Assembly (NCBI RefSeq): GCF_013030945.1 | Contig: NZ_JABBXF010000010.1 | Span: 1-64,000 of the forward strand | Length of the DNA stretch: 64,000 bases | Reading direction: 5' to 3' | From: Streptomyces morookaense | Lineage (GTDB): Bacteria; Actinomycetota; Actinomycetes; Streptomycetales; Streptomycetaceae | Shown here: positions 1-64,000 of the stretch, in pieces | Layout: every line of letters starts with the position of its first letter | How positions within the stretch are numbered: position 1 is the first letter of the stretch | Notes under the pieces: generated by a model | Told to the model about the DNA's origin: nothing | Database searches by the model: none | Seen by the model: only the letters and a program-made list of their open reading frames with translations | Position numbers and translations under genes: made by a program

Positions 1-345
1 GAAGGTGAAGACGAACACACCCGTCACGAGGAACGGGACGTAGGTCTCCGTGTTCATCCCTCTCCGGGTGTTCATCAGCACACCGAAGATGAAGAAGTAG
101 ACCAGGGCGTTCAGCAGGGGCGTCGCCACCTGCCAGACCTGGCCCAGCTTGGCCTGGGTGTACTGGGCGGTCAGCTTGGCGCTGGAGAAGGCGGCGATGA
201 AGTGCCGCCGGCCCCACAGCTGCCGCACGTACTCCCCGAGCGGGGGCCGGGCACCGCTGACGGACAGGCCGTACTTCTCGGCCAGCTCGGCGGCGTTGCC
301 CTGCGCCGGGGCCCAGTCACGGGGGGCGGGGATGGTGTCGGTCAC
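1..345 (-). CDS. ABC-2 type transporter permease, N-terminal part (gene continues beyond the window)
   Basis: The first 115 residues of an inner-membrane permease of the ABC-2 (TagG/Wzm-like polysaccharide or teichoic acid exporter) type. A soluble start containing AELAEKYGLSVSGARPPLGEYV is followed by the amphipathic segment LWGRRHFIAAFSSAKL, the signature entry of this permease family. The first membrane helix is around LLNALVYFFIFGVLM and a second begins at the window edge. The start used is a GTG at 345; another in-frame GTG lies near 399, but it abuts an inverted repeat and has no ribosome site. It is divergent from the TetR gene, which probably controls it. Family assignment is good; the substrate is not known. 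Confidence 0.75.
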   Translation of the reverse strand, partial: MTDTIPAPRDWAPAQGNAAELAEKYGLSVSGARPPLGEYVRQLWGRRHFIAAFSSAKLTAQYTQAKLGQVWQVATPLLNALVYFFIFGVLMNTRRGMNTETYVPFLVTGVFVFTF

Positions 346-407
346 CTGGACGCTTTCGTCGGTCTCGATCGGATGCGCACCGTGTCGCCGTGCGCACACA
401 CCACGAC

Positions 408-423
408 GGAACGGGATCGTTCC
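408..423. promoter_or_regulatory. Inverted repeat, possible TetR operator 1
   Basis: GGAACG-GGAT-CGTTCC, perfect 6-bp arms, between the permease and tetR starts. It shares the GGAACG half-site with the longer repeat at 451-479, which is why I read both as operators of the adjacent TetR protein. Inference only. Confidence 0.45.
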
Positions 424-450
424 ATGGCGTTGGTGAGCCCACGCTAGGAC

Positions 451-479
451 ACGGAACGGTTGGAACGCAACCGTTCCGT
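451..479. promoter_or_regulatory. Inverted repeat, likely TetR operator 2
   Basis: A perfect 12-bp inverted repeat, ACGGAACGGTTG (451-462) and CAACCGTTCCGT (468-479), with a 5-bp centre. It lies 15 bp upstream of the likely tetR start and in the shared region with the divergent permease. Size and symmetry fit a TetR dimer site and suggest autoregulation. Confidence 0.6.
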
Positions 480-494
480 CGTCACGGTAGGCTC

Positions 495-1124
495 ATGCCC
501 ATGGAGAACGAGCCCCCGGCCCCCCGACCGCGCCGCCGCACCCCCGCGGGCGCCGCCGTGCTGCGCGAGGAGGTCACGGACGCGATCCGCACCGCCGTCT
601 TCGAGGAACTGGCCGCCGTCGGCTACGGCCGCCTGTCGATCGAGCGCGTGGCGCGCCGGGCGGGCGTGGGCAAGGCGGCCGTCTACCGCCGCTGGCCGTC
701 GAAGCTGCCGATCGTGCTGGACGTGGTCTCGGCCCTGGCGGTCCAGGGCCTGCCCACCCCCGACACGGGCGCCCTGCGCACCGACGTCCGGGCCCTCCTG
801 GAGCTCACGTCGCGGGTGATGCGGCACCCGATGGTCGCCCAGATCATCCCGGACCTGATGGCCGAGGCGGCCCGCAACGAGGAGATCGCCCAGGCGGTCC
901 AGGCGGCGATCCGCGACTCGCAGCGGACGATCGCGGAAGCGGTGATCCGCAACGCGGTCGCCCGCGGCGAACTCCCCGCGGACGCGGACATCGACCTCGC
1001 GGTCGACCTGGCGAGCGGCCCGCTGTACTGGCGCCTGGTGCTGGGGCGTTCGCCGCTGCCGAAGGGGTATCTGGACTCGCTGACCACGGCGATCACGACG
1101 GCCCTGGGGGCGAAAGAGTCGTGA
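495..1124 (+). CDS. TetR/AcrR family transcriptional regulator
   Basis: A 209-residue DNA-binding repressor of usual TetR length. Residues about 20-75 hold the N-terminal helix-turn-helix (TAVFEELAAVGYGRLSIERVARRAGVGKAAVYRRWPSK, quoted in two parts here: the turn is VARRAGVGKAAVYRRW). The rest is a helical ligand-binding region resembling the TetR_C_11 type (MAEAARNEEIAQAV, GPLYWRLVLGRSPL). The frame stays open upstream to 390, but that part runs through the operator repeats, so I start at ATG 495 (or ATG 501). Divergent from the permease at 345. It probably represses the exporter and itself through the repeats at 408-479. The ligand is unknown. Confidence 0.88.
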   Translation: MPMENEPPAPRPRRRTPAGAAVLREEVTDAIRTAVFEELAAVGYGRLSIERVARRAGVGKAAVYRRWPSKLPIVLDVVSALAVQGLPTPDTGALRTDVRALLELTSRVMRHPMVAQIIPDLMAEAARNEEIAQAVQAAIRDSQRTIAEAVIRNAVARGELPADADIDLAVDLASGPLYWRLVLGRSPLPKGYLDSLTTAITTALGAKES

Positions 1125-1133
1125 AGGGGGGCG

Positions 1134-2183
1134 TCAGCGCCCCGCCGTCTCGCACACCCGCGGCGCCGTCTCGTTGATCCCCAGCAGGCGGAAGTAGTTC
1201 TCCCCCAGGGCGATGTCGCGGAACGCCTCGTCCCCCAGTGCCTTGTTGATGCGGCTGGTGACGTCCAGTTCCTCCTCGTAGACCTTGTAGTCCTTGTTGG
1301 CCGACGCCACGAAATCCGTTCCCGGGATCGCCCGCGTCGGATGGCGGTCGAGGAATGCGGCGTATTTCGCCCGGACGCCCGGCTTGCTGAAGTACGCGTC
1401 CTCCAGGACCCGCCAGCTCAAGTCCACCGTCAGATTCCGGTGTTCGTCGAGCATGCGCTCCATGAGGCGGATGTGGCGGTCCGGGTCCATCGTCGTCAGT
1501 TCCTTCGACAGGCCCATATGTGCCCACACGATCTTGTTGTGCGGGTAGCGGCGGAGGATCTCCTCCATCAGCGGGAGGTATTTCGTCGGTTCCGCGTCGC
1601 TGCCCAGGTCCGAGTGGAGCGTGATCGGGATGCCGCGTTCGCGGAGCACCTTCATGAACGGGGCCCAGCGCCTGATGTTCTCGGTCGTCGTCGCCTTGTG
1701 GTGGTTCGGGAACAGGGCCTGTTTGACGACGTTCACCTCGCCCGCCCAGCGGAACACGCCCGGGAACTCCTTGTCGTACAAGGCGATTCCGCTCGGGATC
1801 GTCTCCGGCCTGGCCAGGTCCATGAAGGTCATGGAGACCGCGAGTTCGGGGTCCTCCGGCTTCGACTCCAGCCAGTTCTCGGCGTTGACGAAGTCGTTCT
1901 TCATGCTCGGCACCACGGGGGTGCCGGGACAGTCCAGGTAGTACGTGCAGTTCGAATTCACCGGAAGCGTCTGCCCGATGCCGTACATACTGGCGTGCCG
2001 TACACCGGTCTTGTGCAGATAGCCGGTGAGTTCGTCGAAGGGGATCGCTTTCCCGCCGAACGGGCGGAAGTGGAGGTGGCTGTCGACCTTCGAGGTGTAC
2101 GGCTCCTTCGCCCGGTCGAAGCAGCCGTGGTCCGCCGCCGCCAGCGCCTGACCGGCCCCGGCCGGGGAGGCGACGACGGCCAC
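1134..2183 (-). CDS. Secreted amidohydrolase family protein
   Basis: A metal-dependent hydrolase of the amidohydrolase superfamily. The metal-binding H-x-H is in DSHLHF (residues 34-39 from the GTG start), with later histidines in ITLHSDLGSD and KIVWAHMGLSK and an acidic GTDFVAS near the end, as expected for the TIM-barrel fold. The only canonical start in the leader region is GTG 2183, which gives no complete signal peptide. The same frame continues to an ATC codon at 2243 behind a good GGGAGG site. That extension reads as a twin-arginine-like leader (TRSGIGRRLGLAGAAL) and suggests export. Convergent with tetR (9-bp gap). Substrate unknown. Confidence 0.8.
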   Translation of the reverse strand: MAVVASPAGAGQALAAADHGCFDRAKEPYTSKVDSHLHFRPFGGKAIPFDELTGYLHKTGVRHASMYGIGQTLPVNSNCTYYLDCPGTPVVPSMKNDFVNAENWLESKPEDPELAVSMTFMDLARPETIPSGIALYDKEFPGVFRWAGEVNVVKQALFPNHHKATTTENIRRWAPFMKVLRERGIPITLHSDLGSDAEPTKYLPLMEEILRRYPHNKIVWAHMGLSKELTTMDPDRHIRLMERMLDEHRNLTVDLSWRVLEDAYFSKPGVRAKYAAFLDRHPTRAIPGTDFVASANKDYKVYEEELDVTSRINKALGDEAFRDIALGENYFRLLGINETAPRVCETAGR

Positions 2184-2320
2184 CGCCGCCGTCAGCGCCG
2201 CTCCGGCCAGGCCGAGTCTTCTGCCGATTCCCGATCTGGTGATGGTGACCTCCCGTGGTCGGCTCGTCGCGATCGCGTGACGGGAGGGGATGACTACCCG
2301 TTCCGCTTACGCCGACACCC

Positions 2321-3631
2321 TCACGCCAGGTCCTTGCGCAGCACCGCCTTGCGGTGGCTGAACGTCTCCAGCGAGTAGCGGCCGTGGTAGCTGCCCATAC
2401 CGCTCTCGCCGACACCCCCGAACGGCAGGTCGGAGACCGTGAGATGGGCCAGCGGGAGGCCGAACCCGAGGCCGCCGGAGGACGTTTCGGACGCCAGGCG
2501 CTCGCGCGTCGCCTCGGATTCCGTGAACGCGTACAGCGCCAGCGGCTTCTCGCGGTCGTTGACGAAGGCCACGGCCTCGTCGAGGCCGTCGACCGTGACG
2601 ATCGGCAGGATCGGGCCGAAGATCTCCTCCTGCATCACGGGGGCGTCCGGGGTCACGTCCGCCAGGACCGTCGGCGCGATGTACTTCGCCGCACGGTCGT
2701 GCCCGCCGCCCGTCACCACGCGGCCGGAGTCCAGCAGCGCGGCGAGGCGGTCGAAGTGGCGCTCGTTGACGATGCGTCCGTACGTGCCGGACGCGGCCGG
2801 GTCGGTCCCGTACAGCTCCTCCACCGCCCGGGCCAGGGCCGGTTCCAGGGCGCGGGCCGTCTCCGGGTCGGTCAGGACGTAGTCCGGCGCGACGCACGTC
2901 TGGCCCGCGTTGAGGAACTTTCCGGCGGCCAGACGGGCCGCGACGGCCGCGATGTCCGTGCCGCGGTCCACGAACACCGGGGACTTGCCGCCCAGTTCGA
3001 GCGTGACGGGCGTCAGGTGCTTCGCCGCCGCCGTCATGATGATGCGGCCGACGGCCGCGTTGCCGGTGTAGAAGATGTGGTCGAAGCGCTCGACCAGCAG
3101 CGCCGTCGTCTCCGGGATGCCGCCCTCGACGACGGCGACCGCCTCGGTGTCGAGGTACTGCGGCAGCAGGCGCGCCAGCGCGGCGGAGGTGGCCGGGGCC
3201 AGTTCGCTCGGCTTGGCGACCACCGCGTTGCCCGCGGCCAGCGCGCCCACCATGGGCGAGAGCAGGAGCTGCGCGGGGTAGTTCCAGGGGGCGATCACCA
3301 GGACCACACCCAGCGGGTCGTACTGCGTCCAGGCGGTCGCCCCGCCCAAGTGGGCCGGGACCGGGGCGGGTTCGGGGCGCAGCCACGCGTCGAGGTGTTC
3401 GAGGGTGTGGTCGATCTCGCGGACCGTGAAGTCGATCTCGGTGCGGCGGGCCTCGTACTCGCTCTTGCCGAGGTCCGCGTGGAGCGCGGCCACGAGGGCC
3501 GCGTCCTGCTCGGTGAGCATCGCGCGCAGGCGGCGCAGCTGTTCGGTGCGCCAGGCGGCGGGCTTGGTGCGGCCGGTGCGGAAGGTGGCGCGCAGGCGGG
3601 CGACGGTGTCGGCGGGGTGGGGTGCGCTCAT
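2321..3631 (-). CDS. Aldehyde dehydrogenase family protein (class 3-like)
   Basis: A 436-residue NAD(P)-dependent aldehyde dehydrogenase, the length of the short class 3/fatty-aldehyde group. Seen in order: the cofactor-site WNYP motif (VLVIAPWNYPAQLLLSP), the general-base segment LELGGKSPVFVD, the nucleophile in NAGQTCVAPDYV, EEIFGPILPI, and a C-terminal FGGVGESGMGSYHG. The start at ATG 3631 follows a weak GAGACA site. It lies 29 bp downstream of the membrane gene at 3661-4677 on the same strand, so the two may be cotranscribed and share MarR control. The substrate cannot be read from sequence. Confidence 0.9.
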   Translation of the reverse strand: MSAPHPADTVARLRATFRTGRTKPAAWRTEQLRRLRAMLTEQDAALVAALHADLGKSEYEARRTEIDFTVREIDHTLEHLDAWLRPEPAPVPAHLGGATAWTQYDPLGVVLVIAPWNYPAQLLLSPMVGALAAGNAVVAKPSELAPATSAALARLLPQYLDTEAVAVVEGGIPETTALLVERFDHIFYTGNAAVGRIIMTAAAKHLTPVTLELGGKSPVFVDRGTDIAAVAARLAAGKFLNAGQTCVAPDYVLTDPETARALEPALARAVEELYGTDPAASGTYGRIVNERHFDRLAALLDSGRVVTGGGHDRAAKYIAPTVLADVTPDAPVMQEEIFGPILPIVTVDGLDEAVAFVNDREKPLALYAFTESEATRERLASETSSGGLGFGLPLAHLTVSDLPFGGVGESGMGSYHGRYSLETFSHRKAVLRKDLA

Positions 3632-3660
3632 GGCGGTGTCTCGTTTCGCAGTTGAGGAGT

Positions 3661-4677
3661 TCAGGCGGTCGCCGGTGCCGCGAGGTGCCGCCTCGCCGCC
3701 CACCGAGTCTCCGCCCGGGCGGCCACGGCGAGCAGCACCGCCCCGCCGAGCAGCCACAGGACCAGGGACAGGACGCGGCCGCCCAGGCCGGCGCCGCCGT
3801 CGAAGTAGAGCAGGCTGCGTGCGCCCTCGACGAAGCCCGCGCCGTTCCAGAAGGAGTGCAGCGAGCCGAAGAAGCCGTTCTGCAGCTCGGGGCGGAACAC
3901 GCCGCCGGACGTGGTGAAGTTGAGCATCACGAACAGCACCATCATCGTCAGCGTCGTCCAGCGCTTGAGGAAGGTGTGCAGGCCGATGCCGATGGTGATC
4001 ACGCCCGCGGAGTAGAGCCAGGCCATGCCCCAGACCGCCGTGTAGTCGTGGTCGACGATGTGGAAGACCGGTCCGGCGAGGGCCATGCCGATGACGCTCA
4101 CGACGAACGAGGTGACGAGCCCGACGGCCGCCCGCATCCACAGCTTGAGCCCGGCCCCCGCGGCGCCGATGGCGGCGACGCTGCCGTACGAGCCGATGCT
4201 GAGCGCGACGAGCAGGAAGAAGATGCCCTGGCCGGTCGGGTCGCCCTTGGCGAGCTCGGTGAGGTCGGTGACCTTCAGCGGCACGCCCTGCCGGTCGGCG
4301 ACCGCGCGGAAGACGGCGGTCGCCGCCGTGGCGGTGGTGTCGGAGCCGGCCTTGGCGACGAGCGCCTCGGGGTGCGTGGCGCTCGGCACGTACGCGCCGG
4401 CCAGGTCGCGGTCCTTCAGCTGCGCGACGGCGGCGTCACGGTCCGCGACGGTGGTGACGTCGAGCTCGTCGCCCGCCTTGTCCTTGATCGTCTGGGCGAG
4501 CACCTGCGCCCGGGCCGTGCTGCCCACGACTGCGACCTTCATGCCGTGCGGCTCGGGCTGGTGGAAGGCACCGAGGTAGGCCAGGCCCATGCCGAGGCAC
4601 ATCAGGAGCGGGGTCAGCAGGTGCACGGTGACGTGCTTGAGGTGGTGGCGCGGCCCGTGGGCGGCGTGTGCGGTCAT
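3661..4677 (-). CDS. Membrane protein with ABC-2/YhgE-like topology
   Basis: A 338-residue integral membrane protein. One N-terminal helix (LLTPLLMCLGMGLAYLGAFH) is followed by about 150 extracellular residues (VAVVGSTARAQVLAQTIKD, DLAGAYVPSATHPEALVA), then a cluster of about five helices ending at VLSLVLWLLGGAVLLAVAARAET. This layout is that of YhgE/Pip and ABC-2 permease relatives. The ATG at 4677 is the first start after the divergent promoter. It is adjacent to, and divergent from, a MarR regulator with an inverted repeat between them, the usual arrangement for an exporter controlled by MarR. Role in efflux is inference. Confidence 0.75.
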   Translation of the reverse strand: MTAHAAHGPRHHLKHVTVHLLTPLLMCLGMGLAYLGAFHQPEPHGMKVAVVGSTARAQVLAQTIKDKAGDELDVTTVADRDAAVAQLKDRDLAGAYVPSATHPEALVAKAGSDTTATAATAVFRAVADRQGVPLKVTDLTELAKGDPTGQGIFFLLVALSIGSYGSVAAIGAAGAGLKLWMRAAVGLVTSFVVSVIGMALAGPVFHIVDHDYTAVWGMAWLYSAGVITIGIGLHTFLKRWTTLTMMVLFVMLNFTTSGGVFRPELQNGFFGSLHSFWNGAGFVEGARSLLYFDGGAGLGGRVLSLVLWLLGGAVLLAVAARAETRWAARRHLAAPATA

Positions 4678-4701
4678 GGGAGGAACGCTCCTCGGTTGGC
4701 A

Positions 4702-4725
4702 AATACAACTAAACTCAGATGTATT
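4702..4725. promoter_or_regulatory. AT-rich inverted repeat between exporter and marR, likely MarR operator
   Basis: AATACA (4702-4707) and TGTATT (4720-4725) form an inverted repeat with a 12-bp spacer, inside a distinctly AT-rich stretch. It lies 25 bp from the exporter start and 27 bp from the marR start, the usual place for a MarR dimer to repress both genes. Confidence 0.55.
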
Positions 4726-4751
4726 ATGCAACTGATTGGGAGGACGATGCC

Positions 4752-5174
4752 ATGCCCGGCCGCGATGTGACCCTCGGCACCATCCAGCGCGAGCTGACCG
4801 CCTTCGCCCGGCGGGCGCGGCACAAGGCCGCCCAGATCCATCCGGATCTGTCGCTGGTGACCTACAGCATGCTCGACCACATGCAGGCGAGCGGCGGCTG
4901 CCGCGGCATCGACCTCGCCGAGCACTTCCTGCTCGACAAGTCGACGGTCAGCCGGCAGACCGCCGTGCTGGAACGGCTGGGGCTGATCGTGCGGGCCGCC
5001 GATCCGGCGGACCGGAGGGGGCAGATCCTGCGGCCGTCCGCGGCCGGGCTGCGGTTGCTGGAGGAGGCGCACCGGCAGCGGCGCGAGACGTTCGAGGAAC
5101 GTCTCGCGGACTGGGGGGACGAGGACCTGGAGCGCTTCGCCGGGTACCTCCGGCGGTACAACGCGGAGGGGTGA
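4752..5174 (+). CDS. MarR family transcriptional regulator
   Basis: A 140-residue winged-helix repressor of normal MarR length. The winged helix covers about residues 45-95 (RGIDLAEHFLLDKSTVSRQTAVLERLGLIVRAADPADRRGQ), where STVSRQTAVLERLGL is the recognition helix and PADRRG the wing turn. ATG 4752 follows GGGAGGACGATGCC; the upstream in-frame ATG at 4719 overlaps the operator and is rejected. Divergent from the exporter-aldehyde dehydrogenase pair, its probable target. Inducer unknown. Confidence 0.88.
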   Translation: MPGRDVTLGTIQRELTAFARRARHKAAQIHPDLSLVTYSMLDHMQASGGCRGIDLAEHFLLDKSTVSRQTAVLERLGLIVRAADPADRRGQILRPSAAGLRLLEEAHRQRRETFEERLADWGDEDLERFAGYLRRYNAEG

Positions 5175-5220
5175 CCGCCCGGTCGGGGGTGCCCCTCGGG
5201 CCCCGCCCCGTAAGGCCCGC

Positions 5221-5280
5221 AGGTCGTCTGCGGGCACGTCGTGGCTTGTCGCGCAGTTCCCCGCGCCCCTTACGGGGCAC
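5221..5280. repeat. Dispersed Streptomyces-type repeat, copy 1
   Basis: Core GTCGCGCAGTTCCCCGCGCC followed by CCTTACGGGGC, able to fold as GCCCC/GGGGC. It lies between the convergent marR and mocR genes and overlaps the last codons of mocR. The same core recurs across the window (see findings). Confidence 0.7.
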
Positions 5281-6688
5281 CCGGCAGCGCGCTGAGCAGC
5301 GCCTCCAGTGCCCCCGTGAACGCGTGGTCCGGCGGGGTGCCGTACGCGATGATCAAGCCGTCCCCCGCGGGAGCGGACCCGTGACGGAAGCGGCTCAGGC
5401 CCTCCACCGCCAGCCCCTGCCAGGCCGCCGCCTGGACCACCGACCGCTCGGTGCCCGGCGGGAGTTCGAGCACGGCGTGCAGGCCGGCGGCGATACCGGT
5501 GACCCGCACGTGCGGCGCCTCCTCGGCCAGCGCAGCGACCAGCGCGTCCCGGCGCCGCCGGTAGCGCTGGCGCATCGAGCGCAGATGACGGTCGTACGCG
5601 CCCGAGGTGAGGAACTCCGCAAGCGTGAGCTGGTCGAGGACGCTCGTCCCCCAGGCCCCGGTCCGGGGCCCGTCCAGCACCTCGTCCCGCAGCCGGTCCG
5701 GCAGGACCAGCCAGCCCAGGCGCAGCCCGGGGATCAGGGACTTGCTCGCGGTGCCGCAGTAGACGACGTCGTCGGGGGCCAGTCCTTGCAGAGCTCCGAC
5801 CGGCTGGCGGTCGTAGCGGAACTCGCCGTCGTAGTCGTCCTCCAGGATCAACCCGTCGGTGCGGGCGGCCCAGTCGACGACCGCGGCCCGGCGGTCGGGG
5901 TGCAGGGGGACGCCCGTGGGGAACTGGTGGGCGGGGGTGAGCAGGACGGCCCGCACGTCCGGCCTGCCGTCCAGCACGCGGACGTCCGCGCCGTGCCCGT
6001 CGACCGGGAGCAGCACGCTGCGCAGGCCCGCCTCCTCGATCGTGTCGCGGTGGTGCCGGAGCCCGTGGTCCTCGATGCCGATCTCCTCGGTGCCGCACGC
6101 CCGCAGCGTCCGGCTCAGCAGGCCGAGCCCCTGCTTGAACCCGGCGCAGATCAGGATGCGTTCGGGGTCCGTCCGGACGCCGCGGGCCCGGGCCAGGTAG
6201 TCCGCGAGGGCGGCGCGCAGTTCGGGGCGGCCGCGCGGGTCGCCGTAGCCGAAGGCCTCGTGCGGGGCCGCGGTGAGGGCGCGGCGGGCGGCGGCGAGCC
6301 AGGCGGCGCGGGGGAAGGAGGAGACGTCGGGGGTGCCGGTGCGCAGGTCGTAGGCGGGGCGCTCGGGGGCGCGCAGCGGGGCGCGCGGCCGGGCGGGCGG
6401 GCGTGGCGGGGCGGCGCGCTCGGCGACGCGGGTGCCGGAGCCCTGCCGGGCGGTGAGCCAGCCCTCGGCGACCAGTTCGGCGTAGGCCTCGCCGACGGTG
6501 TTGCGGGCCAGCCCGAGGTCGGCGGCGAGCGAGCGGGAGGAGGGCAGGCGGGTGCCGGGGGCGAGGCGGCCGGAGCGCACGGCGTCGCGCAGGGCGCGGG
6601 TGAGGGCGGCGCGCACGCCGTGGCGCTCGCCCTTGCCGGGCAGTTCCACGTGCAGGTCGAGGCCTGAAATGGCCCTGTCTTCCGGCAT
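5270..6688 (-). CDS. MocR/PdxR-type regulator (GntR HTH fused to aminotransferase-like domain)
   Basis: A 472-residue fusion typical of the MocR family. A GntR winged helix occupies about residues 22-88 (LPSSRSLAADLGLARNTVGEAYAELVAEGWL). A fold type I aminotransferase-like domain follows, with the PLP lysine K316 in TASKSLIPGLRLGW and the substrate/cofactor segment LILEDDYDGEFRY. These proteins normally act as PLP-responsive regulators, not enzymes. ATG 6688 is 47 bp from the divergent AhpD-like gene, so that operon is the likely target; PdxR-type control of vitamin B6 genes is not supported, as no pdxS/T is adjacent. Confidence 0.9.
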   Translation of the reverse strand: MPEDRAISGLDLHVELPGKGERHGVRAALTRALRDAVRSGRLAPGTRLPSSRSLAADLGLARNTVGEAYAELVAEGWLTARQGSGTRVAERAAPPRPPARPRAPLRAPERPAYDLRTGTPDVSSFPRAAWLAAARRALTAAPHEAFGYGDPRGRPELRAALADYLARARGVRTDPERILICAGFKQGLGLLSRTLRACGTEEIGIEDHGLRHHRDTIEEAGLRSVLLPVDGHGADVRVLDGRPDVRAVLLTPAHQFPTGVPLHPDRRAAVVDWAARTDGLILEDDYDGEFRYDRQPVGALQGLAPDDVVYCGTASKSLIPGLRLGWLVLPDRLRDEVLDGPRTGAWGTSVLDQLTLAEFLTSGAYDRHLRSMRQRYRRRRDALVAALAEEAPHVRVTGIAAGLHAVLELPPGTERSVVQAAAWQGLAVEGLSRFRHGSAPAGDGLIIAYGTPPDHAFTGALEALLSALPGAP

Positions 6689-6735
6689 GGAAATGGACCA
6701 TACACGTGGGCTACTGCGGCTCTAGAGTCGGCCGC

Positions 6736-7185
6736 ATGACTGCTCCTCGTATGCGTTTCGTCCAGCACGCCCCCGATGTCTACGAAGCCACCCTCGCCCT
6801 CACCCAGGCCGCCAAGAAGGACCTGGACCCTGTCCTGGTCGAACTGGTCCTGCTCCGCGCCTCCCAGGTCAACCACTGCGCGTTCTGCATCGACATGCAC
6901 GCCAAGGACGCCCGGAAGGCGGGCGAGAGCGAGCAGCGCCTCGACCTGCTCCCCGCCTGGGAGGAGGCCGGCGCGGTCTACACCGAGAAGGAGCGGGCCG
7001 CGCTCGCGCTGACGGAGGCGGTGACCGTCCTGACGGACGGCTTCGTCCCGGACGAGGTGTACGAGCGGGCCGCCGCGCAGTTCTCCGAGCCCGAACTGGC
7101 CCGGCTCGTCTCGCTGATCGCCACGATCAACGTCTGGAACCGCATCAACGTGGCGTTCCGCACGCCGGTCGGGAACATGCGGTGA
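6736..7185 (+). CDS. Carboxymuconolactone decarboxylase/AhpD-like protein
   Basis: A 149-residue all-helical protein of the CMD/AhpD family. The AhpD core E-x11-C-x2-C-x3-H is complete: E36 then C48, C51 and H55 in NHCAFCIDMH, the residues that carry disulfide reductase or peroxidase chemistry in the family. The start ATG 6736 is preferred over the upstream in-frame start at 6706, which lies in the promoter region. Its last four bases overlap the next gene (GTGA at 7182-7185), so the two are translationally coupled. Divergent from the MocR regulator. The physiological substrate is unknown. Confidence 0.88.
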   Translation: MTAPRMRFVQHAPDVYEATLALTQAAKKDLDPVLVELVLLRASQVNHCAFCIDMHAKDARKAGESEQRLDLLPAWEEAGAVYTEKERAALALTEAVTVLTDGFVPDEVYERAAAQFSEPELARLVSLIATINVWNRINVAFRTPVGNMR

Positions 7186-7937
7186 CGACGGCCGCCGCGG
7201 CCTTCCGCGCCCTGCACCACGGCCGCGCCGCGGACGACCCGCTCGTCCTGCCCGGCCCGTGGGACGCGGCGAGCGCGCGGGCCTTCGCGGAGGCCGGGTT
7301 CCGTGCCCTGGCGACGCCGAGTGCGGGGGTCTCGGCGTCGCTCGGGTATGCGGACGGCACCGCTCCGCCCGGGGAGATGTTCGCGGCGGTGGCGCGGATC
7401 GTGCGCGCGGTGCGGGCGGACGGTGTCCTGGTCACCGCGGACCTGGAGGACGGCTACGGGCTCGCGCCGCGGGAGCTGGTGGAGCGGCTGCTCGAAACGG
7501 GCGCGGTGGGATGCAACCTGGAGGACTCCGAACGGGGTTCGGGGCGGCTCACGGACCCTCAGGAACAGGCCGACCGGCTGGCCGCGGTGCGGGCCGCGGC
7601 TGGGGACGCGGTCGTGGTGAACGCCCGCGTCGACACGTTCCTGCGGGGCGACACCGCGCTCGGTCCCGCCCTGGAGCGCGGCCGGCTGTACGCGGCCGCC
7701 GGGGCCGACTGTGTCTACCCGATCCTCGCCCCTGCCGGGCTGCTGGACCCGCTGGCCGAGGGGACCGGGCTGCCGGTCAACGCGATGGCCCGGGACGGGG
7801 GTCCGTCGCCGCAGGAGCTGGGGCGGCTCGGCGCCGCCCGGGTCACCTTCGGCGGCGGGCTGTTCCGGCGGACACTCGCAGGTGTGGCGGATATGGCAGC
7901 CGATTTGCGGAACGGTTTGCCCCCGGCAGCTCTCTAG
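7182..7937 (+). CDS. Isocitrate lyase/PEP mutase family protein
   Basis: A 251-residue (beta/alpha)8 enzyme of the PEP mutase/isocitrate lyase superfamily. The metal-binding DLEDGYG motif (TADLEDGYGLAP), GCNLEDSERG, the NARVDTFLRG segment and the late AGADCVYPI strand are all present. It lacks the KKCGH signature of true isocitrate lyase, so a carbon-carbon lyase such as an oxaloacetate decarboxylase or methylisocitrate lyase relative is more likely. GTG start overlaps the AhpD-like stop by 4 bp. The exact reaction is not determined. Confidence 0.85.
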   Translation: MTTAAAAFRALHHGRAADDPLVLPGPWDAASARAFAEAGFRALATPSAGVSASLGYADGTAPPGEMFAAVARIVRAVRADGVLVTADLEDGYGLAPRELVERLLETGAVGCNLEDSERGSGRLTDPQEQADRLAAVRAAAGDAVVVNARVDTFLRGDTALGPALERGRLYAAAGADCVYPILAPAGLLDPLAEGTGLPVNAMARDGGPSPQELGRLGAARVTFGGGLFRRTLAGVADMAADLRNGLPPAAL

Positions 7938-8011
7938 GCAGATGCGCACCGGTCTGCCGGTGCTCTGGACCGGTGCGTCCAGGCCGAGACGTCGCGAGGG
8001 TTTGCTGTTCC

Positions 8012-9121
8012 ATGGGTCTGACGAGTGACACGCTCCTGATATGTGCCGTGGTGTGCACGGTGCTGATGTTCGCAGTCACGGTGTGGCTGTGGCCGCGGCT
8101 GGTGCGCCCGGGGGCGAGACAGATGCTGGGGCGGGCGGGTCTGCTCGTCGTCGTGCAGGCCTTCGTGTTCGCGTCGGTCGGGCTCGTCGCCAACCGCGGC
8201 TTCCTGCTCTACAGCTCGTGGGACGACCTGCTCGGCCAGACCAAGCAGCAGGCGGCGGCACCCGCCGGGGCCGCCGCCGTGCAGGTCCTCGGTCGGCAGG
8301 CGCCGGAGGTGCCCGGCGGCTCGAACCCGCGCGGCGGCGGCGTGATCGAGAAGATCACCCTGCACGGCGACCGCTCCCGCACCGCCGCCCAGGCGTATGT
8401 CTACCTGCCGCCGGAGTACTTCCAGCCGGGCAACGAGCGGCGCAGGTTCCCCGCGGCCGTCGTACTGACGGGATACCCGGGCATGGCGGAGAACCTGCTC
8501 AAGGGGTTGCGGTACCCGAAGACGGCGTGGACGCAGGCCAAGCAGAAGAAGATGCAGCCGATGATCCTGGTGATGATGCGGCCCACCATCGCGCCGGTGA
8601 ACAGCCAGTGCATCGACGTCCCCGGGGGCCCGCAGAGCGAGACCTTCTTCGGAACGGACGTCACCAAGGCGATCTCGAGCACCTACCGCGTCGGCACCTC
8701 CCCGAAGAACTGGGGCATCATGGGCGACTCGACCGGCGGCTACTGCGCGCTGAAGATGGCGGTGCAGCACCCGGAGACGTACTCGGCCGGGGTGGGCCTG
8801 TCGGCGGACTACAAGCCGGAGATCGACGGCGACTCGGGTGACCTCTTCAAGGGGAACAAGAAGGAGGAGAAACGATCCGACCTGCTGTGGAGCCTGGAGC
8901 ACAAGCCGCAGTCGCGGGCGCTGGCCAACTCCTCGTTCCTGGTGACGTCCTCGAAGCAGGGCGAGCCGAACATCAAGGACACGATGCGGTTCGTCAAGAT
9001 GATGAAGCCGCAGGCGCACGTGTCGTCGATCATCCTCGACCGGGGCGGTCACAACTTCAACACGTGGCGGCGGGAGATCCCGCCCGCGCTCAAGTGGCTG
9101 GGTGGGCGGCTTTCCGCCTAG
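8012..9121 (+). CDS. Membrane-anchored esterase family protein (alpha/beta hydrolase)
   Basis: A 369-residue protein with two N-terminal membrane helices (about residues 5-27 and 42-64), then an extracytoplasmic Esterase (PF00756-like, S-formylglutathione hydrolase/antigen 85 fold) domain. The nucleophile elbow is GDSTGGY (IMGDSTGGYCALKMAV) and the catalytic His is probably in ILDRGGHNFNTW. ATG 8012 follows the previous gene by 74 bp. It is a clear paralogue of the gene at 49670-50794: both share a membrane leader ending in N..G.L..SW.DLLG and the same domain order. Substrate unknown. Confidence 0.85.
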   Translation: MGLTSDTLLICAVVCTVLMFAVTVWLWPRLVRPGARQMLGRAGLLVVVQAFVFASVGLVANRGFLLYSSWDDLLGQTKQQAAAPAGAAAVQVLGRQAPEVPGGSNPRGGGVIEKITLHGDRSRTAAQAYVYLPPEYFQPGNERRRFPAAVVLTGYPGMAENLLKGLRYPKTAWTQAKQKKMQPMILVMMRPTIAPVNSQCIDVPGGPQSETFFGTDVTKAISSTYRVGTSPKNWGIMGDSTGGYCALKMAVQHPETYSAGVGLSADYKPEIDGDSGDLFKGNKKEEKRSDLLWSLEHKPQSRALANSSFLVTSSKQGEPNIKDTMRFVKMMKPQAHVSSIILDRGGHNFNTWRREIPPALKWLGGRLSA

Positions 9122-9130
9122 CGGCGCGGC

Positions 9131-9164
9131 GTCAGTACGCGCCCCGTCAGGGGCGCGTACTGAC
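9131..9164. terminator. Bidirectional terminator
   Basis: A perfect 15-bp inverted repeat (9131-9145 and 9150-9164) with loop GTCA, between the convergent esterase and betaine operon ends. There is no U-tract, as is usual in Streptomyces. Confidence 0.85.
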
Positions 9165-9176
9165 GAGGCGCTGCCC

Positions 9177-10151
9177 CTATCGGGGCAGCCATCCCCTCCA
9201 CACATCCGGGTGCCGCTGCACCCACCGCTTCGCGGCCTCGTCCGCCGGCAGTTTGTCCTCGGCGATCATCTGGGCGACCTCGTTCTGATCCGCCTTCGTC
9301 CAGTGGAACTTCCGCAGGAAGTCCGCCGCCTTGCCGCCCTTCTTCGCGAAGTTCGTGTTCAGGAACTTCTTCAACTGGGACGTCGGATAGGCGCAGTCGA
9401 TCGTCGACGGATCCTTCGCCCCCTTCGCCGCACACGCATCCGTGTACTCGGGAAGCTTCACCTCCACCATCGGCACCTCGTTGAAGAGCCACTGGGGCTC
9501 GTACCAATAGGTGAGGAACGGCCGCTTCTCCTTGGCGAACTGCTTGATCTGGGTGATCTGCGCCGCCTCGGAACCGGCGAAGACCACCTGGTAGTTCAGG
9601 TTCAGGTTCTTCACCAGCGCCTTGTCGTTCGTGACGTACGACGGCGAGCCGTCGAGCAGCTGGCCCTTGCCGCCGCTCTCCGCGGTGCGCAGCTGGGACG
9701 CGTACTTGTCGAGGTTGTGCCAGTCCAGCACGTCGGGGTGTGCGTCCGCGAAGTACTTCGGGACCCACCACCCGATGTGGCCGGTGACGCCGAGGTCGCC
9801 GCCGGGGGCGACCGTCCTCTTGTCGTCGACGTACCGCTTCTCCTGGTCCGGGTGGCCCCAGTCCTCCAGGATCGCGTCCACGCGGCCCTGGCTGAGGGCG
9901 TCCCAGGCCGGGACCTCGTCCACCTGGACCGTGTCGACCCGGTAGCCGAGCTCGTGCTCCAACAGGTACTGCGCGACGGCCGCGTTGGCGCGGGCGCCCA
10001 CCCACGACTGCACGGACAGGGTGACGGTCTTCGCACCCGCCGCATTCGCATACGGCGAACCCTGCTTGGTCATGTCGGCCGCACCGCAGCCGGTGGCGGT
10101 GGCCAGCAGGCCGAGTGCCGCCACAGCAGTCACAATTTTACGCGTTGCCAT
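9177..10151 (-). CDS. Glycine betaine ABC transporter substrate-binding lipoprotein
   Basis: A 324-residue OpuAC/ProX-type binding protein. The signal peptide ends in a lipobox-like LLATATGC with C22 as the lipidated residue. The mature part has the family pattern VTLSVQSWVGARANAAVAQYLLEHELGY and repeated aromatic ligand-box candidates (W in SWVGA, EDWGHPD, GHIGWWVPKY, TYWYEPQW), which in this family cage the trimethylammonium group. ATG 10151 sits behind AAGGGAGTCCGTG and overlaps the permease end by 14 bp. Last gene of the betaine operon. Choline or proline betaine are alternative ligands. Confidence 0.92.
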   Translation of the reverse strand: MATRKIVTAVAALGLLATATGCGAADMTKQGSPYANAAGAKTVTLSVQSWVGARANAAVAQYLLEHELGYRVDTVQVDEVPAWDALSQGRVDAILEDWGHPDQEKRYVDDKRTVAPGGDLGVTGHIGWWVPKYFADAHPDVLDWHNLDKYASQLRTAESGGKGQLLDGSPSYVTNDKALVKNLNLNYQVVFAGSEAAQITQIKQFAKEKRPFLTYWYEPQWLFNEVPMVEVKLPEYTDACAAKGAKDPSTIDCAYPTSQLKKFLNTNFAKKGGKAADFLRKFHWTKADQNEVAQMIAEDKLPADEAAKRWVQRHPDVWRGWLPR

Positions 10152-12066
10152 CACGGACTCCCTTCGTCGGCTGCGTGACCCGGTCGAGCATCAGGCCCAG
10201 GCATGCGATGGCCACGCCCGCCACCAGGCCGGTCGCCAGGTCGCCCTGGGCCAGGCCGAAGACGACGTCGTAGCCGAGCGCGCCGCCGCCGACCAGGCCG
10301 GCGATGATGACGACGGAGAGCACCAGCACCACGGCCTGGTTCACCGCGAGCAGCAACTCGGGCCGGGCCAGCGGGAACTGGACCTGCCGCAGCTGCTGCC
10401 CGCCCGTCGCGCCCAGCGAGCGGGCGGACTCCAGGGCGCCGGGGTTCACCTGGCGCAGGCCCTGGCTCACGATGCGGACGACGGCGGGGAGCGCGTAGAC
10501 GATCGCCGCGGCGGCGCCCGGGGCGCGGCCGACGCCGAACAGGGCGACCACCGGGATCAGGTAGACGAACTGCGGCATCGTCTGGCACACGTCCAGCACC
10601 GGCCGCAGCAGCCGCTCCACGCGCGGGCTGCGCGCGGCGGCGACGGCCACGGCGAAGCCGAGGACGAGCGTGACGGCCACGGCGGCCAGGACCTGGGAAA
10701 GCGTGTCCATGGACGCGTCCCAGCGGCCCAGCACGCCGATCAGGGCGAGCGAGAGCACCGCGGTCAGGGCGGTGCGCCAGGTGCCGATCAGCCAGGCGAG
10801 GGCGGCGACGATCAGCAGTGCGGCCCACCAGGGCAGGCCCTGGAGCCCGGAGCGCAGCGGGTCGAGGACCCAGCCGGTGTAGTGCGCGGCCCAGTCGGCG
10901 GTGCCGCCGATGCCGGGGAGGCCGGAGTAGAGGTGGTCGACCATCCAGTCCTTGGCCGTGTTGACGGGCGCGGCGATGGCGACCGTCCAGCCGTCGGGCC
11001 AGCTCTGCGAGCCGAGGAGGCGGCCGGCGACTGCGACGACGGCGGTGGCCGCCGCGAGGACCGCCCATGCGGAACGCGGCGGGGTCCTGCCCTGCCGGGT
11101 GCCCGCCGTCGTTCGGTCGAACACGATCGCCAGCAGCACGATCGGGATGCCCGCCGCCAGCGCGCTGCCGACGTCGACGGTCGACAGCGCCTGGTAGACG
11201 CGGTCGCCCAGGCCGTCCGCGCCGATGACCGACGCGATGACGGCCATCGACAGCGCCATCATGATCGTCTGGTTGACGCCGAGCAGGAGTTCGCGGCGGG
11301 CCAGCGGCAGCCGGGCCGTCAGCAGGCGCTGGCGGGCCGTGGCGCCGAGCGAGTCGACGGCCTCCAGGACGCCCGGGTCGGTGCCGCGCAGGCCGAGCGC
11401 CGTGAGGCGGGCCATCGGCGGGGCCGCGTAGACGACCGTGGCCAGGACGGCGGGGGCGACGCCGATGCCGAAGACCAGCACGACGGGGAGCAGGTAGGCG
11501 AAGGCGGGCAGCGCCTGCATGGTGTCCAGGACGGGGCGCAGTCCGCGGAAGACGCGGTCCGACAGACCGGCGGCCAGGCCCAGCAGCGCACCGACGGCGA
11601 CGGACGCCGCCACCGCGACGATCATCAGCGCGAGCGTGCGCATCGTCGGCACCCACATGCCGAGCGCTCCGCACACGGCGAAGGACAGCAGCGCGGTGAC
11701 CGCGGCCCGCACGCCCGCGGCCCGCCAGGCCAGCAGGGCGGCACCGGCGGTGACGCCCGCCCAGCCGAGGGCGAGCAGCACGACGTACACCGCGTGGATC
11801 GCGGTGATGATGGCGCCGCTGATGTGCCCGAAGAAGTACAGGAACAGCCAGTGGCTGTCACGGTTGTCGATGATCCAGGTGCTGGTGCTCTTGAGCGGGC
11901 CGTCCAGGGAGACGGTCAGCGCGTGCGGCCAGCTGCCGCTGCCCCAGCGGGCGTCGGCGAGGGGGACGAGCACCGCCGCGACGGCCGCGAGCAGCAGGAG
12001 CTTGCGGACGGCGCGGTGGCGCAGGACGGCTGCCCGGGCGGGCGCCGTCATGGTGGTGCTGCTCAT
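10138..12066 (-). CDS. Glycine betaine ABC transporter permease, two fused permease domains
   Basis: A 642-residue membrane protein made of two ProW-like permease units in tandem. Each carries an EAA-type loop: [27 protein letters not shown] in the first half and [27 protein letters not shown] in the second. Ordinary ProW/OpuAB is a single unit that dimerises; here one chain can supply both halves of the channel. Its ATG overlaps the ATPase stop (ATGA) and its end overlaps the lipoprotein start, so the three are translationally coupled. Confidence 0.92.
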
Positions 12067-13490
12067 GCGGCGGCCTTCTCCTCGGTCCGGCCCCCGGTTC
12101 CCAGCCCCGCGACGACACGCAGCAGGCTCTTGAAGTCCACGACGCCCAGGCAGCGTTCGCCCTCGACGACGCGGGCGGGCCCGCCGGTGCGGGCGACGGT
12201 CTCGATGGCCTCGGCCACGGTGGTGGCCGGGTGCAGGGCGGGCCCGCTCTCGGCCTCGTGCGCGTCCCCGAGCGGGCGCATGGCGCGGCGGACGCTGAGG
12301 ACCTGCTCGCGCGGCACGTCCCGGACGAAGTCGCGCACGTAGTCGTCGGCCGGCGAGCCGACGATCTCCTCGGGGGTGCCGCACTGCACGACCCGGCCGC
12401 CGCGCATCAGCGCGATGCGGTGGCCGACGCGGAGCGCCTCGGAGAGGTCGTGGGTGATGAAGACCATGGTGCGGCCCTCTTCGCGGTTGAGGCGGACGAC
12501 CTCTTCCTGCATGTCGCGGCGGATCAGCGGGTCGAGCGCGCTGAACGGCTCGTCGAACAGCAGCACTTCGGGGTCGGCGGCGAGGGCGCGCGCCAGCCCG
12601 ACGCGCTGCTGCTGCCCGCCGGAGAGCTGGCTGGGGCGGCGCCCCTCCATCCCGGCAAGCCCGACCTTCTCCACCATCTCGGCGGCGCGGGCGCGCCGTT
12701 CGGCCTTCCCCACGCCCTGGATCTCCAGCCCGTAGGCGACGTTGTCGAGCACGGTGCGGTGCGGGAGCAGCCCGAAGTGCTGGAAGACCATGGCGGCACG
12801 GTGCCGGCGCAGGTTGCGCAGGGCGCTCTTGTCCATGCCGCGCACGTCCTCGCCGTCGATGGCGATGGCGCCGCTGGTCGGCTCGATGAGCCGGGTCAGG
12901 CACCGGACGAGCGTGGACTTGCCGGAGCCGGACAGCCCCATGACGACGAAGCATTCGCCGGGGCGCACGTCGAACGACACGTCGCGCACGGCGACGGTGC
13001 ACCCGGTCTGCTCACGCAGGGCTTCGGGGGAGAGCTCGGCGAGCTCGGTGCCGGGAATGCGGGTGGCCTTCGGCCCGAAGACCTTCCACAGGTTGCGGAC
13101 GGCAAAGACCGGCGGTCCGCTCGGGGCGTCGGCAGCGGCGAGCGCTCCATCGGACACGCGGTCCGTCGGCTGCGGGCCGTCCGTGGCCACTCGCGCAGTT
13201 CCTCCCCCAGCTACCGCCGGGGGTACCCCCGGCGCCCCTTCGGGGCGCGGTACCGCACCGCCATCGGCAGGGGTTTCCCCGTCGGCCGCGAGCAGCAGGC
13301 CAGCCGTGCCAGGCACGGCAGCCGCCGAAACTCCCGCTGCGGCGGCACCGTTCGCGGCGGAACCGGCGGCGTGGGGCGCGCCCGCCCCCGGGTGGGAACC
13401 CGACTGGCACGGTCGCGGGACGCGGGCCGTCACCGTCGTGCCTCCGTAGCCCCGCGCAGTGGTATCGGTATCGGTACCGGTTCCGTTCAT
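12063..13490 (-). CDS. Glycine betaine ABC transporter ATP-binding protein with repeat-containing N-terminal extension
   Basis: A ProV/OpuAA-like ATPase. Walker [10 protein letters not shown] (residues 185-193), signature [15 protein letters not shown], Walker [14 protein letters not shown], switch ITHDLSEAL, and a C-terminal CBS-like regulatory part ([33 protein letters not shown]). The family normally starts close to [11 protein letters not shown], but here about 125 residues of Ala/Gly-rich sequence precede it, and residues about 80-111 are encoded by a dispersed DNA repeat (13159-13252). ATG 13490 overlaps the upstream stop (ATGA) and follows AAAGGGCGGACCG. A GTG at 13157, just after the repeat, is an alternative start with a weaker site. 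Confidence 0.9.
13159..13252. repeat. Dispersed repeat copy inside the betaine ATPase gene
   Basis: Contains GCGCAGTTCCTCCCCCAGCT, a CCGGGGGTACCCCCGG-type stem and GCGCCCCTTCGGGGCGC, the same parts as the intergenic copies at 16693-16810 and 21027-21112. It is read in frame. Confidence 0.8.
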
Positions 13491-15028
13491 CGGTCCGCCC
13501 TTTCGCCGGAGGCATCGGCAAGCAACTCGGCGCACTTCTCCCCCACCATCAGCACGCCGATCATCGGGTTCACCGCGAACATCGTCGGGAAGACCGACGC
13601 GTCCGCGATGCGGATCCCCTCCAGGCCGCGGATCCGCAACTGCGGGTCCACCACCGCCGTTTCGTCCTGGGCGGAGCCCATCCGGCAGGTGCCCGCCGGG
13701 TGGTAGACCGTGTGCGCGACCTTGCGCGCGTATTCGCTCAGTTCCTCGTCCGAGGTGATCTCCGGGCCGGGGCACACCTCGCGCTTCAGCCAGCCCGCGA
13801 GCGGAGCGGTCCCGGCTATCTCGCGGGCTATCCTGATGCCGTCGACGAGGGTCTGCGCGTCGTAGTCGTCCTCGTCCGTGAAGTAGCGGAAGTCGAGGGC
13901 CGGCTTGACCTCGGGGTCGGCGCTCGTCAGGTAGATGCGGCCGCGGCTGCGGGACTTGGGGATGTTCGGCGTCATCGAGACGCCGTGCTCCGGCTTCTCG
14001 TAGCCCAGCCGCTCCGGGTTGTCCGTGAACGGGATCTGGTAGAAGTGGAACATCAGGTCCGGGCCCCGCGATCCGGGGTCGCGGCGGACGAACAGGGCGG
14101 CGTCCGAGTCCATCGCCGAGTTGTCGGGTATCGGGCCGTCCGTCTCCCAGACGATCACCGACTCGGGGTGGTCCAGCAGGTTCTCGCCGACGCCCGGCAG
14201 GTCGTGCACGACGGGGATCCCCAGCGCCTCCAGGTCCGCCTTCGGGCCGATGCCCGAGTGCAGCAGCAGCCGCGGCGAGTCGACCGCACCCGCGCAGACC
14301 AGCACCTCGCGCGCCGCCTCGACCAGGATCTCGGCGCCGTCCTTGGTACGGACGTGCACGCCCTTGGCCCGGTTGCCCTCCAGCTCCAGCCGGTACGCCC
14401 AAGTCTCCAGCATCAGCGTGAGGTTGGGGCGGTCCCCGGCCTCGATGTGCGGGTGGAGGTAGGCCACGGAGGCGGACGAGCGCTTGTTGTTCTCGGGGTG
14501 GTACGCGAGGTCGAGGAAGCCCACGCCCTCGTGGAACGGCTCCTTGTTGAAGCCCTCCACCCGCGGCACGCCGATCGCCTTCTGCGCGGCCTCGACGAAG
14601 TCGCGGGCGATGGCGTTCCGGTCCTTCTCGTGCACCGGCACGATGTTGTTGCGGAGCTTGTCGAAGTACGGGTCCATGGACGCGTGGTCCCAGCCCTCGG
14701 CGCCCGCCTCGGCCCACTCGTCCCAGTCGCCGGGCAGCGGCTTGAACGAGATCAGGGTGTTGTGGGACGAGCAGCCGCCCAGCACCTTGGCGCGGCTGTG
14801 CAGGATGTGCGAGTTGCCGCGCGGCTGTTCGGTGGTGGTGTAGCCGTAGTCGAGGTCGCCGCCGAGCAGGCCGAGCCAGCGGCGCAGGGTCAGGACGTCG
14901 TCGCGGTCGATGTCCGAGGGGCCGCCCTCGATGACGGCGACGGTGACGTCGGGGTCCTCGGTGAGACGCGAGGCGATGACGGAACCGGCGGTCCCGCCGC
15001 CGATGACCACGTAGTCGTAGACGGGCAT
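13487..15028 (-). CDS. GMC oxidoreductase, choline oxidase/dehydrogenase-like
   Basis: A 513-residue FAD enzyme. The dinucleotide fold [13 protein letters not shown] is at residues 10-22; the flavin-attachment region reads [19 protein letters not shown], close to the SSHN segment of Arthrobacter choline oxidase. The active-site His lies in [15 protein letters not shown] and the conserved Asn in [13 protein letters not shown]. It should oxidise choline to betaine aldehyde, which the upstream dehydrogenase converts to glycine betaine. The context (operon with a betaine transporter) supports this. Oxidase versus dehydrogenase activity cannot be told from sequence. Stop overlaps the ATPase start by 4 bp. 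Confidence 0.9.
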
Positions 15029-15073
15029 GGGGTGAACTCCTTGCGGGGGCTTGGGGCCAGGGGGTCGGGGGGC

Positions 15074-16576
15074 TCAGCCGGCGAACCAGCGCACCGGCTT
15101 CGGCGCCAGGTTCTGGTACACGTGCTTGCTCTCGCGGTACTCGGCGAGCCCCGAGGGCCCCAGCTCCCGGCCGATGCCGGACTTGCCGAAGCCGCCCCAC
15201 TCCGCCTGCGGCAGGTAGGGGTGGTAGTCGTTGATCCACACGGTGCCGTGGCGCAGCCGCCCCGCGACCCGGCGGGCGCGGCCCGCGTCCTTGGTCCAGA
15301 CGGCGCCGGCGAGCCCGTACTCGGTGTCGTTGGCGAGGGCCACGGCCTCGTCCTCGGTGCGGAAGGTCTCGACGGTGAGGATGGGCCCGAAGGTCTCCTC
15401 GCGGACGGCCTTCATCCGGCGGTGGCAGCGGTCGAGCACGGTCGGGGCGTAGAAGTAACCGCCCGCCGGGCGCACCGCGTTCGGCTCGGGCCGGACGCCG
15501 CCGCTGCGCAGCACCGCGCCCTCGTCGAGCGCGGAGGCGACGTAGGCCTCCACCTTCGCCAGCTGCTGCGCGGAGACGAGGGGGCCGCACTCGACGCCGT
15601 CCTCGGTGCCGCGGCCGAGCCGGATCCGGTCGGCGCGGCGGGCGAGTTCGGCGACGAACCGCTCGCGCACCGACTCCTCGACGATGAGCCGGGCACCGGC
15701 CGAGCACACCTGACCGCTGTGGATGAACGCGGCGTTGAGGGCCTGGTCGACGGCCGTGTCGAAGTCCTCGTCGGTGGCGCAGGCGTCGGCGAAGACCACA
15801 TTGGGGTTCTTGCCGCCCAGCTCGAGGGCGACCTTCTTCACGGTGGGCGCGGCGGCCTGCATGACCTTGGTGCCGCTGGCGAGCCCGCCGGTGAAGGAGA
15901 CGAGGTCGACGCCCGGGTGCTCGGAGAGCCGGGCGCCCACCGGGTCGCCCGCGCCCGTCACCAGGTTGGCGACACCGGCCGGCAGACCGGCCTCGGCGAG
16001 CAGCCGGATCAGGTGCACGGTGGACAGCGGCGTCACTTCGCTGGGCTTGATGACGAACGTGTTGCCCGCGGCCAGCGCCGGGGCGATCTTCCAGCTGGCC
16101 TGCAGCAGCGGGTAGTTCCACGGCGTGATCAGCGCGCAGACGCCGACGGGCTCGTGGACGACGACGCTGTGCACGTCCGGGGAGCCGGTGTCGACGACGC
16201 GGCCGCCGCTCTCGTTGATGACGAGGTCGGCGAAGTAGCGGAAGGCGTTGGCGACGTCGTCGACGTCGACGCGGCCCTCGGAGAGGGTCTTGCCGGTGTC
16301 CCGGCTCTCGGTGAGCGCGATCTCCTCGCGGTCGCGCTCCAGGAGCTCCGCGACCCGGCGCAGCACGCGGGCGCGCTCGGCGACGGGGGTGTGCGGCCAG
16401 GTGCCCTCGTCGAAGGCGCGGCGGGCGGCTTCGACGGCGGCGTCGGCGTCGTCGGCACCGCCCTCGGCCACGACGGCGAGCGCCTTGGCGTCGGCGGGAT
16501 CGAGCACCTCCCGCTGCGCTCCGGATGCGGCGGGGCGCCACACGCCGTTCACATGGATGGTCTCGGCTGACGACAT
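15074..16576 (-). CDS. betB: Betaine-aldehyde dehydrogenase-like aldehyde dehydrogenase
   Basis: A 500-residue NAD(P)-dependent aldehyde dehydrogenase of usual BetB length. Seen: [23 protein letters not shown], the general-base segment [13 protein letters not shown], the catalytic Cys in [27 protein letters not shown] and the C-terminal [14 protein letters not shown]. As first gene of a five-gene operon with a choline-oxidase-like enzyme and a betaine ABC transporter, it most likely catalyses the last step of glycine betaine synthesis for osmoprotection. ATG 16576 follows GAAGGCAGCAAGGTC. An inverted repeat at 16634-16653 may carry regulation. Confidence 0.88.
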
Positions 16577-16633
16577 GACCTTGCTGCCTTCTTTCCCGTT
16601 TCGGCGATCAACGGGTGGCGCCTTACCGGGGGG

Positions 16634-16653
16634 CGGCGACTTATGCGTCGCCG
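16634..16653. promoter_or_regulatory. Inverted repeat upstream of the betaine operon
   Basis: CGGCGAC (16634-16640) and GTCGCCG (16647-16653) with a 6-bp spacer, 58 bp upstream of betB. It could be an operator or an mRNA hairpin. No adjacent betI-like regulator is present. Confidence 0.3.
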
Positions 16654-16692
16654 TTCACAAAGAGTGATGCGGGTCACGTGGCGTTACGTGTG

Positions 16693-16810
16693 TGTCGGTC
16701 GTCTGCGGGCCCGTCGGTGGCCGGCCGCGCAGTTCCTCCCCCAGCTACCTCCCCCAGCTACCGCTGGGGGGACCCCCAGAGGTGCCCCCAGCGCCCCTTG
16801 CGGGGCGCCC
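16693..16810. repeat. Dispersed repeat, long copy
   Basis: Begins CGGTCGTCTGCGGGCCCG, contains GCGCAGTTCCTCCCCCAGCT with the CTCCCCCAGCTACC block partly duplicated, and ends CAGCGCCCCTTGCGGGGCGC. It fills most of the gap between betB and the 16813-17559 gene. Confidence 0.8.
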
Positions 16811-16812
16811 TC

Positions 16813-17559
16813 TCAGCTTGTGCAGTAGCCCAGCGGGCAGAAGCCCGACACCAGGTGCTGGAAGATCCCGGCATAGGGCGCCCAGTCGCCCGCCTGCCCG
16901 CCCACCAGCAGCGCGTACCGCTTCCGGTCCGGCGCCGTGTAGGCGTAGATCACCACGCGCCGCGCACTCCCGTCGTCCCGCGTGTACGCGTACTCGAACT
17001 GCGCCGCATCCCCGCTCAGCCGCATCAGGGCGATCCGCTGGTAGCCGGGGTTGCCTGAGACGTCCCTCTCCGTGGCCGACAGCGCGCCGTACGAGTCGAC
17101 CCCGGTCTCCGTCATCTGGAACACCTGGATCACGCCGCGGTCGTCCGCCGGCTTGTAGAAGACGCTGCTGCCGCTCGTGGAGCGCAGCCACCCGGCCGGC
17201 ACGTCCAGCCGGAAACCGGCAGGGTCCTGGGTCCGCACGTACCCGGGAGCCGTCGACACCGGGGCGGGAGCCGACGCCGCCGCCGACGCCGCCGCCGACG
17301 GCGTCCCGAAGCCGCCCGGCGCCACCGACGACGGCACCGGCACGGGCGGATGCCCGCCCCCGCCCCCGTTCCCGTCGTCCCGCACCAGCGTCCACACCCC
17401 GACACCCAGGCCGCCCGCGAGCACCACCCCGGCCACCGAGGCGGCCAGGACGGTCGTGTGCGAGCGGCCGGCCGGGGGACGGTCCCCCGGCAGCCGGTCC
17501 GCCGGCTCCTGCGGCGGACCCTCCACCCACTGCTGGCGGTCGGCATCCCAGTGGCTCAT
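16813..17559 (-). CDS. Hypothetical single-pass membrane protein with extracellular sensor-like domain
   Basis: Not a recognised family. About 248 residues: a short cytoplasmic start (MSHWDADRQQWVEGPPQEP), one membrane helix (about residues 36-58), a Gly/Pro/Ala-rich linker, then an extracytoplasmic domain (GFRLDVPAGWLRSTSG ... AAQFEYAYTRDDGSARRVVIYAYTAPDRKRYALLVGG). That domain looks like the C-terminal part of the Ser/Thr kinase at 52969-54744 (LGVSFPVPDGW ... AAVWEFTFDGSVRSYRAIDL). Last gene of a three-gene operon, 13 bp after the preceding stop. GTG 17568 is an alternative start. Confidence 0.75.
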   Translation of the reverse strand: MSHWDADRQQWVEGPPQEPADRLPGDRPPAGRSHTTVLAASVAGVVLAGGLGVGVWTLVRDDGNGGGGGHPPVPVPSSVAPGGFGTPSAAASAAASAPAPVSTAPGYVRTQDPAGFRLDVPAGWLRSTSGSSVFYKPADDRGVIQVFQMTETGVDSYGALSATERDVSGNPGYQRIALMRLSGDAAQFEYAYTRDDGSARRVVIYAYTAPDRKRYALLVGGQAGDWAPYAGIFQHLVSGFCPLGYCTS

Positions 17560-17572
17560 GTGCCTCACCGCC

Positions 17573-18094
17573 TCACGCCAGTAACTCGGTGATCGCCTGG
17601 ACGAGCGTCACCGCCGACGCCAGTCCCCCGGCCGTGGTGGCCCCCGCGCTCAGCAGGGACTTGAGGCGTTCGAGACGGGGCCGCCCGGTCCGGCCCGTGC
17701 GCCACGCCTCCTCGCGCAGCCCGGCGAGTTCGGCGTCGACCTCGTCGAGCCGGTCCCCGTCGGTGCGGGCGAGCAGCGGCAGGTCCTGCTGCACGAGCCG
17801 TACCGCATCCAGGAGTTCCGGGGTGACCAGGAACAACTGCCGCGAGGCGTCCACCGCTTCGGCCCGCTCGCCCGCGGCGACGGCGCCCCCGCTCATCTCG
17901 CCGACGGCGAGGCCCCCTTCGGCGGGCACCTCGGCCGGCACCGGCGTCCCGGACGGGCCGACCGGCACCTGCGGCCCGACTCGCTCCGAGCGGTCCTCCG
18001 CCTTCGCGCCCTTCCCGCTCGCGGCCGCGCCGCCCGTCATCCGGCCGATGGAGATGCCCCCGCCCGAACCGCCGCCGTCCTGCTGACCGTTCAT
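17573..18094 (-). CDS. Hypothetical protein with two GxM[ST]GGA motifs
   Basis: Not a recognised family. 173 residues. The Gly-rich N-terminal half carries two copies of an unusual motif, SIGRMTGGAAASGKGAKAED and AVGEMSGGAVAAGERAEAVD. The C-terminal half is helical and probably coiled (LFLVTPELLDAVRLVQQDLPLL, DEVDAELAGLREEAWR) and ends in a hydrophobic stretch (GGLASAVTLVQAITELLA). A third copy of the motif ends the upstream protein, suggesting that the two interact or share an ancestor. Start overlaps the upstream stop by 4 bp (ATGA). Confidence 0.75.
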   Translation of the reverse strand: MNGQQDGGGSGGGISIGRMTGGAAASGKGAKAEDRSERVGPQVPVGPSGTPVPAEVPAEGGLAVGEMSGGAVAAGERAEAVDASRQLFLVTPELLDAVRLVQQDLPLLARTDGDRLDEVDAELAGLREEAWRTGRTGRPRLERLKSLLSAGATTAGGLASAVTLVQAITELLA

Positions 18095-19701
18095 CGTCCC
18101 CCGCTTCCTGCCGTGCTCGTGGCCTCGGCCCCGGCGCCGACGGCGACCGCGCCGCCGCTCATCGAGCCGATGTATGTGCCGCCTTCGCTGATCTGCACGA
18201 TCTGCTGCTCGAACTGGTCGGTCTGGTAGCCCTGGGAGCGCAGCGCCTCCCGGACGCCGCTCGCGATGCGGTCCTGGACCGTCTTCACATAGCGGCTGAT
18301 GTCCATCTCCTGGAACAGCGACACCCGTTGCACCCCGGCCAGTTCCCGCACGGAGTCGGCGGGCCCGTCCGGCACGGCGCGCTGCGGGTCGTGGAGCCAG
18401 GTGCGGAAACCGCAGACCGCCGAGCGGAGCGCGGAGACCGCGGCCGCGAACCCGGCGGCGGGCGCGCTCAGCAGCGCGCGCAGGCCGTCGCGCAGCAGGT
18501 CCTCCTCACCGCGCCCCGCGATCACGTCGACGGCGCGGAACTCGGGCCGGATCGGCGTCAGGACGTGCGGCACGACCTCCAGCACCAGCATCCCGCCCTG
18601 CGTGTGCACGCGGACCAGGACGGAGACGACGACCTGCTCGTCCCACGCGCCGATGCGCACCCGCAGGAAGTACCGGCGGCCCTCGCCGCCCTCGTCGACC
18701 GAGTCGTCCAGGTGCCGGCGGACCGTCAGGTCGGTGTAGTCCACGGCGAACCGCTGCGGGCCGACGGGCAGATAGACGAACTCGTCGATCTCCAGGTCCT
18801 TCAGCCGGTCCCGGCTGGTCGCGGCGGCGGCCTCGCGCAGGGCCTCCAGCCGCGGCCGGATGAGGTCGACGACCAGCCGGCCGGTGAACGGCCCGGTGAA
18901 CGGCGCCGCCCCGTTCTCCCCCGCCATGTGCTTCCCCCGCTTGAGCTCCAGGGCGAAGGACCACGGCTCGTACGGGCGGCCCATGCCGATGAAGGGGCGG
19001 GAGGGGTCGTAGATGGTGAGCCCCGCGTACTGTTCGCGGGCGATGGCGTCGGCGATCCGCCGGTGGTAGGTGCTCGCCGGGAAGGCCCGGGGCTGCCGGG
19101 CGAAGTGCTGCCGGCCCAGCTCGTTGCGCATCACGGCCGCCACGCGGGTGCGGTGGTTCCACACGGGGAGCACGAGCAGCAGCGGGAAGATCACGGCGAC
19201 CCAGTCGCCCGCCCCGAGGACGAGGGCGCCGAGGGCGAGGACCCAGTAGCCGAGCGACACCAGCGGCGGCAGCACGGGCAGGGCCGCGCGCAGGGCGCGC
19301 AGTGCGCCGCTGCCCTTGAGGGCCTGGCGCAGGGTGCGTCTGTCGACGACATAGACGGACGAGCCGCGCCCGGCGGCCGCCTGGACGCCCCAGTGCAGGA
19401 AGCACACCCCGGCGTACGCCGCCGCCCAGACCGGCGCCCCGTAGGTGGCGGCGTCCACGAGGACGAATACCAGCCAGAGGCCCAGGAGCAGGAGTGCCGT
19501 CGTGATGTCCTGGGCGCGGGCGCGCAGGGCGTGGGTGAGCACCGGGACGATGTCCACGCCCAGCGAGGGGGCGATGGGCCGTTCCTCGTGTTCCACCAGC
19601 TCCTCGATGACGCGGCGGCGGAAGTCGATGTCGAGGTAGGTCCCCGCACAGAGCAGCCGGGTGGCCTCGCTGCGGGAGTCCTGTTGAGCGGAGTGATTCA
19701 C
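18091..19701 (-). CDS. Hypothetical four-helix membrane protein with C-terminal GxMSGGA motif
   Basis: Not a recognised family. 536 residues: a short N-terminus, two hydrophobic hairpins (DITTALLLLGLWLVFVLVDA with the next helix, and LPPLVSLGYWVLALGALVLG with the next helix), then about 350 cytoplasmic residues with mixed strands and helices (FALELKRGKHMAGENGAAPF, FLRVRIGAWDEQVVVSVLVRV). It ends in IGSMSGGAVAVGAGAEAT, the motif repeated twice in the next gene. GTG 19701 follows GGGGGACCC. First gene of a tightly overlapping operon of three, downstream of mdh but with its own upstream region. Confidence 0.75.
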   Translation of the reverse strand: MNHSAQQDSRSEATRLLCAGTYLDIDFRRRVIEELVEHEERPIAPSLGVDIVPVLTHALRARAQDITTALLLLGLWLVFVLVDAATYGAPVWAAAYAGVCFLHWGVQAAAGRGSSVYVVDRRTLRQALKGSGALRALRAALPVLPPLVSLGYWVLALGALVLGAGDWVAVIFPLLLVLPVWNHRTRVAAVMRNELGRQHFARQPRAFPASTYHRRIADAIAREQYAGLTIYDPSRPFIGMGRPYEPWSFALELKRGKHMAGENGAAPFTGPFTGRLVVDLIRPRLEALREAAAATSRDRLKDLEIDEFVYLPVGPQRFAVDYTDLTVRRHLDDSVDEGGEGRRYFLRVRIGAWDEQVVVSVLVRVHTQGGMLVLEVVPHVLTPIRPEFRAVDVIAGRGEEDLLRDGLRALLSAPAAGFAAAVSALRSAVCGFRTWLHDPQRAVPDGPADSVRELAGVQRVSLFQEMDISRYVKTVQDRIASGVREALRSQGYQTDQFEQQIVQISEGGTYIGSMSGGAVAVGAGAEATSTAGSGGR

Positions 19702-19778
19702 GGGTCCCCCGATCCGTCGAACTCACTTGCGGACTACACGAGTTGACGTACATTCGGAAGAACTCAGAATAAGCCGAA

Positions 19779-19819
19779 CGGCCCGCCATCGACCCCGTTG
19801 GGGAGCAGATGACGGGCCG
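19779..19819 (-). terminator. Probable mdh terminator
   Basis: Nested hairpin: CGGCCCG (19779-19785) pairs with CGGGCCG (19813-19819), and inside it CCCC-GTT-GGGG. It lies just downstream of the mdh stop and before the next operon. Confidence 0.6.
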
Positions 19820-19871
19820 ATTTTCGCCCCGTACGTGCGTACCGCGCTACGCGTGTACGAATCCGTCAGGC

Positions 19872-20993
<1,122 letters not shown>

Positions 20994-21026
20994 TCACCGT
21001 GGCCGCTCCGCTGGGGGGCGGTACGT

Positions 21027-21112
21027 CGTCCGCAGGTGCGTTGTGGTTGATCGCGCAGTTCCTCCCCCAGCTACCGCTGGGAGGTGCCCCCAGCGCCCCT
21101 TACGGGGCGCTG
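21027..21112. repeat. Dispersed repeat between mdh and the HTH-DUF2690 gene
   Basis: GCGCAGTTCCTCCCCCAGCT, a short CTGGGAGGTGCCCCCAG stem and GCGCCCCTTACGGGGCGC. Its end abuts the stop of the next gene, for which it may act as a terminator. Confidence 0.8.
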
Positions 21113-21113
21113 G

Positions 21114-22223
21114 TCACGAGGAGCTCGGCACCGTGCACCCCTTGCGGCCCGAGACCAGCGTCACGCACGCCGTGGCCTGGCCCGGGCTGTTGACGGGGAC
21201 CATGTTCGTGTGCGCGTCCGCGCCCCGGTCGACGTGGCCGTTCTCGGTCGCGCCGTCGCTGCTTATCCGCAGGGAGTCCCCCGGCGCGGCCTGGGTCAGG
21301 CGCGCCCAGGCGGCACCGCAGGCCTTGCTGTAGCGGACCTCGACGTACGAGGTGCCGACCGTCGTGGAGCCGGCCGTCGTCGCGTGCTGTCCGCCGCAGC
21401 CCATGGTCTCGGGGTCCTTGCCCGTGCACTCCGCGCCCGTGCACTTCACCCCGGCGGGCGCCGGGGCCGGACCGGTGCTGACGCTCGGCGAGGTGAGCGG
21501 GCCCGTGGCCTTCTTCCCGCCGTCGTCGCCCGAGCCGAGCAGCAGCACCGCGGAGACGATCACCAGCGCCGTGCCCACGGCGCCGAGCGCGAACAGCACC
21601 GCCGTGCGCCGCCCGTTGCGCTTGCCGCTCTTGTCCGCCCCGCCTCCCTCGCCTTCCCTGGCCTCCTCGTCCACGGGGATGGCCTGCGCCCGGACGTCCG
21701 GCGAGCCGCCGGGGCGGGAGAGCAGCCGGCCGCGCCTCGCGGACCCGCCCTGCGGTTCGGGCGCCTGCTCCGTGCTCTCGGGCGGCGCCGCCGTCGCCGC
21801 CGCACCCTCACTGCGCAGGGCGGAGCGGATCCGCCGGCCGCCCCCGGACCGCTTGCCGCGGCCCGCCTCCTCGGGAGGCGGGCCGAACGCCCCCAACGCG
21901 GCGCGCGCCTCGGCGACCTTGATCGCCTCCATGGTCACGTCGTGCCGCAGCTCCGAGCGGCTCCACGAGCGCTCGGCCAGCTCCCACATCGTGCCGAGGT
22001 GGCCCGGGTCGGCGCCCGTGGCCTCGGCGAGCGCCTCGGCGGCGCCCCGCGGCGGCAGCAGACGCCCGTTCAGATAGCGCTCCCAGGACGTCTTGCTGTA
22101 ACCGGTGCGGTCCGCGACGGCCGCGATGCTCAGACCGCTCCGCTCGACGAGTCTGCGCAGCTGTTCGGCGAACTCGCGGACCTGCGGGTCGAGTTCCTCC
22201 GGTAGCGCCCTCCAACGAGGCAT
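21114..22223 (-). CDS. Helix-turn-helix protein with transmembrane helix and DUF2690 domain
   Basis: 369 residues. An XRE-type helix-turn-helix lies at about 15-75 (LVERSGLSIAAVADRTGYSKTSWERYLNGRLLPP). A charged, low-complexity linker, one membrane helix (AVLFALGAVGTALVIVSAVLLLGSG) and an extracellular C-terminus follow. The C-terminus carries KCTGAECTGKDPETMGCGG with several Cys and matches DUF2690 as I remember it. The layout suggests a membrane-tethered DNA-binding protein. Target and signal are unknown. Confidence 0.85.
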   Translation of the reverse strand: MPRWRALPEELDPQVREFAEQLRRLVERSGLSIAAVADRTGYSKTSWERYLNGRLLPPRGAAEALAEATGADPGHLGTMWELAERSWSRSELRHDVTMEAIKVAEARAALGAFGPPPEEAGRGKRSGGGRRIRSALRSEGAAATAAPPESTEQAPEPQGGSARRGRLLSRPGGSPDVRAQAIPVDEEAREGEGGGADKSGKRNGRRTAVLFALGAVGTALVIVSAVLLLGSGDDGGKKATGPLTSPSVSTGPAPAPAGVKCTGAECTGKDPETMGCGGQHATTAGSTTVGTSYVEVRYSKACGAAWARLTQAAPGDSLRISSDGATENGHVDRGADAHTNMVPVNSPGQATACVTLVSGRKGCTVPSSS

Positions 22224-22636
22224 TGCCCTCCCCTGTCCCCCGATGCGAACGGTCGTCTTCCCCGCGCCGCTGTGCTTCCCCCTCCACAGCCTCGGTTCCG
22301 GCTACCCAGGGGGATGGCACAACTCAGCATGTCAGTTCCCAACAGGGCGGCGCATGGTGGCATTTGGGGTTGATCAAACTCGCCGGTCGCACGCCCCCGG
22401 GGACGTACCGCGTCACCGGATGGTGACATTCGGCGTGGTTTTGGTACGGGGCGCGGACCTCGTACCGGAACGGTCACCCCCGGGCCACAGCGGACCGGCC
22501 GCTATTGATCCGGAATCCCGTTTTCATGATCCTCAAGGACGAGCGGCGGCCTGTCCTCCCACGGGGGTGGAGGACCGGTCGCCGGCTCTCCTCCGCTCTC
22601 CTCCCTACCCGCACACCACCGGGGTCAAAGCACCGC
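22224..22636. other. Gene-free region between icd and the HTH-DUF2690 gene
   Basis: 413 bp with no convincing gene. It holds the promoter side of the HTH gene, an inverted repeat GGTACG-N12-CGTACC in the middle, and two similar stretches reading ATGGTGGCATTTGG and ATGGTGACATTCGG. Near icd there is a hairpin (22553-22575). Confidence 0.5.
22553..22575 (-). terminator. Possible icd terminator
   Basis: GTCCTCC and GGAGGAC arms with a 9-nt loop, about 60 bp downstream of the icd stop. Confidence 0.4.
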
Positions 22637-23851
22637 TCACGACAGACTCTTCTTCAGGCCCTCCTCCAGCGCGGCCAGGAACTCCTCGGTGGTCAGCCAC
22701 GGCTGCTCGGGGCCGGTCAGCCGGGCCAGGTCCCTCGTCATCCGGCCGCGCCCGACGGTCTCGGTGCACACCCGCTCCAGGGTCTCCGCGAACCCGGTGA
22801 CCTCGGGGGTGCCGTCGAGCCTGCCGCGGTGGGCCAGGGCCCGTGTCCAGGCGTGGACGGAGGCGATCGGGTTGGTGGACGTCTCCTTGCCCTGCTGGTG
22901 GCGGCGGTAGTGCCGGGTGACCGTGCCGTGCGCCGCCTCCGCCGCGACGGTCCGACCGTCCGGGGACATCAGCACGGAGGTCATCAGGCCCAGCGAGCCG
23001 AAGCCCTGCGCGACGACGCCGGACGGCACGTCGCCGTCGTGGTTCTTGCACGCCCAGACGTAGCCGCCCGGCGACTGCAGCAGCATGGCCACCATGTCGT
23101 CGGCCGGCCGGTGCTCGTAGACCAGTCCCCCGGCCTCGAAGTCGGCCCGGAACTCGGCGTCGAAGACCTCCTGGAAGAGGTCCTTGAAGCGGCCGTCGTA
23201 CTTCTTCAGGACCGTGTTCCTCGTGGACAGGTAGACCGGGTAGCCGCGCTCCAGCCCGTAGCGGAACGAGGCCCGCGCGAAGTCGCGGACCGAGTCGTCC
23301 AGGTGGTACATCGCCAGTGCCACGCCGGGGCCCGGGAACTCGTACACCTCCAGCTCGACCGGCTCCGAGCCGTCCCCCGGGGTGAACGCCAGGGTGAGCG
23401 TGCCCGGACCCGGGACCTTCAGGTCCGTCGCGCCGCACTGGTCGCCGAAAGCGTGCCGGCCGACGACGATCGGCTTCGTCCAGCCCGGCACCGGGCGGGG
23501 CACGCCGGGAATGATGACGGGCTCGCGGAAGACCACCCCGCCGAGGATCGAACGGAGGGTGCCGCTGGGCGAGCGGTACATCGCCTTGAGGCCGAACTCC
23601 TCGACCCGCGCCTCGTCCGGCGTGATGGTCGCGCACTTCACACCGACGCCGTGCTCGGCGATGGCGTGCGCCGCGTCGATGGTGACCTGGTCGTTGGTGG
23701 CGTCGCGGTGCTCGATGCCCAGGTCGAAGCGGATCAGCTCGACATCGAGGTACGGCAGGACCAGCCGGTCCCTGATGAACTGCCAGATGATGCGCGCCAT
23801 CTCGTCGCCGTCGAGCTCGACGACCGGGTTGGCGGCCTTGATCTTCGTCAT
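22637..23851 (-). CDS. icd: NADP-dependent isocitrate dehydrogenase (dimeric type)
   Basis: A 404-residue enzyme of the eukaryote-like dimeric class, which starts KAANPVVELDGDEMARIIWQ. The substrate-binding segment is YRSPSGTLRSILGG with conserved Ser/Arg; the metal and cofactor sites are near ADDMVAMLLQSPGGYVWACKNHDGDV and AAEAAHGTVTRHYRRHQQGKETSTNP. It oxidatively decarboxylates isocitrate to 2-oxoglutarate in the TCA cycle. Note that many streptomycetes instead carry the monomeric 740-residue enzyme; whether this strain has both cannot be seen here. ATG 23851. Confidence 0.95.
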   Translation of the reverse strand: MTKIKAANPVVELDGDEMARIIWQFIRDRLVLPYLDVELIRFDLGIEHRDATNDQVTIDAAHAIAEHGVGVKCATITPDEARVEEFGLKAMYRSPSGTLRSILGGVVFREPVIIPGVPRPVPGWTKPIVVGRHAFGDQCGATDLKVPGPGTLTLAFTPGDGSEPVELEVYEFPGPGVALAMYHLDDSVRDFARASFRYGLERGYPVYLSTRNTVLKKYDGRFKDLFQEVFDAEFRADFEAGGLVYEHRPADDMVAMLLQSPGGYVWACKNHDGDVPSGVVAQGFGSLGLMTSVLMSPDGRTVAAEAAHGTVTRHYRRHQQGKETSTNPIASVHAWTRALAHRGRLDGTPEVTGFAETLERVCTETVGRGRMTRDLARLTGPEQPWLTTEEFLAALEEGLKKSLS

Positions 23852-23955
23852 GAGCGGACCGTCCCTCTGCGCAGCCGGGGTCCCCCGCCGGGAGGCAGCG
23901 CCCCTCCCCGGCCCGGGAGGCGGGGGAGGAACACTCGTCCTCAAGATACGCACAC

Positions 23956-24450
23956 CTACTGCACGGTGAAGTGCAGCACGTCGTCCAGGAAGGGGATCTT
24001 CAGCCAGGCGTGCGGCTGGGCCATCAGGGCCAGCAGCACGATCGCCGCGCCCAGCCCGCCGTATGTGAACAGGTCCGTGAACCGCGAGCGCACCGCCAGC
24101 ATGCCCACCGAGGGCAGCGTCCAGCGCAGCACCGCGCCGCCGATCATCGCCAGCCCGATGATGATCGCGCCGACCCGCCAGGCGTCGAGGGCGACGACCA
24201 GCAGGCCCAGCCCGGTCCCCGCCATGACCGCCAGCAGCGGCCACTGCCGCGCGGGCGCGGGGGCACCGCCGGGCGCGGCGCGCCCGCCGCCCTCGGGGCG
24301 CGCAGTGTCCTGCGTGAGCCGGGGAGGACGGCGGGAGCCCGGCTTGGCGGGCTCGGCTGCCTTGGCCGCCTTGGCGGGCTCGGCGGGCTTGTGCTCGCCG
24401 CCACCGGAGCCGGAGCCGGACTCAGCCTGCATGGCCGATTCCGGCGGCAC
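23956..24450 (-). CDS. DUF3017 family membrane protein
   Basis: A 164-residue small membrane protein: a charged, Pro/Ala-rich cytoplasmic N-terminus of about 75 residues, then three helices ([50 protein letters not shown]). This is the DUF3017 architecture, and the family sits next to folD in Streptomyces as I recall. Start chosen at GTG 24450, which has GTGGAGG nine bases upstream; ATG 24432 is an alternative. Either way it overlaps the 3' end of folD, so translation is coupled. Function unknown. Confidence 0.8.
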
Positions 24451-25291
24451 GCTCGGCGGCCTCCACGACGTTGACCAGCAGCAGGGCGCGCGTCATCGGG
24501 CCGACGCCGCCCGGGTTCGGGGAGATCCAGCCGGCCACCTCGGCCACGCCCGGGTCCACGTCGCCCTGGATCTTGCCCTCGCCGTCCCGGCTGACGCCCA
24601 CGTCCAGCACCGCCGCGCCCGGCTTGACGTCCTCGGGCTTGATCAGGTGACCGACGCCCGCGGCGGCCACGATGATGTCCGCCTGGCGCAGCTGTGCCGA
24701 CAGGTCGCGGGTGCCGGTGTGGCAGAGGGTGACGGTGGCGTTCTCGGTCCTGCGGGTCAGCAGCAGGCCGATGGAGCGGCCGACGGTGATGCCGCGGCCG
24801 ACGACCACCACGTGCGCGCCGTTGATCTCGACGTCGTGGCGGCGCAGCAGCTCGATGATGCCGTTCGGGGTGCAGGGCAGCGGGCCGGTCTCGTTCAGCA
24901 CCAGGCGGCCCAGGCTCATCGGGTGCAGGCCGTCGGCGTCCTTGGCCGGGTCCATCAGCTCCAGGACGCGATTGGTGTCGATGCCCTTGGGGAGCGGGAG
25001 TTGGACGATGTACCCCGTGCACTCGGGGTTCTCGTTGAGCTCGCGGACGACCGCCTCGATCTCCTCCTGGGTGGCCGTGGCGGGGAGTTCGCGCTGGATG
25101 GAGGCGATGCCCACCTCCGCGCAGTCGCGGTGCTTGCCGGCCACGTACCACTTGCTGCCGGGGTCGTCGCCGACGAGGAGGGTGCCCAGGCCGGGCTGCA
25201 CGCCCTCGGCCTTCAGCGCTTCCACACGGACGGTGAGTTCGGACTTGATCGCGGCCGCGGTGGCCTTGCCATCGAGAATCTGGGCGGTCAT
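24422..25291 (-). CDS. folD: Methylenetetrahydrofolate dehydrogenase/cyclohydrolase
   Basis: A 289-residue bifunctional FolD. The signature catalytic Lys lies in [30 protein letters not shown] is the second family motif; and the Rossmann part reads [18 protein letters not shown] with [16 protein letters not shown] at the end. It interconverts methylene-, methenyl- and formyl-tetrahydrofolate and so feeds the formyl groups used by purN and purH nearby. ATG 25291. Divergent from the RDD gene. Confidence 0.97.
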
Positions 25292-25389
25292 GGCCCCATC
25301 CTCGCGGATGGGACGGCCCGGGTTCCACTCAGGTGGCCTCCGCCTACGATGTCGGCCGTCCCCAGCTCAGAACCGCTCGAAGGATCCAG

Positions 25390-26001
25390 GTGACCCACCC
25401 GCCCTACCCCCCGTACCCCCAGCAGCCGGCCGCACCGGGGTATCCGCCCCAGCCGGGCGGCTACCCGCCGTTCCCCCAGCAGCCCGGCCCGTACGGCCAG
25501 ATGCCGTACGCGGTGCCGCAGCGGCCGCCGTTGGCGGGCTGGTGGTCGCGCGTGGGTGCCACGATGCTCGACGGCCTGATCGGCGGACTGGTGCCGATGG
25601 CCCTGTTCATCGCCGGGTTCGTGATGATCGCCATGGGCGCCCATCGCACCTGCACGTTCAGCACCGACGGTTACTCCGTCTGCGAGCCCACGTCGAAGGG
25701 CGAGATGTTCGGGGGCATCGCCCTGATGGGCGTCGGCTGGCTCGTCGCCATGATCATCGGCTTCTGGATGCTGTACCGCCAGGGCAAGACCGGCCAGACG
25801 CCCGGCAAGAAGGCGATGAACATCGCCGTCCTGCGCGAGCGCGACGGCATGCCGCTCGGCTTCGGCATGACCTTCGTGCGCAACCTGTGCCACTTCTTCG
25901 ACGGCTTCCTCTATCTCGGCTACCTCTGGCCGCTGTGGGACGAGAAGAACCAGACCTTCGCCGACAAGATGGTCGGCACGGTGGTGATCCGCACGCGCTG
26001 A
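25390..26001 (+). CDS. RDD family membrane protein
   Basis: 203 residues. A Pro/Tyr/Gln-rich cytoplasmic tail (PPYPQQPAAPGYPPQPGGYPP, given in part) precedes the RDD domain: WWSRVGATMLDGLIGG (the R and D of the family), membrane helices at LVPMALFIAGFVMIAMG and GGIALMGVGWLVAMIIGFW, and the late TPGKKAMNIAVLRE and FADKMVGTVVI motifs. GTG 25390 follows AAGGATCCAG; upstream in-frame ATGs lie in the promoter region. Convergent with purH. Function of RDD proteins is mostly unknown. Confidence 0.85.
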   Translation: MTHPPYPPYPQQPAAPGYPPQPGGYPPFPQQPGPYGQMPYAVPQRPPLAGWWSRVGATMLDGLIGGLVPMALFIAGFVMIAMGAHRTCTFSTDGYSVCEPTSKGEMFGGIALMGVGWLVAMIIGFWMLYRQGKTGQTPGKKAMNIAVLRERDGMPLGFGMTFVRNLCHFFDGFLYLGYLWPLWDEKNQTFADKMVGTVVIRTR

Positions 26002-26007
26002 GGGAAC

Positions 26008-26033
26008 CCCCGCGCCCCGTAAGGGGCGCGGGG
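26008..26033. terminator. Bidirectional terminator between RDD gene and purH
   Basis: CCCCGCGCCCC and GGGGCGCGGGG arms, 11 bp each, loop GTAA. It is the hairpin part of the dispersed repeat used as a terminator between convergent genes. Confidence 0.85.
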
Positions 26034-26041
26034 TTGTGCAC

Positions 26042-27616
26042 CTAGTGGAAGAAGTGCCGCGTACCCGTGAAGTACATGGTCACCCCGGCCGCCTCGGCGG
26101 CCTCCACCACCTGCTCGTCCCGCATCGAACCCCCCGGCTGCACAACGGCCTTGACGCCCGCGGCCGTGAGCACCTCCAGCCCGTCCGGGAACGGGAAGAA
26201 CGCGTCGGACGCGGCGTACGAACCGCGCGCCCGCTCCTCGCCGGCGCGCTGCACGGCCAGCTTCGCGGAGTCGACCCGGTTGACCTGGCCCATGCCCACG
26301 CCGACGGTCGCGCCGTCCTTCGCCAGCAGAATCGCGTTGGACTTCACCGCGCGGCACGCCTTCCACGCGAACGCCAGCTCGGCCAGCTCCGCGCCGGACA
26401 GCGGCTCGCCCGTCGCCAGCGTCCAGTGCGCCGGGTCGTCGCCCTCGGCCTGCAGCCGGTCCTTCGCCTGCAGCAGCAGGCCGCCCTCGATCGGCCGGAC
26501 CTCCTCGACCGCACACGGGGCGTCGGCGCAGCGCAGCACGCGGATGTTCTTCTTGCGGGCCAGGACCTCGACCGCGCCGTCCTCGTAGTCCGGGGCGACG
26601 ACGACCTCGGTGAAGATCTCCGCGACCTGCTCGGCCATGGCCACCGACACCGGGCGGTTGACGGCGATGACGCCGCCGAACGCCGACAGCGGGTCGCAGG
26701 CGTGGGCCTTGCGGTGCGCCTCGGCGACGTCCGAACCGGTCGCGATGCCACAGGGGTTGGCGTGCTTGATGATCGCGACGCAGGGCTCGTCGTGGTCGTA
26801 CGCGGCCCGGCGGGCGGCCTCGGTGTCGACGTAGTTGTTGTACGACATCTCCTTGCCGTGCAACTGCTCGGCGGAGGCGAGGCCCTTGCCGCTCCCGTCG
26901 GTGTAGAGGGCGGCGGGCTGGTGCGGGTTCTCGCCGTAACGCAGCACGTTCGCGCGGGAGTGGGCGGCGCCGGCGAACTCGGGGAAACCGCTGTCGTCCG
27001 CGGCGGCGTAGTCGGCGGCGAACCAGTTGGCCACGGCCACGTCATAGGCGGCGGTGTGCTGGAAGGCCTGTGCGGCGAGGCGCTTGCGCCGGGCGAGGTC
27101 GAAGCCACCGGCGGCGACGGCCGCGAGGACGTCGTCGTAGCGGGCCGGGTCGACGACGACGGCCACGGACGGGTGGTTCTTGGCGGCCGCGCGGACCATC
27201 GACGGGCCGCCGATGTCGATCTGCTCGACGCACTCGTCCGGGGTGGCGCCGGAGGCGACGGTCTCCCGGAAGGGGTAGAGGTTGACGATCACGAGCTCGA
27301 AGGGCGCGACGCCCAGCTCCGCGAGCTGCTCGCGGTGCGCGTCGAGGCGCTGGTCGGCGAGGATGCCCGCGTGGACGCGCGGGTGCAGGGTCTTGACGCG
27401 CCCGTCCAGGCACTCGGGGAAACCGGTGAGCTCCTCGACCTTTGTGACCGGGACGCCCGCCGCGGCGATCTTCCCGGCCGTCGAGCCCGTCGAGACGAGC
27501 TCGACGCCCGCCGCGTGCAGGCCACGGGCGAGCTCCTCCAGTCCCGTCTTGTCGTAGACGCTGACCAGCGCGCGGCGGATGGGCCGCTTGGTGCCTTCGG
27601 CGGTCACGGGATTCAC
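26042..27616 (-). CDS. purH: Bifunctional AICAR transformylase/IMP cyclohydrolase
   Basis: A 524-residue PurH. The N-terminal MGS-like cyclohydrolase domain ([49 protein letters not shown]) is followed by the AICAR transformylase part with [13 protein letters not shown], catalytic [11 protein letters not shown] and [12 protein letters not shown]. It carries out the last two steps of IMP synthesis with formyl-THF. GTG 27616 overlaps the purN stop by 4 bp; a GTG nine bases later is an alternative. Forms an operon with purN. Confidence 0.97.
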
Positions 27617-28242
27617 TGGATCCGTACCTTTCGTCCCTCTATGCGGTAGCCGTGCCGGGCCAGTCGGCCCACGACTTCGACGAGCAGCTGTCGCTCGACT
27701 TCCTTGATCCGCTCATGCAGCGCGGATTCGTCGTCCTCGTCCCGGACCTCCACCACGCCCTGCGCGATGACGGGTCCGGTGTCGACGCCCTCGTCGACGA
27801 AGTGGACGGTGCAGCCGGTCACCTTCACCCCGGACGCGAGCGCGTCGCGCACGGCGTGGGCGCCGGGAAAACTGGGCAGCAGAGCGGGGTGCGTATTGAC
27901 CGTCCGCCCGCCGAACCGGGCCAGGAAGGCCTTCCCCACGATCTTCATAAAGCCCGCGGACACCACCAGGTCCGGCTCGTACCCGGCCACGGCCTCGGCG
28001 AGCGCCGCGTCCCAGGCCTCCCGCGTGGGGTGGTCCTGCACCCGGCAGACGAAGGTGGGCAGCCCGGCGCGCTCGGCGCGCTCCAGCCCGGCGATGCCCT
28101 CGCGGTCGGCGCCGACGGCCACGATCCGCGCGCCGTAGCCGTCCGGATCGGCGGCGATGGCGTCGAGCAGGGCCTGCAGGTTCGTACCGGAACCCGAGAC
28201 CAGCACGACAAGGCGGGCAGGACGTCCAGCAGGGGCATCCAC
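27613..28242 (-). CDS. purN: Phosphoribosylglycinamide formyltransferase
   Basis: A 209-residue GAR transformylase. Substrate phosphate loop [17 protein letters not shown] near the N-terminus, catalytic Asn and His in [17 protein letters not shown], and the Asp in [16 protein letters not shown]. Formyl-THF dependent, third step of purine synthesis. The frame is open to 28410, but GTG 28242 gives the family length and follows AAAGGGCCTCGCT; GTG further up in VRKGLA is an alternative. Operon with purH. Confidence 0.95.
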
Positions 28243-28481
28243 AGCGAGGCCCTTTCTCACGGGGCGGGACAACGGGTTTGTATGGACGTACGAAAAGGAG
28301 AGGCTCCCCGATACGGGGGTCCCTACGAAGCCGACGGCCGCCAGCAACGATACCGGCACACCGCCCGGCCCCCACGGGACGGGGGCACGCACGGGAGGTA
28401 GCGTCTGCAAGCGGGCGCTTCACGCACGCCGCCGTAGGCTCGAAGTGCAGGACGACGAGACCAGGGGAAGACACACTCCAC

Positions 28482-29222
28482 ATGCCGGACCGACGCCGCC
28501 ACGCGGCTCACCGCCCCCCGCTGCCCGCCACGCAGGCGTTCCGCATGCCGCAACCCTCCGCCGACCGGGACGACAACCCCTTCGCGCCGCCGCCCGAGGG
28601 CCAGGCGGACCGCCCCTGGCAGCCGCGGCGGCAGTCATCGGGGGCCTCCGGTGAGGACGACTCCTCGTCCGCTTCCCCGGGCGACGGCTCCGGCGAGCAG
28701 CCCCCGGCGTGGGGCAGCCAGTGGAGCAGCCGCCAGCCCGGCCGCCACGACGGCGGCTTCGGCGGCGGCCCCGGCGGCGGCCCGCAGGGCCAGCTGCCCG
28801 GCGGCAACGGCGGCCTGCGCTGGGACCCGACGGACCCGGCCCAACGCCGCGCCCGCTACGCCCTGTTGGCGGGCATGTGGGGCTTCTTCTTCGCCCTGTT
28901 CAGCATCCCGCAGGTGGCCCTGCTGCTGGGCGCGCTCTCGGTCTACTGGGCCGTCAGCTCACTCCGCGCCAAGCCGAAGCCGCGCGACCCGGACACCCCG
29001 CCGCCCCCGCCGGGCGGCTTCCGCCCCCAGACCACAGCGGCGGTGAGCGGCCTGGTCACGGGCGGCCTGGCACTGGCGATCGTGGCGACGACGTTCGCCT
29101 TCCAGCTGGCGTACCGGGACTACTACACGTGCGTGGACGACGCACTGACGCAGACGTCCCGCCAGGCATGCGAAACCCACTTGCCGAAGCAGCTGCGCCC
29201 GCTGCTGGAGGTGCAGGAGTAG
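28482..29222 (+). CDS. Hypothetical membrane protein, two helices, low-complexity N-terminus
   Basis: About 246 residues. A long Pro/Gly/Gln-rich cytoplasmic part ([16 protein letters not shown]) is followed by [20 protein letters not shown], helices at [27 protein letters not shown] and [23 protein letters not shown], and an extracellular tail with two Cys ([20 protein letters not shown]) that could form a disulfide. A similar gene sits near purN in other streptomycetes as I recall. ATG 28482 or 28545. No function assigned. Confidence 0.8.
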
Positions 29223-29230
29223 CGCGGTCT

Positions 29231-29360
29231 CCGGGGCGCCCGTAAGGGGCGCGGGGAACTGCGCGACCAGCCACACACGACCGGCACCCGACGAACCAGC
29301 GGGTGCGCCCCGAAGGGGCGCGGGGAACTGCGCGACCGGCCACGGACGGCCCGCACCCGA
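29231..29360. repeat. Two tandem inverted-orientation copies of the dispersed repeat
   Basis: GGGGCGCGGGGAACTGCGCG occurs twice (near 29245 and 29317), each followed by a GGCCAC/AGCCAC tail. They fill the gap between the convergent membrane genes and can fold as terminators. Confidence 0.75.
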
Positions 29361-29373
29361 AGCACCCCGCGCC

Positions 29374-31356
29374 TCAGTCCCCCTCCGGCGGCTCGAAGTC
29401 CGGCATCAGCCCACCACCCGACTCCTTGAGCGCAGCCCACCGCACCTGCCGCGACCCGGTCTCGTGCCACGCGTCCGCCGGCGGCCCGTGGTACGAGGCC
29501 GAGAACACCGACCCCGGAATCGGCACCGCCCCGTGCGTCGTCGCCTTGCGCCGCCGCCCCCGGAACACCCGCTTCGACTGCGGTTTGGCCCGCCGCCGAC
29601 GCCCCGACGGCGGCACGTCGGCCTCGGCCTCGACCTCGGCCTCCGCCCCTTCCTCGGCCCCGGGCACCGGCATCGGCACCGGCTCGGCCGGCCCCTCGGC
29701 GGCGGGAGCCGCCGAAGCCGCAGCCACCGCCTCCCCCACCGTCGGCTTCAACGGCAGCGTCTCCGACGCATACGTCACAGCCGGTTCGGGGGCCCCGCCC
29801 CCGACCGCGAAACCGAACCACGCCGCAACGGCCCGACAGGCCCGCACCGGCCACGCCGGCCGCCGCCTGGCCCGCGCCCGCGCCCGGCTCCGCCCCCGTG
29901 ACGGCGATGACGGCTCCGGCTCCGGCGCCGACACCGTCACCGGTTCCCCGCCCGCCGCAGGCGCCCGATCCGCCCGCCGCCGCAGCCACCGCAGCACCAG
30001 CGCACCCGGCACCCCGGCCGAGGCCGTCCACATCAGCGCCGCCTCGCCCGTGTGCAGGCACGACGGACCGAAGCGCGCGAGGACGGACGTGCCGAGGGAA
30101 CCGGCCGAGGCATACGCCAGCAGCGTGATCAGCACGGAGCAGAGCACCGCCCCGAGCGCGGCCGTCACGGTCACCTCGCGGCGCCCCGCCACCACCGGCC
30201 GCCCCGGCACCGCCGCATGCGCGACGGCCGCCCCCGCGGCGACCGACAGCACCATCGTGGCCACCACCGCCGCCGGCCCCGCGGCCCCCGGCCCCGGCAG
30301 CGCCGCGAGCAGCGGGAAGTGCGGCAGCGCGGGGTGGTGGCTGTGCACGGCGAGCGGCGCGACCACGCTGCCCGTGCCGGCCCCGAAACCGGCCCCCAGC
30401 ACATACGCCACCGCCCAGACCACGGCGTTGGGCAGCAGCACGAAGCTCAGCAGCCCCACCGACACCCGCCCGGCCCAGCCCGCCGCGAGCTGGGCGAACG
30501 CCTCCCGCACCCCGCCCGCGTGCACGGCCAGCGACACGGCGACGACCAGCATCCCCTCGGCGAGCAGCGCGGCCGTGCCGACGGCCGCGGTCCACAGGAT
30601 CGCGATCACGCGTCGGCGCGTGAACCAGCGGCGCACCCACACGGGCACCGCGTCCACCACGCGCCGCGCACGGCCGCCGGCCGGCGACCAGGCCGGCCAC
30701 CCCGCGGCCGCCCACATCCCGGCGGCCGCGAACAGGGCGGCGAACAGGGGCAGATGGAACAGGGCGCTCAGCGGCGAGACGTGCACGGGGGACGGGGCCG
30801 CGTAGAGCGCGGCGGCGGTGCCCACGAGCAGGTAGCCGCCCAGATAGACACCGAGCGCCGTGCGCACCGGCAGCCGGGGCGCCGGGTCGGGGGCCGGGGT
30901 GGGGGGTGTGGTCTCGACGGCCTCGTCCGCGCGCATGAGGTCCTCCACACACGCGAACCCGCCGCCCTCCTCTTCCGGCGGCTCGTCGTCGACGGGCTCC
31001 AGCGCGTGCCGCGCCGTGCGGTAGAGCAGGGTGCAGGGCACCAGCGAGAGCAGCAGCGGTGTCAGTCCGATCGGCGCGGGCGCGCCGGAGAGCGTCTCGG
31101 TCCGTACGAGCTCGGCGCCGTGCGCCAGCAGCCACAGGTCGGCGGCGACGCGCAGCGCCCCCGTGGGCCCGCTGTCGGGGTACGGGGAGATGATCCACAG
31201 CATCAGGACGCCCACGGCGAAGACCCCGAGCCCCAGCCCCGCGGCGACCACACCGCCGAGGAAGACCGTGCTCACCGCGGTCTGGCCGCGCAGGGCGGGC
31301 CGTTGGCGCGACGGGAACAACGGGCCAGGGTCGGCGTAGTGGGTCACGAGGGACAT
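29374..31356 (-). CDS. DUF6350 membrane protein, PerM-like cell division protein
   Basis: A 660-residue polytopic protein with about ten helices (TVFLGGVVAAGLGLGVFAVGVLML at the start) and a long charged, Ala/Pro-rich C-terminal tail of about 200 residues. Placement between purN and sucD on the chromosome is the position of mycobacterial PerM (Rv0955), an integral membrane protein linked to cell division and stress survival. I use that synteny plus size and topology. ATG 31356 is the first start after the sucD terminator. Its tail is rich in Arg/Lys patches (RGRSRARARARRRP). Confidence 0.75.
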   Translation of the reverse strand: MSLVTHYADPGPLFPSRQRPALRGQTAVSTVFLGGVVAAGLGLGVFAVGVLMLWIISPYPDSGPTGALRVAADLWLLAHGAELVRTETLSGAPAPIGLTPLLLSLVPCTLLYRTARHALEPVDDEPPEEEGGGFACVEDLMRADEAVETTPPTPAPDPAPRLPVRTALGVYLGGYLLVGTAAALYAAPSPVHVSPLSALFHLPLFAALFAAAGMWAAAGWPAWSPAGGRARRVVDAVPVWVRRWFTRRRVIAILWTAAVGTAALLAEGMLVVAVSLAVHAGGVREAFAQLAAGWAGRVSVGLLSFVLLPNAVVWAVAYVLGAGFGAGTGSVVAPLAVHSHHPALPHFPLLAALPGPGAAGPAAVVATMVLSVAAGAAVAHAAVPGRPVVAGRREVTVTAALGAVLCSVLITLLAYASAGSLGTSVLARFGPSCLHTGEAALMWTASAGVPGALVLRWLRRRADRAPAAGGEPVTVSAPEPEPSSPSRGRSRARARARRRPAWPVRACRAVAAWFGFAVGGGAPEPAVTYASETLPLKPTVGEAVAAASAAPAAEGPAEPVPMPVPGAEEGAEAEVEAEADVPPSGRRRRAKPQSKRVFRGRRRKATTHGAVPIPGSVFSASYHGPPADAWHETGSRQVRWAALKESGGGLMPDFEPPEGD

Positions 31357-31452
31357 GCTGCCAAGAACGCGGCTTTGGTCCGGGTATCGGTCACATGGCC
31401 GTCGTGTCGCGTTCGCGGGGCCCTCACCATGGCCGCGAGCACCGGAAACGGC

Positions 31453-31490
31453 CGTGGGCCCGCACCCCCGTGCAGGGGTGCGGGCCCACG
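31453..31490 (-). terminator. sucCD terminator
   Basis: A perfect 16-bp inverted repeat (31453-31468 and 31475-31490), loop CGTGCA, about 30 bp downstream of the sucD stop. Confidence 0.9.
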
Positions 31491-31520
31491 AATCGACCGT
31501 GCGGCCGAATCGGCGGAGGG

Positions 31521-32405
31521 TCAGCCGGCGAGGGCGGCGCGCGCCAGGCGGGCCGTCTCCGACGGGGTCTTGCCGACCTTCACACCGGCGGCCTCGAGGG
31601 CCTCCTTCTTCGCCTGGGCGGTGCCGGACGAACCGGACACGATGGCACCGGCGTGGCCCATCGTCTTGCCCTCGGGCGCGGTGAAACCAGCCACGTAGCC
31701 GACGACCGGCTTGGTGACGTGCTCCTTGATGAAGTCCGCGGCCCGCTCCTCGGCGTCGCCGCCGATCTCGCCGATCATGACGATCAGGTCGGTGTCGGGG
31801 TCGTCCTGGAAGGCCTTCAGGGCGTCGATGTGCGTGGTGCCGATGATCGGGTCACCGCCGATGCCGACGCAGGAGCTGAAGCCGAGGTCCCGGAGCTCGT
31901 ACATCATCTGGTAGGTCAGCGTGCCGGACTTGGACACGAGACCGATGCGGCCGGGCTTGGTGATGTCGCCCGGGATGATGCCGGCGTTGGACTGGCCCGG
32001 GGTGATCAGACCGGGGCAGTTGGGGCCGATGATGCGGGTCTTGTTGCCCTTGGCCTTGGCGTACGCCCAGAAGGCGGCCGAGTCGTGGACGGCGATGCCC
32101 TCGGTGATGACGACGGCCAGGCCGATGCCCGCGTCGATCGCCTCGACGACCGCGGCCTTGGAGAAGGCCGGCGGGACGAAGACGACGGTGACGTCGGCAC
32201 CGGTCTTCTCCATCGCCTCGGCGACCGAGCCGAAGACGGGGACCTCGTGACCGTCGAAGTCGACGGAGGTGCCGGCCTTGCGCGGGTTGACGCCACCGAC
32301 GATGTTGGTGCCGTCACCGAGCATGAGGCGGGTGTGCTTCATACCCGTGGAGCCGGTCATGCCCTGGACGATGACCTTGCTGTCCTTGGTGAGGAAGATA
32401 GCCAT
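31521..32405 (-). CDS. sucD: Succinyl-CoA synthetase alpha subunit
   Basis: A 294-residue subunit. It begins [31 protein letters not shown], has the CoA-binding Rossmann part, [20 protein letters not shown], and the phosphorylated His in [20 protein letters not shown]. With SucC it makes ATP or GTP from succinyl-CoA in the TCA cycle. ATG 32405, 21 bp after the sucC stop in one operon. Confidence 0.97.
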
Positions 32406-32426
32406 GGTGTTTCTCGACCTCGTCCC

Positions 32427-33605
32427 TTACTTCGCAGCCGCGAGCTCGGCGGCCTTGTCGGCCGCACCGTCCATGGTGTCCACGCGCTGCACCAGCGGGT
32501 GGTTGGCGTCGGACAGGATCTTGCGACCCAGCTCCGCGTTGTTGCCGTCGAGACGCACGACGAGCGGCTTGGAGACGTCCTCGCCCTTGTCCTTCAGGAG
32601 CTGGAGCGCCTGGACGATGCCCTTGGCGACCTCGTCGCAGGCGGTGATGCCGCCGAAGACGTTGACGAAGACGGACTTGACGTCCGGGTCGCCGAGGATG
32701 ATCTCCAGACCGTTGGCCATGACCTCGGCCGAGGCGCCGCCGCCGATGTCGAGGAAGTTGGCGGGCTTGACGCCGCCGTGCTTCTCGCCGGCGTAGGCGA
32801 CGACGTCCAGGGTGCTCATGACGAGACCCGCGCCGTTGCCGATGATGCCGACCTCGCCCTCGAGCTTGACGTAGTTGAGGTGCTTCTCCTTGGCGGCGGC
32901 CTCCAGCGGGTTGGCCGCGGCCTTGTCGACCAGCTCCTCGTGGCCCGGCTGACGGAAGTCCGCGTTGTCGTCCAGGGAGACCTTGCCGTCCAGCGCGATG
33001 ACGCGGCCGTCGGCCACCTTGGCCAGCGGGTTGACCTCGACGAGGAGGGCGTCCTCGGCGACGAAGGTCTTCCACAGGGTCACCATGACCTCGGCGACCT
33101 GCTCCGCGACCTCGGCCGGGAACTTCGCCTGGGCCACGATCTCGCGGGCCTTCTCGATGGAGACGCCCTCGTTGGCGTCCACCGGCACCTTGGCGAGCTT
33201 CTCGGGGGTCGTGGCGGCGACCTCCTCGATGTCCATGCCGCCGGCGACCGACGCCATGGCCAGGAAGGTGCGGTTGGTCCGGTCGAGGAGGTACGAGACG
33301 TAGTACTCCTCGGCGATCTCCGGAGCGGTCTCGGCGATCATGACCTTGTGGACCGTGTGGCCCTTGATGTCCATGCCGAGGATGTCCGTCGCGCGGGCGA
33401 CGGCCTCGTCCGGGGTGGCGGCCAGCTTCACGCCGCCGGCCTTGCCGCGGCCGCCGACCTTCACCTGAGCCTTGACGACCGACCGGCCGCCCAGACGCTC
33501 AGTGGCCTCGCGCGCCGCCTCAGGCGTGTCGATGACTTCACCGGCCAGCACCGGTACACCGTGCTTGGCGAAGAGGTCCCTCGCCTGGTACTCGAACAGG
33601 TCCAC
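32427..33605 (-). CDS. sucC: ADP-forming succinyl-CoA synthetase beta subunit
   Basis: A 392-residue ATP-grasp subunit. It starts [21 protein letters not shown], has [39 protein letters not shown] (metal-binding Asn/Asp), and the [14 protein letters not shown] and [16 protein letters not shown] loops. GTG 33605 gives the family N-terminus; an upstream ATG at 33626 would add seven residues. First gene of sucCD. The upstream region holds a TAGATC -10 candidate and a Crp-like site (33786-33801). Confidence 0.97.
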
Positions 33606-33785
33606 GCGCGTCCGTCCCTTTTCCATGGATATCGCGGTTCGTTGTCTGCGCGGGCAGTGCCGCGCGGCAGCGTGAGGACGCGATCTATTACGAGGGCGGC
33701 ACACGATCACCGTTGACGCGGCATGTCCGTCTCGCAGGTTATCCCCGCCGGAGGGGCGGCCCTAAATCACAGGTCACACTCCGGC

Positions 33786-33801
33786 CGTGATTAGCCTCAC
33801 A
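33786..33801. promoter_or_regulatory. CRP-like inverted repeat upstream of sucCD
   Basis: CGTGA-N6-TCACA, a near-consensus CRP/FNR-family site, about 180 bp upstream of sucC and 10 bp beyond the end of the VWA gene. A neighbouring AATCACAGGTCACA stretch repeats the half-site. Confidence 0.4.
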
Positions 33802-33811
33802 GGTGGCGGCC

Positions 33812-36800
33812 TCATCCGGGCTCGGGTATCGGCAGCGGACGCTTCTCCAGGGCCGCCGCCATCACCTCGGGAAAGAGATCCGGCGTGCACGCGAAGGCGG
33901 GGGCGCCGAGGGCGGCCAGAGCCGCCGCGTGCTCGCGGTCGTAGGCGGGGGCGCCCTCGTCGGAGAGCGCCAGCAGGGACACGAACTGCACGCCCGACGC
34001 CTTCATGGCCGCCACCCGTTTGATCATCCCGTCCCGGATGCCGCCCTCGTGGAGATCACTGATGAGGACCACGACCGTTTCGGCCGGCCGGGTGATGCGG
34101 GACTGGCAGTAGGCGAGGGCGCGGTTGATGTCCGTGCCGCCGCCGAGCCGGGTGCCGAAGAGCACGTCCACCGGATCGGCCAGCTGGTCGGTGAGATCCA
34201 CCACGGAGGTGTCGAAGACGACGAGCCGGGTGTCGAGCGCCCGCATCGAGGCCAGGACGGCGCCGAAGACCGAGGCGTGGACGACGGAGGCGGCCATCGA
34301 GCCGGACTGGTCGATGCACAGGACCACCTCCTTGCGCAGGGACCGCGCCGCCCGCCCGTGGCCGATCAGCCGCTCGGGGACGACCGTGCCGTGCTCGGGC
34401 AGGTAGTGCTTGAGGTTGGCCCTGATCGTGCGGTCCCAGTCGATGTCGCGGTGCCGGGGGCGGGCCAGGCGGGAGGAACGGTCGAGGGCGCCGGTGAGGG
34501 TGGCCCGGGTGCGGGACGACAGGCGGCGCTCCAGATCCTGGACGACCTTGCGGACGACGGCCCGCGCGGTCTCCTTCACCGTCTCGGGCATGGCCCGGTT
34601 GAGGGAGAGGAGGGTGCCGACGAGATGGACGTCCGCCTCGACGGCCTCCAGCAGCTCGGGCTCCAGCAGCAGGGCGGACAGGCCGAGCCGCTCGATGGCG
34701 TCGCGCTGCATCACCTGAACGACTGACGTCGGGAAGTACGTGCGGATGTCCCCCAGCCAGCGGGCGATCCGCGGCGCGGAGCCGCCGAGCCCGGCCCCGC
34801 GCCAGTCCCGGTCCTCGCCGGAGCGGTCCCCGTAGAGGGCCTGCAGGGTGCGGTCCATGGCGGCGTCGGTGCCGGCAAGGGTGCAGCCGGTGCCGTCGGC
34901 GCCCTTGTCGTTCCCGAGCACGAGCCGCCAGCGGCGCAGCCGCTCGGCCGAGTGCCCCGAAGGGGCGCGGGGCGGTGACATATGCGGCTCCGCCGCGTGG
35001 GCGCGAGCAACCACAACCGGCTCGCCGCCGAGCCCCAACAGCAGCCGCAGCGTCGGCAGTACGGCGGCCGCGCGGTCGCCGTCGAGCACAGGGCCGAAGC
35101 CGGGCGGACCGTCCCCGGCCGGCGCCGGTGCGCCCGCGCCGCGTCGGCGTACCAGCTCGCCGAGGGCGCGGCGCACCCCCGGTTCGTAGCCGGAGAAGGT
35201 GCGGCGCAGCAGAGGCAGCACATCCCTGAACGCGTCGGGCGGTACGCCGGTGAGCCAGGTGTCGACGAGGGCGAGGAGGCGTCCGTCGTGGACGAGCAGC
35301 ATGCCGCCGGCGCCGCCGCTGCCGGTGAACCCCTCGATCCAGGCGGCTGCTTCGGCCGGGGCGGTGCCGGTGGAGAGGGCGAGGCCCATGAGCCGGGCGG
35401 CCTGCTCCTCGGGGAGACGTCCGTCGTCCAGCAGCAGCCGGGCGGCCCGGCCCTTGACGCCGCCGGGCAGGTGCTCGCGGGCGGCGAGGGCGCCGAGGAC
35501 GGCGGCCCATCGTTCACGCAGCGGCTCCTTGCCGAGCAGGCCGACGGCCTGGTGCACCGCGTCCAGGTGTCCCCGCATCTCGGCCGCGGCGTCCGCGTCG
35601 AGCCCCGCGCAGGCCGCGGGGAGTCCGACGAAGACCCGCCCGGCGATCCCCTCGGCCACCTCGCCGAGGGCGGCGGTGCCGGTGCGGCGGACGTCGCCGT
35701 AGCGCACGGAGCGGACCAACGCGGGCAGGGCACGGGCCAGATGACCCACGTCCGTGTCGAGCGCGGCCCGGTCGGCGAGGGCGCGCATGACGGCCGGTAG
35801 GGCGTCGGGGAGCCCGGCGAGCAGGCACTGCTCGGCCAGTGCCGTCACCTCGGCGAGTGCGGCGGACTCACGGGCGAGGGACTCCGCCCTGGCCGTGGCC
35901 GCGCCCTCCACCGTCGTGCCCCAGATGCCGGCCTCGGCGACCCGGACGGCCAACTCGGGCTCCCAGCACAGCCGCCAGGTCTCCCGGAAGGTGCCGAGCG
36001 AGCCGCGCGAGCGCACGGGCTCGCCCCATCCGACGCCGAGCAGCCGCAGGCGGTGCAGCAGTCTGCTGCGGGCGGCGTCGTTGTCGTCGCGCAAGTCGAA
36101 CTCGCGCTCACGGACTTCTGGTTCGGGCTTGAGCCGGAGGCTGCGCCGGAGCCGGTCCAGGTCGCGCTGGAGGGGCACGGCCGGTGCGGAGTCGGGGACT
36201 TCGCCGAGCACGTCGCCGATGACAAGGCGGTCCTGCACGAGGGCGAGCGGCACGTCGGATCCGTCGCACATCACCGCGCGGACGGCGTCGGTCGCCTCGG
36301 TGAGCCCGGGCAGCGGACGGCCGCGGACGGCGGCCAGGGTCCCGGCGAGCCGCACGGCCTCGATGACGTGGGCCGAGGAGACGGGATGATCCTCCACGCG
36401 CAACAGCCGGGCGACCGTGGTCATCCACCGCTCGACCACCCGGTCGGGCGCGCGGAACAGGTGCGCGTACCAGCCGGGCGAGGTGATCCCGGCACCGTAC
36501 CCGCTCCGCCGGGCCAGCCGCCGGTGCGTCCACGGCACCCAGCCGATCGCCGCCCTGACCTTGGGCAGGCCCTTGAGCAACTGCCGGTCGGACGCCACCG
36601 TCCGCTTCTCGGCGAGGGCCGGCACGTGCCAGGCGCCGCACACCACCGCGACACCGTCCCCGAACTCCCGCCGTGCTTCGCGCAGTTTCAGCCTCATGTG
36701 CGCTTCCCGCACGGCGTCCCGCGCACCGAGGGGCCCGCTGCCGCTGTCGGACCGCCGCAGCTCGGCCATGGCCTCGGCGATGGCGTGGAAGGGCGCCAGA

Positions 36801-37678
36801 GCGTCGCCGGTGGCACTGCGCCCGCGCCGGTGCTCGACGGCGTCCTCCCACCAGGCCTCCGGGTCGTCGTACCCGGCGGCTGCGGCGAGCGCCCCGAGGG
36901 GGTCGTCCCGACCGGAGGAGGGGCAGGGCGCCATGGCGGCGCCCTGCTCGGCGTTCATGCGTTGCACACTGGTGAACACGGCCCGCCCGAGCGGGCCGTT
37001 CCGGCGGGATGGGCAGCTGTGCACGCCGGCTGCCTGCGCGACACCTCGCGCCGACACGGTGTCCGGGCCCGGCACACCGGGCAACTCGTCCCTGCCGACG
37101 GGGCTGTTCCGTCGGGACATGAAGCCCTGCGCAACATCCAGCCGCCCCGAGGGCGACCCCTCTTCCCCACCCGGACGCTGCGCGCCGGGCAACTGCCGTT
37201 GATCAAGCGGGCGGTTCCGCTGAGAAGAATGAGACGAACCGTCGTACGCGACAGCACCTTGCACGGCCCCTCCCACCGGCGCCGCACCGGGCCGCCCCGT
37301 GGGCGGAGCCCCTCCCCCACCCGGGTGCCCCGCGCCGGGCAACCGCTCATCGCCGAGCGCGAGCGACACGGCCGCCGGCAGGTCGATGAAGCGCACCGGC
37401 ACGTCATGGGACAGGGCCCAGCGCAGGGCCACCCATTCCGGGGAGAAGTCGGCGAGCGGCCAGAAGGCGGCGCGGCCGGGGTCGTCGGTGGCGTGGGCGA
37501 GGAGGGCCACGGGCGGGCGCATGCGGGGGTCCGCGGCGAGGTGGGCGATCGCGTCCGCCTCCGGCGGGCCCTCGATCAGGACGGCGGGCGGGCGGCACCG
37601 GTCGAGTGCCGCCCGGACGGCGCGGGCCGATCCGGGGCCGTGGTGGCGTACGCCCAGCAGGACGGGGACCGTGCTCAT
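33812..37678 (-). CDS. DUF5682 domain protein fused in frame to a VWA domain protein
   Basis: One open frame of 1288 residues. Residues 1-110 open like DUF5682 (MSTVPVLLGVRHHGPGSARA, VLIEGPPEADAI, VPVRFIDLP); about 111-258 are a low-complexity insert; the domain resumes at AAAAGYDDPEAWWEDAVEH and includes VAVVCGAWHVPAL and GYGAGITSPGWYAHLFRAPDR. From about residue 900 a VWA protein begins (RLRRWRLVLGNDKGADGTGC), with the MIDAS motif DQSGSMAAS and GGGTDINRAL. I believe these are normally two genes. Here no stop separates them, and a dispersed repeat (34952-35014) lies at the join. An internal ATG at 34981 with GGAG ahead could still start the VWA part alone. Start overlaps the MoxR stop (ATGA). 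Confidence 0.82.
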   Translation of the reverse strand: MSTVPVLLGVRHHGPGSARAVRAALDRCRPPAVLIEGPPEADAIAHLAADPRMRPPVALLAHATDDPGRAAFWPLADFSPEWVALRWALSHDVPVRFIDLPAAVSLALGDERLPGAGHPGGGGAPPTGRPGAAPVGGAVQGAVAYDGSSHSSQRNRPLDQRQLPGAQRPGGEEGSPSGRLDVAQGFMSRRNSPVGRDELPGVPGPDTVSARGVAQAAGVHSCPSRRNGPLGRAVFTSVQRMNAEQGAAMAPCPSSGRDDPLGALAAAAGYDDPEAWWEDAVEHRRGRSATGDALAPFHAIAEAMAELRRSDSGSGPLGARDAVREAHMRLKLREARREFGDGVAVVCGAWHVPALAEKRTVASDRQLLKGLPKVRAAIGWVPWTHRRLARRSGYGAGITSPGWYAHLFRAPDRVVERWMTTVARLLRVEDHPVSSAHVIEAVRLAGTLAAVRGRPLPGLTEATDAVRAVMCDGSDVPLALVQDRLVIGDVLGEVPDSAPAVPLQRDLDRLRRSLRLKPEPEVREREFDLRDDNDAARSRLLHRLRLLGVGWGEPVRSRGSLGTFRETWRLCWEPELAVRVAEAGIWGTTVEGAATARAESLARESAALAEVTALAEQCLLAGLPDALPAVMRALADRAALDTDVGHLARALPALVRSVRYGDVRRTGTAALGEVAEGIAGRVFVGLPAACAGLDADAAAEMRGHLDAVHQAVGLLGKEPLRERWAAVLGALAAREHLPGGVKGRAARLLLDDGRLPEEQAARLMGLALSTGTAPAEAAAWIEGFTGSGGAGGMLLVHDGRLLALVDTWLTGVPPDAFRDVLPLLRRTFSGYEPGVRRALGELVRRRGAGAPAPAGDGPPGFGPVLDGDRAAAVLPTLRLLLGLGGEPVVVARAHAAEPHMSPPRAPSGHSAERLRRWRLVLGNDKGADGTGCTLAGTDAAMDRTLQALYGDRSGEDRDWRGAGLGGSAPRIARWLGDIRTYFPTSVVQVMQRDAIERLGLSALLLEPELLEAVEADVHLVGTLLSLNRAMPETVKETARAVVRKVVQDLERRLSSRTRATLTGALDRSSRLARPRHRDIDWDRTIRANLKHYLPEHGTVVPERLIGHGRAARSLRKEVVLCIDQSGSMAASVVHASVFGAVLASMRALDTRLVVFDTSVVDLTDQLADPVDVLFGTRLGGGTDINRALAYCQSRITRPAETVVVLISDLHEGGIRDGMIKRVAAMKASGVQFVSLLALSDEGAPAYDREHAAALAALGAPAFACTPDLFPEVMAAALEKRPLPIPEPG
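34952..35014. repeat. Dispersed repeat at the DUF5682-VWA junction
   Basis: GTGCCCCGAAGGGGCGCGGG followed by ATGCGGCTCCGCCGCGTGGG and an AACCAC tail. The second block matches the intergenic copy at 41963-42027 almost base for base. Here it is translated in frame. Confidence 0.8.
36905..37348 (-). repeat. Four imperfect repeats coding the DUF5682 insert
   Basis: The insert (about residues 111-258) reads as four units of 31-49 residues, each ending S-x-R-[ND]-x-P-[LV]-[GD]: SSQRNRPLDQ, MSRRNSPVGR, PSRRNGPLGR and SSGRDDPLGA. Two units also share an ELPG/QLPG start. Confidence 0.65.
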
Positions 37679-38805
37679 GCGGACACCTCGCGGCACGCAC
37701 GGTAGAAGTCCTTCCAGCCGTCCCGCTCGCGGACGACCGTCTCCAGGTACTCCTGCCAGACCAGCCGGTCGGCCACGGGGTCGCGGACGACCGCGCCGAG
37801 GACGCCCGCGGCCACGTCGCCGGCGCGCAGCACGCCGTCGCCGAAGTGGGCGGCGAGCGCCAGGCCGCCGGTGACGACGGAGATGGCCTCGGCCGTGGAG
37901 AGCGTGCCCGACGGGGACTTGATCCTGGTGCGGCCGTCCGTGGTGACGCCGTCGCGCAGTTCGCGGAAGACCGTGACGACGCGCCGGATCTCGTCCGCCC
38001 CGTCGGGCGCGGTCGGCAGGTCGAGGGCGCGGCCGAGCTGTTCGACGCGCCGGGCGACGATGTCGACCTCGGCCTCGGGGGTCTCGGGCAGGGGCAGGAC
38101 GACGGTGTTGAAGCGACGGCGGAGCGCGCTGGAGAGCTCGTTGACGCCGCGGTCGCGGTCGTTGGCGGTGGCGATGAGGTTGAAGCCGCGAACTGCCTGG
38201 ATCTCCTCGCCGAGTTCGGGGACGGGCAGGGTCTTCTCGGAGAGGACGGTGATGAGCGAGTCCTGGACATCGGCCGGGATGCGGGTGAGTTCCTCGACGC
38301 GGGCGGTCAGGCCCTCGGCCATGGCACGCATGACGGGACTGGGCACGAGCGCTTCGCGGCTGGGGCCGTGGGCCAGGAGCCGGGCGTAGTTCCAGCCGTA
38401 GCGGATGGCCTCCTCCGCGGTGCCCGCGGTGCCCTGCACCAGGAGGGTGGAGTCGCCGCTGACGGCGGCGGCCAGGTGCTCGGAGACCCAGGTCTTGGCG
38501 GTGCCGGGCACGCCGAGCAGCAGCAGTGCGCGGTCGGTGGCGAGCGTGGTGACGGCGACTTCCACGATGCGGCGCGGGCCCACGTACTTGGGCGTGATCA
38601 CGGTGCCGTCGGGCAGCGTGCCGCCGAGCAGGTACGTGGCCACGGACCAGGGCGACAGGCGCCAACGGGCGGGCCTGGGACGGTCGTCGGCGGCGGCGAG
38701 GGCCGCGAGCTCCTCCGCGAAGGCGTCCTCGGCGTGCGGACGCAGAGCCCGGGCCTCGGTGGAAGTGGAAGGCATGGTGGTGGCTGGGATTCCGGGCACG
38801 GTCAC
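37675..38805 (-). CDS. MoxR-type AAA ATPase
   Basis: A 376-residue MoxR/RavA-like AAA+ ATPase. Walker A is LLLLGVPGTAKTW, the pore-side segment QGTAGTAEEAIRYGWNYARLL follows, then VQDSLITVLSEKTLPVPELGEEIQ, sensor 1 FNLIATANDRDRGVNELSSALRRRF and the arginine region after it. Such ATPases act as chaperones with VWA partners, and the next gene supplies a VWA domain. GTG 38805 follows GAGGGGGACTT, closer and stronger than the site before ATG 38775. Transcribed from a RecA-NDp-like promoter (38844-38866). Confidence 0.9.
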   Translation of the reverse strand: MTVPGIPATTMPSTSTEARALRPHAEDAFAEELAALAAADDRPRPARWRLSPWSVATYLLGGTLPDGTVITPKYVGPRRIVEVAVTTLATDRALLLLGVPGTAKTWVSEHLAAAVSGDSTLLVQGTAGTAEEAIRYGWNYARLLAHGPSREALVPSPVMRAMAEGLTARVEELTRIPADVQDSLITVLSEKTLPVPELGEEIQAVRGFNLIATANDRDRGVNELSSALRRRFNTVVLPLPETPEAEVDIVARRVEQLGRALDLPTAPDGADEIRRVVTVFRELRDGVTTDGRTRIKSPSGTLSTAEAISVVTGGLALAAHFGDGVLRAGDVAAGVLGAVVRDPVADRLVWQEYLETVVRERDGWKDFYRACREVSA

Positions 38806-38843
38806 AAGTCCCCCTCGTCGTGCGGTTCCGGGATGCGTGACCA

Positions 38844-38866
38844 ACCTTGCACCAGCCCACTGACAA
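38844..38866 (-). promoter_or_regulatory. RecA-NDp/PafBC-type promoter for the MoxR operon
   Basis: TTGTCAGTG (38858-38866), then exactly 8 bp, then CAAGGT (38844-38849). The mycobacterial RecA-independent DNA-damage promoter is TTGTCRGTG-N8-TANNNT; only the first -10 base differs. It predicts a start near 38837 and a leader of about 30 bases before GTG 38805. Confidence 0.7.
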
Positions 38867-38902
38867 TCGCCCTGACCTGCGGTTTCGTTGCGCCGGGGCC
38901 GA

Positions 38903-38925
38903 TTGTCAGTGCCTGGGTCCAGCAT
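38903..38925 (+). promoter_or_regulatory. RecA-NDp/PafBC-type promoter for the SWIM operon
   Basis: TTGTCAGTG (38903-38911), 8 bp, then CAGCAT (38920-38925). It is the mirror image of the MoxR promoter; the two share a perfect 12-bp inverted repeat (38858-38869 and 38900-38911). The predicted start at 38931-38933 coincides with ATG 38933, so the mRNA is probably leaderless. Confidence 0.7.
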
Positions 38926-38932
38926 GGTCGGC

Positions 38933-40333
38933 ATGAATCCGCAGGGGGAACGCCGGACGGAGGACCAGGTGCTCGCGCTCGCACCTGACGCCGCATCACG
39001 CAAGGCGGGCGCGCGGCTCGGGGTGCCGGGCCCGTGGTCGGGCGCGGGCGCCCGCGCCGAGGGGGGTGCGGGCGCGGTCTGGGGGGAGTGCCGCGGCAGC
39101 GGCAGCACGCCGTACCGGACGGTCGTGGACCTGGCGGACGAGGCCGGCCCGGGCTTCCACTGCACGTGTCCGAGCCGCAAGCTCCCGTGCAAACACGCCC
39201 TGGGGCTGCTGCTGTTGTGGTCCTCGGGCGCGGAGGCGGTACCGGTCACGGCGGAGGATCCTCCGGCCTGGGCGAGTGCCTGGCTGGACCGGCGGAGGCA
39301 GCGCGCCCGCACGGCGGCGGAGGCAGCGGAGGGGCCGGGCGGCGGGTCGGGGGAACCCGCGGCCGACGGCGGGCAGGCCCGGCGCCGGGCGGACCGCCGG
39401 GCGCAGCGCATGGCCGCGGGCGCCGTGGAGTTGGAGCAGCGGCTGGTGGATCTGCTGCGGCACGGGCTGGCGGCCGCCGAGGGATCCGCGTACGGGCCGT
39501 GGGAGGAGACGGCCGCCCGCATGGTCGACGCCCAGGCGCCGGGCCTGGCGGCTCGCATAAGGGAGTTGGCGCCACTGTCCGGCGCGGGCCGGGCCGGTGC
39601 GGGCGCGGGCCGGGGTTCGCGGCTGCTGGAGGAGTGCGCCCTGCTGCACGCCCTCAATCAGGGCTTCCTGCACGCGGACCGGCTCCCCGGCCCGCTCGCC
39701 GCGACGGTGCGCAGCCGCGTCGGCGTCAGTACGGACGCGGCCTCCGTGCTGGCCTCGGCCGCGCCCGTCCGCGACCACTGGCTCGTCCTGGCCCAGCAGG
39801 ACGGCGACGACGGCCGGCTGATCACCCGCCGCATCTGGCTTCGTGGCACCGCGACGGGCCGGATGGCGCTCCTCCTCTCCTACGGGGGAGGAGGTCGGTC
39901 GCCCGAACTGTCGCTTCCTGCAGGGCTCGTGCTGGATGCCGACCTCGCCTTCCACCCGTCGGCCCGCCCGCTGCGGGCCGTCCTGGGCACCCGCCACGCG
40001 CCGCCCGCCCCCTGCCCCGCGCCCCCGCCGGGGGTCGGCACGGAGGCGGCCCTGCGCGCCTATGGCGAGGCCCTGCGCGACGATCCCTGGCTGGACGCCT
40101 GGCCGGTGGTCCTGTCGGACGTGGTCCCGGTCCCGGATCCGGAGCGCGGCTGGCAACTGGCCGATGCCGACGGCGATTCGGCGCTCCCCGTCGACCCGCG
40201 GTGCAGTGACCGTACGGGCCTGTGGCAGCTCACGGCGATATCCGGCGGCGGCCCGGTGACGGTCTTCGGTGAATGCGGTCACCGGGGCTTCGCACCGCTG
40301 GCCACATGGGCGCCGGAACTCGTGGCACTGTGA
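38933..40333 (+). CDS. SWIM zinc finger family protein
   Basis: A 466-residue protein. The SWIM motif C-x-C-xn-C-x-H is complete near residue 75 (FHCTCPSRKLPCKHALGLLLLW), after a family-typical start (RTEDQVLALAPDAASRKAGARLG). The rest is helical and Ala/Gly-rich, ending in GPVTVFGECGHRGFAPLATWAPELVAL. SWIM fingers bind DNA or proteins. Start chosen at ATG 38933 because the promoter -10 box covers the in-frame ATG at 38924. It precedes the DUF5691 gene by 13 bp and is divergent from the MoxR operon. Confidence 0.9.
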   Translation: MNPQGERRTEDQVLALAPDAASRKAGARLGVPGPWSGAGARAEGGAGAVWGECRGSGSTPYRTVVDLADEAGPGFHCTCPSRKLPCKHALGLLLLWSSGAEAVPVTAEDPPAWASAWLDRRRQRARTAAEAAEGPGGGSGEPAADGGQARRRADRRAQRMAAGAVELEQRLVDLLRHGLAAAEGSAYGPWEETAARMVDAQAPGLAARIRELAPLSGAGRAGAGAGRGSRLLEECALLHALNQGFLHADRLPGPLAATVRSRVGVSTDAASVLASAAPVRDHWLVLAQQDGDDGRLITRRIWLRGTATGRMALLLSYGGGGRSPELSLPAGLVLDADLAFHPSARPLRAVLGTRHAPPAPCPAPPPGVGTEAALRAYGEALRDDPWLDAWPVVLSDVVPVPDPERGWQLADADGDSALPVDPRCSDRTGLWQLTAISGGGPVTVFGECGHRGFAPLATWAPELVAL

Positions 40334-40346
40334 AGGGAGCCGAGGC

Positions 40347-41954
40347 ATGACCACCACCTCCTGCACCACCCCGCACCCGCCCGCCTGGGACGAACTCGTC
40401 GCCGCCGCCCTGCTCGGCACCGAGCGGCGCACCCCGCCCGTGCAGCCGCGCCCGGGCCGGGATCCGGCGGCAGCGCTGCTGGACGAGGCCGCGCTGCGCA
40501 CGGTGCAGCGGCGCGCCGCCCTGCTGCCGGCCGCGGCCGGAGCACGTCCCGAGGCTGCTCCGGACGATCCGCGTCCGCCGCTTCCGGCCGCCGCCGCCCG
40601 GCGGTTGGCGCTGCTGCTCGCCGACCGCGCGGGTTCCGGCGGGGGCCGGCAGGGCTCCGCGCCCGATCTGACCGAGCTGCTGCCGCAGTGGCTCACCGCC
40701 GCCAACGGCCATGGCCACCGGGCTCCCGCCGCCCTGCTGCCCGGCCTGCTCGACGCGGCGCGGGCCCGCAGCGACCTGCGGTCGGAGGCCCTCGCCCTGG
40801 CCGGGCCACGCGGACTGTGGCTGGCCCGGCTCAACCCGCAGTGGGCATACGCCCTGCGCGGCACGGCTGCGGGCAGCGCGGCGCTGCCCGCGGCGGCCGG
40901 TGAACAGGTGTGGCACGAGGGCCTGTTCGCGGAGCGGGTCGCCCTGCTCGCGTCCCTGCGGCGCGGTGATCCGGCGGCCGCCCGGGAGCTGCTGGCCACC
41001 ACGTGGGCCGAGGAGCGCGCCGAGGACCGGCTGATGTTCCTCGACACGCTGCGGGAGGGCGTCTCCCTCGCGGACGAGCCGTTCCTGGAACAGGCGCTGT
41101 CCGACCGCAGCCGCAATGTGCGGGCCCTGGCGGCCGAGCTCCTGTCCGCCCTCCCCGGCTCGGCCCTCGCGGCCCGGATGGCCGAACGGGCCCGCGCCTG
41201 CGTGGCCTTGGACGTCGCGGGCACCCGCGAGGACCGGCGCATAGCGGTGGAGGCGCCGCCCGAGTGCGACAGCGCGATGCAGCGGGACGGCGTCGTCGCC
41301 AAGCCGCCGTCCGGCAGGGGCGAGCGGTCGTGGTGGCTGACCCAGCTGGTCGAGGCCGCTCCCCTGGCCACCTGGTACGAGCGGCTCGGCGTCACGGATG
41401 CGGCCGGGGCGGTGGCCCTGCCGGTGGCCGACGGCTGGCAGCCCGATCTGCACGCCGCCTGGTGCCGGGCGGCCGTGCGGCAGCGGGACGCGGACTGGGC
41501 GAGGGCGCTGCTGGGCCCGGCGACGGCGCCGCCCGCGCCGGAGGGTGCGGCGTGGCGCGACCCCGCGAAGCTGCTGTCGGCCCTGCCGCCCGCCGAACGG
41601 GCCGCCTGGGTGGCGGACTTCATCTCCGCGCACGGCCTGTCGGACGCGTTCCGGCTGCTGGGGGTGTGCACGGTGCCGTGGGCGGAGCCGCTGGGGAGGG
41701 CGGTGGTGGATGCGCTCGACATCGCGCGGGACGCGGGGAGTTACCCGTGGAGCTTCAGCGGGGTGATGGGCATGGCGGAGCGCTGCCTCGACCCGGCGGA
41801 GGCCGGACGGCTGGAAGTGCTCACTGCGGTACCGGACACGGAGTCGGCCCCACCGGGAGCCGCCGGGTACTGGGCGGAGGCGTTCCGCCGGCTCGTGGGC
41901 ACACTGCGGCTGCGGGGGGTGATGCACGAGGAGTTGGCAGGCCCCACGGCGTAG
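40347..41954 (+). CDS. DUF5691 family protein
   Basis: A 535-residue soluble helical protein. The opening WDELVAAALLGTERRTPPV and later LPGLLDAARARSDLRSEALALAGPRGLWLARLNPQW and SDRSRNVRALAAELLSALPGSALAARM suggest HEAT-like helical repeats. I assign DUF5691 from memory of this text and its usual place after the SWIM gene. ATG 40347 follows GAAGGGAGCCGAGGC. Likely cotranscribed with SWIM. Function unknown. Confidence 0.8.
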   Translation: MTTTSCTTPHPPAWDELVAAALLGTERRTPPVQPRPGRDPAAALLDEAALRTVQRRAALLPAAAGARPEAAPDDPRPPLPAAAARRLALLLADRAGSGGGRQGSAPDLTELLPQWLTAANGHGHRAPAALLPGLLDAARARSDLRSEALALAGPRGLWLARLNPQWAYALRGTAAGSAALPAAAGEQVWHEGLFAERVALLASLRRGDPAAARELLATTWAEERAEDRLMFLDTLREGVSLADEPFLEQALSDRSRNVRALAAELLSALPGSALAARMAERARACVALDVAGTREDRRIAVEAPPECDSAMQRDGVVAKPPSGRGERSWWLTQLVEAAPLATWYERLGVTDAAGAVALPVADGWQPDLHAAWCRAAVRQRDADWARALLGPATAPPAPEGAAWRDPAKLLSALPPAERAAWVADFISAHGLSDAFRLLGVCTVPWAEPLGRAVVDALDIARDAGSYPWSFSGVMGMAERCLDPAEAGRLEVLTAVPDTESAPPGAAGYWAEAFRRLVGTLRLRGVMHEELAGPTA

Positions 41955-41962
41955 GGCGAGAC

Positions 41963-42027
41963 CGCATCCCGAAGGGACGCGGGGCAGCCAAGTCATGCGG
42001 CTCCGCCGCGTGGGCGCGACCAGCCAC
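41963..42027. repeat. Dispersed repeat between DUF5691 gene and icmB-like gene
   Basis: ATCCCGAAGGGACGCGGGGC then ATGCGGCTCCGCCGCGTGGG and a CAGCCAC tail: the intergenic counterpart of the in-gene copy at 34952-35014. Confidence 0.75.
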
Positions 42028-42089
42028 GAGGAACCCGCAGCCGACGCACCGCACTTCGCCCGCACCGCCCATCGGGCCCCCGCGCCGGA

Positions 42090-42500
42090 TCAGCCCACGG
42101 CGTGGCGGACGTTGGCGTTGACCCACTCCACGATGGACGTCGTGGTGGCCCCCGGGGTGAAGATCTCCGCGACCCCGAGCGCCTTGAGCGGCGGGATGTC
42201 CTCGTCCGGGATGATGCCGCCGCCGAAGACCTTGATGTCCTCGGCGTCGCGCTCCCGCAACAGCTCCAGCACCTTGGCGAACAGGGTGTTGTGCGCGCCG
42301 GAGAGGATGGACAGCCCGATCGCGTCGGCGTCCTCCTGGATCGCGGTGTCGACGATCTGCTCGGGCGTCTGGTGCAGCCCGGTGTAGATCACCTCCATGC
42401 CCGCGTCGCGCAGCGCCCGCGCGATGACCTTGGCGCCTCGATCATGGCCGTCGAGCCCCGGCTTGGCCACCACCACGCGGATCGGACCGGTCACTCCCAT
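42090..42500 (-). CDS. icmB: Cobalamin-binding small subunit of an acyl-CoA mutase, IcmB-like
   Basis: A 136-residue B12-binding domain on its own. The cobalamin ligand motif D-x-H-x2-G is in [22 protein letters not shown], followed by [12 protein letters not shown] and [12 protein letters not shown], the other two family motifs. Length and text match the small subunit of isobutyryl-CoA mutase, which is encoded apart from its large subunit in streptomycetes. ATG 42500 has GGAGG five bases upstream, better than ATG 42512. It acts with an IcmA partner not in this window. Another B12-dependent mutase subunit is possible. Confidence 0.85.
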
Positions 42501-42850
42501 CACTGCCTCCATGCACTACCGCCGCCAACCGGCCGGGGATGTGAACGAACGTTATCCACAGCATCCCGCAACCGACCGTTTCGCGGTGGAGAGCGAGGGG
42601 GAAATCACACGTGGGACACCACGTTCGCTACTCACCGCTCCCGTTCCCGCGTCTCACGGGCCGCAGTGCCGCCCGGATCTCCAGAGCCGCCGGACTGCGG
42701 GGCGGCCGCGAGGGGAGCCGCGTCGAGGCCGCCGCGCCGCAGAGCCGTCCCAGCCGCATGGCTCAGCGGTGCGGCAGGCAGCGCACAGCTGCCCGCCAGG
42801 GCACACGGGGGACAGGTGCCCTGCATGTGTGCCGTTCGGGAGGTCGGCCA
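42501..42850. other. Gene-free divergent region between icmB and the lipase gene
   Basis: 350 bp. The lipase frame is open through part of it, but has no family similarity or good ribosome site. A hairpin GGCACAC (42800-42806)/GTGTGCC (42827-42833) lies 18 bp before the lipase start. I see no other gene. Confidence 0.45.
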
Positions 42851-43675
42851 ATGGGGGCCTTGCCCTTTCTCCGCACGATTGTGCGCCCTTCTGCCGCGCT
42901 GGTGCGGTCGACGGTGCTCGAGCTGTTGATCCTCACGGTGCACGTTCTGCTCTATCCGACGGGCCTGGCGCAGGAGCGCCGTCCTCCTCCGCCGCCGGCC
43001 GTCGCCGGACCGCGGGGCGATCAGGAGGGCGACGGCGAGGACCGCCCGCCGGTGCTCCTCCTCCACGGCTTCATCGACAACCGCTCGGTCTTCGTCCTGC
43101 TCCGCCGCTCCCTGCGGCGGCACGGCTGGCAGCACGTCCTGACCCTCAACTTCTCGCTGCTGACATGCGATGTCCGCGCCGCGGCCGAACTCCTCGCCCG
43201 GCATGTCGAGGAGGTCTGCGACCGCACCGGCAGCCCGCAGGTCGATGTCGTCGGGCACAGCCTGGGCGGTCTGATCGCCCGGTACTACGTGCAGCGGATG
43301 GGCGGCGACGCCCGGGTCCGCATGCTCGTCACGCTCGGCACCCCGCACGCGGGCACGCACCTGGCGGGCATCGTTCCCGGGCACCCGCTGGCCCGGCAGA
43401 TGCGCCCCGATTCCGAGATCGTCGCGGAGCTCGGGGAACCGGCGCCGCAATGCGGCACCCAATTCGTCAGTTTCTGGAGCGACCTCGATCTCATCATGAT
43501 CCCGGTGGAGACTGCACGGATCGATCATCCGGATCTGATCTCGCGCAGTGTGCGGGTGAGCGGCGTGGGGCATCTCGCCCTCCCCGTGCACACGGAGGTG
43601 GCCGTCGGCATCCGGCAGGCGCTGACCATGGCGGAGACGACGGACGGCCGTGCCGGAGCGGCCTCGGTGGCCTGA
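42851..43675 (+). CDS. Secreted or membrane-anchored lipase (alpha/beta hydrolase)
   Basis: 274 residues. A hydrophobic N-terminal segment (ALVRSTVLELLILTVHVLLYP) may anchor or export it. The hydrolase part has the oxyanion strand VLLLHGFIDNRSVF, the nucleophile elbow VVGHSLGGLIARYYVQRM, LGTPHAGTHLAG, and a late His in GVGHLALPVHTEVA. This is the triacylglycerol lipase (EstA/LipC-like) pattern. ATG 42851 follows GGGAGGTCGGCCA, which fixes the start. Probably hydrolyses extracellular esters. Confidence 0.87.
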   Translation: MGALPFLRTIVRPSAALVRSTVLELLILTVHVLLYPTGLAQERRPPPPPAVAGPRGDQEGDGEDRPPVLLLHGFIDNRSVFVLLRRSLRRHGWQHVLTLNFSLLTCDVRAAAELLARHVEEVCDRTGSPQVDVVGHSLGGLIARYYVQRMGGDARVRMLVTLGTPHAGTHLAGIVPGHPLARQMRPDSEIVAELGEPAPQCGTQFVSFWSDLDLIMIPVETARIDHPDLISRSVRVSGVGHLALPVHTEVAVGIRQALTMAETTDGRAGAASVA

Positions 43676-43685
43676 CGGACCGGTG

Positions 43686-43738
43686 CCCGGGCGGCCCGTT
43701 GTCGAACGTATATCGAACGTCAAGTCGAGCCGCCCGGG
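43686..43738 (+). terminator. Possible lipase terminator with long loop
   Basis: Perfect 10-bp arms CCCGGGCGGC (43686-43695) and GCCGCCCGGG (43729-43738) around 33 bases that contain two TCGAACGT direct repeats. Confidence 0.45.
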
Positions 43739-43858
43739 TTCAGTCCACCAAAAGGCGGCTAAATGCCCGGCGTCCGCATGCCCGAAACGTGGGGAAGATT
43801 GTCGCCGTCGCATACCGCCGGGTACAGTCGCCGCTAATTCTCCTGCCCCCAAGGCGAA

Positions 43859-45301
43859 ATGGAAGTGGTGGTGAACGACCGTCACCCGTCGGCGGGCCCG
43901 GCTCCGACCGTTCCCGCTCCCGATGCCTCCTCCTACGGGCACTACGCCCCATCGCCGTACGAGCAGCAGGACAACACGACGCAGGGCTACGCCGGATACG
44001 CCTACGACACGTACGCCTCGGGCGGTTCGGGGCCGGGGGCACCTCCCAGCGGTGGCTGGGGGATGGACAACACCTGGGGCACCGCGACCGGGCAGACCCA
44101 GACCTGGGACTTCAGCGGCTACGACCTCGGCGACGGCGGGCAGCAGGACAGCTCCGGCTGGGCCGCGGCCGGTTCGTACGACACGTACGGCTCAGGGGTG
44201 CACGCCGCGGCGCAGGCCGTGCAGCAGACGCCCGTCGACCAGGCCATGACGCAGACCTGGGACACCTCCGGGTACTACCCGTCCTGGAACACCTCCGCCC
44301 AGTGGGACTTCACCGGTTACTCGCAGACCCAGACCTGGGACACCAGCGGCTATGCCGAGCCCGCTCCGGAACCGGCGGCCCCGGAACCGGCCCCCGCGGT
44401 CACGCCCACTCCGACCCTCATGACCGATGTCTCCGTCGTCTCCGCCGTCTCCGGGCTTCCCGGTGTGGCCGACGCCGAGACCTGCACCATGTCGGTCCTC
44501 GACATGGACGAGCCGGAGGCCCCGGCGGCGGAGCCGTCCCCGGCCGCCCCCGCCCGCAGCCGCCGCAAGGGCGCGGCCCCGCGCGCCGGTTACCGCCCTC
44601 GCCGCCGGGCGCTCCTCACGGTCGCCGTGCCCTCGGTGGCCGTCATGGGAGTGGCCGGGATCGCCGCCGCGTCCGTGGCGGCGAGCGGGCACAAGGACAC
44701 CACGCACACGCAGGCCGCCCCCGAGCAGCCGGTGAAGCTCTCCGCGGCCAACAGCAAACTGGACACCCAGCTCGCCGGTCTCAGCAAGGGCGCCGACGAC
44801 TTCGCCTCCCGCGCCAGCCGCAACCAGGAGCGGCTCGACCTCCAGGCCCGTCAGGAGGAGGAGCGCAAACGCAAGGCGGAGGAAGCCGCCCGAAAAGAGG
44901 CGGAGCGCCCGAAGTTCGCGCTCCCCGTCAGCCAGCACGGCCTGAGCGCCTTCTTCGGACAGGCGGGCGTCAACTGGATGTCGGTGCACACCGGCATCGA
45001 CTTCCCCGTCAGCTACGGCACTCCGGTCATGGCGGCCACCGACGGCACGGTCAGCACCCAGTACAACGTGGCCTACGGCAACATGGCGAAGGTGACGTCC
45101 GCGGACGGCACCGAGACCTGGTACTGCCACCTGAGCAGCTACAAACTGCGCTCGGGGAAGGTCAAGGCCGGGGACGTCATCGCCTATTCCGGCAACTCGG
45201 GCAACTCCACCGGCCCGCACCTCCACTTCGAGGTCCGCCCCGGCGGCTCGGCGGTGGACCCCCTCCCCTGGCTCCGCAGCCACGACCTGGATCCGACGTA
45301 A
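43859..45301 (+). CDS. M23 family metallopeptidase with Trp/Tyr-rich repeats
   Basis: A 480-residue protein. Residues 1-180 are disordered and Gly/Tyr-rich, with repeated TQTWDFSGY, TQTWDTSGY and TQTWDTSGY units. One membrane helix follows an RRR cluster (RALLTVAVPSVAVMGVAGIAAASVA), then a coiled segment (RLDLQARQEEERKRKAEEAARKEAE) and the LytM/M23 domain. Metal ligands are in HTGIDFPV and HLHFEVRPGG. It probably cleaves peptidoglycan cross-links outside the cell. ATG 43859 follows AAGGCG; GTG 43871 is an alternative. Confidence 0.88.
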   Translation: MEVVVNDRHPSAGPAPTVPAPDASSYGHYAPSPYEQQDNTTQGYAGYAYDTYASGGSGPGAPPSGGWGMDNTWGTATGQTQTWDFSGYDLGDGGQQDSSGWAAAGSYDTYGSGVHAAAQAVQQTPVDQAMTQTWDTSGYYPSWNTSAQWDFTGYSQTQTWDTSGYAEPAPEPAAPEPAPAVTPTPTLMTDVSVVSAVSGLPGVADAETCTMSVLDMDEPEAPAAEPSPAAPARSRRKGAAPRAGYRPRRRALLTVAVPSVAVMGVAGIAAASVAASGHKDTTHTQAAPEQPVKLSAANSKLDTQLAGLSKGADDFASRASRNQERLDLQARQEEERKRKAEEAARKEAERPKFALPVSQHGLSAFFGQAGVNWMSVHTGIDFPVSYGTPVMAATDGTVSTQYNVAYGNMAKVTSADGTETWYCHLSSYKLRSGKVKAGDVIAYSGNSGNSTGPHLHFEVRPGGSAVDPLPWLRSHDLDPT

Positions 45302-45320
45302 GCGCACCGCGCGCCCCGCA

Positions 45321-45345
45321 CCCCGCGCCCCAAAGGGGCGCGGGG
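45321..45345. terminator. Bidirectional terminator between M23 gene and pcrA
   Basis: CCCCGCGCCCC-AAA-GGGGCGCGGGG, 11-bp perfect arms, followed by AACTACGCGAGCAACC, a dispersed-repeat tail in reverse orientation. Confidence 0.88.
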
Positions 45346-45388
45346 AACTACGCGAGCAACCCCCACAATCCCGCGGCAAACGCCAGAG

Positions 45389-47863
45389 CTAAAGCTTCTC
45401 CACCGGCGCATAGCGCAGCAGCAACCGCTTCGGCTTCTCCTCGCCGAAGTCGATCGTCGCCTCGGCGTTGTCCCCGCTGCCCTTGACCGCCACGACCGTG
45501 CCGAGCCCGAACGAGTCGTGCGTGACGCGGTCCCCGATGGCCAGGGAGACCACCGGACGGTCCTTGGCGCGCCGCGTCGCGAACCCGCTCGGCCCGGCCT
45601 TGCGGCTGCTGCCGAAGCCGCCGCCGAGCGAACTGCCGCCGCCCGAGCGGGAACCGGACCCCACCGAGCCCATCGTCGCCGAGGGCGTCGCCGGCCCGGT
45701 GCGCCGCCAGGTCACATACTTGTCGGGGATCTCCTCCAGGAACCGCGACGGCGGGTTGTAGGAGGGCTGGCCCCACGCGCTGCGCATGCTCGACCGGGTC
45801 AGGTAGAGCCGCTCGCGGGCCCGCGTGATGCCCACGTAGGCGAGCCGCCGCTCCTCCTCCAGTTCCTTGGCCTGGCCGAGGGCGCGCATGTGCGGGAAGA
45901 CGCCGTCCTCCATCCCCGTGAGGAAGACGACCGGGAACTCCAGGCCCTTGGCCGTGTGCAGGGTCATCAGCGTGATGACGCCGGTGCCCTCCTCGTCCTC
46001 GTCGGGGATCTGGTCGGAGTCGGCGACGAGCGCGACCTTCTCCAGGAACTCCGCCAGGGTGCCCGGCTCCTCCTCCGTGCGCTCCTGCTCGAACTCGAGG
46101 GCGACGGCCGCGAGTTCCTGGAGGTTCTCGATGCGGGTCTCGTCCTGGGGGTCGGTGGAGGCCTGGAGTTCGGCGAGGTAGCCCGTGCGCTCCAGCACCG
46201 CCTCCAGGATCGTGGCGGGCCCGGCACCGGACTCGACGACCGTGCGCAGCTCGTCCATCAGGACGTTGAAGCGCTTGACGGCGTTCGCCGAGCGGGCGGC
46301 CATGCCGTAGGCCTCGTCCACGCGGCGCAGCGCCTGCGCGAAGCTGACCTTCTCGCGCAGCGACAGGGCGTCGATCATGGCCTCGGCGCGCTCGCCGATG
46401 CCGCGCTTGGGCACGTTGAGGATGCGCCGCAGCGGCACGGTGTCCTCGGGGTTGGCGAGCACCCGCAGGTAGGCCAGGACGTCGCGGACCTCCTTGCGCT
46501 CGTAGAAGCGCACGCCGCCGACGACCTTGTAGGGCAGGCCGACCCGGATGAAGATCTCTTCGAAGACGCGGGACTGGGCGTTGGTCCGGTAGAAGACGGC
46601 CACGTCGCCCGCCTTGGCGTCGCCGGCGTCCGTGAGCCGGTCGATCTCGTCGGCGACGAACTGGGCCTCGTCGTGCTCGGTGTCGGCGACGTAGCCGGTG
46701 ATGGCGGCGCCCTCGCCGGCCTCGGTCCACAGGTTCTTCGGGCGGCGGTTCTCGTTGCGCTCGATGACCGCGTTGGCCGCGTTGAGGATCGTCTGCGTGG
46801 AACGGTAGTTCTGCTCCAGCAGGATCGTGGTGGCGTCCGGGTAGTCCTCCTCGAACTGGAGGATGTTGCGGATGGTGGCGCCGCGGAAGGCGTAGATCGA
46901 CTGATCGGCGTCACCCACGACGCACAGCTCGCCGGGGCCCTCCTCGCCCGCGGTCTCCGGCGTGCCGACCAGCTCGCGCACGAGCGTGTACTGGGCGTGG
47001 TTGGTGTCCTGGTACTCGTCGACCAGGACGTGCCGGAAGCGGCGCCGGTAGTGCTCCGCCACGTCCGGGAAGGCCTGCAGCAGGTGCACGGTGGTCATGA
47101 TGATGTCGTCGAAGTCCAGGGCGTTGGCCTCGCGCAGCCGCGCCTGGTACATCGTGTAGGCCTCGGCGAGCGTCTTCTCGAAACCGTCGGCGGCCTGCCC
47201 GGCGAAGGCCTCCTCGTCGATGAGCTCGTTCTTGAGGTTGGAGATCTTCGCGCTGAAGGACTTCGGCGGGAACTTCTTCGGGTCGAGGTCCAGGTCGCGG
47301 CAGACGAGCGCCATGAGCCGCTTGGAGTCGGCCGCGTCGTAGATCGAGAAGGAGGACGTGAAGCCCAGCTTCTTGCTCTCGCGGCGCAGGATGCGCACGC
47401 ACGCGCTGTGGAAGGTCATCACCCACATCGCGTTCGCCCGCGGGCCGACGAGGTGCTCGACGCGCTCCTTCATCTCGCCCGCGGCCTTGTTGGTGAAGGT
47501 GATCGCGAGGATCTGGCCCGGGTGCACGCCGCGCGCGCCCAGCAGGTGGGCGATGCGGTGGGTGAGGACGCGCGTCTTGCCGGAGCCGGCGCCCGCGACG
47601 ATCAGCAGCGGGGAGCCCGTGTGCACCACGGCCTCGCGCTGCTGCTCGTTCATCCCCTCCAGCAGAGCCGCCGGATCGACGGCCGGGCGGACGGCGCCGT
47701 CGCGGTAGTACGCCTCACGGGGGACGGGCACGTCGAACGCCCCGCCGAACAGGTCGTCCGGCAGGGGCTCGGAGGCCGCGTCGTCCTCCGGGGGCGGCGG
47801 AGGGTGCTCCTCGTCGGAGGGGGCCAGGTCCGCCAGGAAGCTGTCGTCAAAGAGGCTGCTCAT
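45389..47863 (-). CDS. pcrA: ATP-dependent DNA helicase PcrA/UvrD1
   Basis: An 824-residue superfamily 1A helicase. Acidic N-terminal extension, then Q-motif MNEQQREAVVH, Walker A AGAGSGKT (residues 90-97), motif II VDEYQDTNHAQY, motif III GDADQSIYAFRGA, NYRSTQTI, and TLHTAKGLEF and YVGITRARERLYL. A C-terminal Tudor-like segment (IGDRVTHDSFGLGTVVAVKG) of the RNA-polymerase-binding type closes it. It acts in repair and replication restart. ATG 47863. A RecA-NDp-like promoter stands right in front. Confidence 0.97.
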   Translation of the reverse strand: MSSLFDDSFLADLAPSDEEHPPPPPEDDAASEPLPDDLFGGAFDVPVPREAYYRDGAVRPAVDPAALLEGMNEQQREAVVHTGSPLLIVAGAGSGKTRVLTHRIAHLLGARGVHPGQILAITFTNKAAGEMKERVEHLVGPRANAMWVMTFHSACVRILRRESKKLGFTSSFSIYDAADSKRLMALVCRDLDLDPKKFPPKSFSAKISNLKNELIDEEAFAGQAADGFEKTLAEAYTMYQARLREANALDFDDIIMTTVHLLQAFPDVAEHYRRRFRHVLVDEYQDTNHAQYTLVRELVGTPETAGEEGPGELCVVGDADQSIYAFRGATIRNILQFEEDYPDATTILLEQNYRSTQTILNAANAVIERNENRRPKNLWTEAGEGAAITGYVADTEHDEAQFVADEIDRLTDAGDAKAGDVAVFYRTNAQSRVFEEIFIRVGLPYKVVGGVRFYERKEVRDVLAYLRVLANPEDTVPLRRILNVPKRGIGERAEAMIDALSLREKVSFAQALRRVDEAYGMAARSANAVKRFNVLMDELRTVVESGAGPATILEAVLERTGYLAELQASTDPQDETRIENLQELAAVALEFEQERTEEEPGTLAEFLEKVALVADSDQIPDEDEEGTGVITLMTLHTAKGLEFPVVFLTGMEDGVFPHMRALGQAKELEEERRLAYVGITRARERLYLTRSSMRSAWGQPSYNPPSRFLEEIPDKYVTWRRTGPATPSATMGSVGSGSRSGGGSSLGGGFGSSRKAGPSGFATRRAKDRPVVSLAIGDRVTHDSFGLGTVVAVKGSGDNAEATIDFGEEKPKRLLLRYAPVEKL

Positions 47864-47872
47864 CGCCTCCCG

Positions 47873-47895
47873 AGTCTAGGACGCCCCGCCGACAG
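47873..47895 (-). promoter_or_regulatory. RecA-NDp-like promoter of pcrA
   Basis: CTGTCGGCG (47887-47895), exactly 8 bp, TAGACT (47873-47878). Compared with TTGTCRGTG-N8-TANNNT, two of nine upstream bases differ and the -10 is perfect. The predicted start is within a few bases of ATG 47863, so the leader is very short. Confidence 0.55.
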
Positions 47896-47922
47896 CCGGT
47901 CCCGGATCCCGCCAGGCCGTGG

Positions 47923-48288
47923 TCACACCCACAGCAGGGCGATGAAGATGTTGGCCGTCGTCAGCGCGCCGACCGTACCGAAGGCGGCCGCCTCGACCTT
48001 CTCCTCATCGCGCTTGACGTACACCAGCCCCAGGATCACGATCAGCAGGGCGAGCTTCAGGCCGATCTTGAAGTTGTTGATCGTGCTGCCCTCGGCCTGG
48101 TTGAGGCCGACCAGCGCAACGCCGGTGACCAGCATGGTGAGCGCGCCGTGCAGCATCGCGGGGACCATGCGCGCCTCCCCCCTGCCCATGGCCTTCATCT
48201 GGGTCAGAAAGCCGCCGAGCAGCGAGGCGATGCCGATGATGTGCAGAGCGATCACGGCGTGAATCAGTACGTCCATGAGAACCGACAT
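47923..48288 (-). CDS. Small integral membrane protein
   Basis: A 121-residue protein with four predicted helices (VLIHAVIALHIIGIASLLGGFL, AMLHGALTMLVTGVALVGL, GLKLALLIVILGLVYV, GALTTANIFIALLWV) and charged loops KAMGRGEARMV and KRDEEKVEA. No recognised motif. Start ATG 48288 or ATG 48276; neither has a clear ribosome site. Lies just upstream of pcrA on the same strand (59-bp gap with pcrA's own promoter). Function unknown. Confidence 0.75.
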   Translation of the reverse strand: MSVLMDVLIHAVIALHIIGIASLLGGFLTQMKAMGRGEARMVPAMLHGALTMLVTGVALVGLNQAEGSTINNFKIGLKLALLIVILGLVYVKRDEEKVEAAAFGTVGALTTANIFIALLWV

Positions 48289-48413
48289 TAACCGGACGCA
48301 TAGCACCCGCTCGTCATGAGGTCCGGCTGGAACACCGCATCGGTCACAGGAAGCCGTGATCCTTCCGCACCCGCCGGGGCAGCCTGCCGGACGCGATCAC
48401 CAAACCGCCGATT

Positions 48414-48455
48414 ACGGGCATTACCGGTCATGCCCGTTTCCCGCGGATCCCGCGG
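48414..48455 (+). promoter_or_regulatory. Stacked palindromes in the NlpC/P60 gene leader
   Basis: ACGGGCAT (48414-48421) and ATGCCCGT (48430-48437) form a perfect hairpin followed by TTTC. CCGCGG-ATC-CCGCGG (48441-48455) follows directly. About 100 bp before the gene; could be an operator, an attenuator or part of an RNA element. Confidence 0.4.
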
Positions 48456-48556
48456 TTTAGCGTCCTCCTGCAGACGGCGGCGACCCGTTCTCTCCCCCTC
48501 GGGCGGGCCGCCGCCGGGCATCGTCTCTGCCGTACCGGAAGGAAGTGACGGCCACC

Positions 48557-49651
48557 GTGGCGTCGCACCGCAAGCCCAGGCTCCACCAGCTCGCCGGCAC
48601 GACCGTCCGGACGGCGGCCACCCTCGCCCTGGCGGGCGCCGCCACGGCCACGGCGCTGGAGGGCACCGGGCACGCCTCCCCCGCCCTCTCCCCCGCACAG
48701 GCCAAGGCCCAGGTCGCCCGCTACTACGAGCAGGCCGAGGCGGCCACCGAGCAGTACGACGGGGTGAAGGAGCGGGTCGACCGGGCCCAGCGGAAACTGG
48801 ACGGGCTCCAGGACGAGGCCGCCCGCAGGACCGAACGGCTGAACGCCGCCCGCAACGCCCTGGGATCCTTCGCCACCGCCCAGTACCGCGAGGGCGGCAT
48901 CCCCGCGACCGTCCGGCTCTTCCTCTCCTCCTCCCCCGACCGGTATCTGGAGCGGGCCGCCCTGGCCGACCGTGCGGGCTCCCGGCAGGCCGCCGCGGTC
49001 GCGGCCGTCCAGCACGACCTGCGGAACGTCCGGCAGGTGCGGACCACCGCCGAGGCCCAGCTCACCGAGCTGAAGGCGGACGAGGCCAGGCTGGCGGAAC
49101 ACAAGCACACCATCGAGACCAAGCTGGCTCAGGCACGGCAGGTGCTCGACCGGCTGCCGTCCGAGGAGCGGGCGGCCGTGGAGAGCGGCGACAGCGGAAC
49201 GGCCGTCCAGGCGGCCGGCAGCGCGGCGGGCGGCGCGGTGAAGTCCGTGACGGGGGACGAGAGTTCCTCCGCCGTGGTGCACGAGGCTGCCTCGGCCGTC
49301 TCCGGACGGGCCGCGCAGGCGGTGGCGTTCGCCTACTCCGCGCTCGGCAAGCCCTACGTCTGGGGGGCGACGGGCCCGTCCTCCTTCGACTGCTCGGGCC
49401 TGACGCAGGCCGCCTGGCAGGCGGCAGGCGTGTCGCTGCCGCGCACCACCTACACCCAGATCAACGCCGGGCAGCGGATCGCCCGGGGGCAGCTCGCCCC
49501 GGGGGACCTGGTGTTCTTCTACCCGGGCATCAGCCATGTCGGGCTCTACATCGGGGGCGGCAAGATGATCCACGCCCCGCACCCGGGTGCGCCCGTGCGG
49601 ATCGCGCCCATCGACGAGATGCCGTTCGCGGGCGCGACGCGGCCGGCCTGA
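48557..49651 (+). CDS. NlpC/P60 family peptidoglycan endopeptidase
   Basis: A 364-residue secreted hydrolase. Signal peptide (TTVRTAATLALAGAATATALEGTGHA), a long coiled-coil region with CwlO/RipA-like helices (AKAQVARYYEQAEAATEQYDGVKERVDRAQRKLDGLQ), then NlpC/P60 with catalytic Cys in PSSFDCSGLTQAAWQAAG, His in ISHVGLYIGGGKMIHAP and a further His within it. It cuts stem peptides during growth or division. GTG 48557 gives VASHRKP, the usual start; GTG 48545 also possible. Confidence 0.9.
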   Translation: MASHRKPRLHQLAGTTVRTAATLALAGAATATALEGTGHASPALSPAQAKAQVARYYEQAEAATEQYDGVKERVDRAQRKLDGLQDEAARRTERLNAARNALGSFATAQYREGGIPATVRLFLSSSPDRYLERAALADRAGSRQAAAVAAVQHDLRNVRQVRTTAEAQLTELKADEARLAEHKHTIETKLAQARQVLDRLPSEERAAVESGDSGTAVQAAGSAAGGAVKSVTGDESSSAVVHEAASAVSGRAAQAVAFAYSALGKPYVWGATGPSSFDCSGLTQAAWQAAGVSLPRTTYTQINAGQRIARGQLAPGDLVFFYPGISHVGLYIGGGKMIHAPHPGAPVRIAPIDEMPFAGATRPA

Positions 49652-49669
49652 CGGCCGCTGCCCGGCGGC

Positions 49670-50794
49670 CTACGCCGTGGGCGCCTTCAGCTGCTTGGTC
49701 AGCCACCGGAAGACGTCCGGCACCTGCTTCTCCCACACCGCGGTGCCGTGACCGCCGGCGCCGGCCGGTATCAGGGTCACCTGCACGGTCGTCGGCGGCT
49801 TGGCCGACTGCTTGATCGCCATGCCCGCCTGGTAGCCGTCGGTCTCCGCGCCCGAGAGGAACAGCGCCACGCGGGGCGGGGTCTGGGCGCGCTGGAGCAT
49901 CTTCCAGGGGTTGTTCTCGTCGCGCAGTTGCGGGGTCTTGGCGGTGAGCGAAGCGGGTTCGCCGATGGGGTCGTTGTAGCCGGACAGGCTCACCCCGGCC
50001 CGGTAGCGGTCCGGGTGGGCGATGGCGAGCTTGGCGGCGCAGTGCGCTCCGGCGGAGTAGCCGGCGACCGCCCAGCCGTCGGCGGAGTCCTCGGCCCGGA
50101 AGGTGTCGGTGACCATCTTGCGGACGTCGACGCTGAGCCAGGTGTCCGCGTTGACCTTGCCGGGGATGTTGGCGCAGCCGGTGTCGGTGTTGCCGAGGAG
50201 GGTGGTGCGGGGCGCCACGATGATGAACGGGGCCACCTCGCCCTTCTGCATCAGGGGCTTGAGCTGGGTGTTGACGTTCAGGGAACCGAACCAGGCCTTG
50301 GCGGAGCCGGGGAAGCCGGGCAGCACCTCGACGACGGGGAACTTCTTTCCCTGGAAGGCCGGGTCGTCGTACTGCGGCGGCAGCCAGACGTAGACCTCGC
50401 CCTCCACGCCCGATATTCGGCCCTTCAGCTCCGTCTCCTGGACGCCCGGGCCCATTCTCTTGTCGGAGGCGGGCTTGAACTTCTGCACTTCCTTGGGGCC
50501 TTCACCGGCCTTGCCGCCGCCGGTGCCGTCCGGCCCCAGGTCGGCCGCGGCCTTGACGTGGTTGCCGGTGCCGAGCAGATCGGCCCAGCTGTCGAAGAGC
50601 CCGTTGGTGTTGTTGACGATCACGAAGACCAGGACGACCGCCGTGGTCTGCGCGAACAGCAGCATGAAGAAACGCGTGACGTGCCGGACGAGCCTGGGCC
50701 CGCCCACCTTCGCCCAGAGGGTGAGCGGCAGGGCGAGGGCCAGCACCACCAGAACGATTGCGGTCAGGAAGAAGGGCGTTCCTGTGAGGCTCAT
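49670..50794 (-). CDS. Membrane-anchored esterase family protein, paralogue of the 8012-9121 gene
   Basis: 374 residues: two membrane helices (LTAIVLVVLALALPLTLW and FFMLLFAQTTAVVLVFVIV), a linker ending SWADLLGTG, then an esterase domain (VEGEVYVWLPPQYDDPAF, FPVVEVLPGFPGSAKAWFG). Nucleophile elbow GYSAGAHCAAKLAI, Asp probably in LFLSGAETDGY, His in PAGAGGHGTAVWEKQV. PF00756-like, as in mycolyltransferases and S-formylglutathione hydrolases. ATG 50794. Convergent with the NlpC gene. Substrate unknown. Confidence 0.85.
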   Translation of the reverse strand: MSLTGTPFFLTAIVLVVLALALPLTLWAKVGGPRLVRHVTRFFMLLFAQTTAVVLVFVIVNNTNGLFDSWADLLGTGNHVKAAADLGPDGTGGGKAGEGPKEVQKFKPASDKRMGPGVQETELKGRISGVEGEVYVWLPPQYDDPAFQGKKFPVVEVLPGFPGSAKAWFGSLNVNTQLKPLMQKGEVAPFIIVAPRTTLLGNTDTGCANIPGKVNADTWLSVDVRKMVTDTFRAEDSADGWAVAGYSAGAHCAAKLAIAHPDRYRAGVSLSGYNDPIGEPASLTAKTPQLRDENNPWKMLQRAQTPPRVALFLSGAETDGYQAGMAIKQSAKPPTTVQVTLIPAGAGGHGTAVWEKQVPDVFRWLTKQLKAPTA

Positions 50795-50925
50795 CGGGCG
50801 GTGGCTCTCGTTCGGCGGTGGGGGGTCTCGCCCGTGGTAGATGCCCGGCGGAGCCCGGAGGTTCCGCCGGGGTGAGCCACGGCACAGCGGGGACCGCCCT
50901 CCCCGGGAGGTGCCTCCGGCCCGCC

Positions 50926-51609
50926 TCAGACCAGCCGGCGTGCCGTCGCCCAGCGCGTCAGCTCGTGCCGGTTGGACAGCTGCAGCTTGCGCAGCACCGC
51001 CGAGACGTGCGACTCGACGGTCTTCACGGAGATGAACAGCTGCTTGGCGATCTCCTTGTACGCGTACCCGCGCGCGATGAGCCGGAGGACCTCCCGCTCG
51101 CGCTGCGTCAGCCGGTCCAGGTCCTCGTCGACCGGCGGGGCGTCCGTGGACGCGAAGGCGTCGAGGACGAAGCCGGCCAGCCGCGGCGAGAAGACCGCGT
51201 CGCCCTCCTTGACCCGGAAGACGGCGTCGACCAGGTCCGTGCCGGTGATGGTCTTGGTGACGTAGCCGCGGGCGCCGCCGCGGATGACGCCGATGACATC
51301 CTCGGCGGCGTCGGACACGGACAGGGCGAGGAAGCGGACCGGATTCTGCTGATCGGCCATCAGGGCCGCGCTGCGGCGCAGCACCTCCACACCGCCGCCG
51401 CCCGGGAGATGGACGTCCAGCAGGACGACCTCCGGGCGGGTGGCGGTGATGACCGTGACGGCCTGGTCGACATCGGCGGCCTCGCCGACGACCTCGACGC
51501 CCGTGCGCTCCGTGGCGCCGATCTCGGCCTGCACGCCCGTGCGGAACATCCGGTGGTCGTCGACCAGCACCACCCTGACATGCCGCTCCGGCATCTGTTC
51601 GGTCGTCAT
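50926..51609 (-). CDS. NarL/LuxR family response regulator
   Basis: A 227-residue two-component regulator. Receiver domain with acidic pocket VVLVDDHRMFRTG, phospho-acceptor Asp in VVLLDVHLPGGGGVEVL, switch Ser in LALSVSDAAEDV and Lys in GYVTKTI. The LuxR helix-turn-helix is LTQREREVLRLIARGYAYKEIAKQLFISVKTVESHVSAVLRKL. ATG 51609 overlaps the kinase stop by one base (TGATG), so both partners are coupled. It should act on the neighbouring envelope genes; targets not seen. Confidence 0.93.
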   Translation of the reverse strand: MTTEQMPERHVRVVLVDDHRMFRTGVQAEIGATERTGVEVVGEAADVDQAVTVITATRPEVVLLDVHLPGGGGVEVLRRSAALMADQQNPVRFLALSVSDAAEDVIGVIRGGARGYVTKTITGTDLVDAVFRVKEGDAVFSPRLAGFVLDAFASTDAPPVDEDLDRLTQREREVLRLIARGYAYKEIAKQLFISVKTVESHVSAVLRKLQLSNRHELTRWATARRLV

Positions 51610-52877
51610 CACGCCTTCTCCGCCCTCTCCATCTCCAGCTCCACTTCTGTCCCCCCGCCGGGCACGGAACGCAGCTTCGCCGTGCCGCCGTTGCGCTGCA
51701 TCCGGCCGATGATCGACTCGCGGACACCCATCCGGTCCTCCGGCACCGCGTCCGGATCGAAGCCCGGCCCCCTGTCCCGTACGGAGATGAAGACCGTACG
51801 CCCCTCGACCTCGGCATACACCTGGACGGCGCCGCCCTCGCCACCGTACTTGGCCGCGTTGACCATGGCTTCACGGGCGGCCTGCATCTGTGCGCCCAGC
51901 CGTTCGTCCAGCGGGCAGTCGCCGACGACGACGACCTCGATGGGCACCCCGTGATGATCCTCGACCTCGGCCGCGGCGGCCCGGACCGCGTCGGCCAGGG
52001 TCCGGGGCTCCTCGGCCTCGTCCTTGCCGCGGCCCTCGGGGTTGTAGAGCCAGGCGCGCAGTTCGCGCTCCTGGGCCCGGGCGAGGCGGGCGACCTCGCG
52101 CGCGTCCTCGGAATTGCGCTGGATGAGGGTGAGGGTGTGGAGGACGGAGTCGTGGACGTGGGCGGCGACTTCGGCACGCTCCTGGGCGCGGATGCGCATC
52201 GTGCGCTCCGCGGAGAGGTCCTGCGTCATCCGGACCACGGAGGGACCGGCGAGCAGGGCGATACCGACCAGGACGGCCAGCGAGGCCTGGAGCACGGTGC
52301 CCAGGTGCTCCGCGGAGCTCTGGAGCACGACGATGCCCGTCGCGCCGGCGCCGACCAGGAGGACGCCGGCCGCACCGCGCGCGAGCGGCAGGACGCGCTT
52401 GCTGCGGCCGACCTCCACCCAGTGGGCGCGGCGGGCGTTGTCCGCCTGCCGCCACACGAGGGCGACGCCGGCGCCCATGAGGACCAGCGGCCAGACGTAG
52501 GCGTTGGCCCGGCCGAGGTGGAGCCGGTCGAGGAATATGGCGGCGCCGACGAGGAGCGCGAGCAGCGCGAAGACCTGCCCCCGGTCGGGCTTGCGGGCGA
52601 AGATCCGCCTGCGCCCGTCCGCCGCGACCTCGGCGACCGCGGGCCGCGGCACCTCGACACCGCCGACGCCCAGCGGCACGACGAACCAGAACACGGCGTA
52701 GAGCAGGGCGCCCATGCCCTGGGCCAGGAACAGGGCCACGAACACCAGCCGCACCCAGGACACGGGCACCCCGAGGTGCCCGGCGAGCCCGCGCGCGACG
52801 CCGCCGAGCATGCGGCCCTCCGCGCTGCGGTAGAGCTTGCGCAGGGGCGGGGCGTCCGGGGGTGCGGCTGTGGTCAT
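51609..52877 (-). CDS. PspC-domain sensor histidine kinase
   Basis: A 422-residue histidine kinase whose N-terminus is a PspC domain (RKLYRSAEGRMLGGVARGLAGHLGVPVSWVRLVFVALFL) followed by further membrane helices. The HisKA_3 phosphorylation helix reads ERAEVAAHVHDSVLHTLTLIQRNSED, with the His in VHD. The ATPase part has EAMVNAAKYGGEGG and DRGPGFDP. It probably senses envelope stress through the PspC part and phosphorylates the response regulator next to it. ATG 52877. Confidence 0.92.
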   Translation of the reverse strand: MTTAAPPDAPPLRKLYRSAEGRMLGGVARGLAGHLGVPVSWVRLVFVALFLAQGMGALLYAVFWFVVPLGVGGVEVPRPAVAEVAADGRRRIFARKPDRGQVFALLALLVGAAIFLDRLHLGRANAYVWPLVLMGAGVALVWRQADNARRAHWVEVGRSKRVLPLARGAAGVLLVGAGATGIVVLQSSAEHLGTVLQASLAVLVGIALLAGPSVVRMTQDLSAERTMRIRAQERAEVAAHVHDSVLHTLTLIQRNSEDAREVARLARAQERELRAWLYNPEGRGKDEAEEPRTLADAVRAAAAEVEDHHGVPIEVVVVGDCPLDERLGAQMQAAREAMVNAAKYGGEGGAVQVYAEVEGRTVFISVRDRGPGFDPDAVPEDRMGVRESIIGRMQRNGGTAKLRSVPGGGTEVELEMERAEKA

Positions 52878-52968
52878 GGCTTGATCGTCACACGTCCGGA
52901 GGGGCCGCGGCATCAGGGTTCGCCCCTGAGCGAACCCCCATCCCGGGGGCCGCGGCCGCGGTCGGGCC

Positions 52969-54744
52969 TCAGCGGTCCTTCGCCGGGCGGAAGCCGTCGC
53001 GGACGACGTCGAAGACCGGACGGTGACGGTCCCATTCCGCCGCGGGGGCGGAGAGGTAGATCGCGTACTCCTTGCCGCCCTCGCGCCCGAACCCGAGGTC
53101 GATCGCGCGGTAGGAGCGGACGCTGCCGTCGAAGGTGAACTCCCAGACCGCGGCGGACTGTCCGCGGAAGCTGGTCGCCTGCAGCCGGCCGCGCTTGTAC
53201 TTGTCGACGTTCTTCTTCGTCTGCTCCTCGACGTCCTTGAAGTGCTGCACGGGGTCGGAGCTCGCGAACTCGAGGACGTTGATCTTGATGCCGACGCGGC
53301 CGGTGGCGTCCAGGTAGTTCACCTCGGTCGAGGTCGAGGTCGCCGCGTCACGGTGCCAGCCGTCCGGGACGGGGAAGGAGACGCCGAGCTTGTCCTCGTT
53401 GACGAGGCGGTAACCCTGCGGCACGGGCGGGGGCGTCCAGGACGGAGACGGACCGGGCGTTGCGGAGCGGCTCGGTGATCGGGACGGCGAGACGGCCGGT
53501 TCCGTCCTGGTCTCACCGCTGTCGTCGCCCTGTTGCAGGAACACATACGCCCCGGCGACCAGTCCGGCCGCCGCGACCGCGGCTGCGGAGCCCCACAGCA
53601 GGCCGCGCCGCCGCCCCTTCGCCCGGGCGGGCGGCTCGGGGCGGGGTGAGGGCACGGTCACGGCGGCGGTGCCCTGCGAGGCATCGGGGAACTGCCCGGC
53701 GCCGGGCAGGTGTTGGTGCGTCCCGGTCTCCGGCTGGGGGACGGCGGTTTCCTGCGGGACGGGCGGCGCCGGGGCCTCGGCGACGGCCATGCCCGCCGTT
53801 CCGGCCTCCGGCCATGCACCGCCGTCCGTGTGTATCGGTGCCGGTGCAGGTTCGGCGACGGTCTCGCCCCGGCCCCCGTCCGGGAGGACGCCCGGTTCGG
53901 TCAGTATCTGTTCGACGAGCTCCGCCGGGGGCCGCAGGGACGGGTCCTTGGCGAGGAGCGTCTCGATCAGCCGCGTCAGCGGCCCCGCGTGGCGCGGCGG
54001 GGGCAGCGGGTCCACGGCGATGGAGTAGGCCGTCTCGACGCCCGTGTCCCGGCGGAACGGGGGACGGCCCTCCAGCGCCTGGTAGAGCGTGGCGCCCAGC
54101 GCCCACAGGTCGGCGGCCGGGCCGGGCTTGCCGCCCTTGACCCGCTCGGGGGCGATGTAGTCGATCGAGCCGACCATCTCGCCGGTCTTGGTCAGGGTCG
54201 AGGTGCCGGTGGACTGGGCGATGCCGAAGTCGGTCAGCACGACCCGCCCGTCGGCACCGAGCAGCACGTTGCCGGGCTTGACGTCGCGGTGCAGGACGCC
54301 GGCCGCGTGGGCCGCGCGCAGTGCCGCGATCATGCCGCGGCCGATCCGGGCCGCCTCCTCGGGGCCGATCGTGCCGCGCTTGAGCACGTCGCCGAGCGTC
54401 GTCGACGGCACGTACTCCATCACGATGCACGGCAGTCCGCCGTCGTCGACCACGTCGTGGACGACGACCACGTTGGGGTGGTTGATCCGGGCCGCGCTGC
54501 GCGCCTCGCGGCGGGTGCGCTCGTAGAGGGTGGCGAGGTCCTCGTCGTCCAGGCCCGGCGAGACGTGCAGCCGCTTGACCGCGACCTGACGCGCCAGCAG
54601 CTCGTCCTCGGCACGCCAGACGGTGCCCATGCCGCCGCGGCCGATCCGCTCCAGGAGCCGGTAACGCCCGGCGATCAGACGTCCGATGTCCGGTCCGGGG
54701 GCGGCTCCGTCCTCGGGCCACGCCCCAGGCCATGACTGCGTCAT
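52969..54744 (-). CDS. Membrane Ser/Thr protein kinase with extracellular sensor domain
   Basis: A 591-residue Hanks-type kinase. Gly loop IGRGGMGTVWRAED, catalytic Lys in VAVKRLHV, HRDVKPGNVLL, DFGIAQ and APERVKGGKPGPAADLWALG are all present, so it should be active. A Pro-rich linker, one membrane helix (LLWGSAAAVAAAGLVAGAYVFL) and an extracellular domain (KLGVSFPVPDGWHRD ... AAVWEFTFDGSVRSYRAIDLGFG) follow. That sensor domain resembles the 16813-17559 product. There are no PASTA repeats, so it is not PknB. ATG 54744; divergent from the pspC gene. Confidence 0.93.
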   Translation of the reverse strand: MTQSWPGAWPEDGAAPGPDIGRLIAGRYRLLERIGRGGMGTVWRAEDELLARQVAVKRLHVSPGLDDEDLATLYERTRREARSAARINHPNVVVVHDVVDDGGLPCIVMEYVPSTTLGDVLKRGTIGPEEAARIGRGMIAALRAAHAAGVLHRDVKPGNVLLGADGRVVLTDFGIAQSTGTSTLTKTGEMVGSIDYIAPERVKGGKPGPAADLWALGATLYQALEGRPPFRRDTGVETAYSIAVDPLPPPRHAGPLTRLIETLLAKDPSLRPPAELVEQILTEPGVLPDGGRGETVAEPAPAPIHTDGGAWPEAGTAGMAVAEAPAPPVPQETAVPQPETGTHQHLPGAGQFPDASQGTAAVTVPSPRPEPPARAKGRRRGLLWGSAAAVAAAGLVAGAYVFLQQGDDSGETRTEPAVSPSRSPSRSATPGPSPSWTPPPVPQGYRLVNEDKLGVSFPVPDGWHRDAATSTSTEVNYLDATGRVGIKINVLEFASSDPVQHFKDVEEQTKKNVDKYKRGRLQATSFRGQSAAVWEFTFDGSVRSYRAIDLGFGREGGKEYAIYLSAPAAEWDRHRPVFDVVRDGFRPAKDR

Positions 54745-54878
54745 CGCGCGCCCCCTCCGGTTCCCCATATGTGTTCGAGCAGCGCCACCCTAACCGGATC
54801 GCTCTCAGGGGCGATCTCAGGGAACGGCCAGGGTCGTCACGGATGCCGTACGTGCGTTCCGGTTGACACCATGTGCAC

Positions 54879-56255
54879 ATGACCGACGAAGCACCCCCCG
54901 ACGAGCACCCCGACAGCAGACCGCCGCTGCGGCGCAGCCGCGAGCACAAGCTGGTCTCCGGCCTGTGCGGAGGGCTCGCCCGGTACTTCGACCTGGACCC
55001 GGTCGTCTTCCGGGTGGTGCTCGGCGTGCTCGCGGTCACCGGTGGCCTCGGCCTGATCGTCTACGGCTTCGCCTGGCTCCTGATCCCCCTGGAGGGCGAG
55101 GAGGAGAACGAGGCCCGCCGGATGCTGTCGGGCCGCGTCGAGGGCCCTGCGCTGACGGCGGTGCTGTGCGCGCTGGTGGGCTCCGGGCTGTTTCTGTCGA
55201 TGCTCAACAACGGCGGGGTGCTGGCCTTCGCGCTGATGCTGCTGATAGCCGTCAGCGGCGCCGCGTACTGGTCGCAGCACCGCCGACTGGCCGAGACGGA
55301 GGAGGCCGTGCCCGAAACGGCCGGTGCCCAGAAGCCGTTCAAGGCCCCGAAGACGGTGGAGGCACCTCCGGAGACGCAGGCCCCGCCCATGGCAGGCACC
55401 CCTTCGTGGTGGCGCGACCCGATGGCGCGGGACATCACGGCGGCGCCCCGTACGGGCCAGGGGTATCTGTGGGGACCCGACGACGGCACCGACTCGGCCG
55501 CAGCCGGGGCCACCCCCGCCGGGAAGGCCTGGACCGCCTGGGCCGGCGATGGGACCACGGGGGGCGTCGCCGTGGAGTACGCCCGCCCGGTCCGCCGCGC
55601 TCCCCGGCTCGGCGGCTGGACGTTCCTGCTGGCCCTGGGCGCCGGCTGGCTGGGCACCGCCGTGCACTGGCACCACCAGCCGCTGGGGACCTCCCTGGAG
55701 ACGGGCCTGGCCTGCGCGCTCGGTGTCTTCGGCCTGGGCATCGCGCTCAGCTCGTTCTACGGGCGCACAGGCGGCGGCACGATCTTCCTCGCGGTGGTCA
55801 CCGCCGCCCTGCTGACAGGTGCGGCCGTCCTGCCGAAGTCGGTCACCCCGGACTGGACGCGCACCACATGGCATCCGGCGAGCGCGGCCGATGTGCACAG
55901 CCGCTACACGGTGGGCAGCGGTGTCGGCGTGCTCGACCTGAGCGGCCTGCGCCCGCCGGAGGGGCAGGGCGGACAGGCCGGGCAGGGCGGGCAGCCCGTC
56001 AGCACCAGTGCCGAGGTGGGCGCGGGCCGGCTGAAGGCCGTGCTGCCCGACGACATGACGGCGCGGCTGACCATCGACGTCGGCGTCGGCGACATCCAGT
56101 TGCCCGGCGAAGGGCGCGACGACGTCGAGATCCGGCCCGGGCAGCACCGGCAGCTGACCCTGGCCCCGGTCGCCGGGCACCCCTCGCGCGGCACGCTGGA
56201 GCTCCGGCTGAAGGCCGGCATCGGGCAGGTGGAGGTGACCCGTGGGACGCCATGA
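54879..56255 (+). CDS. PspC domain-containing membrane protein
   Basis: 458 residues. The PspC domain (LRRSREHKLVSGLCGGLARYFDLDPVVFRVVLGVLAV) is at the N-terminus. Several helices and a Pro/Ala-rich loop follow, then four more helices and a C-terminal part with alternating strands (GAGRLKAVLPDDMTARLTIDVGVGDIQLPGEGRDDVEI), a pattern like the LiaF/DUF4097 adhesin-like domain. ATG 54879 or GTG 54873. The domain is shared with the kinase at 51609-52877. A role in envelope-stress response is inferred. Confidence 0.87.
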   Translation: MTDEAPPDEHPDSRPPLRRSREHKLVSGLCGGLARYFDLDPVVFRVVLGVLAVTGGLGLIVYGFAWLLIPLEGEEENEARRMLSGRVEGPALTAVLCALVGSGLFLSMLNNGGVLAFALMLLIAVSGAAYWSQHRRLAETEEAVPETAGAQKPFKAPKTVEAPPETQAPPMAGTPSWWRDPMARDITAAPRTGQGYLWGPDDGTDSAAAGATPAGKAWTAWAGDGTTGGVAVEYARPVRRAPRLGGWTFLLALGAGWLGTAVHWHHQPLGTSLETGLACALGVFGLGIALSSFYGRTGGGTIFLAVVTAALLTGAAVLPKSVTPDWTRTTWHPASAADVHSRYTVGSGVGVLDLSGLRPPEGQGGQAGQGGQPVSTSAEVGAGRLKAVLPDDMTARLTIDVGVGDIQLPGEGRDDVEIRPGQHRQLTLAPVAGHPSRGTLELRLKAGIGQVEVTRGTP

Positions 56256-56466
56256 GTTCGAACCGGGGAAGCTGGTCGTCGGCCTGGTGCTGATCGGCGG
56301 CTGCCTGGCCCATCTCGCGGCCGTGCGCGGCTGGGTGCATCTCCCGGTCTACTTCCTGCTGCCGGTGCTCGCCGGGGGGTTCTGTGCGGCGGGCCTGGTC
56401 TCCTCCCTCGCCTTCGCGGTGCGCCGCCACCGTGCCCGGGGCACGGAGCAGCACGAGCTGCAGTGA
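56242..56466 (+). CDS. Small two-helix membrane protein
   Basis: 74 residues with helices LVVGLVLIGGCLAHLAAV and VYFLLPVLAGGFCAAGLVSSLAFAV and a basic C-terminus (RRHRARGTEQHELQ). GTG 56242 has GGAGG six bases ahead and lies inside the end of the PspC gene (14-bp overlap), so it is translationally coupled to it. No known family by eye. Confidence 0.75.
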   Translation: MGRHEFEPGKLVVGLVLIGGCLAHLAAVRGWVHLPVYFLLPVLAGGFCAAGLVSSLAFAVRRHRARGTEQHELQ

Positions 56467-56501
56467 TCGGAGCACGGTGCCGGGGCCGGGGCCTGCCGGG
56501 T

Positions 56502-56984
56502 TCAGCGGCGGGCGCGCCCCCGGTGCCGGCGGGGGCGTATCGCGTCCGCAGAGAGCAGCGGCGCACCCGCGATGATCAGCGGCAGCCAGGCCATCAGGTA
56601 GGCCAGGTCGTTGCCGTAGTAGTAGGGGGTGGCCGGCCAGCTGACCGTCATCCACAGGGTGAACGAGATCAGTGCACCGCCGGCCGCGGCGAGGCGGGCG
56701 AAGAGGCCCAGCAGCGTCCCCAGCCCGACCACGAGTTCGCCGATGGCGAGGGCGTAGCCGAAGGCGACGGGGTTCTTCAGGCCCAGGTCCACCAGGCCCG
56801 GGATGGCGGCGGTGTCGTGCGCCGAGTGCATCAGTGCGCCGAGGGACCCCTGCCCGCTCGCGGACAGGAACGCGGGGTCGGTGAGCTTGTCGAGCCCCGC
56901 GTAGACGAAGGTCACGCCGAGGAAGACACGCAGCGGCAGCAGCGCGTACCGGGTCAGGTCGTCGCGACTCCTGAGTGCTGGCAT
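56502..56984 (-). CDS. DoxX family membrane protein
   Basis: 160 residues, four helices. The family text is LLPLRVFLGVTFVYAGLDKLTDPAFL, then VDLGLKNPVAFGYALAIGELVVGLGTLLGLFARLAAAGGALISF, and TPYYYGNDLAYLMAWLPLIIAGAPLLS. DoxX proteins are linked to thiol redox or terminal-oxidase partners, but no partner is nearby. ATG 56984. Downstream of the L,D-transpeptidase gene on the same strand, 145-bp gap. Confidence 0.85.
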   Translation of the reverse strand: MPALRSRDDLTRYALLPLRVFLGVTFVYAGLDKLTDPAFLSASGQGSLGALMHSAHDTAAIPGLVDLGLKNPVAFGYALAIGELVVGLGTLLGLFARLAAAGGALISFTLWMTVSWPATPYYYGNDLAYLMAWLPLIIAGAPLLSADAIRPRRHRGRARR

Positions 56985-57129
56985 GCCGCCGCCCGCCTTC
57001 CGTCCCGTCGTGGGTGGTGGTCCTTGACCGACCATACGTACGGAAGGCGTTCGGCGCTCAGCCCTGTGGACAAGGGCTCGTTTGTGGAAAACTCGCTCGC
57101 CCGCAGGCCGCGCTCCGGTCCCGTCGGTC

Positions 57130-58158
57130 TCAGCCGGCCCGGACGCCCAGGGCGCTGCCCGCGAGCCATTCCTGCCAGCTGAGGTTCCAGTCGCCGTAGC
57201 CGTTGCCGAAGTGGTCCATCGGCTTGGGCTTGGAGCTGCCGTTCACCTGTACGACGTCGCCCTTGAGGCTCATCCCGTACAGCCACTTGGCGTTCTCCGT
57301 GGACATGCCGATGCAGCCGTGGCTGACGTTCTCCTTGCCGAAGGATTCGGCGTTGTCGGGGGCCGCGTGCACGTACTCGCCGCTGACCGTCTCGCGCATG
57401 CTGAAGTCGTACGAGCCGTAGAAGCCGTCGGGGTGATTGCGCGGGATGCCGATGGAGAGCGAGTCCATGACGACCCGGCCCTCCTTGGCCATGATCGTCT
57501 TGATGCCCTGGCGGGTCTGGAAGTTCTTCGACTCGTCGCCGCCGCTGATCGGAATGGTGCGCAGCGTCTTCCCGTTGCGGACGACGGTCATCGTGCGGGA
57601 CTTGAGGTCCACGGTGTTGACCATGGAGTCGCCGACGGTGAAGGAGAGCGAGCGGTCGCGGTCGGCGGCCGTGCCGGGGGCGAGCTTCACGCCCGCGAGC
57701 TTCGCGTCGAGCGTGACCTTGGTACCGGCGGGCCAGTATGTCTCGGGGCGGAAGTGCAGATAGGTGTTGCCCTTGGTCTCGTTCCAGTGCCAGGCGCCGG
57801 GCACCTTCGCGCTGTTCGAGACCTTCAGCCGGCCCTCGATCCCGGCCCGCAGCTCCTGGGCGACCTTCTGCTGCTTGAAGACGAGGGCGACGGGCTGTCC
57901 GACGCCGACCTTCTCGCCGTTCTCGGGGGCGAGCTCGGGCCGGACGACGCGGGCGGCATTCGTCAGCAGCTCGGCGGGCGGTGCGGGCTTCTCGGTGACC
58001 GCGGCCGGCGAGGGCGACGCGGATGCCGACGGCGAGGAGGACGCCTTCCCGGACGTGGCCGGCCGCTCCTCCGCCTCCGCTCCGCCCCCGCAGGCGGTGA
58101 CGGCCAGGCCGGTGAGGGCGAGGGCGGCGGACAGCCCTATGCAACGGGAGAGGCGCAT
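57130..58158 (-). CDS. L,D-transpeptidase lipoprotein
   Basis: 342 residues. Lipoprotein signal LALTGLAVTAC with the Cys near residue 23, a Ser/Pro linker, an Ig-like domain (VALVFKQQKVAQELRAGIEGRLKVSN), then the YkuD catalytic domain. The active-site motif is HAAPDNAESFGKENVSHGCIGMS with the nucleophile in SHGC. It makes 3-3 cross-links in peptidoglycan, as LdtMt2-type enzymes do. ATG 58158 follows GGGAGAGGCGC; a TAGGAT -10 candidate lies at 58246-58251. Confidence 0.93.
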   Translation of the reverse strand: MRLSRCIGLSAALALTGLAVTACGGGAEAEERPATSGKASSSPSASASPSPAAVTEKPAPPAELLTNAARVVRPELAPENGEKVGVGQPVALVFKQQKVAQELRAGIEGRLKVSNSAKVPGAWHWNETKGNTYLHFRPETYWPAGTKVTLDAKLAGVKLAPGTAADRDRSLSFTVGDSMVNTVDLKSRTMTVVRNGKTLRTIPISGGDESKNFQTRQGIKTIMAKEGRVVMDSLSIGIPRNHPDGFYGSYDFSMRETVSGEYVHAAPDNAESFGKENVSHGCIGMSTENAKWLYGMSLKGDVVQVNGSSKPKPMDHFGNGYGDWNLSWQEWLAGSALGVRAG

Positions 58159-58287
58159 GGTTCTCCTATCCGGTATCCAGTGGTCCGGTGTGTGCACGAC
58201 GGATGCAACGACGGAGCCGAGGCGGCTACGCCCCGGCTCGCAACCATCCTAAGCAGCGCAAATACCACCCAAAGGGGCCTGGAGAAC

Positions 58288-58323
58288 GAAGAGGACCCCC
58301 GCCGGTCGGCGGGGGTCCTCTTC
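58288..58323 (-). terminator. guaA terminator
   Basis: A perfect 16-bp inverted repeat (58288-58303 and 58308-58323), loop GGTC, 30 bp past the guaA stop. The strongest terminator in the window. Confidence 0.95.
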
Positions 58324-58352
58324 AGCGCTCGGCGCAGGGTGGGCCTACGGGC

Positions 58353-59951
58353 TCACTCCCACTCGATGGTCCCCGGCGGCTTGCTCGTCACGTCGAGCAC
58401 GACGCGGTTGACGTCGCGGACCTCGTTGGTGATGCGCGTCGAGATGCGTGCCAGCACCTCGTACGGCATGCGCGTCCAGTCCGCGGTCATGGCGTCCTCG
58501 GACGAGACGGGGCGCAGCACGATGGGGTGGCCGTAGGTGCGGCCGTCGCCCTGGACGCCGACGGAGCGGACGTCCGCGAGCAGGACCACCGGGCACTGCC
58601 AGATCTCGCGGTCCAGACCGGCGGCGGTGAGCTCCTCGCGGGCGATGGCGTCGGCGTCGCGCAGCAGGTCCAGGCGCTCCTGGGTGACCTCGCCGACGAT
58701 CCGGATGCCCAGGCCCGGGCCCGGGAAGGGCTGGCGCTGGACGATCTCGTCGGGCAGGCCCAGCTCGGCGCCGACCATGCGGACCTCGTCCTTGAACAGC
58801 TGGCGCAGCGGCTCGACGAGCTTGAACTCCAGGTCCTCGGGGAGGCCGCCCACGTTGTGGTGGGACTTGATGTTGGCGGTGCCGGTGCCGCCGCCGGACT
58901 CCACGATGTCCGGGTAGAGCGTGCCCTGCACCAGGAACTCGACCGGCTCGCCGCTCGCGGAGCCCTCGGCGACGATCTCGGCCTCGGCCTGCTCGAAGAC
59001 CCGGATGAACTCCCGGCCGATGATCTTCCGCTTCTCCTCGGGGTCGGAGACCCCGGCGAGCGCGTCCAGGAAGCGCTTCTTCGCGTCGACGACCTTCAGC
59101 TGCACGCCGGTCGCGGCGACGAAGTCCTTCTCGACCTGCTCGGTCTCGCCCTTGCGCATCAGGCCGTGGTCGACGTAGACGCAGGTCAGCTGGGAGCCGA
59201 TGGCCTTCTGCACCAGTGCGGCGGCCACGGCGGAGTCCACGCCGCCGGACAGGCCGCAGATGGCGCGCTTGGTGCCGACCTGCTTGCGGATGGCCTCGAC
59301 CTGCTCCTCGATCACGCTGCCCGTGGTCCAGGTCGGCTCGATGCCGGCGCCGCGGTAGAGGAAGTGCTCCAGGACCAGCTGGCCGTGCGTGGAGTGCATC
59401 ACCTCGGGGTGGTACTGCACGCCGTAGAGCTTCTTCTCGTCGTTCTCGAAGGCGGCGACCGGGACGACGTCCGTGGACGCGGTCACGGTGAAGCCCTCGG
59501 GGGCGGCCGAGCAGGCGTCGCCGTGCGACATCCAGACCGACTGCTCCGCCGGGGTGCCCTCGAAGAGCGTGGAGCCGGGCTTGCTCACGTGCAGCGGCGT
59601 ACGGCCGTACTCGCGCGCGCCGGTGTTGTCGACGGTGCCGCCCAGGGTGGTGGCCATCAGCTGGAAGCCGTAGCACATGCCGAAGACGGGGACGCCGGCC
59701 TCGAAGAGGGCACGGTCGACGGTGGGGGCGCCTTCCTCGTACACCGAGGAGGGGCCACCGGAGAGAATGATCGCCTTCGGGTTCCTGGCGAGCATCTCGG
59801 CCACCGGCATGGTGGACGGAACGATCTCGCTGTAGACCCGGGCCTCGCGGACGCGGCGGGCGATGAGTTGGGCGTACTGCGCGCCGAAGTCGACAACGAG
59901 CACCGGTTCCGCGGTGTTGTCGTGGACGGCGGCGGGGGGTGCTGCTGACAC
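58353..59951 (-). CDS. guaA: Glutamine-hydrolysing GMP synthase
   Basis: A 532-residue enzyme. Class I amidotransferase domain with the Cys in [16 protein letters not shown] and the His/Glu pair in [12 protein letters not shown]. The ATP-pyrophosphatase domain has the P-loop [16 protein letters not shown]. The dimerisation domain ends [25 protein letters not shown] and GTIEWE. It aminates XMP to GMP. GTG 59951 is the only start before the fold. A TAGAAT -10 box lies at 59996-60001. Confidence 0.98.
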
Positions 59952-60045
59952 GGGGCGGCCTTCCGGCGGTCGGTGGAGGGGGTCTGTATTTGTCGATTCT
60001 ACCGGGGCACGGGTACGTGCTTTCGTCTCACCATCCGAATCCGCA

Positions 60046-60075
60046 TTGGCCCCGGCGGCCTCCCCGGGCCATACT
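60046..60075 (+). promoter_or_regulatory. Promoter of the chorismate mutase leader transcript
   Basis: TTGGCC (60046-60051), 18-bp spacer, CATACT (60070-60075). The predicted start at 60081-60083 falls on the leader ATG, so the leader peptide mRNA is probably leaderless. Confidence 0.55.
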
Positions 60076-60082
60076 GTCGGCC

Positions 60083-60154
60083 ATGCGCAAGCACACGACC
60101 TTCGTCTTTACCTATGGCACCGGCCCGTCCGGCTGCCATGGTCGTGCTGCTTGA
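60083..60154 (+). CDS. Leader peptide of a Phe-responsive attenuator
   Basis: A 23-residue reading frame upstream of chorismate mutase. It begins [12 protein letters not shown]. Codons 7, 9 and 11 are Phe (TTC), Phe (TTT) and Tyr (TAT); TTT and TAT are rare in genomes of this composition. A perfect 15-bp terminator hairpin lies 19 bp downstream, and the bases just after the Tyr and Gly codons (60119-60127) can pair with nine bases of its left side. This is the layout of a trp-like attenuator. The text TFVFTYGT also resembles the start of gamma-glutamylcyclotransferases, but the frame stops soon after, so I do not use that. Confidence 0.7.
60119..60127 (+). promoter_or_regulatory. Antiterminator strand
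   Basis: ACCGGCCCG is exactly complementary to CGGGCCGGT at 60183-60191, which is mostly in the left arm of the terminator. Pairing would break the terminator. A ribosome paused on the Phe codons would leave these bases free; one paused further on would cover them. Confidence 0.6.
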
Positions 60155-60173
60155 ACCGCTGACAAGCACTTCC

Positions 60174-60210
60174 CAGGCGCCCCGGGCCGGTCAAAGGCCC
60201 GGGGCGCCTG
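60174..60210 (+). terminator. Attenuator terminator in the chorismate mutase leader
   Basis: A perfect 15-bp inverted repeat (60174-60188 and 60196-60210), loop GGTCAAA, followed by TCGTTTCCCT. It lies between the leader peptide and the chorismate mutase gene. Confidence 0.8.
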
Positions 60211-60284
60211 TCGTTTCCCTCCGCACCGGGCCGGCCGACCGGCCACGGGCCGCCGACAGCCCCCCGGAGAGGACCACCACCGTC

Positions 60285-60581
60285 ATGAGCACCAGCACCG
60301 CCACCACCGTGAAGGACACCGGCGCCCGCACCGAGGCCGCGGCCGCGGTGATCACCGGGGCCCGGGAGAGGATCGACGATCTCGACGGCCGGATCATCGG
60401 GCTCGTCCAGGAACGCATGGCCGTCTCGGCCGTGATCCAGAGGGAGCGCATCGCCTCCGGCGGGGGCCGCGTGAACCTCTCCCGGGAGCTGGAGATCCTC
60501 AACCACTACAGCGGTCAGCTCGGCAAGCCGGGGACGGCGCTCGCCATGACGCTGCTGGAGCTGTGCCGCGGACGCATCTGA
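60285..60581 (+). CDS. Chorismate mutase (AroQ type)
   Basis: A 98-residue all-helical mutase. The long first helix reads RERIDDLDGRIIGLVQERMAVSAVIQRERIASGG; the substrate Arg/Glu residues fall in RIDDLD, QERMA and NLSRELEIL, as expected for AroQ. It turns chorismate into prephenate, the branch to Phe and Tyr. ATG 60285 follows GGAGAGGACCACCACCGTC. Its expression is probably set by the attenuator in front. No pheA or tyrA gene is near. Confidence 0.93.
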   Translation: MSTSTATTVKDTGARTEAAAAVITGARERIDDLDGRIIGLVQERMAVSAVIQRERIASGGGRVNLSRELEILNHYSGQLGKPGTALAMTLLELCRGRI

Positions 60582-61138
60582 CCGCCCGGCCGCCCCCGGA
60601 CCGCCCCCGGGCCGCCCCCTTGACCGTCACCCGTACGGAGCGTGACCGGCCTGCCGCCGCCTTCGTTGGACCGGTCGTCCGCACCAGCCAGGAGCGGCCC
60701 ACCGAAATCCACGCGTGGCTTCCGCCCCTGTTCATCCGGGCGCCCGACAACGACAGGGCGGATCCACTGGAGTGTGTGACGTGCGAGCACGCGCGTCGTG
60801 GGACCTCACTCCGGTGGCGCGGCGACCGGTCAGCAGGGGACAGCAGCCCGGCCGCCATCCAAGGGCGGTCGGTTCCGGGGACGCCTGGAACCGACCGTAT
60901 CCGGCCGAAACGGTTGCGCACTGCGTGGCTCATCCCCCACGATGCAAAGGGAAGACCAAATCCCTTCCCGCGTACCGCCATTGGTCCGACCACTGACCTC
61001 GGCCTGCGGCGCTCCCCCCGGCGCCGCTCCTGCGGCACCGACCTGCCCTGACCTCGGTGCCGGCAGTCAAGGGCCCCGTGGCCGCCCGCACGCCCCCGCG
61101 GAGCGGCCCGGGGCCCTTCGCCGTGCGCAGGGACGGCT
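60582..61138. other. Gene-free region after chorismate mutase
   Basis: 557 bp without a convincing gene; several open frames exist, but none has family text or a ribosome site. It holds a perfect 11-bp inverted repeat CGGTCGGTTCC (60866-60876)/GGAACCGACCG (60887-60897), a second stem around CGTGG/CCACG flanked by TTGC/GCAA soon after, and the terminator at 61071-61116. A small RNA or an operator is possible. Confidence 0.4.
61071..61116. terminator. Terminator for the GMC oxidoreductase operon
   Basis: GGGCCCCG-T-GGCCGC (61071-61085) pairs with GCGGCC-CGGGGCCC (61103-61116) with a single bulged T, 23 bp past the GMC stop. Confidence 0.7.
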
Positions 61139-62866
61139 TCAGGCGCGCAGGGCTCCGAACGCCCCCTTCGGGACGGCCGGGTTGTGCGGGCGTATCGGGG
61201 TCATGCGCTCGTACCCCGAACCCTGTTGCGGACGGGGGTCCTTGTCGCCCTTGTTCGGCCAGAAGGACATGGCGCGCTCCGCCTGGGCGGTGATCGTCAG
61301 GGACGGGTTCACGCCCAGGTTCGCCGAGACGGCTGCGCCGTCGACCACCGAGATGCCCGGGTGACCGTACAGGCGGTGGTACGGGTCGACGACGCCGTGC
61401 TCCGGGTCGGGCCCGATCGGGCAGCCGCCCAGGAAGTGGGCGGTGAGCGGAGTGCCCATCAGCTCACCGACGTTGCTGCCGGGGAAGCCGTTGATCTCCT
61501 GGGCGAGCAGCGTCGCCGCCGCCGTGGCCTCCGGGATCTGCTGGGGGTTGGGCGCGCCGTGCCCCTGGCGGGCCGTGAGCAGGCCCTTGCCCGGACCGCG
61601 CGTCCGGCGGTATGTCGTCAGGGAGTTGTCGAGGCACTGCATGACCAGGCCGATGATCGTGCGCTCCGACCAGCGGTGGTTCGACAGCGACCGCGCCAGC
61701 TGCACCGGGTGGCGCACGCAGCGGCCCGCGAAGGCCAGCGCTCGCGGTGCCCGGGTGCCCACGGGCACCTGCAGGATGGACAGGAAGCCCATCGCGTTCG
61801 AGCCCTTGCCGTAACGGACCGGTTCGATATGGGTGTTGGCGTTCGGATGCACGGAGGACGTGATCGCCACGCCCCGTGTGAAGTCCGGCCGTCCGCCGTA
61901 GCGGCGGGCGTCGGTCTGCGCACCCACCAGGGCTTCGGAGTTGGTGCGGGTCAGCATGCCCAGGCGGTCGGAGATGCGGGGCAGCAGCCCTTTGTCCCGC
62001 ATGGTGTGCAGGAGTGTCTGAGTGCCGTACGTGCCCGCGGCGATCACGACGTACCGGGCGCGCAGCACCTTCGGCCGGGCGCGCCGCCGGTCCGTGGGGA
62101 CGGTGACGACGCGGTGGCCGCCGTCGCGGTGTTCGGTGACGGCGACGACCGTGGTCATCGGGTGGACGACGGCCCCGGCGCGCTCGGCGAGGTACAGGTA
62201 GTTCTCGGTGAGGGTGTTCTTCGCGCCGTACCGGCAGCCGGTCATGCAGGCGCCGCACTCCAGGCAGGCCCGGCGGGACGGGCCCGCGCCTCCGAAGTAG
62301 GGGTCCGGCACCTCATGTCCGGGCAGCGTCCGCTGTGAGCCGTCTGCGTCATCGCCATCGCCGAAGAACACGCCGACCGGGGCCATGTGGAAGGTGTCGC
62401 CGGCGCCCATCCGCTCGGCTGCGGCGCGGAGATGGCGGTCGGAGGGGGTCATGGTCGGGTTGAGCCGGACGCCCAGCATGCGGCGCGCCTGTGCGTAGTG
62501 GGGCTCCAGCTCCTGCTGCCAGTCGGTGATGCCGGACCACTGCGGGTCGTCGAAGAACGCCTTCGGCGGCACGTAGAGGGTGTTGGCGTAGTTGAGCGAG
62601 CCGCCGCCGACGCCTGCGCCCGCGAGCACCATCACCTTGCCCAGCAGGTGGATGCGCTGGATGCCGTAGAGGCCGAGTGCGGGCGCCCACAGGTAATTGC
62701 GCAGGTCCCAGGAGTTCTTGGGGAGGGTCTCGCGCGTGAAGCGGCGTCCTGCTTCCAGGACGCCGACGCGGTAGCCCTTCTCCGTCAGCCGCAGCGCGGA
62801 GACCGAGCCGCCGAAGCCGGAGCCCACGACGATGACGTCGTAGTCAAAGTTGTCGAGCTCGGTCAT
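61139..62866 (-). CDS. GMC family oxidoreductase with four-Cys motif
   Basis: A 575-residue flavoprotein. FAD fold IVVGSGFGGSVSALRLTEKGYRV, GVGGGSLNYANTLYVPP, and C-terminal HFLGGCPIGPDPEHGVVD and NPSLTITAQAERAM, as in cholesterol-oxidase-like GMC enzymes. Near residue 200 is CLECGACMTGCRYGAKNT with Cys spacing C-x2-C-x2-C-x3-C, which could hold an Fe-S cluster. ATG 62866 follows GAGGAGGACGCGTCGCA. 15 bp downstream of the aldehyde dehydrogenase; an alcohol-to-acid pair is likely. Substrate unknown. Confidence 0.87.
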   Translation of the reverse strand: MTELDNFDYDVIVVGSGFGGSVSALRLTEKGYRVGVLEAGRRFTRETLPKNSWDLRNYLWAPALGLYGIQRIHLLGKVMVLAGAGVGGGSLNYANTLYVPPKAFFDDPQWSGITDWQQELEPHYAQARRMLGVRLNPTMTPSDRHLRAAAERMGAGDTFHMAPVGVFFGDGDDADGSQRTLPGHEVPDPYFGGAGPSRRACLECGACMTGCRYGAKNTLTENYLYLAERAGAVVHPMTTVVAVTEHRDGGHRVVTVPTDRRRARPKVLRARYVVIAAGTYGTQTLLHTMRDKGLLPRISDRLGMLTRTNSEALVGAQTDARRYGGRPDFTRGVAITSSVHPNANTHIEPVRYGKGSNAMGFLSILQVPVGTRAPRALAFAGRCVRHPVQLARSLSNHRWSERTIIGLVMQCLDNSLTTYRRTRGPGKGLLTARQGHGAPNPQQIPEATAAATLLAQEINGFPGSNVGELMGTPLTAHFLGGCPIGPDPEHGVVDPYHRLYGHPGISVVDGAAVSANLGVNPSLTITAQAERAMSFWPNKGDKDPRPQQGSGYERMTPIRPHNPAVPKGAFGALRA

Positions 62867-62881
62867 TGCGACGCGTCCTCC

Positions 62882-64000
62882 TCAGCGCAGGCGGAGCGCC
62901 TTCAGCGCGCGCAGTCCGCCCGTCATCAGCCGTGTGTACTTCTCGTCGTCCATGCCGAATGCCGGACCGAGCGGCATCACCCGCTGCTGTGCGACGGTCT
63001 GGGCCTCGGTGTACTTGAGGATGCCCTCCGAGCCGTGCCGGCGGCCCAGGCCCGAGTCGCCCATGCCGCCCATGGGCGCCTGCGCGCTGCCGTAGGCGGC
63101 CGCGTAGGCCTCGTTGACATTCACGGTGCCGGCCTTCAGGCGTGCCGCGATCTGCCGGCCGCGCCGCCCGTCGGCCGTCCAGACGCTCGCATTGAGGCCG
63201 AACGGTGTGGAGTTGGCCAGCCGGACCGCTTCGTCCTCGTCCGTGAAGCGGTAGACGGACACCACCGGGCCGAAGGTTTCCTCCGTGCACACGGCCATGG
63301 GCGGCTCGACGCCGTCGAGGATGGTCGGCTCGTAGAACAGCGGCCCGGCGTCCGGCCGGTGGCGGCCTCCCGCGACGAGTGTGGCGCCCTTGGCCACGGC
63401 CTCCTCCACATGCCGGGTGACGGTCTCCAGCTGCTTCTCCGAGACCAGCGAGCCCATGTCGGCGCCGTAGGCGAGCGCCGTCCCCAGCCGCATCGCCCGG
63501 GTCCGGGCGGCGAAGCGGACCAGGAAGTCGTCGGCGACCGAGGCGTGCACGTAGAGGCGCTCGATGGAGATGCACAGCTGTCCGGCGGAGGAGAAGCAGC
63601 CGCGGACGGCACCGGCCGCCGCCTTCTCGATGTCGGCGTCGCGCAGCACCAGCATGGCGTTCTTGCCGCCGAGTTCGAGGGAGCAGCCGACCAGCCGGGC
63701 GGCCGCGCTGCGGGCGACCTCGCGGCCGGTGCGGGTGGAGCCGGTGAAGGAGACGTAGTCCGCGCGGTCCGTGACCTCCGGGCCGACCACCGGGCCCTCG
63801 CCGAGCACGACCTGCCAGACGCCCTCGGGAAACCCCGCCTCGATCAGCAGCTCGCGCGCCAGCAGTGCGGTCAGAGCGGTCTGCGTGTCGGGTTTCATCA
63901 CGACGGCGTTGCCCGCGACGAAGGCGGGCAGCGCATCGCCGACCGACAGCTCGAACGGGTAGTTCCAGGGCGCTATCTGCCCGACGACACCGCGCGGGCG
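62882..64000 (-). CDS. Succinate-semialdehyde dehydrogenase-like aldehyde dehydrogenase (5' end beyond the window)
   Basis: The C-terminal 372 residues of an NAD(P)-dependent aldehyde dehydrogenase; the N-terminus lies beyond base 64000. Visible are RGVVGQIAPWNYPFELSVGDALPAF at the edge, LELGGKNAMLVLRD with the general base, the catalytic Cys in SSAGQLCISIERLYV, EETFGPVVSVYRF and PMGGMGDSGLGRRHG. The IS-ER text after the Cys is typical of the succinate-semialdehyde/GabD2-like branch. Operon with the GMC oxidoreductase. Confidence 0.85.
   Translation of the reverse strand, partial: RPRGVVGQIAPWNYPFELSVGDALPAFVAGNAVVMKPDTQTALTALLARELLIEAGFPEGVWQVVLGEGPVVGPEVTDRADYVSFTGSTRTGREVARSAAARLVGCSLELGGKNAMLVLRDADIEKAAAGAVRGCFSSAGQLCISIERLYVHASVADDFLVRFAARTRAMRLGTALAYGADMGSLVSEKQLETVTRHVEEAVAKGATLVAGGRHRPDAGPLFYEPTILDGVEPPMAVCTEETFGPVVSVYRFTDEDEAVRLANSTPFGLNASVWTADGRRGRQIAARLKAGTVNVNEAYAAAYGSAQAPMGGMGDSGLGRRHGSEGILKYTEAQTVAQQRVMPLGPAFGMDDEKYTRLMTGGLRALKALRLR

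Follow-up and report, generated by a model that had tools for sequence, protein, structure and literature searches.

The promoters read by PafBC in mycobacteria share the consensus TTGTCRGTG-N8-TANNNT, in which the -10 element starts with T, and the AfsR/SARP activators of Streptomyces are comparable in having direct repeats upstream but differ in motif and signal. As described for mycobacteria, single-stranded DNA is the signal, PafB recognises the -26 motif and PafC makes contact with domain 4 of the sigma factor; the same source presents AfsR/SARP as also activating by a form of sigma adaptation, without WYL domains (PMC11804915). In S. coelicolor, the gene SCO6735 is reported to have a RecA-NDp promoter and to be UV-inducible (PMC5087735), and a review extends the RecA-NDp promoter to other Actinobacteria (PMC8223512). 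For S. venezuelae, the relevant passage of the LexA paper by Stratton et al. (2022) mentions a first search in which the PafBC motif of M. smegmatis seemed not to be conserved, and leaves open the existence of a PafBC-like damage response in Streptomyces (PMC9380542). The locus described here lies in a 64-kb stretch of Streptomyces DNA (the whole of which is henceforth referred to as the window) and shares with the RecA-NDp promoters of mycobacteria and Streptomyces (recA, SCO6735) the TTGTCRGTG element, the 8 bp that follow it, a -10 element, the sites at repair genes and the presence of PafB and PafC. It differs from them in its pair of divergent copies at unstudied operons, in -10 elements that start with C and in an extra GCAGGTCAG element upstream of one copy (Table 1). 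Judged from sequence, we consider it highly likely that positions 38844-38925 form a two-way promoter composed of a back-to-back pair of RecA-NDp/PafBC-type promoters; these are known in kind and very probably real, and both operons are probably switched on together by DNA damage. The locus makes the question of PafBC in Streptomyces testable, and the halves of a two-way promoter can serve as controls for each other.

Table 1. Features of the divergent promoter region and of the two operons that flank it in the window.
Feature	Position	Strand	Remark
SWIM-side -26 type motif TTGTCAGTG	38903..38911	+	sequence read
SWIM-side spacer CCTGGGTC, 8 bp		+	between motif and -10; sequence read
SWIM-side -10 box CAGCAT	38920..38925	+	8 bp past motif
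MoxR-side -26 type motif TTGTCAGTG	38858..38866 (reads 38866-38858)	-	sequence read
MoxR-side spacer GGCTGGTG, 8 bp		-	between motif and -10; sequence read
MoxR-side -10 box CAAGGT	38844..38849 (reads 38849-38844)	-	8 bp past motif
Mirror region	38858..38911	none	36 bp separating the two 9-mers
Central element, CTGACCTGC on + (GCAGGTCAG on -)	38872..38880	-	5 nt upstream of MoxR-side motif
SWIM zinc-finger gene	38933..40333	+	PF04434; predicted leaderless start ATG 38933
DUF5691 gene	40347..41954	+	PF18944, E 1.6e-171; 13 bp past SWIM gene
MoxR-type AAA+ ATPase gene	37675..38805	-	PF07728 (AAA_5)
DUF5682 + CoxE-type VWA, one fused ORF, 1288 aa	33812..37678	-	PF18934, PF05762; 4-bp overlap with MoxR gene

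An earlier note on this DNA had placed the 9-mer TTGTCAGTG on both strands within a perfect 12-bp inverted repeat, each copy followed by 8 bp and a CANNNT box, and this is borne out by the sequence. The arms CACTGACAATCG (38858-38869) and CGATTGTCAGTG (38900-38911) are perfectly complementary over 12 bp with 30 bp between them, both sites match the TTGTCRGTG element at 9/9 letters, the 8-bp spacing from motif to -10 box is present at both, and the first base of both -10 boxes is C. The 9-mer occurs in the window in these two copies on opposite strands and nowhere else, whereas 100 shuffled windows contained a mean of 0.17 copies, at most 1 and never 2; these shuffles and the reversed-pattern genome count given below rule out a chance origin of the motif pair. 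On the SWIM side the ATG at 38933 starts 7 nt past the -10 box. On the other side, comparison with orthologues makes GTG 38805 the most likely start of the MoxR gene (alternative, 38799), which would give the MoxR mRNA a leader of ~32 nt, so that the SWIM mRNA alone is predicted to be leaderless. If it is, the SWIM-side motif would span -30 to -22.

A genome scan for the motif, proposed as a check in the earlier note, was carried out on the 7.47 Mb (237 contigs) of the genome with the 23-nt pattern TTGTCRGTG-N9-A-N3-T, in which the first -10 base is left free, and found 52 sites compared to 2 for the reversed control. When TANNNT was demanded, 19 sites remained compared to none for the control. 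The free first -10 base is T at 19 of the 52 sites and C at 21, and C is also found at the polA and dinB-type sites. Each of 14 genomes of the same genus contains 10 to 40 sites of the TANNNT form, with 2 control matches over all 14, and 113 of 148 genomes of the class have at least one; at the level of sequence, the counts in the 14 genomes speak against an absence of the motif from the genus. A literature search with the literal 9-mer returned, among the matches listed, none that by its title concerned bacterial DNA damage.

To characterise the genes at these sites, the surroundings of the 50 sites other than the window pair were taken, the downstream frame was picked by codon GC, and 37 of the 50 proteins were scanned against Pfam; the other 13 sites lacked a convincing downstream gene, or else fell inside or opposite another frame. 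In this GC-rich DNA, 10 of the 50 sites have a downstream frame that is open past the motif too, so that for them the start was picked after the motif. Repair, replication or dTMP supply accounts for 17 of the 37 proteins, with matches to RecA, UvrB, UvrC, RuvC, DNA_pol_A, IMS (dinB-type), UvrD, Lhr, DNA polymerase III gamma/tau and delta', UDG, AlkZ-like, Thy1, topoisomerase subunit A, a RecD2-like helicase, an RNase_T exonuclease and a protein that we take to be RadA-like; gene names such as recA and polA are our interpretation of these Pfam matches. The remaining 20 proteins fall outside the repair families, 14 into other families (YjbR, DtxR-type repressor, pentapeptide, ABC transporter, MDMPI, ferredoxin, short-chain dehydrogenase, YunG, HEPN, permease, VWA, methyltransferase, RibD_C and FAD oxidoreductase) and 6 without any match. 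Since these 20 proteins are not repair proteins and 8 of the 50 sites face a long frame on the opposite strand, some of the sites need not be promoters. The scan nevertheless narrows the candidates to 52 sites, a short list whose genes include recA, uvrB, uvrC and ruvC. An ATG or GTG is found 6 or 7 nt past the -10 box at 23 of the 52 sites, 19 of which open a long, high-GC3 frame, and no other start-codon offset from 0 to 29 nt is common to more than 5 sites. Leaderless transcripts thus look like a habit of the set, and the leaderless SWIM mRNA that the earlier note had predicted at ATG 38933 fits this pattern.

Two adjacent WYL genes on contig C145 of the same genome match PafB and PafC, with hits to the PafBC chains 7p5x, 9fnd and 6sj9 at E-values of 2e-40 to 3e-53. 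Following the mycobacterial precedent, DNA damage would yield single-stranded DNA and so render PafBC active, PafB would read TTGTCAGTG at about -30 to -22, PafC would hold domain 4 of the housekeeping sigma factor, and RNA polymerase would fire both ways, the predicted products being a leaderless SWIM-DUF5691 mRNA and a short-leader MoxR-DUF5682-VWA mRNA. Because the genome has 8 WYL matches, a different WYL-type activator of similar motif might read the sites, as SiwR of M. smegmatis is reported to act likewise at -26 (PMC10693628), or else the housekeeping sigma factor might do so alone. We consider this unlikely: the HTH stretch of PafB aligns closely with that of the M. smegmatis protein, and both the motif and the targets fit what is reported of mycobacterial PafBC. 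The assignment of RecA-NDp/PafBC-type promoters to both operons, as made originally, is backed by the repair-gene sites, by the presence of PafB and PafC, and by conservation.

Conservation was assessed by scanning 350 bp at each locus. The SWIM-side 9-mer is exact in 80/80 and the MoxR-side 9-mer in 75/80 loci, counts which favour conservation because these loci, the best 80 of at least 418 confirmed relatives and all from Streptomyces, are the closest relatives of the query. In the same 80 orthologues the plus-strand -10 box always starts with TA, unlike the CA of the window, and the minus-strand box starts with CA at 75/75 sites, preceded by GGTG at 71 of them. Among the five loci lacking an exact MoxR-side site, L031 and L058 have one mismatch each, L072 and L077 have an exact site 630 and 617 bp off, in front of MoxR, and L023 has no MoxR-side site inside 1500 bp. 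A further 40 loci of the family were added, 32 of them from genomes in which a search restricted to gaps of 20-50 bp had found no mirror pair; an exact plus 9-mer adjoins the SWIM gene in 18 of the 40, and an exact minus 9-mer is present in 23. On re-examination of 22 family loci, 18 proved to have, ahead of the SWIM start, a plus site that combines a full -10 box with no more than 2 mismatches, with scores matched by 0-2% of 100 shuffles; in the remaining 4 the SWIM start was not found (3 loci) or was mislocated (1 locus). The expectation that the motif is conserved in front of orthologous operons thus held within the Streptomycetaceae.

Outside the family, the SWIM start was located and the region scored in four loci and not located in four more (L220, L221, L222 and L224). 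In L217 an exact 9-mer, N8 and TACAAA follow one another near the operon, L218 has 8/9 motif letters, L219 has 7/9 letters with a full -10 box and a score reached by 0/100 shuffles, and L223 has no motif above chance. All eight loci have their recognised genes on a single strand, with other genes intervening in L224. The SWIM-type gene at the L217 site seems to be without a zinc finger.

The perfect 12-bp arms would also suit a single operator, from which a dimeric repressor or activator would act over the intergenic region in place of two promoters. This we regard as very improbable, since anything from 15 to 84 bp can separate the 9-mers, single copies of the 9-mer precede repair genes and each arm keeps its own N8 and -10 box. 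Moreover, in L072, L077 and L209 some 570-630 bp of extra DNA lie between the promoters, and each 9-mer nevertheless stays with its own operon.

The genes on either side comprise a set of MoxR AAA+, DUF5682, CoxE-type VWA and SWIM genes of the YehL/M/P/Q type, as judged by Pfam. The E. coli genes yehL-yehM-yehP-yehQ represent the same four Pfam families (AAA_5/MoxR, DUF5682, VWA_CoxE and SWIM), but all four lie on one strand, whereas the Streptomyces genes are split and divergent; further, the E. coli genes have no DUF5691 match, and DUF5682 and VWA are fused in the window, unlike in E. coli. With respect to the MoxR-DUF5682-VWA operon named in the earlier note, the three families were confirmed by Pfam, but DUF5682 and VWA are not separate genes in the window. 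DUF5691 is present in 118 of 121 genomes of the family and in 38 of 396 genomes of the phylum (33 over the cut-off), and 20 of these 38 belong to the genus of the window. In the orthologues listed, the DUF5682 frames mostly end near 760-990 aa (L014 is longer, 1187 aa), and DUF5682 appears, from these frames, to be a gene of its own.

It is conceivable that DUF5682 is a TraB/Tiki-type enzyme. Its structure model has a mean pLDDT of 58, and its alignment profile gave one match among solved structures, at E 0.21, while that of SWIM gave none. Neither DUF5682 nor DUF5691 was mentioned in the literature searched. The MoxR-vWA ternary conflict systems likewise couple a MoxR ATPase to a vWA protein and are described as being defined by a third component, which is VMAP, iSTAND, FtsH or a beta-propeller (PMC7159879). 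Pfam and PADLOC scans detected none of these four components in the four operon proteins, the bpMoxR match of the window falls below the Pfam cut-off, and the word SWIM is absent from the paper on the ternary systems (PMC7159879). A defence system was also considered and rejected, as none of the four operon proteins had a PADLOC match. The operon products probably form one chaperone-type MoxR/VWA system that is made on demand after DNA damage; because of the promoter type and of MoxR/VWA pairs elsewhere, we infer by analogy that it may act in a chaperone-like manner in the survival of DNA damage. This unstudied gene set, which E. coli shares as yehLMPQ, hereby gains a first testable role, in DNA damage.

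What is new here, and absent from the earlier note, is the central element together with a gap between the promoters of 0, 1 or 2 modulo 12. The central element is present at 7/9 letters or better in 85 of 88 spacers, compared to 13.4 on average and at most 26 of 88 in shuffled spacers, and the three spacers without it (L191, L197 and L215) are all from other genera. Its distance from the motif to which it points is 5, 6 or 17 nt in 84 of the 85 spacers. The side that it serves is not constant: it is the MoxR side in the window and the SWIM side in the nearest relatives (L009-L013), and a quick tree of 93 SWIM proteins implies at least 5 changes of side.

As the GCAGGTCAG element adjoins a single promoter, and which of the two varies, it could be a functionless relic of shared ancestry or a mutation-prone stretch. 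This explanation appears rather unlikely to us in view of its retention relative to shuffled spacers, its fixed distances from the motif and the fact that the block of element and promoter also precedes HEPN, Lhr and a second SWIM gene in other genomes. We favour the reading that the GCAGGTCAG element probably boosts the one promoter of the two towards which it is oriented. Within the genome of the window, 3 of the 52 sites have AGGTC at precisely 12 nt upstream of the 9-mer, namely the window locus, the pentapeptide gene and the HEPN gene. The pattern AGGTC-N6..9-TTGTCRGTG has 97 matches in 41 genomes compared to 11 for the reversed pattern. This control makes no correction for the 9-mer being enriched on its own, and many of those matches that read TTGTCGGTG may be coding. 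That the central element marks the mirror locus alone is ruled out by its occurrence before other genes. A second SWIM zinc-finger gene (Pfam) in another Streptomyces genome (L229:262-1671, minus strand) has an extended GCAGGTC...TTGTCAGTG promoter, and L235 looks like this gene. The L238 gene, which also has an extended promoter, was considered as the macrodomain gene SCO6735 and discounted, since Pfam gave no match.

The gap between the 9-mers is 0, 1 or 2 modulo 12 in 79 of 80 loci of the genus Streptomyces (36-38, 48-49, 60-61 and 84 bp), the sole exception being L211 with a gap of 59. The SWIM tree, from which L211 was left out as no SWIM start was found there, implies at least 19 changes of gap size class. 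In other genera the gaps include 15, 25, 29, 33 and 42 besides 36, 37, 38 and 49; of the loci with gaps of 29, 33 and 42, two lack the central element and one has it at 13 nt, and the gap-15 locus also lacks it. When the distinct gaps (L211 included) were compared with a range of periods, R was 0.91 at 11.5-12 bp and 0.62 at 10.5 bp, so that helical phasing at 10.5 bp gives the poorer fit. Tandem duplication of 12 bp as a source of the ladder left no clear sign, as self-identity at lag 12 (0.319) was similar to that at lags 18 (0.331) and 6 (0.313). Our guess is that the ladder represents phasing on DNA that is underwound in the cell.

The central element and the 12-bp ladder point to an unrecognised part of these promoters. 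Tentatively, we propose a phased, three-site, two-way switch, in which the two PafBC promoters and the central GCAGGTCAG site would lie on a lattice of ~11.5-12 bp and one protein assembly would serve both directions, with the phase kept through at least 5 changes of side. Such a switch, which is possible rather than probable, would govern the MoxR-SWIM machine, itself then a new component, made on demand, of the way in which actinobacteria respond to DNA damage. None of the cited papers, in so far as the parts drawn on here are concerned, describes the mirror-image layout at these operons, the central element or the gap ladder.

Back-to-back sites were also seen elsewhere: a genome from a different family (G060, C1:1907155-1907240) has another such pair, composed of two identical 23-mers TTGTCGGTGGTCCCGCCTAGCGT. 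Two genomes of family f93, G584 and G596, have 63 and 119 motif sites, respectively, and many of the listed sites of G584 are the identical string TTGTCGGTGCCCGCCCGTAGGGT, as if a promoter-bearing repeat had spread.
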